Origin: Candidatus Peregrinibacteria bacterium CG10_big_fil_rev_8_21_14_0_10_36_19
GTDB lineage: Bacteria > Patescibacteriota > Gracilibacteria > UBA1369 > LOWO2-01-FULL-3
Assembly: GCA_002772535.1 (NCBI GenBank)
Contig: PFDP01000013.1
Span: 1-37,318, forward strand
Direction: 5' to 3'
Length of the DNA stretch: 37,318 bases
Below the pieces are notes generated by a model. The model was not told the DNA's origin and made no database searches. It worked only from the letters and a program-made list of their open reading frames with translations. Position numbers and translations under genes: made by a program. Each line of letters opens with the position of its first letter. Position 1 is the stretch's first letter. Shown here piece by piece: positions 1 to 37,318 of this stretch.

Positions 1-328
1 ATGAAGTGCCCTAAACATTAGCAAAATTCATCAGAAAAATCAAGCCAAAATCCGCAGCAGAAAGCCAAAAATCCATAGTTTTTAACGCTGAGAAATAGCC
101 CCCTGAAACACCATAAAATCCCTCTGACGCGCGCCCCCACTTACTTCCATCACAAAACTCAAAAAATCCAACTTCGCCCACATTTCCCCACGAAAAAAAT
201 CGCCAAATTTCCATCCCCGGGGATATATTAGGCATTTCCTATATAATTATTATATAATCATACTTGCGAAAATTCAGCCCAAATCTACACGGATCGTTCC
301 GCTTCTTCCCACTCCCCACCAATCAATC
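1..328. other. No gene recognised; stretch upstream of carB
   Basis: No convincing coding sequence on either strand. The only sizeable open frame is a 74-codon minus-strand frame (positions 235 to 11). It is rich in Trp, Phe and Gly and matches no family I know. The plus strand of about 60-235 is rich in A and C and poor in G, with local GC-rich patches (near 130 and 217), unlike the neighbouring genes. An AT-rich patch with TATAAT-like words lies at 239-260 and could hold a promoter for either strand. The right edge abuts the carB promoter. Confidence 0.4.
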
Positions 329-357
329 TTGACCTTATCCACCTTCTCCACTAAAAT
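329..357 (+). promoter_or_regulatory. Sigma-70-type promoter of carB
   Basis: TTGACC at 329-334, a 17-base spacer and TAAAAT at 352-357. Transcription would start near 364, giving a leader of about 20 bases before the carB ATG at 386. No Shine-Dalgarno sequence is evident in that leader. Confidence 0.55.
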
Positions 358-385
358 CCCTTCAAAGCAAGTTCATTAAAGTCAA

Positions 386-3300
386 ATGGCCAATAACGAA
401 TACATAAAATCTTCGAGGAAAACTCACATTAAGAAGGTTTTGGTATTGGGGAGTGGCGCTCTTAAAATTGGACAGGCCGGAGAGTTTGATTACTCTGGAT
501 CACAAGGTATTAAAGCCCTAAAAGAAGAGGGAATTGAAACGGTTTTGGTTAATCCAAACATTGCAACAATTCAAACTTCTAAAGGTCTGGCAGATAAAAT
601 TTACTTCCTTCCGGTTAATGCATATTTCGTAGAAAAAATTATTGAAAAAGAAAAGCCTGATGGAATTTTCTTATCTTTTGGTGGTCAAACTGCACTAAAT
701 TGCGGAGTGGAGCTTTATGAAAAAGGAATTTTAGAAAAAAATAATGTAGAGGTTTTGGGAACGCCTGTGGTGGCAATTCAAAAAACTGAAGATAGAGATC
801 TTTTTAACAAAGAGCTTAATAAAATAAATGTAAATGTTCCAAGAAGCAGAGCCTGCAATAACAGAGCAGAAGCTATTGAAGCAGCAAAAGAAATTGGATT
901 TCCATTAATGATCAGAGCAGCCTTTGCCCTTGGAGGAATGGGAAGTGGGTTTGCATATGACGAAAAACAACTAGAAAAAATGTTGGAAAATGCTTTTGCA
1001 TATAGTCCGCAAGTTTTAGTAGAAGAAAACCTTAAAGGATGGAAAGAAGTAGAATATGAAGTGGTGCGAGATGCTTACGATAACTGTGTTACGGTTTGTA
1101 ACATGGAAAATTTTGATCCACTAGGAATTCATACGGGTGAAAGCATAGTGGTTGCACCTTCTCAAACACTTACAAACAGTGAATATCACAAACTTAGAGA
1201 GATAGGAATTAAAGTAATCAGGCACCTTGGAATAGTTGGAGAATGTAATATTCAATATGCTCTTGATCCTCACTCAGAGGAATATAGAGTAATTGAGGTA
1301 AACGCTAGGCTTTCAAGATCTTCGGCGTTAGCTTCAAAAGCAACTGGGTATCCACTAGCACATGTGGCAGCAAAACTGGCCTTAGGGTACAGCCTGCCGG
1401 AACTTAAAAATGCAGTTACACAAACCACAACAGCGTGTTTTGAGCCAGCACTAGATTACCTAGCCCTAAAAATACCACGCTGGGATTTGAACAAGTTTAG
1501 AATGGTTAACAAAGAAATCACCAGCGAAATGAAATCTGTTGGCGAAATTATGGCTTTAGGAAGAAGTTTTGAAGAGGTTATTCAAAAGGGACTTAGAATG
1601 TTGCAAGTTGGTCTACATGGTCTTGTGGCAAATGAAGATGTAAAAATTGAAAGTGAAAAATTTGCACAAGAAATTTCAAAGCCTACTCCAAAAAGAATTT
1701 TGGTTGTGGCAGAAGCTCTAAAACAAGGAATGAGCGTAGATGAAATTGCTCAGCTTTCAGGAATTGATCACTGGTTTCTCGATAAGCTAAATAATATCGT
1801 GAAGATGAGTGAAGAAATTAAAGAAAAAAACGAAATAGATAAGGAATTAATGGACCGAGCTAAAAAATCTGGTTTTTCCGATAAACAAATCGGTTTTTTA
1901 AGAAACAAAGAAGAAATTGAAATTAGAGAACAAAGAAAAGAATTGGGAGTACTTCCTTCAATAAAACAAATAGACACAATGGCTGCCGAGTATCCAGCTA
2001 GCACAAATTATCTTTACATGACATATCATGGCTCTGGCCACGATGTTGAACCTGGCAAAAAGAAAAAAGTAATGGTTTTAGGATCGGGAGCTTATTGTAT
2101 TGGATCAAGTGTTGAATTTGATTGGTGTTGTGTAAATGCTGTTAATACAGCCTCAAATGAAGGTTATGAGACTGTGATGATAAATTATAATCCAGAAACT
2201 GTTTCGACTGATTACGACATCTGTGATAAACTTTACTTCGATGAATTATCTTTAGAAAGAGTTCTAGATATTTACGAGTTTGAAGGTGAAAATGTGGAAG
2301 GAGTAGTGGTTTCAACGGGCGGCCAGGTCCCGAATAACCTGGCTCTAAAACTACATAAAAGGGGAGTTAAGATTCTGGGAACTAGTCCAGAAAATATCGA
2401 TAGAGCAGAGAATAGACATATGTTCTCTGAAATGTTGGATAAGTTAGGAGTTGATCAACCTCAATGGAAAGAGTTGATTGATATTGAAGATATTTATAAT
2501 TTCGTGGAAGAAGTTGGATATCCGGTTTTGGTGCGTCCTTCATATGTGCTTTCTGGAGCAGCTATGAGCGTTGCCTATACAAAAAAAGATTTGGATAACT
2601 TCTTAGGCAAAGCGGTTAAAATTTCAAAGGAGGCGCCTGTTGTGGTTTCAAAATTTGAAACTGGGGCAAAAGAAGTAGAGGTTGATGCGGTTGCCCACGA
2701 AGGAAAAGTGGTAATTTATGCAATTGCTGAACATATAGAAAATGCCGGAGTACACAGCGGTGATGCCACAATCGTACTACCACCACAAAAACTCTACATG
2801 GAAACAATTAGGCGCGTAAAAATGATCACTAAAAAAATTGCAAAAGAGCTTAACATAAGCGGCCCTTTCAATATTCAATTTTTAGCTAAAAGCAATAGGG
2901 TAATGGTAATTGAATGTAATTTAAGATCTAGCAGAAGTTTCCCATTCTCATCAAAAGTTACCGGTTACAACTTTATAGAAATCGCCACTTATTCAATGCT
3001 TAAAGCAAGCACTGGAAAAGTTTCAAAGCACGGAGAAGATCTTTTAAATAGCCAAGACTATAGAACTCTAGATTTAGATCACGTAGGAGTAAAAGCTCCT
3101 CAATTTAGCTTCCCGCGTCTAAAAGGTGCCGATCCTGTGATGGGTGTTGAGATGGCTTCAACAGGTGAGGTTGGATGTTTTGGTGAAGATCTACACGAAG
3201 CATTCCTAAAATCCATGATATCTGTAGGATTTGAACTACCTAAAAAAGGCGTACTGTTTAGTATCGGAGGACTTGAACATAAAGCAGACTTGATAGCGAC

Positions 3301-3646
3301 CGCAAAAAGGTTTGAGGAAATGGGCTTTAAGATTTTTGCCACAGAAGGAACAGCAGATTTCTTTACAGAACAAGCACTAGAATGCAAAAAGCTCCACAAA
3401 GTTTCTAGCGAAATTACACCAAATATAGCCGAAGCAATGACAAACAGAGAGTTTGATCTAATTATCAACATTCCAAACAGTTACAGCCGCTCAAGCGTAA
3501 CTGATGGATACCTAATAAGAAGAAAATCTGTGGATCTAAACATTCCACTAATTACAAATGTACAAGTAGCAAAAATTGTAGGAACTGCTCTAACAGAATA
3601 CGGCGTAGATGATTTGAAAATTAAGGATATAGAAAGTTATTTTTAG
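386..3646 (+). CDS. carB: Carbamoyl-phosphate synthase large chain, CAD-like type
   Basis: Large subunit that makes carbamoyl phosphate from bicarbonate, ammonia (passed from the glutaminase subunit CarA) and two ATP, for pyrimidine and arginine synthesis in the cytoplasm. The 1086 residues hold the full family layout: two homologous ATP-grasp halves (N half with GQAGEFDYSGSQ, C half with SVEFDW and the ECNLRSSRSFPF motif), an oligomerisation linker and a C-terminal MGS-like allosteric domain. The wording of many motifs (PNIATIQTSKGLADK, NYNPETVSTDYD, RPSYVLSGAAM, AGVHSGDAT) resembles eukaryotic CAD and Bacteroidetes CarB more than the common bacterial form (GQACEFDYSGTQ, NSNPATIMTDP). carA is not in the window. 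The gene has its own promoter and its end overlaps the convergent ABC gene by four bases. Confidence 0.96.
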   Translation: MANNEYIKSSRKTHIKKVLVLGSGALKIGQAGEFDYSGSQGIKALKEEGIETVLVNPNIATIQTSKGLADKIYFLPVNAYFVEKIIEKEKPDGIFLSFGGQTALNCGVELYEKGILEKNNVEVLGTPVVAIQKTEDRDLFNKELNKINVNVPRSRACNNRAEAIEAAKEIGFPLMIRAAFALGGMGSGFAYDEKQLEKMLENAFAYSPQVLVEENLKGWKEVEYEVVRDAYDNCVTVCNMENFDPLGIHTGESIVVAPSQTLTNSEYHKLREIGIKVIRHLGIVGECNIQYALDPHSEEYRVIEVNARLSRSSALASKATGYPLAHVAAKLALGYSLPELKNAVTQTTTACFEPALDYLALKIPRWDLNKFRMVNKEITSEMKSVGEIMALGRSFEEVIQKGLRMLQVGLHGLVANEDVKIESEKFAQEISKPTPKRILVVAEALKQGMSVDEIAQLSGIDHWFLDKLNNIVKMSEEIKEKNEIDKELMDRAKKSGFSDKQIGFLRNKEEIEIREQRKELGVLPSIKQIDTMAAEYPASTNYLYMTYHGSGHDVEPGKKKKVMVLGSGAYCIGSSVEFDWCCVNAVNTASNEGYETVMINYNPETVSTDYDICDKLYFDELSLERVLDIYEFEGENVEGVVVSTGGQVPNNLALKLHKRGVKILGTSPENIDRAENRHMFSEMLDKLGVDQPQWKELIDIEDIYNFVEEVGYPVLVRPSYVLSGAAMSVAYTKKDLDNFLGKAVKISKEAPVVVSKFETGAKEVEVDAVAHEGKVVIYAIAEHIENAGVHSGDATIVLPPQKLYMETIRRVKMITKKIAKELNISGPFNIQFLAKSNRVMVIECNLRSSRSFPFSSKVTGYNFIEIATYSMLKASTGKVSKHGEDLLNSQDYRTLDLDHVGVKAPQFSFPRLKGADPVMGVEMASTGEVGCFGEDLHEAFLKSMISVGFELPKKGVLFSIGGLEHKADLIATAKRFEEMGFKIFATEGTADFFTEQALECKKLHKVSSEITPNIAEAMTNREFDLIINIPNSYSRSSVTDGYLIRRKSVDLNIPLITNVQVAKIVGTALTEYGVDDLKIKDIESYF

Positions 3647-5400
3647 AGGTAGCCGCCGACTTGAAGATCCCATAGTTTTTTATAAAGACTGCTCTTTTTG
3701 CCTACTAAATCACTGTGAGCCCCTTCTTCAATTATCTTACCTCCGTCTAAAACAAATATTCTATCTACTGTCATTATTGTTGATAATCGATGAGCAATAA
3801 TGAATGTTGTTTTATTTTTTACAAGTTTTAACAGTGCATCCTGTATTAACTTTTCAGACTCACTATCAAGACTACTAGTAGCCTCATCCAAAACTAAAAT
3901 ACTAGCATTACTTAAAATTGCGCGCGCAATAGCAACTCTCTGCCTTTGTCCTCCAGAAAGTTTAACGCCACGCTCTCCCACGAAAGTTTTATATTTATTT
4001 GGGAAACTCATAATAAAGTCATGGCAATGTGCCATTTTTGCCGCAGCAATAACTTCTTCATTTGTAGCCCCTTTTCGTCCATATCTAATATTTTCCATTA
4101 TACTTCTGTGAAACATAATAGGATCTTGTGGCACCAAGGCAATATGTTTCCTTAGACTGTCCTGAGTCACACGGGCAACATCTTGATCATCAATAAATAT
4201 ATTGCCGCTGGTAGTATCAAAAAGCCTCAATATTAATTTTACAATAGTTGACTTTCCGCCACCTGAAGGCCCAATAAGAGCAATTTTTTCACCTGGTTTT
4301 ACCTTGAAAGATAAATTTTTTATAACACTCTCTTCCTCACCATAAGCAAATTTTACTTTTTTAAACTCAACTGTACCATTTTTAACTTTAAGATCTTTTG
4401 CATCAGTTTGATCAACTATTTCGTATGGACTGTGAATAATTTCTATCATCTCTTCACTGTCTGCTAACGCCTCATAAAGCTCACGTAAATTCCTCCCAAA
4501 GTTCCAAAGTTGATGAAACATTTCAAAGAGATATGCTTGAATAAGAAAAAAATCAGCAGTTTTTATAAGGCTCTTTTCCCAAAGATGAATTGCATAATAT
4601 AGGATAACAAACTCAAGCAAAATCATGAAAGCGGCTTGTCCAGCCTCTATATGTGATCCAACATCCCAAGTTTTCTTTGTAATTTTGTACCAATCATGAG
4701 TGGCTTTTTTAAAGCGCTTAACTTCATAATCTAATGCGGCAAAAAGTTTAACATTTGTGTTATTTGTAATTGTATCAGCTAATGCTGCTGTAACTTTACT
4801 GTCTTGCTTGGAGCGAGGTATGTCATATTTGAGTTTGTAAATTGAAAACCAATAATTAACTCCAACAAATATAACTGTCCATACCCCCATAATCAGACCA
4901 AGAACTGGATTGATATAGAGAAGAACCACCAATATCACCATTAACTTCAAAAACATTGGCATCATGTCCCAGTAAATTTTATCTGCAACTTTTTCAAACC
5001 CTCGCGCAATTCGATTTACTTTTTTTACCAACGCCCCAGCAAAATTGTCTGTAAAAAATCTATAAGAATGTCTATGCAAGCATTCAAAACATTCGTCCAT
5101 TATACTGGCCATTATTCCCGGTTGAAAGTAATGATTTAAGTATTGAGCCATTCTCCATCCTATCCATTCAATTCCCTCAGCCAGCATTACGAGCAAAAGA
5201 GTATTTATAAGACTTTTTGCGATTAATTCTCTTGAACCTTCTCCAATAAGAATATCAAAAAAATTTCTAAAAAGAATAGACCAAGACATCCCTCCAGCAA
5301 CACCTATCAATAACCCCATCATCATAAAAAAGATGATGATTTTGTAATTTTTTAGATGTTTAAAGAAAAATTTAAAAGTTTTCTTGGTGTTTTGCTTCAT
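3643..5400 (-). CDS. ABC exporter, fused permease and ATPase
   Basis: Half-transporter of the ABCB/MsbA type expected to work as a homodimer in the cytoplasmic membrane. Residues 1-330 form the transmembrane domain, with hydrophobic segments near 20-45, 62-80, 147-182 and 255-272. Residues 341-585 form the nucleotide-binding domain with Walker A GPSGGGKST (377-385), the LSGGQ signature (481-485), Walker B ILVLDEATS (501-509) and the H-loop His537. The substrate cannot be read from the sequence; lipids, peptides and drugs are all possible. The lipoprotein gene lies just upstream on the same strand, with a hairpin terminator between them that ends only ten bases before this start codon. No clear separate promoter is visible, so expression may depend on read-through. 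Confidence 0.9.
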   Translation of the reverse strand: MKQNTKKTFKFFFKHLKNYKIIIFFMMMGLLIGVAGGMSWSILFRNFFDILIGEGSRELIAKSLINTLLLVMLAEGIEWIGWRMAQYLNHYFQPGIMASIMDECFECLHRHSYRFFTDNFAGALVKKVNRIARGFEKVADKIYWDMMPMFLKLMVILVVLLYINPVLGLIMGVWTVIFVGVNYWFSIYKLKYDIPRSKQDSKVTAALADTITNNTNVKLFAALDYEVKRFKKATHDWYKITKKTWDVGSHIEAGQAAFMILLEFVILYYAIHLWEKSLIKTADFFLIQAYLFEMFHQLWNFGRNLRELYEALADSEEMIEIIHSPYEIVDQTDAKDLKVKNGTVEFKKVKFAYGEEESVIKNLSFKVKPGEKIALIGPSGGGKSTIVKLILRLFDTTSGNIFIDDQDVARVTQDSLRKHIALVPQDPIMFHRSIMENIRYGRKGATNEEVIAAAKMAHCHDFIMSFPNKYKTFVGERGVKLSGGQRQRVAIARAILSNASILVLDEATSSLDSESEKLIQDALLKLVKNKTTFIIAHRLSTIMTVDRIFVLDGGKIIEEGAHSDLVGKKSSLYKKLWDLQVGGYL

Positions 5401-5410
5401 AAGCAGATAT

Positions 5411-5443
5411 AAAAAGCCGGTCCTTTTAAGAAGCCGGCTTTTT
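5411..5443 (-). terminator. Rho-independent terminator after the small lipoprotein gene
   Basis: Ten-base-pair inverted repeat AAAAAGCCGG (5411-5420) / CCGGCTTTTT (5434-5443) with a 13-base loop, giving a GC-rich stem followed by a T run on the minus strand. It lies nine bases beyond the lipoprotein stop and ten bases before the ABC transporter ATG, so it could also act as an attenuator for the latter. Confidence 0.8.
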
Positions 5444-5452
5444 GGCTTAAAA

Positions 5453-5674
5453 TTACTTAACTTCTACAGTCGCATCAACTTCTGTAGTTGCTTCTACTGA
5501 AGTGTCTCCACCAAAGCTTTCTGCTGCGTCTTGGCTAGCTTCTTCCATAGTAGAATTAATATCGTCTACTGCTCCTGAAACTCCTTCTTGAATTTTGTTG
5601 TTTAGCCATTCACAACCTGTAAGGCTGAATGCCAATGTAAGTGCCAAAAGAGAAAGTGAAATTATTTTTTTCAT
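5453..5674 (-). CDS. Small predicted lipoprotein
   Basis: A 73-residue secreted protein of unknown function. It starts with a basic pair and a hydrophobic signal segment (residues 4-19) ending in the lipobox LTGC, so Cys21 should be lipidated after signal peptidase II cleavage. The mature part is about 50 residues, acidic, rich in Glu, Asp, Ala, Val and Thr, and contains VEATTEVDATVEV, a low-complexity tail that looks unstructured. It resembles entericidin-like or tail-type small lipoproteins only in general form. A strong terminator follows. The following ABC exporter gene lies on the same strand. Confidence 0.75.
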   Translation of the reverse strand: MKKIISLSLLALTLAFSLTGCEWLNNKIQEGVSGAVDDINSTMEEASQDAAESFGGDTSVEATTEVDATVEVK

Positions 5675-5757
5675 GGATAATTGGGTTAATTATTGCCTTA
5701 AGTTTAACAATTCGTTGAAAAATCGGCAAGTTCCACTAGATTTTTGAAATTCTTTTG

Positions 5758-5763
5758 TATAAA
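5758..5763 (+). promoter_or_regulatory. Possible -10 box of pdxS
   Basis: TATAAA 11 bases before the pdxS ATG, in a 91-base gap between divergent genes. No good -35 box sits at the expected distance, so this is a weak call. If it is real, the leader would be about 5 bases. Confidence 0.35.
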
Positions 5764-5774
5764 GTTTGGCTGCT

Positions 5775-6656
5775 ATGGAAAGAGATCAGAATACATTAAA
5801 GCTGAAAAAAGGATTAGCTCAAATGCTTAAGGGCGGAGTTATAATGGATGTTGTTAATCCTGAACAAGCAAGAATTGCCGAAGAAGCTGGAGCTTGTGCG
5901 GTGATGGCGCTTGAAAGAGTACCTTCGGATATTAGGCGTGATGGGGGAGTTGCCAGAATGAGCGATCCACAAATGATCAAAGGAATCATGGAAGTTGTAA
6001 CTATTCCTGTTATGGCGAAAGTGAGAATTGGTCATTTTGTTGAAGCCCAAATTTTGCAATTTTTAGGAACAGACTACATAGATGAAAGCGAAGTTTTAAC
6101 ACCAGCAGATGAGCAATATCATGTAGATAAATCTAAATTTGAAGTGCCTTTTGTTTGCGGAGCTCGTAATCTTGGAGAAGCCTTGCGTAGAATTGCAGAA
6201 GGGGCTGCCATGATAAGAACAAAAGGAGAGGCTGGAACAGGAAATGTAGTGGAAGCCGTAAGACATATGAGAACAATGACAGAAGAAATTGCTGCACTAA
6301 AAGAAATGAATGAAAATCAACTAGCAGACTATGCAAAAGAACAGAGAGTTGCACTTGAACTAGTAAAAGAAGTTAAAGAACTGGAAAGACTGCCTGTAGT
6401 AAACTTTGCAGCTGGTGGAATTGCTACACCCGCTGATGCGGCACTAATGATGCAACTTGGATGTGATGGAGTTTTTGTTGGAAGCGGTATTTTTAAATCT
6501 TCAGACCCGGCCGGTAGAGCAAAAGCGATTGTTGAAGCCACTATGCACTACAATGATCCTGCTATTTTAGCAAAGGTTTCAGAAGGACTTGGGGAAGCAA
6601 TGCAAAGCTTGGAAATCAAAGACTTAGAAAATAAATTTGCCGACCGCGGTTGGTAA
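5775..6656 (+). CDS. pdxS: Pyridoxal 5'-phosphate synthase, PdxS (Pdx1) subunit
   Basis: Synthase subunit of the DXP-independent vitamin B6 pathway. It joins ribose 5-phosphate, glyceraldehyde 3-phosphate and ammonia from PdxT to give PLP, as a dodecamer of beta/alpha barrels. From the ATG at 5775 the protein has 293 residues, the usual family length. Key residues fall where expected: Asp25, the Schiff-base Lys82 in MAKVRIGH and the second Lys150 in [10 protein letters not shown], each one position from Bacillus subtilis PdxS (24, 81, 149). This agreement is why I prefer this ATG over an in-frame TTG nine bases upstream. The C-terminal phosphate-binding [10 protein letters not shown] and [12 protein letters not shown] are intact. 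pdxT follows after two intervening genes. Confidence 0.97.
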
Positions 6657-6716
6657 AAAATTTGACTTTTTTGGCCAGTTGGTTTTTAATCGTGTCTTAG
6701 CTTTTTAATATAAAAT

Positions 6717-7400
6717 ATGAGTTTTTTAAAATACAGAGAAATAGCAGGTAAGTTTAAAGGTGGCGAAACTGATGCTCAAAACGAACATGAACAAGCGGAA
6801 AGGCCAGAAATTAATGTTGAAGCTTTAGAGAATGACCTTAAAAAATTGCTGGGAGATGCAATATCTATGAATAGATATGTAATTCACGAAAGTGAAAGGC
6901 TTGAGGCTTCAAATTTAAAAGTTATTTATAGCTTTAACCCTTTTAGTAAAGCGGCTGAAATAACCGTTAAAAACGGTCATGATTCAGTTGCAGGCAGTGT
7001 TTTTCAATATGATAACATTGTAGGATCTTGGAAACTTACAAATGTGAAGATTTATGAAAAGTTTAAAAACATGGGAATTGGAACAGCAATCGTTAGAGTT
7101 TTTGAACATTATGCAAAACAAGTTTCACCGGAAATAACAGAAGTTTCAATGAGCGTTAGAAGACTAACAGTTCTAGTTCTTGCGGCAAATGAAGGGTATG
7201 TGCCGGATGAATATAATGCGAGGGTTTTTGAAAGAGACTTCGATCCAAAAGTAATATCATTGGATGAATCTTCTCATATGAATAGACCACAACAAGGAAG
7301 ATTATCTCTAACTCTATTTAAAAAATTGGAAATGGGGCCAGAGATTGCTGCAGAAAGAAATGATTTTAAAGCACGAATTCTTGAAAAAGCTGGAGTATGA
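6717..7400 (+). CDS. GNAT-fold-like protein, first of a tandem pair in the pdx operon
   Basis: A 227-residue protein I cannot name. Residues about 65-160 look like a divergent GNAT acetyltransferase fold: paired strands ending in IVGSWKLTNVKI, then KNMGIGTAIVRVFEHYA (117-133), which matches the acetyl-CoA pyrophosphate loop (R/Q-x-x-G-x-G/A) and following helix. The first position of that loop is Lys rather than Arg or Gln. Residues 1-60 are polar and probably mostly helical. The next gene overlaps by four bases (ATGA) and looks like a diverged paralogue, sharing the IVGSW/IVGSF strand and the G-loop. It starts 60 bases after pdxS and lies in the same operon. A substrate cannot be inferred. 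A purely structural role is possible. Confidence 0.7.
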   Translation: MSFLKYREIAGKFKGGETDAQNEHEQAERPEINVEALENDLKKLLGDAISMNRYVIHESERLEASNLKVIYSFNPFSKAAEITVKNGHDSVAGSVFQYDNIVGSWKLTNVKIYEKFKNMGIGTAIVRVFEHYAKQVSPEITEVSMSVRRLTVLVLAANEGYVPDEYNARVFERDFDPKVISLDESSHMNRPQQGRLSLTLFKKLEMGPEIAAERNDFKARILEKAGV

Positions 7401-8110
7401 ATCTCGCAGATAAAAGCGTAGATTTTTGGGGGATGGCCGAAAAAATTGGATATAAAAATGGAGAACCTCTAGAAAGCCCTGAAAAAAATAGCATCAATTT
7501 ATTTAGTGATTTTGAGGAATCAAAACGAGCGTTTGAAGACGCCATACAAAATTCCATATCATTACAAAACGAGGAAGATCATGTTGTAGAATTTGAAGTT
7601 GATAAAAGTTCAAAACTTAAAGCCTCTATCTCAACTAGCGATAACAGCATGATCATTCATTTTGGCTTTAGCAACAACATAGTTGGCAGTTTTTCTATAT
7701 TTTTGGAATCAAATAATATCTGGAATATGAGCCATAGATTTGTAACCACTTCCCTAAGAGGAAAGGGGTTAGCCAAGCTGGCTTTATTTGCAATGGAAAA
7801 TTATTTAAAAAAAATAACTGGAGGAAATAGTCCTATTATTTCTTTGGACACTAGCCAGTTACAAGTCATAACTTGGCTTTTAAAAGAGGGCTTCACTGCT
7901 AACAAAAACTCAAAAACCGATCTAGATTCACTTTTAGAAAGCCCTGAAAAATTTTTTATGCTACACGATGATCATGAAGAGGAGGATAGAGATTTTTGGA
8001 TTTATAGAAAAAGACCACCACATGATTTTAGAATAACCATGAGCAAGGAAATCACAAATGCCGCAGGGGCTGTACACGATGCTGTTGAGGCTGTTATTCT
8101 TAAGATATGA
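7397..8110 (+). CDS. GNAT-fold-like protein, second of a tandem pair in the pdx operon
   Basis: A 237-residue protein of unknown function, probably a diverged copy of the gene before it. The GNAT-like core has NNIVGSFSIFLES (93-105), then FVTTSLRGKGLAKLALFAMENYL, where LRGKGLAKL (120-128) is a good acetyl-CoA binding loop, followed by a strand (IISLDTS) and a helix with WLLKEGF, the usual late GNAT elements. The C-terminal 60 residues contain an acidic stretch (HDDHEEEDRDFW) not typical of the family. Its start overlaps the previous gene by four bases and its end overlaps pdxT by four, so all four pdx-locus genes are probably co-transcribed. Translational coupling is likely. Confidence 0.7.
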   Translation: MNLADKSVDFWGMAEKIGYKNGEPLESPEKNSINLFSDFEESKRAFEDAIQNSISLQNEEDHVVEFEVDKSSKLKASISTSDNSMIIHFGFSNNIVGSFSIFLESNNIWNMSHRFVTTSLRGKGLAKLALFAMENYLKKITGGNSPIISLDTSQLQVITWLLKEGFTANKNSKTDLDSLLESPEKFFMLHDDHEEEDRDFWIYRKRPPHDFRITMSKEITNAAGAVHDAVEAVILKI

Positions 8111-8667
8111 AAATAGGAGTTTTAGATATTCAAGGGTCAGTAGATGAGCACATAATTTCGCTAAAGAAGTTAGGCGTTCATGTTGTAAGGGTTAAAAAAC
8201 CTGAAGATCTGGAAGGATTGAAAGGCTTAATTATCCCTGGAGGAGAAAGTACAACGATTGGAAAACTGCTCAAAAGATTTGGATTAGGGGAGGAAATAGC
8301 TAAAAAAGTTCAAGATGGCATGGCTATCTGGGGCACTTGTGCAGGAGCAATACTTTTAGCAAATCAAGTAATTGGTGGTGAGGTTGATGGGCTTAATTTA
8401 ATAGATGCAAAAGTACAAAGGAATGCTTACGGAAGACAAATAGACAGCTTTGAAACCAAAATAGAATTTGCAAACACAAAAATTCCTGCGGTTTTTATTA
8501 GGGCTCCTAAAATCTTAAATGTAGGTGATGGTGTTGAAATTTTATCAAAACTTGATGGGGAAATTGTGGCAGCAAAAAAGGACAAAATTGTGATTAGCAC
8601 CTTTCACCCAGAGCTAACAGATAGTACAGTTTTTCATCAATGGTTTTTGGAACTTTGTGAACAATAA
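8107..8667 (+). CDS. pdxT: Pyridoxal 5'-phosphate synthase glutaminase, PdxT (Pdx2) subunit
   Basis: Class I glutamine amidotransferase that hydrolyses glutamine and channels ammonia to PdxS. The 186-residue length is normal. The oxyanion segment is GGES (45-48). The catalytic triad is the nucleophile Cys78 in WGTCAGA, His167 and Glu169 in STFHPEL. The family motif RNAYGRQ (105-111) is also intact. Its separation from pdxS by two unrelated genes is unusual, since pdxS and pdxT are normally adjacent, but the ATGA overlap with the preceding gene keeps it in the operon. Confidence 0.96.
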   Translation: MKIGVLDIQGSVDEHIISLKKLGVHVVRVKKPEDLEGLKGLIIPGGESTTIGKLLKRFGLGEEIAKKVQDGMAIWGTCAGAILLANQVIGGEVDGLNLIDAKVQRNAYGRQIDSFETKIEFANTKIPAVFIRAPKILNVGDGVEILSKLDGEIVAAKKDKIVISTFHPELTDSTVFHQWFLELCEQ

Positions 8668-8711
8668 AAACATGGTAGGTTGCAGAGTTTTGTATTAAAC
8701 TTCAAAACGAT

Positions 8712-9314
8712 ATGAGCAACATTCTACCAAAATCTGTAAGACAACTAATCGAGGAATTAAGCAAACTTCCCGGTGTAGGCCCAAAATCTGCGCAAAGAAT
8801 TGCGATGCATCTTTTGCATTCTCCATCTAGCAGAACTCAACCTTTAGGTGAGGCTATTTTAAACCTCAAAGAAAATGTAGTTTTCTGCACAAAGTGTTGG
8901 AATATTGGAGAAGAAAACCCTTGTATGATTTGTTGTAACGAATCTAGAGATCAATCTGTTATTTGTGTGGTTGAGGAAATTTTGGATGTTGTGGCTATAG
9001 AAAAAACTGGAGAATTTAAAGGCATGTATCATGTGCTCCACGGTGCTCTTTCACCTGTAGATGGCATTGGGCCTGAGCAACTGAAATTCGTAGAATTATT
9101 TCGCAGGGCGGAAGACGGGGAAGTAAAAGAAATTATTTTAGCAACAAATCCGAGCCTAGAAGGAGAAGCCACTGCACTTTACATTCAAAAACATCTTTTA
9201 AATGCTGCCGTAAGGGTAACAAGAATTGCAAGAGGGCTGCCTGTTGGCGGAGATGTGGAATATGCAGATAGCATCACTCTTACAAGGGCTCTGGCTGGCA
9301 GAGCAGAATTTTAA
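8712..9314 (+). CDS. recR: Recombination mediator RecR
   Basis: Acts with RecF and RecO to load RecA on SSB-coated gapped DNA. The 200 residues match the family: an N-terminal helix-hairpin-helix (LSKLPGVGPKSAQRIAMHLL), a four-Cys zinc finger starting CTKCWN and ending with CMICC, and a Toprim domain starting at VICVVEE with the conserved GMYHVLHGALSPVDGIGP and the ATNPSLEGEATALYI motif. It follows pdxT by 44 bases, so it may belong to the pdx transcript or have its own promoter. Its last 35 bases overlap the end of the convergent ispE gene. Confidence 0.96.
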   Translation: MSNILPKSVRQLIEELSKLPGVGPKSAQRIAMHLLHSPSSRTQPLGEAILNLKENVVFCTKCWNIGEENPCMICCNESRDQSVICVVEEILDVVAIEKTGEFKGMYHVLHGALSPVDGIGPEQLKFVELFRRAEDGEVKEIILATNPSLEGEATALYIQKHLLNAAVRVTRIARGLPVGGDVEYADSITLTRALAGRAEF

Positions 9315-10026
9315 AAGAACTTGGGCCCGAACCACTAAGGCAAAAACCTTCTTTTTCTTGATATAATTGTTGAAAATCGTTGTGAAGGAATGGCGTTATT
9401 TTTTCACCATTTTCGATGGCAATTAAAAGAGCCTCTGTTTTTGAAACATCCTTTCCACACAGAGAAAGATCTAACGCTTTATAATTCGCCGCTGTGGAGT
9501 TTTTTTTATTAGATGCGAATGCTAACTCAACTTGGACATTTAAGCTCTTGAGAGGCGTTAATTTTTCACCAAAGTTTTCGGCAAACTGAGTTCCGCCTTT
9601 GATAAAAAACGGAACATCCATACCTAATTCCGCAGCCAAAAGCTCCAATTCTGAATCTGGAATGTTTTTTTTGCTAATAATGTTTAGAGCCTTTAAAACT
9701 GTGGCGGCATTAGAAGAACCACCACCCAGTCCGGAAGAAATTGGGATTTTTTTTAGAATTGAAATCTTAAAATTTTGAGAAATTTGATAACGCGTTTTGA
9801 ATAGCTGAAGGGCTTTTTCGGCAAGATTTTCTGGGATTTGAATAGGTGTTTTTTTAAGTGCCTCAGATGTTGACACAAAGTCTTTATCTTTTGTTTCTTC
9901 GATGATTATTTCGTCTGCCATTTGAGGCAATTCTTGAATAACCGTCTGGATCTTATGGTATCCTGATGGCGTCTTTTTTAGTATGTCTAGACAAAGATTG
10001 ATCTTGCAAGGGCTAGAGAAAAACAT
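9280..10026 (-). CDS. ispE: 4-diphosphocytidyl-2-C-methyl-D-erythritol kinase
   Basis: GHMP kinase of the MEP pathway; phosphorylates CDP-methylerythritol with ATP. The opening SPCKINLCLDI and GYHKIQTV are the family N-terminus. The ATP loop SSGLGGGSSNAA is intact, as is the late GHMP motif LSGSGPSSF near the end. From the ATG the protein has 248 residues, about 30-40 fewer than usual, with the shortening after the last motif. The longer frame starts at a TTG one codon earlier, but the ATG at 10026 is preferred. It lies 54 bases downstream of ispDF on the same strand, so the two are probably one operon, and its end overlaps recR. Confidence 0.94.
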   Translation of the reverse strand: MFFSSPCKINLCLDILKKTPSGYHKIQTVIQELPQMADEIIIEETKDKDFVSTSEALKKTPIQIPENLAEKALQLFKTRYQISQNFKISILKKIPISSGLGGGSSNAATVLKALNIISKKNIPDSELELLAAELGMDVPFFIKGGTQFAENFGEKLTPLKSLNVQVELAFASNKKNSTAANYKALDLSLCGKDVSKTEALLIAIENGEKITPFLHNDFQQLYQEKEGFCLSGSGPSSFKILLCQPEPL

Positions 10027-10080
10027 CAAATTGGGTTTGGGGTTGACTAATGTGTGCTTATTGTCTGGCTTTTTGAGAAG

Positions 10081-11247
10081 TTAGTCAACTTTTGCGAGCG
10101 AAATAATGGCAAAACATTGGATGCCAAGACCTTGTCCAAAACTAGTAAGTTCTTCGCCTGTGGTGGCAGTTACCCCAATACGACGAGGCTCAAGATCAAG
10201 TATTTGTGAAAGAGATTTTTTAATCTGAGTAACAAGAGGATCAAACTTGGGAGTTTTGGCTTCTATCATTAACCCCAAAGAGTTTATTTTAAATTTCTGC
10301 TGCTTCATTTTTTTAAGTATAATTTCGAGATATTTCTTGCTGTCTGTAACACCTTTTTCACACTCAGGATCAGCATAAAAACCTAGAGATTTTTCTCCTA
10401 TTGCCTGAGAAATCGCATTAAAAATTGCATGAAGAATTACGTCGCCATCGGAATTTGCTTTCATTGCAAATTCATCTTTGAGAAGGATTCCTGCTAAAGT
10501 TAAACCCTTTTTAGAGGTATCGAAAGAATGGCTATCTTGGCCTAGCCCAATGCGATAATCGTCAGGAATGTCGCCGAGGATGGATTTGAGGCGGACGTAG
10601 TCAGCCTGATTTGTAACTTTAAAATTGTTTTCGTCCGCCTTAACATAAGCCGTTTTTTGGTTTATTGCCTCAAACATCATGGCCTCATCAGTTACCTGAA
10701 GTCCCTTTTTATTTGCATTTTCAATGGCCTTTAAAAGAACTTCATAGGTTGCAGCTTGGGGAGTTTCTGCTGCAAAAAGATTGCGCCTGTCATGAGTTTT
10801 TATTATGTGCTCATCTTCCACTTCTTTCATAGTTGAAGTAACGCTGTGACCTACGATACAAGCTCCCGTTTCGGAAGTTTTTTCAATAGTTTCGGTAATT
10901 TCACGCTCGGAAGGTAAAGGATTTGCCCCATTGTGAATTAAAACTATATCTGATTTATCTATTTTTTTAAGACATTTCACCCCTTCATTCAAAGATTTTT
11001 GCCTAGTTTCTGCACCAACAACAACCTTGCTAACTTTTCCAAAATGATATGTTTTGATGATTTTCTCAAACTCCTCCTTATTAACTTTACTACCAACAAT
11101 AACTACATTGTCTATCTCAGGATGGTCATTAAAAGCCATTAAAGAGTAGTAAATTAAAGGCCTACCATTGATTGGCAAAAGCATCTTATCTGTTTTGCCA
11201 TTCATGCGCTCCCCAGAGCCTGCAGCTAGAATTATTGCGTGATTCAT
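10081..11247 (-). CDS. ispDF: Bifunctional IspD/IspF (MEP pathway)
   Basis: One 388-residue chain carrying two MEP enzymes. Residues 1 to about 228 are IspD, the CTP:methylerythritol-phosphate cytidylyltransferase, with the nucleotide loop LAAGSGERM and the late VTDEAMMFE motif. Residues about 231-388 are IspF, the methylerythritol cyclodiphosphate synthase, with metal ligands in GLGQDSHSFD and SDGDVILHA and the C-terminal TATTGEELTSFGQG. The fused form is known from Alphaproteobacteria, Campylobacterota and others. IspD and IspF act before and after IspE, which is encoded next. A weak promoter (TTTAAA, 17 bases, TAATAT) could end six bases before the ATG. The GGDEF gene diverges from this start. 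Confidence 0.95.
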   Translation of the reverse strand: MNHAIILAAGSGERMNGKTDKMLLPINGRPLIYYSLMAFNDHPEIDNVVIVGSKVNKEEFEKIIKTYHFGKVSKVVVGAETRQKSLNEGVKCLKKIDKSDIVLIHNGANPLPSEREITETIEKTSETGACIVGHSVTSTMKEVEDEHIIKTHDRRNLFAAETPQAATYEVLLKAIENANKKGLQVTDEAMMFEAINQKTAYVKADENNFKVTNQADYVRLKSILGDIPDDYRIGLGQDSHSFDTSKKGLTLAGILLKDEFAMKANSDGDVILHAIFNAISQAIGEKSLGFYADPECEKGVTDSKKYLEIILKKMKQQKFKINSLGLMIEAKTPKFDPLVTQIKKSLSQILDLEPRRIGVTATTGEELTSFGQGLGIQCFAIISLAKVD

Positions 11248-11286
11248 GAATTTATATTAGCATCTTCGCCGAACTCTTTAAAAGGG

Positions 11287-11330
11287 TTGACTTATTTTGG
11301 TTTTATATGCATAATAAACAGCTATATAAT
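11287..11330 (+). promoter_or_regulatory. Promoter region of the GGDEF gene, two possible -10 boxes
   Basis: TTGACT (11287-11292), 17 bases, then CATAAT (11310-11315) gives a conventional promoter with a leader of about 16 bases. A second -10 box, TATAAT (11325-11330), ends seven bases before the ATG at 11338 and would give a leaderless mRNA but lacks a good -35. Confidence 0.5.
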
Positions 11331-11337
11331 TATCACT

Positions 11338-12579
11338 ATGCCAGACAAAAAAACCCCCGACTTTGCCATTACAGGAGACACTCAAACTTTTGGCACTACC
11401 CCAATAAAAACTGCTGCTGTACCACCTAGAAGGAGGTCTGAAACTGAGACAATACCTGGAATGGGGGAAGGCAACAGTAACCAACCATGGTTTAACAGCC
11501 TAACAGACCTTACACCAAAGACAGTGGAAAGATTACCAGAAGCTCAAGACGCACCTTCTCACCCAAGCGTGAGGCCAACCGTGCCAATGGGGAAAAATCC
11601 AGAGTTTACGAGAACTATGGCTGCTAGCGCAGTGAGAGCTGTAGTACCAAAAGAAGGCATAGAAAATACAATAGCAACCGTATCAAATGATGAAATTCTT
11701 ACAACAACTAGAGCTTTAGTCTCATTAACTCAGAGGTTGGATAGAGAAGGTGAAGGAGTGGTACTAGACGCTTTGCATTTATTATCAAGAATTACTCAAG
11801 AAAGGGCAGAAGAAGGAAGGGCTTTAAGAAATGCTTGGCTTGAACACGTAACAAAGGGAATAAATCAAAATGGCTACTTTACAGTCGGAGAACAAATATT
11901 CAATAAATACAAAGAACAAAAGGAGCCACTTACCCTTATTGTTTTTGATCTTTCATACCTTAAAATTGTTAATGATTACTTCTCAGAAGAGGGTGGTAAT
12001 ATTGTTCTTGAAGAAATTTATAAAATCTTTGTAGATCAAGCAATAAGAGCTGGATACACAGAATGGACACATGACGATAAAAACCTTTCAAACTTCTTGG
12101 TATCTAAATATGGGGGAGATGAGTTTGCAATGCTTTTACCAGGAGTTTCTTTAGATGATGCAGCTCAACTTGCAGAAAAAATCAGAGTAAAAGTAGAAAA
12201 ATCTCACGAAGTACTTTTCTGTAAAAAAATACCAAGCTATGGCGATTTAATACCAAACACAACCGTTTCCGCAGCGGTAGTAGGAATGAGAGAAGAGCAT
12301 AAAATGTTTTCTCAACTTCATGCAGATACCGCAGCAATGAGATCTTTTGCAAAAGCAGACCCAAATGCTGGAAGAAATTCTGTAGTAAAAGCTGTAAACG
12401 GAGATGGCTCATACGAATGTATTTCTCCTGCAGAAAGGACAAGGCCTAATATGAAACGCTATGGAGAAACTCTTTCTGTATCAAACTTAGGACCAATGAG
12501 AACAAAAATTGCAGCACAAATTATCAGCGTATTAGAATTTTTTGGACCTAAGCCTAAAAAAGCTCTTCCAAGAAAGTAG
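11338..12579 (+). CDS. Soluble GGDEF-domain protein, possible diguanylate cyclase
   Basis: A 413-residue protein from the ATG at 11338; the open frame runs 33 codons further upstream, but that part would cross the promoter and overlap ispDF. Residues 1-95 are Pro/Thr-rich and probably disordered. About 105-170 are helical. A GGDEF domain follows, with the metal/GTP segment VFDLSYLKIVND (202-213), the exact motif GGDEF (259-263) and the late GRNSVV. In the first segment the second acidic residue and the Phe of the usual D-x-D-x-F-K are Ser and Leu, and about 15 extra residues precede GGDEF. No RxxD inhibitory site is visible. There is no membrane or sensor domain. Cyclic-di-GMP synthesis is plausible but the changed metal segment leaves it open. 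The gene sits between ispDF and dxr. Confidence 0.85.
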   Translation: MPDKKTPDFAITGDTQTFGTTPIKTAAVPPRRRSETETIPGMGEGNSNQPWFNSLTDLTPKTVERLPEAQDAPSHPSVRPTVPMGKNPEFTRTMAASAVRAVVPKEGIENTIATVSNDEILTTTRALVSLTQRLDREGEGVVLDALHLLSRITQERAEEGRALRNAWLEHVTKGINQNGYFTVGEQIFNKYKEQKEPLTLIVFDLSYLKIVNDYFSEEGGNIVLEEIYKIFVDQAIRAGYTEWTHDDKNLSNFLVSKYGGDEFAMLLPGVSLDDAAQLAEKIRVKVEKSHEVLFCKKIPSYGDLIPNTTVSAAVVGMREEHKMFSQLHADTAAMRSFAKADPNAGRNSVVKAVNGDGSYECISPAERTRPNMKRYGETLSVSNLGPMRTKIAAQIISVLEFFGPKPKKALPRK

Positions 12580-13498
12580 GAAAATTTATTTTTTCTGCAA
12601 AGAGTTTTTCAAGCGACTCCTCTTCTTTTACCAAAAATTCTCTCATTTTTCCTTGCCTATGAGCTTTTAAAACAAGCTCTATACCGGGCAAATGATTTGG
12701 AGGAGATGGTAAATTTAGAGATTTTAGATCAACCTCACGAATATCTCTTTTTGTAGGAACTCCCAAAACATGTAAAAGGGCGTTTTCAATGTGCTCTTTC
12801 ATATCTGGCTTACCGAAATAGGCGAGAGTTTCGCCATCCTCAAACTCAACAATCCCATGAATCTCACACTCAGGATGGATTTTTGCCTCAATTTTTTCAA
12901 GTGGCACTCCAAAAAGATAGTGAGCTTCTACTATCTCAAATCCTTTGTTAATTAACGTGGCAGACTCTATAGAAATCTTAGCCCCCATGCTCCACTTAGG
13001 ATGAGATAAAGCCTTTTCTAAAGTTACTTTTGATAAATCTGGAATGTTTAGGAGTGGGCCGCCCGAAGCAGGAATGACTAGGCGGGCGGGGTTTTTATTC
13101 GGGCGGCATTTTAGTATCTCAAAAATAGCGTTATGCTCTGAGTCTAGCGGTATTACCGGAGAGGGAAGTCCCTCTATTATTATTGATTCTTTATTTCCCA
13201 GTATGAGAGTTTTTTTTGATTTTAACGCGGCCTGAGTGGGAGAAAAACCTGCTATTCCGGAAATAACATTTATCACAACATCAGCATCAGGGTGAGATGC
13301 AAGGCTTAGTATTTCTTCTGGAGTCGTTGCTAAGTTTTTAACACCAAGCTCCTTGGCTTGTTTCCTTAATAAATCAACATTTTTATTACCAGAAAGACCA
13401 ATTATTTCAAATTCCTTTCTGTATTTTTTAAGCACCTCTATTGATTGGGTTCCTAGCGAACCTGTGGAACCAAGAATTATCACTTTTTTCATGGCCAT
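12554..13498 (-). CDS. dxr: 1-deoxy-D-xylulose 5-phosphate reductoisomerase, shortened
   Basis: First committed enzyme of the MEP pathway; isomerises and reduces DXP with NADPH. NADPH site GSTGSLG (10-16), GNKES (101-105), metal ligands in DSEHN (119-123), ASGG (144-147) and the catalytic NKGFEIVEAH (184-193) are all present. The 314 residues are about 70-90 fewer than usual. The region that should hold the conserved NAANE motif reads LVKEEES (289-295), and the C-terminal helical bundle is missing. I expect an active but reduced enzyme. A second ATG two codons in (13492) is equally likely as start. Its end overlaps the GGDEF gene by 26 bases. It diverges from infC. Confidence 0.92.
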   Translation of the reverse strand: MAMKKVIILGSTGSLGTQSIEVLKKYRKEFEIIGLSGNKNVDLLRKQAKELGVKNLATTPEEILSLASHPDADVVINVISGIAGFSPTQAALKSKKTLILGNKESIIIEGLPSPVIPLDSEHNAIFEILKCRPNKNPARLVIPASGGPLLNIPDLSKVTLEKALSHPKWSMGAKISIESATLINKGFEIVEAHYLFGVPLEKIEAKIHPECEIHGIVEFEDGETLAYFGKPDMKEHIENALLHVLGVPTKRDIREVDLKSLNLPSPPNHLPGIELVLKAHRQGKMREFLVKEEESLEKLFAEKINFPTFLEELF

Positions 13499-13514
13499 AA
13501 AATGGCTCTTTCCC

Positions 13515-13543
13515 TTGACAATTGCAAGGGTTTTTCGTACTAT
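13515..13543 (+). promoter_or_regulatory. Strong sigma-70-type promoter of infC-rpmI-rplT
   Basis: Perfect -35 TTGACA (13515-13520), exactly 17 bases, then TACTAT (13538-13543). The start of transcription should be near 13550. The nearest in-frame ATG (13491) lies upstream of this promoter, so it cannot be used on this transcript. This is what decides the infC start. Confidence 0.75.
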
Positions 13544-13577
13544 CGATAAGCTTTTTAATAAACTAATCCAAAACTAT

Positions 13578-14093
13578 ATAAGCAACAAAAGGTTACGCAT
13601 AAATGAAGCTATTAAATCTCCAACAGTTCGATTAATCGGTGCTGAAGGGGAACAGTTAGGTATTATGGGAACAGATAAAGCTCGTAGTATCGCACTAGAG
13701 AGTGGTCTAGATCTGGCAGAAGTAGCACCTAATGTGAATCCTCCTGTTTGCAAAGTAATGGACTATGGAAAGTATCAGTACCACCAGAAAAAAGTTGATA
13801 CAAAACACAGAAAAACTCAGAAAAAAACTGAAGTAAAGGGTGTGAGAATGGGCTTTAAGACTGGCGATCATGATATAAAAGTAAAAGCAAAGCAGGCTGA
13901 AAAATTTTTAGCGGCCGGTAATGCAGTAAAAGTTTCCTTGATTTTTCGCGGAAGAGAGTCTATGTTCAAGGACCTAGCGACTGAGAAGATGAAAAAATTT
14001 CACGAGATACTAGAGGATGTTGCTGTGTTAGAATCAGAACCAAAAAAACAGGGGAATACCCTAATTATGATATTAAATCCAAAAAAATCATGA
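13578..14093 (+). CDS. infC: Translation initiation factor IF-3, probable ATA start
   Basis: Binds the 30S subunit, blocks 50S joining and checks the start codon. From the ATA at 13578 the protein has 171 residues and opens (M)[13 protein letters not shown], aligning with the start of B. subtilis IF-3 (SKDFIINEQIRA), itself ATT-initiated. The N domain has [12 protein letters not shown] and the linker [14 protein letters not shown]; the C domain ends LIMILNPKK. Between the promoter and the RINEA motif no in-frame ATG, GTG or TTG exists; ATC at 13566 is the alternative. Non-canonical starts are the known basis of infC autoregulation, because IF-3 rejects them. No Shine-Dalgarno sequence is visible. 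It overlaps rpmI by ATGA. Confidence 0.9.
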
Positions 14094-14296
14094 AGCACAA
14101 AACACACAGTGGGGCTAAAAAAAGATTCAAAGTACGCAAAAGTGGTACTGTGATGGCACAAAAAGCCTCAAAAAGACATCTATTGACTAACAAATCAAAG
14201 AGACAAAAAAAATCATTCCTATCTGGAATGCCTGTCACTATGACACACATGAAAGCGTTAAGACGCCTTCTACCAGGACTAATTTCTACAAAATAA
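14090..14296 (+). CDS. rpmI: Large-subunit ribosomal protein bL35
   Basis: A 68-residue, strongly basic ribosomal protein of the 50S subunit. It opens [19 protein letters not shown], which is the family signature, and continues with [16 protein letters not shown], the other conserved segment. Length is normal. It sits in the classical infC-rpmI-rplT order, its ATG overlapping the infC TGA by four bases, so translation is probably coupled to that of infC. In many bacteria this operon is controlled by L20 binding to the leader; with the promoter found here the infC leader is only about 28 bases, so any such site would have to be inside the genes. Confidence 0.97.
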
Positions 14297-14312
14297 TATT
14301 AATTAAAATACC

Positions 14313-14657
14313 ATGCCAAGAGTAAAAAGAGGCGAAAACGCCCACCGCAGGCACCGCAAAGTTGTAAAGGCTGCCAAAGGTTACAGAGGTCTAAGAAGTA
14401 CGAATTTCAGAGCAGCTAAAAATGCTGTAATGAAAGCCGGCCTCAATAGCTACACACACAGACGTACTAAAAAGAGAGAGTTCCGCAAATTGTGGATAGC
14501 TCGTATAAACGCAGCATGTAGACCTTTAGGCATTAGCTACAGTGTTATGATCAACGGTCTAAGTAAAAAAGACGTTATGATTAACCGCAAAATGCTAGCA
14601 GAGCTAGCAGCTACAGAACCAAAAGCTTTTGAAGCAGTAGTAGCAATGGCCAAATAA
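14313..14657 (+). CDS. rplT: Large-subunit ribosomal protein bL20
   Basis: A 114-residue basic protein needed early in 50S assembly. It opens MPRVKRGENAHRRHRKVVKAA, the extended family N-terminus, and includes the conserved YRGLRSTNFRAAKNAVMKAG, the YTHRRTKKREFRKLWIARIN block and the globular end with NRKMLAELA. It lies 16 bases after rpmI and has no Shine-Dalgarno sequence. A strong hairpin terminator follows 13 bases after the stop and closes the operon. Confidence 0.97.
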   Translation: MPRVKRGENAHRRHRKVVKAAKGYRGLRSTNFRAAKNAVMKAGLNSYTHRRTKKREFRKLWIARINAACRPLGISYSVMINGLSKKDVMINRKMLAELAATEPKAFEAVVAMAK

Positions 14658-14670
14658 ATATAGCTTACCT

Positions 14671-14709
14671 AAAAAGCCCTCAACCTTTCAAAAGGATGAG
14701 GGCTTTTTT
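14671..14709. terminator. Bidirectional terminator between rplT and the cyclophilin gene
   Basis: Inverted repeat AAAAAGCCCTCA (14671-14682) / TGAGGGCTTTTT (14697-14708), extended inward by CCTT/AAGG, with an A.A mismatch and a small loop. Both strands carry a run of T after the stem, so it can end both the rplT transcript and the convergent cyclophilin transcript (stop at 14725). Confidence 0.9.
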
Positions 14710-14724
14710 ACTAATACTTAATGT

Positions 14725-15294
14725 TTAGTAAGTATCAATTTTAATAGACTCAACAACAACATCCTCTAAAGGTTTGTCAGCATATCCTGTTTCTACTGCA
14801 GCAATTTCGTCTAGAACATCTTTACCTTTATAAACATACCCAAAAACCGCGTGCTTACCGTCTAACCAAGTAGTTTCCTCTGCTTGAACAATAAAAAACT
14901 GACTTCCTCCCGTATTAGGACCACGGTTAGCCATAGAAAGTGCGCCTTTTATGTTCTTCAAAGAAGGGTCAAATTCATCTTCCAAAAGAGTTCCTGGCCC
15001 TTTATAGCTATATCCTCCTGTTCCATTTCCGTTTTCAAAATCTCCACCTTGGATCATAAAGTCCTGAATAACTCTATGGAAAGTTGTGCCATCATATTTG
15101 CCAGCTTTAGCCAGTTCTATGAAGTTTTTTGTAGTTTCTGGAACCTCTTTTGTGTGCAAAAGAGCACTCATAGTTCCGTGATTTGTTTTAATTATTGCGA
15201 TTGTGTCGCCTGAATTTGGTTTAAACGCCATTGGTTCGGAGTTACATGATATAAATAAGAAAAGTGTACTTAAAATAAGTAATAATTTTTTCAT
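14725..15294 (-). CDS. Cyclophilin-type peptidyl-prolyl isomerase, lipoprotein
   Basis: Catalyses cis-trans isomerisation of proline peptide bonds, here at the outer face of the membrane. The first 16 residues are a hydrophobic signal with lipobox FISC, so Cys17 should be lipidated. The rest is a single compact cyclophilin domain: catalytic FHRVIQDFMIQGGD, then GYSYKG, LSMANRGPNTGGSQFFI, WLDGKHAVFGYV. These include the active-site Arg, Phe, Met and Gln. The 189-residue length fits an anchored bacterial PpiA/B. It is a single gene between a terminator and the divergent murF-like gene. A general role in folding secreted proteins is likely. Confidence 0.94.
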   Translation of the reverse strand: MKKLLLILSTLFLFISCNSEPMAFKPNSGDTIAIIKTNHGTMSALLHTKEVPETTKNFIELAKAGKYDGTTFHRVIQDFMIQGGDFENGNGTGGYSYKGPGTLLEDEFDPSLKNIKGALSMANRGPNTGGSQFFIVQAEETTWLDGKHAVFGYVYKGKDVLDEIAAVETGYADKPLEDVVVESIKIDTY

Positions 15295-15337
15295 AAAAAA
15301 GAGGTTAACATTTAGCCAATTCTAGCAGCGTTTAAGC

Positions 15338-15366
15338 TTAACAAAAAGGGCTTTTTAATCTATAAT
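15338..15366 (+). promoter_or_regulatory. Promoter of the murF-like gene, probably leaderless
   Basis: TTAACA (15338-15343), 17 bases, perfect TATAAT (15361-15366). Only nine bases separate the -10 box from the ATG at 15376, so transcription should begin 0-3 bases before it. Confidence 0.7.
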
Positions 15367-15375
15367 CTGGCGGCT

Positions 15376-16644
15376 ATGAGAAAACATTTAAGAAGCTTGG
15401 TTCTCTACATACTTAAAAGGTTAGCCAAGTTCAGACTCAGGAAGTTTAATGGAAAAGTAATTGTAGTTACCGGATCCATTGGAAAAACAAGCACAAAAGA
15501 CGCTATTTTTAGCGTTCTTAACAGTAAATTTAAAGTTAAGAGAAACGCAAAAAGCATGAATAGCGACTTTGGAATTCTTTTAACAATCCTTGATATTGAA
15601 AGTGGTTTTAGCTCTGTAAGAAAATGGTCTTGGTTTTTAATGAAAGGTTTTTTTCACAGTCTTTTTGCCGACCATAGTGATGTTCTACTTCTAGAGTTAG
15701 GGGTTGATAAACCTGGAGATATGGATTTTCTCTTAAGTGTTGTAAAACCAAATATTGCAATAATGACAAACATTGCAGAGGTTCATATGGAAGAGGGACA
15801 ATTTAAAACCTTGAAAGATATTTTTGAAGAAAAACAAAAAGCAGTAACCGCACTTGGAGAGGAAGGAATAGCAATTCTTAATTTAGATGATAAATTTTTA
15901 AACTATCTAGCTAAAAGTAGGAAAAGAAATAAGACAATAACTTTTGGCTCAAGCGAAGACGCCGACTACAGATTCACTACAGTAAAAACTTCAACAGAAG
16001 GTACATCTTTTTATTTACACAGTAGCGATTATAAATTCCAAGTAAAATCTTCCGTTTTAGGAACTTATCAATCTTACGTTTTAACACCTGCTGTAATTTG
16101 TGGACATTTAATGGATATGTCTGATGAAGAAATTTTAATAGCACTGGAAAGATACAAACTTCCACCAGGAAGAATGAGCCTAATTCCGGCTATTGAAGGT
16201 GCAACAATTTTAGATAGTACATACAATTCTTCACCAGAAGCTTTAAAGGCCGCATTAAAATTATTAGATGAAATTGAGGCAAAAAGAAAAGTTGCAGTAC
16301 TTGGTAACATGAATGAGCTGGGAGAAATTTCAGAAGCTAAACATCGCGAACTTGGTAGTTTTGCTGCGCAGTCTGCAGACCTAATTATAACAGTTGGTAG
16401 TGAAGCAAAAGCACTAGCAGAAGATGCTAGAGAAAGAGGACATAAGGCTGTTTTTGATTTTGTTAATACCGCTGAAGCTGTGGATTTTTATAAAGATAGA
16501 ATTAAAAATGGTGATCTTATTTTGGTAAAAGGTTCTCAAAACAAAGTTAGACTCGAAAGGTTTGTAAAAGAGTTTATGTTAACCCCTGAGGATGCAAAAA
16601 CATTGCTTGTGAGACAAGAAAAAGTTTGGGATCTTAAAATATAG
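15376..16644 (+). CDS. MurF-like Mur ligase lacking the N-terminal UDP-binding domain
   Basis: ATP-dependent amide ligase of the Mur family, closest in its motifs to MurF, which adds D-Ala-D-Ala to UDP-MurNAc-tripeptide. The P-loop TGSIGKTST lies at residues 32-40, followed by the central-domain ELGVDKPGDMD and TNIAEVHME, and the C-terminal domain opens ILDSTYNSSPEALKAAL and has VAVLGNMNELGE, as in MurF. In normal MurF the P-loop lies near residue 105; here the roughly 80-residue N-terminal domain that holds the UDP-sugar is replaced by about 25 basic and hydrophobic residues. It could be the cell's MurF or a paralogue acting on another substrate. holB follows after two bases. Confidence 0.88.
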   Translation: MRKHLRSLVLYILKRLAKFRLRKFNGKVIVVTGSIGKTSTKDAIFSVLNSKFKVKRNAKSMNSDFGILLTILDIESGFSSVRKWSWFLMKGFFHSLFADHSDVLLLELGVDKPGDMDFLLSVVKPNIAIMTNIAEVHMEEGQFKTLKDIFEEKQKAVTALGEEGIAILNLDDKFLNYLAKSRKRNKTITFGSSEDADYRFTTVKTSTEGTSFYLHSSDYKFQVKSSVLGTYQSYVLTPAVICGHLMDMSDEEILIALERYKLPPGRMSLIPAIEGATILDSTYNSSPEALKAALKLLDEIEAKRKVAVLGNMNELGEISEAKHRELGSFAAQSADLIITVGSEAKALAEDARERGHKAVFDFVNTAEAVDFYKDRIKNGDLILVKGSQNKVRLERFVKEFMLTPEDAKTLLVRQEKVWDLKI

Positions 16645-16646
16645 TT

Positions 16647-17549
16647 ATGAAATATAATTGGTCGATTTTTGGTCATGAAAATCAGTTGTTACAAATTGAG
16701 TCAGATTTTGAGTCTGGTAATTTAGCCCATGCTTATCTATTGGCTGGACCAGATAAAGTTGGCAAATTTACTGTCGCTAAAAAAATGGCTGGGATTTTGC
16801 AATGTGAAAATAATTTTTGCCACAACTGTCACGCTTGTTTGCAAATAGCTAAAGGCACACATATAGACACAATAGAGTTATTTGATGATGGTGAAAGTAT
16901 TAAAATTGAGGATGTAAGAAAACTTATAGAAAGGCTAAACATGACAAGACAGGCAAACTACAAAGTACTACTAATACAAGGTATAGAAAGAATGACAACA
17001 GAGGCTTCCAATAGTTTTTTAAAAATTCTTGAAGAGCCTCCCGAAAATACAATTTTTATACTAACAACTAATAACTCTAGAGATCTTTTACCTACAATTG
17101 TTTCAAGAGTTAGAGTTGTTAAATTTAATCATTTATCACTTTCTTGTTTAGAAAAAATATTACTAGAAAACTATCCTAATTTTAATAAAGAAACTGTTGA
17201 AAAAATTGGACTGTTTGCTATGGGTAAATCTGGCGTGGCTATTGATTTAATAGAAAACAGCGAAGTTTTATCTGAGTATATTAATATATACAATCAGGCT
17301 TTAGGTTTTTTAGAACATCGTAGCGTTTATGATAAATTTAATTATGTAGAGGAGCTTTTAGCTTCTGAAAAACAGCTGGCTGTTTTTTTAAACATGTTAA
17401 CCAATATTTTAAGAAGCAAAATGTTAAACGGTGAAAACACCGAAAGAAACATAAATAACCTTTTAAAAATTGATGAAGTTGGTATTCTCCTAAAGAAGAA
17501 TGTTAATTCTCGGCTTGTACTTGAAAATCTAATGCTCAATTTATGTTAA
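16647..17549 (+). CDS. holB: DNA polymerase III delta' subunit
   Basis: Clamp-loader subunit that helps open and load the beta clamp (DnaN, also in this window). The 300 residues have the AAA+ fold. The Walker A region reads AGPDKVGKFT (33-42), changed at the Ser/Thr position after GK as is common in non-hydrolysing delta'. A four-Cys zinc module (Cys53, 58, 61, 64) follows. SNSFLKILEEPP and the sensor region IVSRVRVV are typical; the usual SRC is SRV here. It lies between the murF-like gene and the TPR gene, overlapping the latter by seven bases. A gamma/tau paralogue is less likely because it should keep SRC and an intact Walker A. Confidence 0.9.
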   Translation: MKYNWSIFGHENQLLQIESDFESGNLAHAYLLAGPDKVGKFTVAKKMAGILQCENNFCHNCHACLQIAKGTHIDTIELFDDGESIKIEDVRKLIERLNMTRQANYKVLLIQGIERMTTEASNSFLKILEEPPENTIFILTTNNSRDLLPTIVSRVRVVKFNHLSLSCLEKILLENYPNFNKETVEKIGLFAMGKSGVAIDLIENSEVLSEYINIYNQALGFLEHRSVYDKFNYVEELLASEKQLAVFLNMLTNILRSKMLNGENTERNINNLLKIDEVGILLKKNVNSRLVLENLMLNLC

Positions 17550-18283
17550 CTTATCTAACAATATTACTTAGCCTTATTATCTTTTTTACTGTCTTTTTTC
17601 GTAGGTTGAATATTCTAAAAAAAGGTGGTGAAGAAAAGAAGGCCCCCCCTGTACAAGAAGATTTTGAAGAAGTTATACAAGAAAAAAAAGTAAGCAAGAA
17701 AGATCAGCAAATGATCAACTCTTTGTGTGAAAAGGCTGAACAAAAATTAAAGGTTGGAAATGAAGATGAAGCTCTAAAACTTCTAATTCAAGCCTTGGCT
17801 TTAGACGAGTTAAACAAAGAAGCCCAACATAAACTCGCTATGCTTTACATGCAAAAACAAATGTATAGCTCGGCAGCAGCATTGTTTAGAAGGTTGGCTG
17901 AGATTACAGATGAAGCTGTTCACTATAGCCACCTTGGTTTAGCATATTTTCATCAGCAAGATTTAGAGAACGCTAGAGAGGCCTACCAAAAAGCGGTTGA
18001 TCTGGACCCAAGCAGGCCACAAAGGTTTGTTAGTTTGGCGCAGGTTTATAGAGCTTTAAGCCAACTTGAGGAGGCAGATATGGTTATGAGGAGGGCTATA
18101 AAAATAGATGAAGAAAATGTAGATTTTCTTATTTTATTGGCAGACATACAAAAAGATATGGGTAATAAAAAGGAAACTATAGAAATACTTGAGAAAGTTC
18201 TCTTAATTGAAAAGGGAAACCTTGATGCTCTATCTCTTTTAAAAGAGGCTAGAAAAATGGAGGATGTTGATAATCAAGTTTGA
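17543..18283 (+). CDS. Membrane-anchored TPR protein
   Basis: A 246-residue protein with one N-terminal membrane segment (about residues 3-20), a basic and acidic charged linker, then tandem tetratricopeptide repeats from about 55 to 240. Clear repeat units include AEQKLKVGNEDEALKLLIQA, HYSHLGLAYFHQQDLENARE and VSLAQVYRALSQLEEAD, with the small-residue spacing of TPRs. Such proteins scaffold complexes at the inner membrane; the partner is unknown. The order N-terminal anchor then repeats suggests the repeats face the cytoplasm. The ATG overlaps the holB stop (ATGTTAA). The gene end overlaps the convergent VanW gene by ten bases. Confidence 0.85.
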   Translation: MLTYLTILLSLIIFFTVFFRRLNILKKGGEEKKAPPVQEDFEEVIQEKKVSKKDQQMINSLCEKAEQKLKVGNEDEALKLLIQALALDELNKEAQHKLAMLYMQKQMYSSAAALFRRLAEITDEAVHYSHLGLAYFHQQDLENAREAYQKAVDLDPSRPQRFVSLAQVYRALSQLEEADMVMRRAIKIDEENVDFLILLADIQKDMGNKKETIEILEKVLLIEKGNLDALSLLKEARKMEDVDNQV

Positions 18284-20043
18284 TCTTCTCCCACTAAAAC
18301 CTTAGCTGGAACCGCTTTGTATTTCGTGCTAATTGTTTCTTTTGTTACAACTCCTTGTGAATCTGTTACATATCTATACCAAAGGGCATTAAACCCATTA
18401 TGAGCCTTTTCTGCTTGCTTTGTTTTTCCTGGCGCTAGGTCTGTGGTTTTAACATAAATTGTTTCCCCTGGTTTTGTGTTGTTAGAAATATATGGCCCTT
18501 CCATCTCAACACTTCTACCATCTTTGGTTCCATAAATAACAAAATACAACTCATAGTCGTTTTCAATATAGGTTTGCATTAAAATACTACCCGGTGTGTT
18601 GTTTGTTATTTTTAAATCTGCGCCACCCAAATAAATCGTTGCGTCTAAACCATGTCCCATTATTTGAGAGTAGTAAGAAACAGCATAAGAGTGTTGATTT
18701 CTTTCCGATATTTGAAGCCCCGAAAGAAGCGCCGCTCTATATAAAGTTGTTGATACTTGGCAAATTCCACCACCATACTCAGGAATAGTACCCTCTGGTT
18801 TTATTACTAATTCCTTTTTGTATCCTGTGGTGTTGTCAACTCTTCCTAGGTTTTGATTAAAAGAAAAAGTTTCACCAGCTGCAATTATTTTTCCATTAAA
18901 TCTTTCTGCTCCAACTTTTATATTATGCACCCTGTTGGCCGGAGACCCATAATAAGATGTGTGTCCAATATTTAACCTTTCGTTGATACCAAGTGCTTTT
19001 AAATCATCAGAAATTGATATTTTAGGCGGTGTTCTTTCTATCGGTATTGGTATCTTTGTTATATTTTCTTTTATTGATTTTTTTATTAATTTTTTAAAAA
19101 CATCTCTCTGTATTTTTAAACCATCATTACCTTTTCCTTTTATAACAACTTTTCCATCCTCGTTTTTATAAATATCTACATTGTCTGGGTCAACATCTAG
19201 CCACTTAGAAATATTTTCATCAATAAATCTATCAATACCAGCATCTTGTATTTCTATGTCTATTTTATTTCCATTCTCTACAAATTTTACCCAATCTTGT
19301 TCGTTTACAAGGCTAACTTTAAAATTTTCATTATAAACAGGGTCAATTAGTTCATAAATTTTAGTTAAATTTGAGCTAAAATTTGTTTTATCGGCCAATA
19401 AACTCTCATAGGTTATTTTTGCTTTACCTTGCGCTGCTTCTATTAATAAACCCTTAGGTGTTATGCTTTTACCAATTTCTATTAAATCTAGTTTTAATTT
19501 TTCACTATTTATAACCAACCCGTCTTTGTCTGGAGCTGTGTGTAGTTTTTTACCTTCAAAATAATAACTAGCGTTTTTAGGTTCAAAATCACTTTTTTTA
19601 AAATTATCTTCTAATGTTTGGTTTAACTTTTCTTCGTCTATTTTAACAATAGGTGAAATAGAGACTTTTTTGTCTGGGAAAAAGAATTTTATAGGGTTTT
19701 CGTTTCTTGAGTTGTGTTTGTTTATTAAACTTGTTGTTTCCAGAGTTAAAATATCAACCCCAAGATCTTTTATTAATATATCTTTCTCAACATCGTTAAG
19801 TTTTACTTTTATTTTTTTCTCTAAGAGTTGATTTTCTAAAGATGCCAACTTTCTGTTTATTTGTTTTGTTGTTTTATATGAAAAATCTACATTAACTATT
19901 TTAGTTTCTGCCGGTGCGCGATTATGAATAAAAAGTATTAATATAAAATAAACAAAAGCAAAAAAAACACCCAAACCTAAACTTATCGTTACTATTTTTA
20001 TTGATTTTTTAAACCCCTCAAATGTTTTTTTAATCCTCTTCAT
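18274..20043 (-). CDS. VanW-family cell-envelope protein
   Basis: A 589-residue protein anchored by one membrane helix (residues about 17-40) with the rest outside. The middle (about 50-330) is two-domain, beta-rich and Lys/Asp-rich and resembles the putative peptidoglycan-binding region often found before VanW. The VanW domain covers about 365-500, with ERFNGKIIAAGETFSFNQ, the conserved EYGGGICQVSTTLYRAALL and ERNQHSYAVSYY. After that comes a beta-rich tail. VanW proteins occur in vancomycin-resistance clusters of some strains, but this class is widespread in Gram-positives and CPR, its activity is unknown, and nothing else here suggests resistance. It is the last gene of the rny operon and overlaps the preceding gene by 14 bases. 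Confidence 0.9.
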   Translation of the reverse strand: MKRIKKTFEGFKKSIKIVTISLGLGVFFAFVYFILILFIHNRAPAETKIVNVDFSYKTTKQINRKLASLENQLLEKKIKVKLNDVEKDILIKDLGVDILTLETTSLINKHNSRNENPIKFFFPDKKVSISPIVKIDEEKLNQTLEDNFKKSDFEPKNASYYFEGKKLHTAPDKDGLVINSEKLKLDLIEIGKSITPKGLLIEAAQGKAKITYESLLADKTNFSSNLTKIYELIDPVYNENFKVSLVNEQDWVKFVENGNKIDIEIQDAGIDRFIDENISKWLDVDPDNVDIYKNEDGKVVIKGKGNDGLKIQRDVFKKLIKKSIKENITKIPIPIERTPPKISISDDLKALGINERLNIGHTSYYGSPANRVHNIKVGAERFNGKIIAAGETFSFNQNLGRVDNTTGYKKELVIKPEGTIPEYGGGICQVSTTLYRAALLSGLQISERNQHSYAVSYYSQIMGHGLDATIYLGGADLKITNNTPGSILMQTYIENDYELYFVIYGTKDGRSVEMEGPYISNNTKPGETIYVKTTDLAPGKTKQAEKAHNGFNALWYRYVTDSQGVVTKETISTKYKAVPAKVLVGEDQT

Positions 20044-20266
20044 GTGGGACTTTTTTCATTTTTCTTCTATCCATAATTCCTTTTATTTTATGAAATAGAG
20101 ATAATGATGATTGTTTTGCGGTTTTAGCAACTTCTTTTAAATCTTCTCTTGTTTCTTTACCTTCCTTTGGAGCAATTGATGCACCAATTACAGAACCTAT
20201 AGCTCCGCCTATAACAGCCCCCATAACCAACTTGTCTAATATTCTTTTTTTCTTATCTTTGCTCAT
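20030..20266 (-). CDS. YtxH-like glycine-zipper membrane protein
   Basis: A 78-residue protein. After a basic start, residues 12-31 form a glycine-zipper membrane segment (LVMGAVIGGAIGSVIGASIA) followed by APKEGKETREDLKE, the typical YtxH-type junction of Pro-Lys-x-Gly-x-x-x-R, then a charged helix to the end. YtxH-like proteins are small stress-related or envelope-associated proteins of unclear function. It lies three bases after rny and overlaps the VanW gene by 14 bases, so it is co-expressed with both. Confidence 0.8.
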   Translation of the reverse strand: MSKDKKKRILDKLVMGAVIGGAIGSVIGASIAPKEGKETREDLKEVAKTAKQSSLSLFHKIKGIMDRRKMKKVPHEED

Positions 20267-20269
20267 TTT

Positions 20270-21808
20270 TTATATTTTAGCTTTTGCAAGTTCGGTGTGT
20301 TCCACCCTTCTTATTAAGTTTACTTTTATTTTACCAGGATAAACAACATCTTCTTCAATTTTTTTAGCAATATCACTAGCGAAAGCGCTCATTACATCAT
20401 CTTTTATTTCATTTGATCTTACATAAACCCTAACCTCTCTTCCTGCAGACATTGCAAAATATTTATTAATTCCTGAAAAACTAGAAACCACACCGTTTAA
20501 AGCTTCAAGCCTTTCTGAATAACTATATATAGATTCCGCTCTAGCCCCTGGCCTTGAGGCGGAAACAGCGTCTGCAGCTTTAATTAAGAAGGCCTCTGCT
20601 GTTTGTTGTGGTTCTGAATCGTGATGAACCCATGCCGCATGAACCTCTTCCCAAGAAAAACCATGTTTCTCCATAATCTCCTTTGTTAAAAAGTCGTGGG
20701 CGTCTTGAACCTCTGGGTCTTGATCTATAGCTTTTCCTATATCATGAAGGAAGCCTGCAACCTTTGCTGTTTCAATATTAAGACCAATTTCACTAGCAAG
20801 CATCATAGCAACCCAAGAAACCTCCATAGAGTGTTTCATAATATTTTGACCATAACTAGTTCTATATTTAAGCCTTCCAATAACCCTTAATAAATCTTTA
20901 TCTTGCCAATCAAACCCCATAATATTAACCGCCTTTTTACCAATCTCATATAACTCTTCATCAACCTCTTTTCTAGATTTCTCTATATATCTATCTATTA
21001 AAGAAGGTGTTATTTCTCCTTTTTCGTGCACCAATTTTTCAAGAGTTCTTTGACCAATCCTTCTACTTACTAAATTAAAAGCTGAAACACTAACCGTATT
21101 TGGAAGATCATTAAAAACAACAGCTATATCTAAAGATGTTTCAAGGTGAATAATATTTTTTGCGCCCTCGCCAACTATTTTACCTTTAATATTATCTTTA
21201 GGAATTCTTACATGAACCGCTCTAGTTTCAACAGAGGTTGCCGAAGAAAGCCTTTGTAAACTATTAACTATAATCTTCTTAGCCTCTGATACAGCCTCCT
21301 CCTTCATTTCCTCTTCTATATACTTAGCCCTATCTATATAACTTTCTTCTAAATCTCTTTTAAAATCTGTAATTATTTTATCAAAAACATTTTCTTTATT
21401 TTGCCCGGTTTTTTGAGATAGTTTTTCAATAATATCCTTATCTGATCTTTTTAATTTATCCTGAATGCTTTGAAAAGACTCTTCTTCTGAAGCTAAAACT
21501 AATTTTAAATCATTTATTTTAACTTCTTTTTTATTTACACCGTCTTCTTTAAAAGATACAGATTCTTTTTTCTTTTCAATTCTTTCTGATCTTCTTTTAA
21601 ACTCATCCTCAATATTTTTACTATAATGATCAACCCTCTTTTTAGACTCCTCCAGGAGTGTTTTTGCCTCTTCCACACTACTATTTACGAGTTCTTCAGC
21701 TTCTTTACTCTTTTTTTGCACATCTATAAAGTTTCCGCCTTTAAATAAAAATACAGTGAGCAAAAGTCCTCCTGAGGTTGTGAACAATAGTATTAAAATT
21801 TCAGTCAT
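20270..21808 (-). CDS. rny: Ribonuclease Y
   Basis: Membrane-anchored endoribonuclease that starts decay of many mRNAs in bacteria lacking RNase E. Domains in order: N-terminal membrane segment (4-23), long charged coiled coil (30-190), KH RNA-binding domain (about 198-265, GxxG region GKIVGEGAKNI), HD domain (about 322-420) with His326 and the metal pair His355-Asp356 in FLHDIGKA, then a C-terminal domain ending in IRRVEHTELAKAKI, which is characteristic of the family. The 512-residue length is normal. The KH loop differs from the common GREGRNI by two residues. It leads a three-gene minus-strand operon and diverges from dnaN. Confidence 0.96.
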   Translation of the reverse strand: MTEILILLFTTSGGLLLTVFLFKGGNFIDVQKKSKEAEELVNSSVEEAKTLLEESKKRVDHYSKNIEDEFKRRSERIEKKKESVSFKEDGVNKKEVKINDLKLVLASEEESFQSIQDKLKRSDKDIIEKLSQKTGQNKENVFDKIITDFKRDLEESYIDRAKYIEEEMKEEAVSEAKKIIVNSLQRLSSATSVETRAVHVRIPKDNIKGKIVGEGAKNIIHLETSLDIAVVFNDLPNTVSVSAFNLVSRRIGQRTLEKLVHEKGEITPSLIDRYIEKSRKEVDEELYEIGKKAVNIMGFDWQDKDLLRVIGRLKYRTSYGQNIMKHSMEVSWVAMMLASEIGLNIETAKVAGFLHDIGKAIDQDPEVQDAHDFLTKEIMEKHGFSWEEVHAAWVHHDSEPQQTAEAFLIKAADAVSASRPGARAESIYSYSERLEALNGVVSSFSGINKYFAMSAGREVRVYVRSNEIKDDVMSAFASDIAKKIEEDVVYPGKIKVNLIRRVEHTELAKAKI

Positions 21809-21831
21809 ATTTCGTTTTTTTTAGTAACAAA

Positions 21832-21860
21832 ATGCTACTGTATTTCCCCTTAACTGGCAA
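21832..21860 (-). promoter_or_regulatory. Possible promoter of the rny operon
   Basis: On the minus strand TTGCCA (21860-21855), 17 bases, TAGCAT (21837-21832). The -35 is good but the -10 matches four of six. The leader would be about 17 bases. Confidence 0.4.
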
Positions 21861-21975
21861 GTTTTTACAGAGGTTTTGCACATTTTGTACTCATTCAAAA
21901 TTAGAATTAGTTTTATATATTACTTAAAAGTTTATTTTTTGTTTTAAATAAGCCTAATATTATTTCTTAATATTT

Positions 21976-22006
21976 TTCGTAAAAGTAAACCCCTTACTAT
22001 TACGAA
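21976..22006. repeat. Inverted repeat with 13-base arms
   Basis: Arms TTCGTAAAAGTAA (21976-21988) and TTACTATTACGAA (21994-22006) match at 12 of 13 positions around a five-base ACCCC loop. No T run follows on either side, so it does not look like a terminator. It may be a protein-binding site or structured DNA. Confidence 0.65.
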
Positions 22007-22165
22007 GTAATATAAATATTAAAATATAACTTATTAGTGATTAATCATTGTTCAATTTTGTTCATAAAGATTTATTAAAAATCATTTAGGGATATATATT
22101 TTTTTGATTAAGCAATTTTGATTTAATAAAGTAAAGCTGACTTTCTTAATATTAGATATTTAGCA

Positions 22166-22193
22166 TTGTTTTGTTTCTTGAAGTTCTTATAAT
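22166..22193 (+). promoter_or_regulatory. Promoter of dnaN-mfd, probably leaderless
   Basis: Perfect -10 TATAAT (22188-22193) with a weak -35 TTGTTT (22166-22171) at 16 bases. The -10 box ends nine bases before the dnaN ATG, leaving a leader of only a few bases. Confidence 0.5.
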
Positions 22194-22202
22194 AGCGTTA
22201 CT

Positions 22203-23309
22203 ATGAAGCTATTTTGTTCACAAAAAGATTTAGATAACGCACTTAATATTGTTAATAAGGCTATAAGCCCTAACAATACTTTGCCGGTTTTGAATAATAT
22301 TTTAATTAAAGCTGAGGGGAAGCGTTTATATTTTTCATCTACAAATTTAGAGATTGCTATTAGTTGTTCTATTGAGGCTGATGTTAGGAATGAAGGTTCA
22401 ATCACAGTACCAGCCAAATTGATTACTAATTATATTTCTTTAGTAACAGATGAGAAGGTGGAGATTAGCGTTGTTGAGGGGGGTAATCTTTCTATTAATT
22501 CTTCAACTTCACATACAAAAGTTAAATGTATTAGTGCTGATGAGTTCCCATTAATCCCAAAAATTGAGAAGGATCAGGAGTTTATTGTTAAGACTGAAGA
22601 TTTACATAAAGCGATAGATGAAACTGTATTTGCCGCATCAGTAAACACATCTAGACCGGTTTTATCTGGTGTTTTTATAACATCTAAACCAGATGGTTTG
22701 AAATTAGTTGCTACTGATAGTTATAGATTAGCAGAAAGAGGGCTTTCTCTTGTAAAAGCATCTAGTACTGAAGTTTCTTGTATAGTGCCGGCAAGAACGA
22801 TGATTGAGGTTAGTAAGATTATTACTAAACTTAATGAAAAAGAGGTTATGGTTAATATTTCTAAGAATCAAATTCTGTTTAGTGCTGGTGATGTAGAGGT
22901 TATTTCTAGATTGATTGATGGTAAATTTCCGGATTATGAGAAAATTATACCAAAAGAACATAAAACTAAGTTTGAAGTTTCTGTAGAGGATTTATCTTTG
23001 GTTTTAAAAAGAGTTAGTCTTTTTGCTAGAGAGAATAATAATAGTGTTAAATTAGATGTTTCTTCTGATGGTAAACTTGAGGTTTCTTCTGATGAAACTA
23101 AGGTTGGTGAGGAAAAAGCAGAGGTTTTAATAAAAATAGATGGCGAAAATAATAAAATTTCGCTAAACTCCCAATATCTTCTAGACGTTTTAAACTATGT
23201 TGATGATGAAAAGATAACTTTTTCTATAAATGATAAAGTTTCACCAGCATTGATAAAACCGCTCAAACGAGAAGATTATTCGTATATTATTATGCCGTTA
23301 AAGGTTTAA
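22203..23309 (+). CDS. dnaN: DNA polymerase III beta subunit (sliding clamp)
   Basis: Ring-shaped processivity clamp of the replicative polymerase. The 368 residues fit the three-domain family. Recognisable blocks are KLFCSQKDLDNALNIVNKAI and NTLPVLNNILIKA at the start, CISADEFPLIP and SRPVLSGVFI in the second domain with the conserved LVATDSYRLA, IDGKFPDYEKIIP in the third, and the C-terminal YIIMPLKV, the usual MPMR-type end. mfd follows after four bases, so the two are co-transcribed. dnaN is normally beside dnaA, which is absent here. Confidence 0.96.
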   Translation: MKLFCSQKDLDNALNIVNKAISPNNTLPVLNNILIKAEGKRLYFSSTNLEIAISCSIEADVRNEGSITVPAKLITNYISLVTDEKVEISVVEGGNLSINSSTSHTKVKCISADEFPLIPKIEKDQEFIVKTEDLHKAIDETVFAASVNTSRPVLSGVFITSKPDGLKLVATDSYRLAERGLSLVKASSTEVSCIVPARTMIEVSKIITKLNEKEVMVNISKNQILFSAGDVEVISRLIDGKFPDYEKIIPKEHKTKFEVSVEDLSLVLKRVSLFARENNNSVKLDVSSDGKLEVSSDETKVGEEKAEVLIKIDGENNKISLNSQYLLDVLNYVDDEKITFSINDKVSPALIKPLKREDYSYIIMPLKV

Positions 23310-23313
23310 TTTA

Positions 23314-26300
23314 ATGAGAGATATCGTTTCTTTCTTCCCTAAGGAAGAGCTTAAAGAGGCTACCGATCTTTTTGGTAGGTCTAAAAACATAAGTTACTCA
23401 GGATCTGGTAATGCATCTTCTAAATCGATGCTTGTTTCTGATATTTTTAGAAATTATAAAGATGTTGGTAGAACCCTTTGGGTTGTTAGTGATTCAAATG
23501 AACCTCCTGTTATTCGTAAATCTATGGAGATGTGGGGTGATAGAAATGTGTATGTTTTTAAAAGCAAGAATGATAGTGAAAGGCTTTCTTATTCCAGTTT
23601 TAATGAATTTAAAAGAGCTAAGGCAATTGATTTAGTAGAGTTTGTTTCGAATATTTATCAAGATAGGAGTGGTGTTTTTATTGTTGATTTTGAGTCTTTG
23701 TTAGAGGATTTTCCAGATGTTGATGATTTGTTTAAAAATAAATTCAGTGTTGTTAAAGGTGAGAAATTTGATGTTGTTAAGTTTATAGAAAAATTAGTTT
23801 CAACGGGGTATGAGGTTACTAATTTTGGAGAGGTTAATAAAGGTGAGTATTTTAGAATTGGAGATAGTTTAATTGTTCATCCTGTTAATAGTTCAAAAGT
23901 TATAAGAATTGAGGTTAATTTTGATGAAATTGAAGGTGTTTTTGAGGTTGATGATGTTGATTATTCAAAAAAGATAAAGGAGCTTAAGTTTATTGATATT
24001 GTTTCTATTAATTATGCTAGAGAGCTTAATGATATTTTAGATATTTTTGGAGAAAACGATTTAGTTATAGATGATGAGGTTGATGTTATAGATGAACACT
24101 ATGATCTTTGGAATAAATTAATGGAAAAAGCCTCCAATACAACAAAAACTGTTTCTTTTACTACTTTTAATGATGATGTTTCTCAACACTATCACTTACA
24201 CTTTTTATCTGTTTTGAAGTATAGAAACGGTTATGATTTAGCGAACGATTTTAGAGATAAAATAAGTGCTGGTTGGAATATACTTTTTTTTACAAAGAAT
24301 GTTTCTGATATGAGGGGGCTTTTAACAGATCAGTCTATTCCTTTTATGGTTGGTATTACTGATGAGAATTTTTCTAAAAGCTCAGTTTTTTTAATTGAGG
24401 TTGATAAAGACGACAGTTTACCAATTTCTTTTCAAGCTCCTAAACAGAAAATTTTATTAATTACAGATTTTGATATTAGTCAAGTTAGAGATGAGAAAAG
24501 AAAAGTTACTCAGAAAAATGTTTTTGATGACTTTTTAACAAGTTTAAAGTTTGGTGATTATGTTGTGCATGCTGATCATGGAATTGCTAAGTTTTTAGGC
24601 CTTGATCAAAAAACTGTTGATAATGTTACAAAAGAATATTTGAAACTTGGTTATGCTGAAAATGATAAACTTTTTGTGCCAATAGATCAGGCTGATAAGG
24701 TTAATAAATATATTGGTTCTGAGGATTTGATGCCTAAACTAACAAGGCTTGGAAGCGCTGAGTGGAACACCCTTACTAGTCGTGTTAAAAAAGAGACTCA
24801 GAAAATTGCTAAAGAACTTCTTAAGCTTTATGCAGAGAGGAAAACAGCCACAGGTCGTAAGTTTATAAAAGATAGTCCCGATCAGAAGAAATTTGAAGAA
24901 ACTTTTATTTATGAAGAAACGCCTGGTCAAATTAAAGCTATTGAGGATGTAAAAGCTGATATGGAATCACCTTATCCTATGGACAGGCTTGTTTGTGGAG
25001 ATGTTGGTTTTGGGAAAACTGAGGTTGCAATGAGAGCGGCTTTTAAAGCTGTGAAAAGTGGTGCTCAAGTTGCTGTAATTTCACCTATTACTATTTTGGC
25101 CGATCAACATTATAAATCTTTTAAAAAGAGGATGGATGAGTTTCATGTAAGGGTTGAAATGTTAAGTAGGTTTAGAAGCGCTAAAGAACAAACCGAAATT
25201 GTTAAAAAACTTAAGAAAGGTGAAATAGATATTATTGTTGGAACACACAGGCTTTTACAACCAGATATTGAATTTAAAGATTTAGGACTTGTGATTGTAG
25301 ATGAAGAACAAAGATTTGGTGTTAAACAAAAAGAGAAGCTTAAAGAGATGAAAAAAGATGTGGATATTTTAACTTTAACAGCCACTCCGATTCCAAGAAC
25401 TTTGAACATTTGTTTGAACAAGCTTAGGGATATAACAACAATTACAACACCACCATACGGAAGGCTTCCAATTATTACTGAGGTGAGAAAATATTCTCCA
25501 AGTTTGGTTAGAGAGGCGATAATGAAAGAATTGGATAGAGGTGGGCAGGTTTATTTCTTACACAATAGAGTGCAAACAATTGATAGTTTTGCAGAGAAAA
25601 TTCAAGCGCTTGTTCCTGAGGCAAAGGTTGGTGTAGCGCATGGTCAACTTGGTAGTGGTGATTTAGAAGAAAGAATTTTGGCTTTTACAGAAGGTAGGTA
25701 TAACGTTTTGGTGAGCTCTACAATTATTGAAAATGGAATTGATTTAGCAAATGCAAACACCTTGATTGTTAATAACGCTGAGAAGTTTGGGTTATCACAA
25801 TTGTATCAATTAAGAGGGCGTGTGGGGCGTGGTAAGGCACAGGCTTACGCTTACTTCTTGTATCATGGACAAAGACTTAAGTTGGATGCCAAGAAGCGTC
25901 TAAGGGCAATTGTGGAAGCGAGTGAGCTTGGTAGTGGTTTCCAAATTGCTATGAAGGATTTAGAGATTCGTGGTGCTGGAGATATTTTGGGTGCTAATCA
26001 ACATGGTGTGATCAATGTGGTTGGTGTTTCTCACTTTATGAGGATGCTTAATAAGGCTGTTGAAGATTTGAAGGCTGGTAGAATAATGGAAGGTACTGAT
26101 GAAATTGAGGATGTTTCTGTGGAGCTTCCGGTGCCTTCATATATTCCTGATAGTTATATTGCGGATTCTCGTGAAAAAATTGGTGCTTATCAAAAACTTT
26201 CTTCTGCTTCTGATGTTGAATATTTGAATGAAGTTAAAGAGGAAATGATTGAAGATTTTGGAAAAATGCCTATTCAGGTAAGTAATTTGTTTAAGATTAT

Positions 26301-26565
26301 TGAGTTGAAACTTTGTGCGAAACAGGCTGGTCTTTTGAACATTAAGGCTGAGTCTATACCTATGAGTAAGGATAAAGAGATTGTTTTATATATGTCTAAA
26401 AAAGTTAAACCGGCGAATATTGTGAGCCTTCTTGAAAACAATCCTAATTGGAAGATTGTTGGTACAAGGCTTAGAATTAATACATCGGAATTAGGAGATG
26501 ATTGGTTTAAAGCCCTTCAAGACGATGTTTCTGCTTTGGCTGTGGAAAAGAAGCACGGGAAGTAG
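23314..26565 (+). CDS. mfd: Transcription-repair coupling factor Mfd
   Basis: ATP-driven DNA translocase that removes stalled RNA polymerase and recruits UvrA. The 1083 residues are close to the usual 1,100-1,170. The N-terminal UvrB-like module (about 1-340) is poorly conserved and rich in Asp, Val and Phe. An RNA-polymerase-interaction domain (FGDYVVHADHGIAKFLGL, start about 410) follows. The helicase core has Walker A GDVGFGKTE, DEEQRFGV as motif II, SAT-type TATPIPRTL, and GRVGRGKAQAYAYF as motif VI. A TRCF-type C-terminal domain ends the protein. A purine-rich AAAGG lies nine bases before the ATG and may serve as ribosome binding site. Confidence 0.96.
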   Translation: MRDIVSFFPKEELKEATDLFGRSKNISYSGSGNASSKSMLVSDIFRNYKDVGRTLWVVSDSNEPPVIRKSMEMWGDRNVYVFKSKNDSERLSYSSFNEFKRAKAIDLVEFVSNIYQDRSGVFIVDFESLLEDFPDVDDLFKNKFSVVKGEKFDVVKFIEKLVSTGYEVTNFGEVNKGEYFRIGDSLIVHPVNSSKVIRIEVNFDEIEGVFEVDDVDYSKKIKELKFIDIVSINYARELNDILDIFGENDLVIDDEVDVIDEHYDLWNKLMEKASNTTKTVSFTTFNDDVSQHYHLHFLSVLKYRNGYDLANDFRDKISAGWNILFFTKNVSDMRGLLTDQSIPFMVGITDENFSKSSVFLIEVDKDDSLPISFQAPKQKILLITDFDISQVRDEKRKVTQKNVFDDFLTSLKFGDYVVHADHGIAKFLGLDQKTVDNVTKEYLKLGYAENDKLFVPIDQADKVNKYIGSEDLMPKLTRLGSAEWNTLTSRVKKETQKIAKELLKLYAERKTATGRKFIKDSPDQKKFEETFIYEETPGQIKAIEDVKADMESPYPMDRLVCGDVGFGKTEVAMRAAFKAVKSGAQVAVISPITILADQHYKSFKKRMDEFHVRVEMLSRFRSAKEQTEIVKKLKKGEIDIIVGTHRLLQPDIEFKDLGLVIVDEEQRFGVKQKEKLKEMKKDVDILTLTATPIPRTLNICLNKLRDITTITTPPYGRLPIITEVRKYSPSLVREAIMKELDRGGQVYFLHNRVQTIDSFAEKIQALVPEAKVGVAHGQLGSGDLEERILAFTEGRYNVLVSSTIIENGIDLANANTLIVNNAEKFGLSQLYQLRGRVGRGKAQAYAYFLYHGQRLKLDAKKRLRAIVEASELGSGFQIAMKDLEIRGAGDILGANQHGVINVVGVSHFMRMLNKAVEDLKAGRIMEGTDEIEDVSVELPVPSYIPDSYIADSREKIGAYQKLSSASDVEYLNEVKEEMIEDFGKMPIQVSNLFKIIELKLCAKQAGLLNIKAESIPMSKDKEIVLYMSKKVKPANIVSLLENNPNWKIVGTRLRINTSELGDDWFKALQDDVSALAVEKKHGK

Positions 26566-26566
26566 G

Positions 26567-26594
26567 TTGACTTTAATTAAGGGTTTGATATGAT
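26567..26594 (+). promoter_or_regulatory. Promoter of the tmRNA gene
   Basis: TTGACT (26567-26572), 16 bases, TATGAT (26589-26594), starting one base after the mfd stop. The transcript would begin near 26601 and carry a 5' extension of about 36 bases, with a small imperfect hairpin at 26601-26621, for removal by RNase P. Confidence 0.6.
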
Positions 26595-26636
26595 TTTTTA
26601 CCGACGCTACTTTAAGTGTCGCGATATTTGAAAAAT

Positions 26637-27042
26637 GGGGATGTATTGGTATTCGATAGGATGGTTTTAAGTGCAGTATGTTGCAGTTCAGGGGTTGCTC
26701 TGTCCCCCTGTAGATCCGTCAGAGCAAATTAAGTGCTAATAACACTGTTTCTGAGCAAAACTACAAATACGCTTTTGCGCGTGTGCCAGCTTTTGCTTAA
26801 TTTCCGACTTTTTTCGGAATCGTTCATACTTGGGATATCTGCTAGCTTGTATGGGCGTAATTTAGCGGGTTAAGGTTTTATACTTTCTTCTAGGGTATAG
26901 AGCTCGAAAATTTTTTAGAATAAGCGATGTTGTTTTTTGTTTTTCCTTTATGCCATCGACGAAAATTTTAGGAAAAAATATAACTGTAGAAGCTACTCCA
27001 CTTCATCTCTACACCCGGGTTCGACTCCCGGCATCTCCACCA
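26637..27042 (+). ncRNA. ssrA: Transfer-messenger RNA (one-piece)
   Basis: Rescues stalled ribosomes and tags the unfinished protein. The 406-base RNA has acceptor strands GGGGATG (26637-26643) and CATCTCC (27032-27038) that pair with the G.U at the third position typical of alanine charging. It has a T arm CCGGG-TTCGACT-CCCGG (27015-27031) and an encoded CCA (27040-27042). The reading frame that best fits starts at GCT (26735) and stops at TAA (26798), encoding a 21-residue tag that starts ANNTVSEQNY and ends ARVPAFA. The resume codon is inferred from the usual Ala-Asn start. A hairpin TTCCGA/TCGGAA lies just after the tag stop. The order is that of the one-piece form, not permuted. Confidence 0.95.
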
Positions 27043-27051
27043 AGTGTTTTG

Positions 27052-27071
27052 AAACCTTTAAGAAAGGTTTT
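27052..27071 (+). terminator. Probable terminator of tmRNA
   Basis: Eight-base stem AAACCTTT (27052-27059) / AAAGGTTT (27063-27070) with an AAG loop and a short T run (27068-27071), ten bases after the tmRNA CCA. The T run is short, so termination may be partial. Confidence 0.55.
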
Positions 27072-27136
27072 AACGCTTCCCAAATATAAGATGTTCACAA
27101 AAATTTATAGGGAGTGTAATTTTAAAATTAAATAAT

Positions 27137-27358
27137 ATGAGTGTTGAAAAAATTATTGGTGAGCTTTCTACTGATGAAAGGTTGGTTTACGAGTTTTTGA
27201 GAATAAATGGAAGAAAGGTTGTTGATATTAGTGATAGATTAAGAAAGCTTTTACTTAACGCTGGGGCGCTTTTAGAAAAAGATGGTGTAACAACGGTAAA
27301 TAATGAAGTTTGTGAATCTATTAGGAGCGTGCTTGCTTTTAGAGGGTATACTTCTTAA
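27137..27358 (+). CDS. Small protein of unknown function
   Basis: A 73-residue protein not recognised. It is highly charged and predicted to be mostly helical (SVEKIIGELSTDERLVYEFL, then a second helix DISDRLRKLLLNAGALL), with a short strand-like segment GVTTVNNEVC and a third helix. The pattern of three short helices and a hairpin is reminiscent of a small winged-helix or DNA-binding fold but no motif proves this. It lies after the tmRNA terminator and 60 bases before the sigma-like gene, whose promoter follows it directly. No good Shine-Dalgarno sequence precedes the ATG. Codon use matches its neighbours, so it is probably real. Confidence 0.55.
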   Translation: MSVEKIIGELSTDERLVYEFLRINGRKVVDISDRLRKLLLNAGALLEKDGVTTVNNEVCESIRSVLAFRGYTS

Positions 27359-27369
27359 AGGTGGTTTTG

Positions 27370-27397
27370 TTGACAAAGTGTGTAAAAATGCTATAAA
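27370..27397 (+). promoter_or_regulatory. Promoter of the sigma-TM fusion gene
   Basis: Perfect -35 TTGACA (27370-27375), 16 bases, TATAAA (27392-27397). Transcription would start near 27404, about 15 bases before the ATG, with AAGG seven bases before the start codon as a possible ribosome binding site. Confidence 0.7.
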
Positions 27398-27418
27398 GAA
27401 TACCTTTAAGGTAACTTT

Positions 27419-28669
27419 ATGGATTTGTACGCAGAAAGACAATGTGTTGACGCAATGAAAGCGGGTGAAACCTCAAAGTTTCTACTGCTTTTTGAGGATA
27501 ATTTTGAGGAAGTTTACAAATATGTGGCTAGGCGTGTTGATAATAATGAGGAGGTTGAAAGAATTATTAGATTGGTTTTTTTAGATGGATTGGGTCAGAT
27601 ACAAAATACTCCTTCGGATGTGAGTTATTTGGTTTGGCTTTTTAGTTTGGGGAGGCCGCGCGTGGCGGACTATTTGGCGAAGCAGAGTATGCCTAGTGCG
27701 CGCGGGTTGATTTCTAAAACTAATAATGACGAGGTTTTAGGTGATTACGAAAAATTTGAAAAAGTTCTTTCTAAATTGAGCTTGGAAGAAAGAGAAATTT
27801 TGAGATTAAAGTTTTTTGAACAAGTTACTGATGGTGATGTGATGACAATACTTGGTTTTGAAGAAGGTGTTGTTGGAACTAAAATTTATAGAGTTTTAAA
27901 GAGGGCACATTTTCTTTTGTTTGGTGAAGCCGATGATCAACAAGGAATTTATTTTGGAGAGTTGAGTAGTTTTTTTGAAAGAGTTAGAGAGGCGGAATTT
28001 GTTGAGGTTCCTGAGGCTTTTAAGTTGAGCTTGAGGGCGGATTTGAATAGTAGAATTGAGAGAAAAGGGTTTGCTATGGAGGCTGAGGCAGAAGTTGTAC
28101 AAGAGGAAGTGCCTTTAAAAGAAACTGTTTATAGAGAAAATGTTGGGTCAGATGATCCTGCAAAAGTTTTTGTTGATGCTGTAAAAGAAATGAGAAGTGA
28201 AGGTGTTGATCCTAATGAATTCTTTATGGAGGCTATGGAAATGAAACAAGCAGCTGCGGAAATGTTTGATAAATGGAAAATTGCTTTAGTGGCGATACCT
28301 GCTTTGATTTTTATAACTGTTATTGGTTTTGTTGCTTATAAGTTGGCTGGGCTTGGAGGGGTGGACGATTCTAAACTTGTACAAAGAGGATATCCAACAA
28401 ATTGTAATTTTGCCGTTGATTATAAAGATGGTATTGCTGATGGTATAAGAAGAAGTTTAGATGCAGAGGTTGCTAATAAAATTTGTGATTATTTTGCCCC
28501 TAAAGGTTTAGCTGTTTTGAAACTTGATGATGGGGGAGTAACAGTGGATGTAGATTTAGAATCTAGCTTGATAAAATACCAGTTTGTGAGAGATACTAGA
28601 TTACAAATTTGGAGGATAATAAAATATGCAAAAACTGCTAATAGCAACGAGCAATCCAGGGAAGTTTAA
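27419..28669 (+). CDS. ECF-sigma-like protein fused to a transmembrane and outer domain
   Basis: A 416-residue protein. Residues about 15-65 resemble sigma region 2 (GETSKFLLLFEDNFEEVYKY, then VERIIRLVFLDGL). Residues 114-168 are a clear region 4 helix-turn-helix (LSKLSLEEREILRLKFFEQV, then GFEEGVVGTKIYRVLKRA). A linker follows, with VPEAFKLSLRADL (197-209) recalling the short motif of anti-sigma proteins and an acidic stretch, then one membrane helix (287-309) and an outer domain of about 105 residues with two Cys (329, 356) that could pair. A free sigma factor has no such tail, so it is either a membrane-held sigma released by a signal or a sigma-derived regulator. It overlaps rdgB by 44 bases. 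No separate anti-sigma gene adjoins it. Confidence 0.8.
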   Translation: MDLYAERQCVDAMKAGETSKFLLLFEDNFEEVYKYVARRVDNNEEVERIIRLVFLDGLGQIQNTPSDVSYLVWLFSLGRPRVADYLAKQSMPSARGLISKTNNDEVLGDYEKFEKVLSKLSLEEREILRLKFFEQVTDGDVMTILGFEEGVVGTKIYRVLKRAHFLLFGEADDQQGIYFGELSSFFERVREAEFVEVPEAFKLSLRADLNSRIERKGFAMEAEAEVVQEEVPLKETVYRENVGSDDPAKVFVDAVKEMRSEGVDPNEFFMEAMEMKQAAAEMFDKWKIALVAIPALIFITVIGFVAYKLAGLGGVDDSKLVQRGYPTNCNFAVDYKDGIADGIRRSLDAEVANKICDYFAPKGLAVLKLDDGGVTVDVDLESSLIKYQFVRDTRLQIWRIIKYAKTANSNEQSREV

Positions 28670-29222
28670 TGAAATTATGGAGGTAATCTCCGATCTACCT
28701 TTTGAGTTTTTATCTTTAAAAGATGTTGAGGTTGATTATTCGGATCTCAAAGAAGATGGAGAGTCTTTTTATGAAAACTCTTTTATTAAGGCTAAATATT
28801 TTAGAGATAAAACCGGTTATCTAACACTAGCAGAAGATTCTGGAATTTTGGTTGATGCACTTACTGGAGAGCTTGGTGTAAAAACTCGTAGGTGGGGAGC
28901 TGGAGAGAACGCTAGTGATGATGAGTGGATGAGTTTTTTCATGGAAAGGATGATGAATGAGGAGAATAGAGCTGCAAGTTTTGTTTGTAATGCCTGTGTT
29001 TTAGGAAATGATTATAGAGAGCATTTTGAGGGTGAAACAAAAGGTGTTTTGATGAAAGAAATTATGGCACCAATTATTCCAGGAATACCATTAAGCTCAT
29101 GTTTTGTGGCAGAAGGTTGCGATAAAGTATATGCGTTAATGAACGAAGCGGAAAAAAATATGGTAAGCCATAGGGGAAAGGCTATGCATAAATTAAAAGT
29201 TTTTTTACAATCTATAGCTTAG
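28626..29222 (+). CDS. rdgB: XTP/dITP diphosphatase (RdgB/HAM1 family)
   Basis: Removes non-canonical purine nucleotides (XTP, dITP) from the pool by releasing pyrophosphate. The 198 residues include the opening LLIATSNPGKFNEI, the metal-binding TLAEDSGILVDAL (Asp71), GVKTRRWGAG and the C-terminal SHRGKAMHKL. These are the family blocks, although the substrate segment (SLSSCFVAEG) is divergent from the common F-x-YDP-x-F form, so specificity may differ. The long overlap with the preceding gene (44 bases) indicates one transcript. Its end overlaps the convergent O-methyltransferase by 18 bases. Confidence 0.88.
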   Translation: MQKLLIATSNPGKFNEIMEVISDLPFEFLSLKDVEVDYSDLKEDGESFYENSFIKAKYFRDKTGYLTLAEDSGILVDALTGELGVKTRRWGAGENASDDEWMSFFMERMMNEENRAASFVCNACVLGNDYREHFEGETKGVLMKEIMAPIIPGIPLSSCFVAEGCDKVYALMNEAEKNMVSHRGKAMHKLKVFLQSIA

Positions 29223-29738
29223 CATTAAGCCAGTGCCTATATTAAGAATTTCTGAGTGGAAGTTTTTGTTTTTTTGAACAGTTTTTATATATGGCTCCAA
29301 TTGTTCTTTGTGTGAAATAATATTATCTGTAATTATCATTCCACCTTTTTTTATTCTGCTTTCTAGAATTTCAAAATATTTTATGTGTTCATATTTTGTG
29401 GCGTCAAAGAAGGCAAAGTCTAACATTTTTGGTTTTTTTGGAATAGCTTCAGGGGCATGACCTTTTATCTGTGTGATGTTCTTTATTTTTGCCTTTTTAA
29501 AATTTTCTTCTGCCATTTGAAACCTTTGTGCGTGTGATTCTATTGTGTATAAATGACCACCCTGTTCTTCCAGCGCTTTAGATAACCATATTCCAGAATA
29601 ACCATTTGATGTTCCTATTTCTAAACCAATTTTGTAATTTCTTTCTTTTATTAGGGTAAATAAAAATGCGCCAACATCTGGTGTAATGTTCCAAAAATTT
29701 TCACGACTTTTTTCTAGTTCTTTTAAGATGGGTAGCAT
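29205..29738 (-). CDS. Class I SAM-dependent O-methyltransferase
   Basis: A 177-residue methyltransferase of the catechol/caffeoyl-CoA O-methyltransferase superfamily. Motif I is GLEIGTSNGYSGIWL (38-52), the acidic residue after strand 2 is Glu67 (YTIES), a late strand carries LDFAFFDATK (106-115) and the metal-type motif region is GGMIITDNI. The fold and order fit family 3 O-methyltransferases, which use SAM and a divalent metal. The small-molecule substrate is unknown. It is shorter than the usual 200-220, lacking part of the N-terminal helix. The gene follows the potassium channel by 37 bases on the same strand. Confidence 0.85.
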   Translation of the reverse strand: MLPILKELEKSRENFWNITPDVGAFLFTLIKERNYKIGLEIGTSNGYSGIWLSKALEEQGGHLYTIESHAQRFQMAEENFKKAKIKNITQIKGHAPEAIPKKPKMLDFAFFDATKYEHIKYFEILESRIKKGGMIITDNIISHKEQLEPYIKTVQKNKNFHSEILNIGTGLMLSYRL

Positions 29739-29775
29739 GAAAATAAACTACAATAAAAATCTGTATAGATCTAGA

Positions 29776-30789
29776 TTAGTCTCTAATAAGTTTTCTTGCC
29801 ACTATAACAGTTAATAGTGACATCAGAATTGCCCCTATTAGAGCTTCTGTAGCAGCAATATATCTCATTGCCCCAATTGCATGATAATCGCCGTAACCAA
29901 GTGTTGTGAAGGTTACAATGCTAAAATAAATAGAGGTTGAGAGTGATGGTGTGATTACTTGGCTTTGGTACACCAAACTGTTGTGATGTGTAAAAAGCAA
30001 TGCACAAACAAATACAGTTATTGATGACGCTAAAAGAACGTTTATAAATGATGTTCCATACTTACATAATAAATCTCCAAAGATGTAATTTAACCATCTT
30101 GTTGGCTTGTACCACTCAATATCTTTTCTTTTTGCCACCATTTCTTTGTAGTGGTAGTAGTCACCAAGTGTGTGTAAACTTGAGTTTCTGAACATCTCTT
30201 TGATTTGTTTATATTCAATTGCTGCAAAGTGATAGTTTTTTTCTTTTTCTGATTTAAGCTCTGATCCAAAAGTACTTTTTTGGTCAATAAAAGCAGTGGA
30301 TGCAGACATGTCTTTAATTGTAGCGTCTGTAAAATTACAATCTATAATTTTGGCATTATTTATATTTAGCCCACTACAATCAGATTCTTGAAAGTAACAA
30401 TTACTAATTGTGGCACCTTTAAAATCTGCATGTGTTAAATCTGCATCTTCAAAGTAACAATCATGAATTTTTCCTTCTTGGAAATTGCAGTGTTTGAGAT
30501 TTGCTCCTTCAAAATGTATTTCTGAAAGAATGGCTAAATCTTCAATGTAGCCATTATCATCTTCTTTTACTGGGATTCTAAAATCAAAACCCATTAAAGT
30601 TGCTCCACGAAGATCAATTCCGTTTCTTACCTCTTCATCATTGATTCCAGGGAAGTTTTGGACTTTTTGTCTAAACAGAACAGGGCTGAGGTAGCAACGA
30701 GAGGATTTAATTACTTTTATTAGCTTCTTTCCTTTTGTTGTTAACCACCTGTTTTGTAGTTTTTCTAGCTTTTCTTTTGAATATAACAT
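29776..30789 (-). CDS. Potassium channel with pentapeptide-repeat cytoplasmic domain
   Basis: A 337-residue two-helix ion channel. Residues 90-165 are pentapeptide repeats (A/x-D/N-F/L-x-x pattern as in ANLKHCNFQEGKIHDCYFED), forming a right-handed beta-helix. Residues 188-228 are a conserved helical linker. TM1 is about 246-266, the pore loop 284-301 carries the potassium filter TTLGYGD (295-301) and TM2 is about 307-330. Four subunits would make one pore, with the repeats on the cytoplasmic side, perhaps as a sensing or assembly domain. The gene has an excellent promoter six bases before its ATG and follows the PBP gene. Confidence 0.92.
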   Translation of the reverse strand: MLYSKEKLEKLQNRWLTTKGKKLIKVIKSSRCYLSPVLFRQKVQNFPGINDEEVRNGIDLRGATLMGFDFRIPVKEDDNGYIEDLAILSEIHFEGANLKHCNFQEGKIHDCYFEDADLTHADFKGATISNCYFQESDCSGLNINNAKIIDCNFTDATIKDMSASTAFIDQKSTFGSELKSEKEKNYHFAAIEYKQIKEMFRNSSLHTLGDYYHYKEMVAKRKDIEWYKPTRWLNYIFGDLLCKYGTSFINVLLASSITVFVCALLFTHHNSLVYQSQVITPSLSTSIYFSIVTFTTLGYGDYHAIGAMRYIAATEALIGAILMSLLTVIVARKLIRD

Positions 30790-30795
30790 TACAAT

Positions 30796-30824
30796 ATTAT
30801 ACCATTTTTTAGCTAGACTGGCAA
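30796..30824 (-). promoter_or_regulatory. Promoter of the potassium channel gene, leaderless
   Basis: On the minus strand TTGCCA (30824-30819), 17 bases, perfect TATAAT (30801-30796), then six bases and the ATG at 30789. It lies in the 39-base gap after the PBP1A gene, so the channel has its own start. Confidence 0.75.
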
Positions 30825-30828
30825 CACT

Positions 30829-33531
30829 TTAGTCACCAATTTTGATCTGGATTGCCGATTCGCTGCTGTAGCCAAGTTTATCTATAACTTTAGCTACAAT
30901 TAAGTGTGTAGAACCAATTTCTGCCGAATTTGAAATTCTAAGAAATCCTCTGTATGGATCTGTAGAAGTAACATATTCCTTTTCGTCATCTAGGTAGTAT
31001 TCAACTTTTTCTATTCCATTTTGGGAAGTGATATCTACAGCGATTGTAAGATTACCTTTTGGAACTATGCTGTTTGATCCAGGAGTGCTTATTGTTATTG
31101 ATGGTTTGTTTTGAGCGCTTTCCGCTGTGTGAACGTTATCATACTCGGTAGGTGGTGCTCCTATACGGATAGAAGTACCAGAGCTTTCTAGTTCTGATTG
31201 ATGAGTTGAATAGTAATTGATTATTTCCTGTTTCCAATTAAATAAATCAGCAATTGGTTTGTAGTTTTGGAAAAGAACAGTTTCTACAGCCTCTTTAGGC
31301 GTAAATTCAGTTGCAAGAAGTCCAGATATTTTATCTATTTTTACTTCGTAAAATGAATTTTCGACAGTTGTTGGTACTGCAAAACTTGGGAAAACTTCAC
31401 TTACAATCATGTCTGGTGGTGTGTTTTTTCCAGGTAGTAAACCTGTTGCTTTACTAATTTGAATATGTTTTATTCCGGCTGGTTCTGGGAATGGTTCCGC
31501 ACTTTTTCCTTGAAGAGCTTTTGCCATTACTGCATTAAAAATTGGGCTTGCTGCGTCGTAACCGTTTGCATTGTAAGAAAGTCCTGTACCATCTGTGTTT
31601 CCAACCCAAACTCCAGTTACAATGCTTGGTGTGTAACCAATTGTCCAGGCATCTGACGGTCTAACGCTTTTTGTTCCAGCTTCACTCTTATTTTCTTTAG
31701 TACTTGTACCTGTTTTTGCTGCATTTATTTGCCCATTTATAAACAATCTTGGACCAACTCCGTTTGCTTTATCTGATAAAACATCGTTAATTAAAAATGC
31801 TATTTCTGGAGCCAGAACTTCAGGAAAATCTTTTTGTTGCCATTCTTCTAATATGTCTCCGTTAGCATTTTCAACTTTTAGTATAGATGTTAGTTCTGGG
31901 CGTTTACCTCCGTTTGCGAATACTGAATATGCCGTAACCATTTCGCCAAGTGAAACTTCGCCAGCACCTAACGCTAGAGGATAGCCGTAATTGTGGCTTT
32001 TCTTTAGTGTTGTGATTCCCATTTCTGTTGCAAGATCTATAATTTTATCTTGTTGTTCTGCAAGGAAGTATGCCTTTATGGCAGGAATGTTTCTTGATTG
32101 TCCTAAAGCTCTTCTCATAGAGATTTGCCCTTGCCATTCTCCGTCATAGTTTTGAGGTTCATCACTACCAATTTTTGTTGGAACATCATAGATGATATCT
32201 CCAGGCGCAAAGCCATTCATGAACGCCCTTGCATAAACAATCGGTTTAAAAGATGAGCCTGGTTGTCTTGGGCGCAGTACCACATTAACATTTCCATCTA
32301 TTTCCTCATTAAAGTAGTCTCTAGATCCAACCATAGCTAAAATTTCACCTGTTCTTGGGTCTACTGAAAGGATTGCGTTATTATCTGCTCCAAATCTGCT
32401 TACATTTGATTCACCAATTTTTGCGGCTGTTTCTTCTGCATATTCTTGAAGGTCAGAATCTATAGTTGTGGTAACTTTTAATCCACCTTGCTCTACAACA
32501 TCTTTTCCATATTTTTCTTCAAGATCTTGTTTTACCATTAGTACGAAATGGGGATTGTTGATTGCCTCTCTGTATTCGTTAAATTCAATGTTTTGTAATT
32601 CATTTAGGGCTTCTTGTCTTTCTTCTGCGGTTATTGTGTTTAGGTCTGACATTCTTTTTAAAACCAAATCACTACGCCCTTGAATATAAATTTCATGACC
32701 TGGGTATATTTCAACACGTTTTCCTATTAAGCCACGAACATAATCTTCTATTTCAAGGTCGCTTTCTTTTTCTATATCGCTATCTTTTTCTGTAAATTCT
32801 TTTAGTAGTGCTGAATGTTTGTAGTTTCCATAAGGGTTGTATCTACTTGGTGCTTGGGGTAGAGATGCGAGGATTGCGCTTTCTGCTAGATCTAAATCTT
32901 TACAATCTTTTTCAAAATATATTTCTGCTGCTTTTTGGCATCCATAAGCGTTATTTCCGTATGGGATTCTGTTTAAGTACAGACCTAAAATTTCTTCTTT
33001 ATCGAAGGCTCTTTCTAGTCTTATAGCTAAAATTATTTCTTTCGCTTTTCTTATGTAAGAATGTTCTGCTGATAAAAATGTGTTTTTTACGTATTGTTGA
33101 GTGATTGTTGAACCTCCACGAGGTGAACCTATTCCAAAAACTGAATGCAGTACCGCTTTACCGATGGCCATAATATCAAACCCTTTATGTTCCCAAAAAA
33201 GATCGTCTTCTATTGCTACTGTTGCGTCGATTAGGTAAGGCGAAATGTCTTTATATTCTATTTGTTCTCTATTTTCTTCACCATGAATTGTGTAGAGAAG
33301 TTTGTCGTTTCTATCGAAAATTTGTGTTGATTGTGCGGCTGTTAGGTTTTCTAAGTCGGTAACATCTGGTAGCCCAATAGATAGGATAGCTATGATCATG
33401 GCAAATAATATTATTCCCATCAAAAAGCCTCCAACTCCGATTGTTATGGCCCAAAAACCGATCTTTTTATAGAGCTCGGCATCACGCTTTGGCATGATTT
33501 TTTCAAACTGTGGTAAATAGCGTTTAAGCAT
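30829..33531 (-). CDS. Class A penicillin-binding protein (PBP1A type)
   Basis: Bifunctional peptidoglycan synthase of the outer face of the membrane. A TM helix spans about 26-51. The GT51 glycosyltransferase domain has its catalytic Glu108 in AIEDDLFWEHKG, with GGSTITQQYVKN (139-150) and ILGLYLNRIPYG. The transpeptidase domain has SxxK at 426-429 (SSFK), SxN as SRN (479-481) and KTG at 606-608. A long insertion lies between the two domains (about 240-300). The last 90 residues after VHTAESAQNKPSITI form a beta-sandwich, Ig-like extension. It is 900 residues, long for the class. Its own promoter ends six bases before the ATG. Gene symbols vary across phyla, so none is given. Confidence 0.95.
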   Translation of the reverse strand: MLKRYLPQFEKIMPKRDAELYKKIGFWAITIGVGGFLMGIILFAMIIAILSIGLPDVTDLENLTAAQSTQIFDRNDKLLYTIHGEENREQIEYKDISPYLIDATVAIEDDLFWEHKGFDIMAIGKAVLHSVFGIGSPRGGSTITQQYVKNTFLSAEHSYIRKAKEIILAIRLERAFDKEEILGLYLNRIPYGNNAYGCQKAAEIYFEKDCKDLDLAESAILASLPQAPSRYNPYGNYKHSALLKEFTEKDSDIEKESDLEIEDYVRGLIGKRVEIYPGHEIYIQGRSDLVLKRMSDLNTITAEERQEALNELQNIEFNEYREAINNPHFVLMVKQDLEEKYGKDVVEQGGLKVTTTIDSDLQEYAEETAAKIGESNVSRFGADNNAILSVDPRTGEILAMVGSRDYFNEEIDGNVNVVLRPRQPGSSFKPIVYARAFMNGFAPGDIIYDVPTKIGSDEPQNYDGEWQGQISMRRALGQSRNIPAIKAYFLAEQQDKIIDLATEMGITTLKKSHNYGYPLALGAGEVSLGEMVTAYSVFANGGKRPELTSILKVENANGDILEEWQQKDFPEVLAPEIAFLINDVLSDKANGVGPRLFINGQINAAKTGTSTKENKSEAGTKSVRPSDAWTIGYTPSIVTGVWVGNTDGTGLSYNANGYDAASPIFNAVMAKALQGKSAEPFPEPAGIKHIQISKATGLLPGKNTPPDMIVSEVFPSFAVPTTVENSFYEVKIDKISGLLATEFTPKEAVETVLFQNYKPIADLFNWKQEIINYYSTHQSELESSGTSIRIGAPPTEYDNVHTAESAQNKPSITISTPGSNSIVPKGNLTIAVDITSQNGIEKVEYYLDDEKEYVTSTDPYRGFLRISNSAEIGSTHLIVAKVIDKLGYSSESAIQIKIGD

Positions 33532-33537
33532 GCCCAG

Positions 33538-33566
33538 ATTGTACTGGGAATTTGGTGTTTAGTAAA
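33538..33566 (-). promoter_or_regulatory. Promoter of the PBP1A gene, leaderless, with a start-site hairpin
   Basis: On the minus strand TTTACT (33566-33561), 17 bases, TACAAT (33543-33538), then six bases and the ATG at 33531. The -10 box itself lies in the loop of an inverted repeat CCCAG/CTGGG (33533-33548). Confidence 0.55.
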
Positions 33567-33587
33567 GAGGGGGGGAGGGTGCTGGGT

Positions 33588-33851
33588 TTATTCAGTGGGT
33601 GGTGCAGTTTTTGCATCCTCTCTAGCGTACATCGCTGCCTGTTCACGTGCTAGTATGTCTTTTTGGTATAACTCCATTGTTACTCTGTGTACATCTTGGT
33701 TTGTTTCTGCCGCGATTCTTTCGGCTGTGGCTTTTATTTCTGCACGCTCTTCTTCACTTAAAGTTTGGTAAGCTAGTTGTATTGTTGTTAGGTCGTCGTG
33801 AACTTGAAGTTCTGTTGGTGTTGCTGCTGGTTTTTGAGGTTCGTTTGTCAT
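33588..33851 (-). CDS. Small hypothetical protein
   Basis: An 87-residue protein not recognised. The ends are Pro/Thr/Ala-rich and probably flexible; the middle (about 20-78) is predicted to be continuous amphipathic helix rich in Glu, Ala, Gln and Arg (LAYQTLSEEERAEIKATAER, then LYQKDILAREQAAM). It has no signal peptide, membrane segment or Cys. It is preceded by a good promoter (33877-33905) and followed by the PBP1A gene on the same strand, which argues that it is real. A role as a small adaptor or ribosome-associated protein is possible but nothing in the sequence shows it. Confidence 0.65.
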   Translation of the reverse strand: MTNEPQKPAATPTELQVHDDLTTIQLAYQTLSEEERAEIKATAERIAAETNQDVHRVTMELYQKDILAREQAAMYAREDAKTAPPTE

Positions 33852-33876
33852 GTTAGTTTTTTAAAATTAATGTTTT

Positions 33877-33905
33877 ATTATACCATTTTATCATGGATTG
33901 TGCAA
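33877..33905 (-). promoter_or_regulatory. Promoter of the small hypothetical gene
   Basis: On the minus strand TTGCAC (33905-33900), 17 bases, perfect TATAAT (33882-33877). Transcription would start near 33870, about 20 bases before the ATG at 33851. Confidence 0.75.
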
Positions 33906-33932
33906 CGTTTTGGGTTTTTGGCGAGGGTGTGA

Positions 33933-34370
33933 TTAAGGACTTTTTTCCAAGTAAAGTCTTGGTTCTCCGTCTCCGAAATAGTTTTCTTTCCATTCTTTTA
34001 TTACAAAGCCAAGGCGGAGGTATATTAGGAGGGCGGGAATGTTATGTGGGTGGGTTACGAGTCCTAGTTTTTGGCCTTTTAATTGATTTACAAGAATATT
34101 CATTGCTTGTTTTGCTAAGCCTTGATTTCTGTATTCTGGCAGTACAGTTACTCCTCTAAAAAACAACACCCCTGTTTCATTTTCTTTATATGAAACAGTT
34201 CCTATAGGAGTTTTGTCTTTTAATATAATGTAGGATTCACCTTCTTCTATGTGTTTTCGGTATTCGTTTTCTCCAGACAGGGGAGAGAACAGAGGGCTAT
34301 GTGATTTTTTTTCTAGATCTTCTATTAGTTTCCAATCTTCTGATTTTACTTTTTTAAGATCAATTTTCAT
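33933..34370 (-). CDS. GNAT-family N-acetyltransferase
   Basis: A 145-residue single-domain acetyltransferase. The core GNAT motifs are present: FFRGVTVLPEYRNQGLAKQAM with the acetyl-CoA loop RNQGLA, then a strand LGLVTHPHN and the helix IPALLIYLRLGF. The usual Q/R-x-x-G-x-G/A is R-N-Q-G-L-A. The substrate (amino acid, small amine or protein N-terminus) cannot be told. It lies eleven bases after pheT on the same strand, so it is probably on the pheST transcript. It is a normal GNAT and not obviously related to the two GNAT-like proteins of the pdx operon. Confidence 0.85.
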   Translation of the reverse strand: MKIDLKKVKSEDWKLIEDLEKKSHSPLFSPLSGENEYRKHIEEGESYIILKDKTPIGTVSYKENETGVLFFRGVTVLPEYRNQGLAKQAMNILVNQLKGQKLGLVTHPHNIPALLIYLRLGFVIKEWKENYFGDGEPRLYLEKSP

Positions 34371-34381
34371 TGTTTTTCGGT

Positions 34382-36790
34382 TTATCCTTTACCATCTCTG
34401 ATTATTCCTCCAATTGATTTCAGGTTTTTGAAAACGCGGGCTTGGGTTTCTGTGAGGTCGTGGTCGGTGAGGGTTTTTTCTGGATCGTTTAAGGTTATTT
34501 TGAAGGCTACAGATTTTTGGTCGTTTGGCAGGTTTGGGCCTTCGTAGATGTCGAAAAGTTTGATGTCTGTGATTAGTTTTTCATTGGCTTTTTGAATTGC
34601 TGATTTAAGTTCTCCGATTTCTTTATTTTTTTGAACTAGAACGGAAACATCAAAAGTGCTGGACGGAAATTTAGGAATTTCTTTGAATTTTTTGTCGTTA
34701 TTTTGGATTTTTAGAGCTTCGGTTAGGTTAATTGAAAAGTTTGCTATGTGTTGTCCTTGTAGGTCGTGATTTTTTTGTACAATTGGGTGGAGAGAGAAAA
34801 CTACAGCAACTGTTTGACCATTATGGTCAATATATGAAAGTGCTTTTTGAGGGTGGGCATATGGAGTATTTTTGATTCCTTTTGCAGGGGATGCTTTGAT
34901 GTTGAATTGTTTCAGGAAGCCTTCTACAGCGCCCTTTGCTTCATAAAAAGGATTTTTGCTTTTTGTCATAATTGCACCACTGATTCTTTTTGTTTCTTGA
35001 GGATAAAATTCTCCAATATCTGTGTAAGTGCGCCCAATTTCGTAGATTTTTAACTCTTCGAAGTTTTTAGCGTTTAGTTGTAGGTTTTTTAGGAGGTTTG
35101 GGGTGAGGGTTTGTCTGATGTGGGTTTGGTCTTCTGATAAAGTGTTTTGTAGTTTGATGTGTCCTTCCTCAGACATTAAGCAGTTTTGGATTTCTTTTGC
35201 TCCGTAAAATGAGTAGTTGTAAACTTCGTTGAAACCAAGTCCTAGCGAGAAAAATTCGCGAGCGCGGTGTTTTTGGAAACGCTCAGTGTTATCTTTTGGT
35301 AGGCGGGCTTCTAGTTTCGGTAGAGTTGGTGCAATGTTTTCGTAGCCGTAGATGCGCGCCACTTCTTCTATTAGATCGTCCTCGATTGTTACATCCTTGG
35401 TGGCGCGGAAGCTTGGAACTGTTACTGTGAAGTGCGTTGTTCCTTTTTCTGCAACTTTAAACTCTAGACTTTCGAGGATTTTTTTAATTTGTTTAGCCGG
35501 AATTTCTACTCCAATTTTTGACTGAGTTTTTGCAATGTTTAAAGCGATTTTTAAGGCTTTATTCTCAAAATTTTTGATGTCTGTGATTGGGCCGCCGATC
35601 GTGGCACCCGGTGATAAAGCCAAAATTAGCTCGGCGGCCTTTAAGATAGCCGTTTCTGCCAGCAGTGGGTCTAGGGCTTTTTCGAAGCGTTGAACTGCGT
35701 CTGTGCGGAGTCCAAGTTTTGTAGAGGTTTTTCTGATTGAACTGGCGTTGAAGTTTGCTGATTCTATAATTATAGAAGTTGTTTGAGGCGAAATTTCGCT
35801 GTTTTCTCCGCCCATAACTCCGGCAATTGCTAGAGGTTTTTCTTTGTCGGCGATTACTAGCATGTGTTCGTCTAAGGTGCGTGATTTTTTGTCTAAAGTT
35901 TTGATTTTTTCACCTTTTTCGGCTGTTCTTACTATAATTCCTCCTTTGATGTGAGATTTGTCGAAAGCGTGGAGCGGTTGTCCAAGTTCGGTTGAGATGT
36001 AGTTCGTGATGTCTACGATGTTGTTGTGAGCGCTGTGGCCTGTGGCGGTGAGCCTTGCTTTGAGCCATTCAGGAGATTCTTGAACTTTTATGTTGTTGAT
36101 TATGAGTCCGCAATATCTAGGACAAAGTTCAGGATTTTCTACTTTAACCTTTGGAGATTCTCCGTCTTTAGGGATTTTTACTTTTGTTTCGTAGGGTTTG
36201 AGTTTTGCGCCAGTAATTGCTGCGATTTCTCGGGCAATTCCGTAGTGACCCCAAAGGTCTGGACGGTGGGTTAGAGATTTGTTGTCGAATTCTAAAATTA
36301 CATCATCTTTTTTGAATATTTCTGCAAGTGGAGTTCCTGGCTTTGGTTTGATGCTTGAAAGGTCCATGATGTCGTGAGGTCCGGCTTCTTTATCTTCTAA
36401 TCCGATTTCTTCGGCTGCTGCTATCATTCCATAACTTTCTACTCCACGAACTTTAGCCTTTTCGAGAGTGATTAATTCTCCTTCTCCGTGCCATTTAACT
36501 TTTGCTCCAATTTTTGTGACAGCAACATACATTCCTTCTTTTAAGTTTGCTCCACCGCAAACAATTTGTAGGTTTTCTTTTCCTACTGAAACTTGCGCTA
36601 CTTGTAGGCGGTCTGCGTCTGGGTGTTTTGCAATGCTGGTTACATGTCCTGCGACCATGTTGTCGAAAGAGCAGCCTTGATCTTCAACTTTTTCTACTTC
36701 GGCTGTTTTTAGGGTAAGCTCATTTGCTAGATCTTTTGGATCCATTTTGATGTCTACGAAGTCTTTAAGCCATTTTAGGGAAATATACAT
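34382..36790 (-). CDS. pheT: Phenylalanyl-tRNA synthetase beta chain
   Basis: Beta subunit of the alpha2beta2 phenylalanyl-tRNA synthetase. The 802 residues carry the usual order: N-terminal substrate part (MYISLKWLKDFV), tRNA-binding EMAP-like domain (VAGHVTSIAKHPDADRLQVAQVSVG, about 46-150), B3/B4 editing domain (LCPRYCGLIIN, then SAHNNIVDITNYI, GQPLHAFD), B5, the inactive synthetase core and the C-terminal FDX-ACB domain (FPSSTFDVSVLVQKN). It starts directly after the pheS stop codon, with no bases between. The GNAT gene follows. Confidence 0.96.
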   Translation of the reverse strand: MYISLKWLKDFVDIKMDPKDLANELTLKTAEVEKVEDQGCSFDNMVAGHVTSIAKHPDADRLQVAQVSVGKENLQIVCGGANLKEGMYVAVTKIGAKVKWHGEGELITLEKAKVRGVESYGMIAAAEEIGLEDKEAGPHDIMDLSSIKPKPGTPLAEIFKKDDVILEFDNKSLTHRPDLWGHYGIAREIAAITGAKLKPYETKVKIPKDGESPKVKVENPELCPRYCGLIINNIKVQESPEWLKARLTATGHSAHNNIVDITNYISTELGQPLHAFDKSHIKGGIIVRTAEKGEKIKTLDKKSRTLDEHMLVIADKEKPLAIAGVMGGENSEISPQTTSIIIESANFNASSIRKTSTKLGLRTDAVQRFEKALDPLLAETAILKAAELILALSPGATIGGPITDIKNFENKALKIALNIAKTQSKIGVEIPAKQIKKILESLEFKVAEKGTTHFTVTVPSFRATKDVTIEDDLIEEVARIYGYENIAPTLPKLEARLPKDNTERFQKHRAREFFSLGLGFNEVYNYSFYGAKEIQNCLMSEEGHIKLQNTLSEDQTHIRQTLTPNLLKNLQLNAKNFEELKIYEIGRTYTDIGEFYPQETKRISGAIMTKSKNPFYEAKGAVEGFLKQFNIKASPAKGIKNTPYAHPQKALSYIDHNGQTVAVVFSLHPIVQKNHDLQGQHIANFSINLTEALKIQNNDKKFKEIPKFPSSTFDVSVLVQKNKEIGELKSAIQKANEKLITDIKLFDIYEGPNLPNDQKSVAFKITLNDPEKTLTDHDLTETQARVFKNLKSIGGIIRDGKG

Positions 36791-37318
36791 TTAAAATTGT
36801 TTTACAAATCTAAGGTCGCCATTTGTGAGCAGGCGGATATCAGTTATTCCATATCTCATCATTACTAGTCTTGTTAGCCCGAATCCAAAAGCCCATCCTT
36901 GATATTTTTGTGGATCAATTCCTCCAGCTTTTAAAACATTTTCATGAACCATTCCGGCTCCCATAAACTCTATCCAGCCAGTGTTTTTGCACACTCTGCA
37001 TCCTTTTTCTTCACAAAGTAGACATGAGAAATCTAGTTCTAATCCTGGTTCTACGAATGGGAAATACCCTGGTCTGAATCGAACTTTTACCGGTTTTCCA
37101 AATAGGCGAGTGAGGAATTCCGCCATAACTCCTTTAAGATGGGAAAGTGAGGCGTTTTCTTCGATAAGTAATCCTTCTACTTGGTAAAATGTTGTGTCGT
37201 GGCTGGCGTCAGTTGCTTCGTAACGGAAAACTCTTCCCGGTATTATTAATCTTAACGGTGCCCCGTATTTCTCCATACTTCTTATTTGTACCGGCGACGT
37301 ATGAGTTCTTAAAACCAT
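36791..37318 (-). CDS. pheS: Phenylalanyl-tRNA synthetase alpha chain, 5' part cut by the window edge
   Basis: Catalytic subunit, attaches Phe to tRNA. The visible 175 residues are the C-terminal half, starting at VLRTHTSPVQIR just after the tRNA-contact region; the Met at 37318 is internal and the true start lies beyond the window. Class II motif 2 is FRYEATDASHDTTFYQVEG and motif 3 is GWAFGFGLTRLVMMRYGI. Between them, CLLCEEKGCRVC has two CxxC pairs, a zinc-finger-like insertion found in a subset of bacterial PheS proteins. The stop is immediately followed by the pheT ATG. Confidence 0.95.
   Translation of the reverse strand: MVLRTHTSPVQIRSMEKYGAPLRLIIPGRVFRYEATDASHDTTFYQVEGLLIEENASLSHLKGVMAEFLTRLFGKPVKVRFRPGYFPFVEPGLELDFSCLLCEEKGCRVCKNTGWIEFMGAGMVHENVLKAGGIDPQKYQGWAFGFGLTRLVMMRYGITDIRLLTNGDLRFVKQF

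Follow-up and report, generated by a model that had tools for sequence, protein, structure and literature searches.

Some ECF sigma factors are encoded in one polypeptide with their anti-sigma factor. IutY of Pseudomonas putida (ECF243) is built in this way (PMC5411451, PMC8999054), and its sigma part is freed by cleavage with Prc and RseP (PMC5411451). Further sigma/anti-sigma fusions are the actinobacterial ECF52 (SCO4117), ECF48 and ECF53 (PMC8999054, PMC5826349). BldN and RsbN (6dxo) are two separate proteins; two helices of the anti-sigma factor bind sigma region 4 and a third binds regions 2.1 and 2.2 (PMC7406223, where the names of the two proteins are interchanged), and RsbN is membrane-anchored (PMC8103513). 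In alphaproteobacteria, PhyR contains a closed sigma-derived domain and binds the anti-sigma factor NepR. PhyR is a soluble protein that carries a receiver domain.

The stretch of DNA analysed here (the window, 37,318 nucleotides) encodes a protein that invites comparison with these systems (Table 1). It resembles IutY in possessing an N-terminal ECF sigma part and a C-terminal membrane anti-sigma part with an outer domain, and resembles ECF52, ECF48 and ECF53 in combining an ECF sigma part, a C-terminal anti-sigma-like part and a membrane helix. The sequence-only reading had mentioned that some groups possess ECF proteins with C-terminal membrane parts. IutY differs in its TonB-receptor cell-surface signalling and its active sigma, whereas the protein studied here has an altered region 2 and an outer domain that the searches made could assign to no known family. 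The zinc finger, proline-rich stretch and carbohydrate-binding domain of ECF52 were not detected, and Pfam, with matches admitted up to E=10, shows no zinc-finger family in the 416-amino-acid protein. Unlike BldN and RsbN it forms a single chain, and the solved-structure searches, made with a 20-ortholog profile and with the single full-length sequence, returned no match to RsbN. It shares with PhyR a sigma-derived domain, modelled here in closed form, but has no receiver domain among its Pfam matches and contains the anti-sigma part in the same chain.

Table 1. Features of the fused gene and its surroundings (positions in the window)
Feature	Positions	Strand	Basis or remark
ssrA (tmRNA)	26637..27042	+	upstream neighbour, also upstream in split locus L115
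Promoter: TTGACA 27370-27375, 16-base spacer, TATAAA 27392-27397, CCTTT 27403-27407	27370..27407	+	pattern
Whole fused sigma/anti-sigma gene, 416 aa, ATG start	27419..28669	+	ORF translation, orthologs
Sigma region 2, residues 4-92, altered	27428..27694	+	profile, alignment, model comparison
Sigma region 4, residues 111-170, most constrained part	27749..27928	+	profile, alignment, dN/dS
Anti-sigma-like helices, residues 175-224	27941..28090	+	homology to the N-terminal part of the stand-alone membrane protein whose gene follows the split ECF genes
Linker motif G-S-(D/N)-D-P-A-K-(I/V)-F-V, residues 243-260	28145..28198	+	ortholog alignment
Membrane helix, about residues 287-309	28277..28345	+	model, hydropathy
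Outer alpha/beta domain, residues 331-407	28409..28639	+	one helix and four-strand sheet in model
rdgB-type gene (XTP/dITP pyrophosphatase, by eye)	28626..29222	+	downstream neighbour kept in fused and several split loci
44-base overlap, fused gene end and rdgB start	28626..28669	+	

The sigma-like nature of the N-terminal half, proposed from the sequence as regions 2 and 4, is borne out by several comparisons. Residues 10-161 match the NCBIfam model TIGR02952 of BldN-type ECF sigma factors with E=5.7e-18, which lies below the curated cut-off of that model, and the 20-ortholog profile matches among solved structures the ECF sigma 6in7_B (2.7e-11) and BldN (6dxo_A, 5.4e-11), BldN also being the closest solved sigma in the single-sequence PDB search. 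Pfam gives a Sigma70_r4_2 match of E=0.0058 for the 416-amino-acid protein, below the cut-off, and does not report Sigma70_r2 for it, in keeping with the earlier impression that region 2 is the weaker of the two. Regions 2 and 4 are thus recognized by both profile and fold, as in ECF (group 4) sigma factors, though at values that do not reach the curated cut-offs.

In the predicted structure (pTM 0.53), residues 3-170 superpose on SigW/RsiW with Z 14.3 (154 residues, 3.7 A) and on CnrH/CnrY with Z 13.4. Regions 2 and 4 are modelled closed against each other as in SigW/RsiW, CnrH/CnrY and RpoE/NepR (Z 13.3-14.3, 3.5-4.0 A, about 154 residues). ECF sigma factors bound to RNA polymerase fit the model region by region at 3-4 A, but both regions together only at 21-27 A. 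Structures of PhyR align to it with Z 8-10.

For the second half, the earlier reading of a linker, a single membrane helix and a two-cysteine outer domain holds. The sole hydrophobic segment (Kyte-Doolittle mean 2.78 over residues 288-306) recurs as a single peak in all 25 orthologs checked by Kyte-Doolittle, consistent with one helix between inner and outer parts, and the two cysteines of the outer domain are nearly invariant across the family, being missing in L053 and L054. Homology, hydropathy and the model together suggest that the sigma half lies on the inner side of the membrane together with two anti-sigma helices, and that the alpha/beta domain is on the outer side. For this outer domain the model shows one helix and four main strands (pLDDT about 90). 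It had not been recognised from the sequence, and it matches no known Pfam family; when its fold was searched by itself, Foldseek returned nothing below E=0.001. Assignment to a known family was rejected, the fold matches (Z 6.3 at best, with NTF2-like, cystatin-like and VirB8-like folds among them) being too weak to name.

The C-terminal half has relatives that are encoded as separate proteins. Outside the source family, the closest counterparts within the order are ECF sigma factors of canonical type, encoded alone and each followed directly by a separate membrane-protein gene (hereafter split loci). A profile of the fused C-terminal halves was searched against all six frames of 163 kb. In 16 split loci it matches the ORF that directly follows the sigma gene (E<=0.0073), and the best unrelated ORF has 0.6; the exceptions are L116, with a weak match (0.065), L103, which ends at a contig edge, and L117, which is itself fused. 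As in a fusion of the IutY type, the C-terminal half thus corresponds by homology to a membrane protein that elsewhere stands alone beside a sigma gene, as the 16 split loci and, among unfused loci, the syntenic L115 show. No Pfam family matches the separate partner; its position, its membrane helix and the closed model of the fused protein suggest that it is an anti-sigma factor. The split pairs of the order (most of L101-L119) are homologous to both halves of the fused protein, share its promoter pattern and in several cases lie near rdgB; they differ in consisting of two genes, in having canonical sigma residues, usually in a long low-complexity outer linker, and in lacking the linker motif described below.

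Gene order in the window is dnaN-mfd-ssrA-fused gene-rdgB, where the names dnaN, mfd and rdgB were given from sequence by eye. Locus L115 of family f5 has the order dnaN-mfd-ssrA-sigma-antisigma-rdgB, unfused and with other genes between these landmarks, and its sigma and anti-sigma ORFs overlap by 11 bases; the order sigma-antisigma-rdgB is found in L109 and others. The homologous separate partner in sister families, the unfused L115 locus and the common promoter pattern identify the gene as a sigma/anti-sigma fusion, and it is well supported that an ECF sigma gene and the membrane anti-sigma gene immediately following it were joined to give this gene. The observation that no anti-sigma gene adjoins the gene holds for its neighbours, because the anti-sigma part is the C-terminal half of the same protein; the idea that the partner is missing was rejected on the ground of this homology.

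In the phylogenetic tree, the fused form of the source family (f1) constitutes one clade (97/97) and groups with family f14, while L115 is unplaced. The join of f1 and f14 is unsure, since long branches meet there. Family f14 (L117, L149-L153) also possesses fusions of sigma-like and membrane parts, 372-466 amino acids long and near rdgB, whose region 2 diverges strongly and in which the linker motif was not found; this fusion beside rdgB may be a second, separate case.

By pattern, 21 of 25 fused loci have a promoter of housekeeping type in which the -10 element is closely followed by CC(C/T)TT or a similar sequence. The same arrangement, TTGAC, spacer, ATAA-like -10 and CC(C/T)TT, is common to the fused form and most split sigma/anti-sigma loci. 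An ECF-type autoregulatory promoter was not noticed at the fused gene. Conservation of CC(C/T)TT after the -10 element at this promoter extends over at least three families, fused and split, and a hand count found it in 2 of 13 comparable matches elsewhere. At the other end of the gene, many orthologs overlap rdgB by about 30-40 bases. This overlap probably accounts for the conservation of the C-terminal tail, as the last 14 codons overlie the conserved start of rdgB in another frame.

Some other features of the neighbourhood were recorded. Between ssrA and the fused gene lies a small ORF of 73 amino acids (27137-27358), for which tblastn gave no matches in related loci at 1e-5. The tag peptide ASLYGRNLAG given by ARAGORN for the tmRNA (26637-27042) looks miscalled; an alternative frame gives ANNTVSEQNYKYAFARVPAFA*, which resembles the tags of relatives such as L041. 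Positions 29776-30789 encode, as judged by eye, a pentapeptide-repeat-like N-terminus and a two-helix segment with a K+-channel-like filter, TTLGYGD.

Orthologs are present in 25 of the 30 genomes of the source family (Candidatus Peregrinibacteria), a few of them cut by contig ends. In the remaining five, whose completeness is 79-89%, the gene was not found; rdgB is missing from them too, and the absence may therefore be an assembly gap. Named relatives are mostly Candidatus Peregrinibacteria, the others being Peribacteria, Gracilibacteria and a few records under other names, and no close full-length relatives were found on plasmids. Orthologs share 34-53% identity, and dN/dS is about 0.06-0.14 over the gene, indicating strong purifying selection, although several of the synonymous distances are near saturation. 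The lowest values of the gene, 0.01-0.04, are those of region 4. With orthologs at this identity and dN/dS well below 1, the ORF is not a product of chance.

The sigma half was compared residue by residue between 25 fused proteins and 18 split partners plus 12 other ECF sigma factors of the order, along with BldN and SigH. The protein of the window has R48, R51, L52, P80 and R81 where split relatives have D, S, Q, N and N. Position 48 is D or E in 30 of 30 other ECF sigma factors and K or R in 20 of 25 fused proteins; position 51 changes from S to R or K in the fused form; position 52 is Q in 18 of 18 split proteins and L in 24 of 25 fused ones; position 80 is N in all 30 other ECF sigma factors and P in 22 of the 25; position 81 changes from N to R; and position 87, R in all 18 split proteins, is mostly A, N or S. 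The start of the recognition helix is acidic (EE) in the fused form. Nearly all fused orthologs lack the set D48, Q/E52 and N80 of ECF sigma factors. Positions 48-52 are taken to serve core binding and position 80 the -10 contact (sigma regions 2.2 and 2.4). These family-wide replacements agree with the loss of core binding by region 2 that the sequence-only reading thought possible, and they suggest, as read from the sequence, that core or promoter binding may be lost. A second, canonical ECF sigma factor, followed by the gene of a large FecR-like membrane protein (L120:1-6947, G000 contig C3), was found in the f1 genomes examined; the copy in the genome that carries the fused gene of the window keeps D and N.

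The linker between the anti-sigma helices and the membrane contains the motif G-S-(D/N)-D-P-A-K-(I/V)-F, in which S244, D246, P247, A248, K249 and F251 are invariant in the fused family. This DPAK motif was not found in the split partners, and the linker that carries it is modelled at low confidence. By analogy with the third helix of RsbN, it could be guessed that a DPAK helix binds the altered region 2.

Taken together, the protein is read, with a probability of about 0.5, as a switch that derives from a sigma factor, is held in the membrane and locks itself, and has given up ordinary promoter selection. At rest, according to the model, the anti-sigma helices would hold regions 2 and 4 closed in the anti-sigma-bound shape. 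The outer domain would read a signal from outside, upon which the inner part would be opened or released by a change in shape or, by analogy, by site-1 and site-2 proteolysis. The inner part would then bind a protein partner as a sigma look-alike, in a manner resembling PhyR; an anti-sigma helix or some portion of RNA polymerase are examples. It is most likely no ordinary promoter-selecting sigma factor, given that the family-wide changes affect those positions of region 2 that are taken to bind core and to contact the -10 element. The fuller claim, that the whole family consists of membrane-bound pseudo-sigma factors that have lost both promoter and core contacts, are permanently fused to their own anti-sigma factor and signal as look-alikes, has slightly less than an even chance. 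Against a look-alike, there is strong conservation of region 4 and of the fold, both of which a working sigma factor would require; the closed shape comes from a prediction of the protein by itself, with the pTM given above; and a search for a partner of such a look-alike found none.

The main rival is a membrane-tethered working ECF sigma factor like IutY, in which site-1 and then site-2 cleavage upon a signal would free the sigma half to drive its own regulon with altered contacts. The architecture is that of IutY, similarity to ECF sigma factors is clear overall, region 4 is the most constrained part, and the genome encodes candidate proteases, namely a member of the M50 (site-2 protease) family and two HtrA-like Trypsin_2 proteins. 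This is a serious but less probable alternative, as the near-invariant ECF residues of region 2 are lost family-wide yet retained in the FecR-paired ECF of the same genome, the recognition helix opens with the acidic EE, and the gene's own promoter is of housekeeping type, with no autoregulatory one noticed; the residue changes are the reason for preferring the look-alike. The earlier proposal that a signal frees the sigma part is rendered plausible by the IutY analogy and the candidate proteases, but the altered residues lower the odds that the freed part selects promoters as an ordinary sigma factor does. Alternatively, the anti-sigma helices may be parked on a built-in look-alike and, upon a signal, leave it to inhibit a genuine ECF sigma factor elsewhere in the cell, or the reverse. 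The modelled closed shape, the second canonical ECF with its FecR-like partner and the precedent of PhyR for sigma mimicry speak for such a partner switch, which is nevertheless unlikely, that other ECF already having an adjacent membrane partner. A decaying, functionless remnant of a sigma/anti-sigma pair would account for a region 2 under the Pfam threshold. This reading was rejected as very improbable, being contradicted by purifying selection: long open frames are kept in the 25 genomes, the linker motif is invariant, and the new residues of the sigma half are conserved, which together with the dN/dS values indicates that its change is not decay.

Sigma/anti-sigma fusion as such is already known from IutY and ECF48, ECF52 and ECF53, and a literature search found no ECF fusion described in Peregrinibacteria or Patescibacteria. 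Within the searches made, five things have no precedent: the lineage, the split relatives that can be seen beside the fusion, the changed region 2, the DPAK motif and the outer domain. Few groups are known to have sigma and anti-sigma factor fused; in this order the fused form can be set against unfused relatives and against an unfused locus with the same gene order, so that the steps of fusion can be followed. If the sigma half of the switch is indeed a look-alike, nature would have reached sigma mimicry by one more route in addition to that of PhyR.
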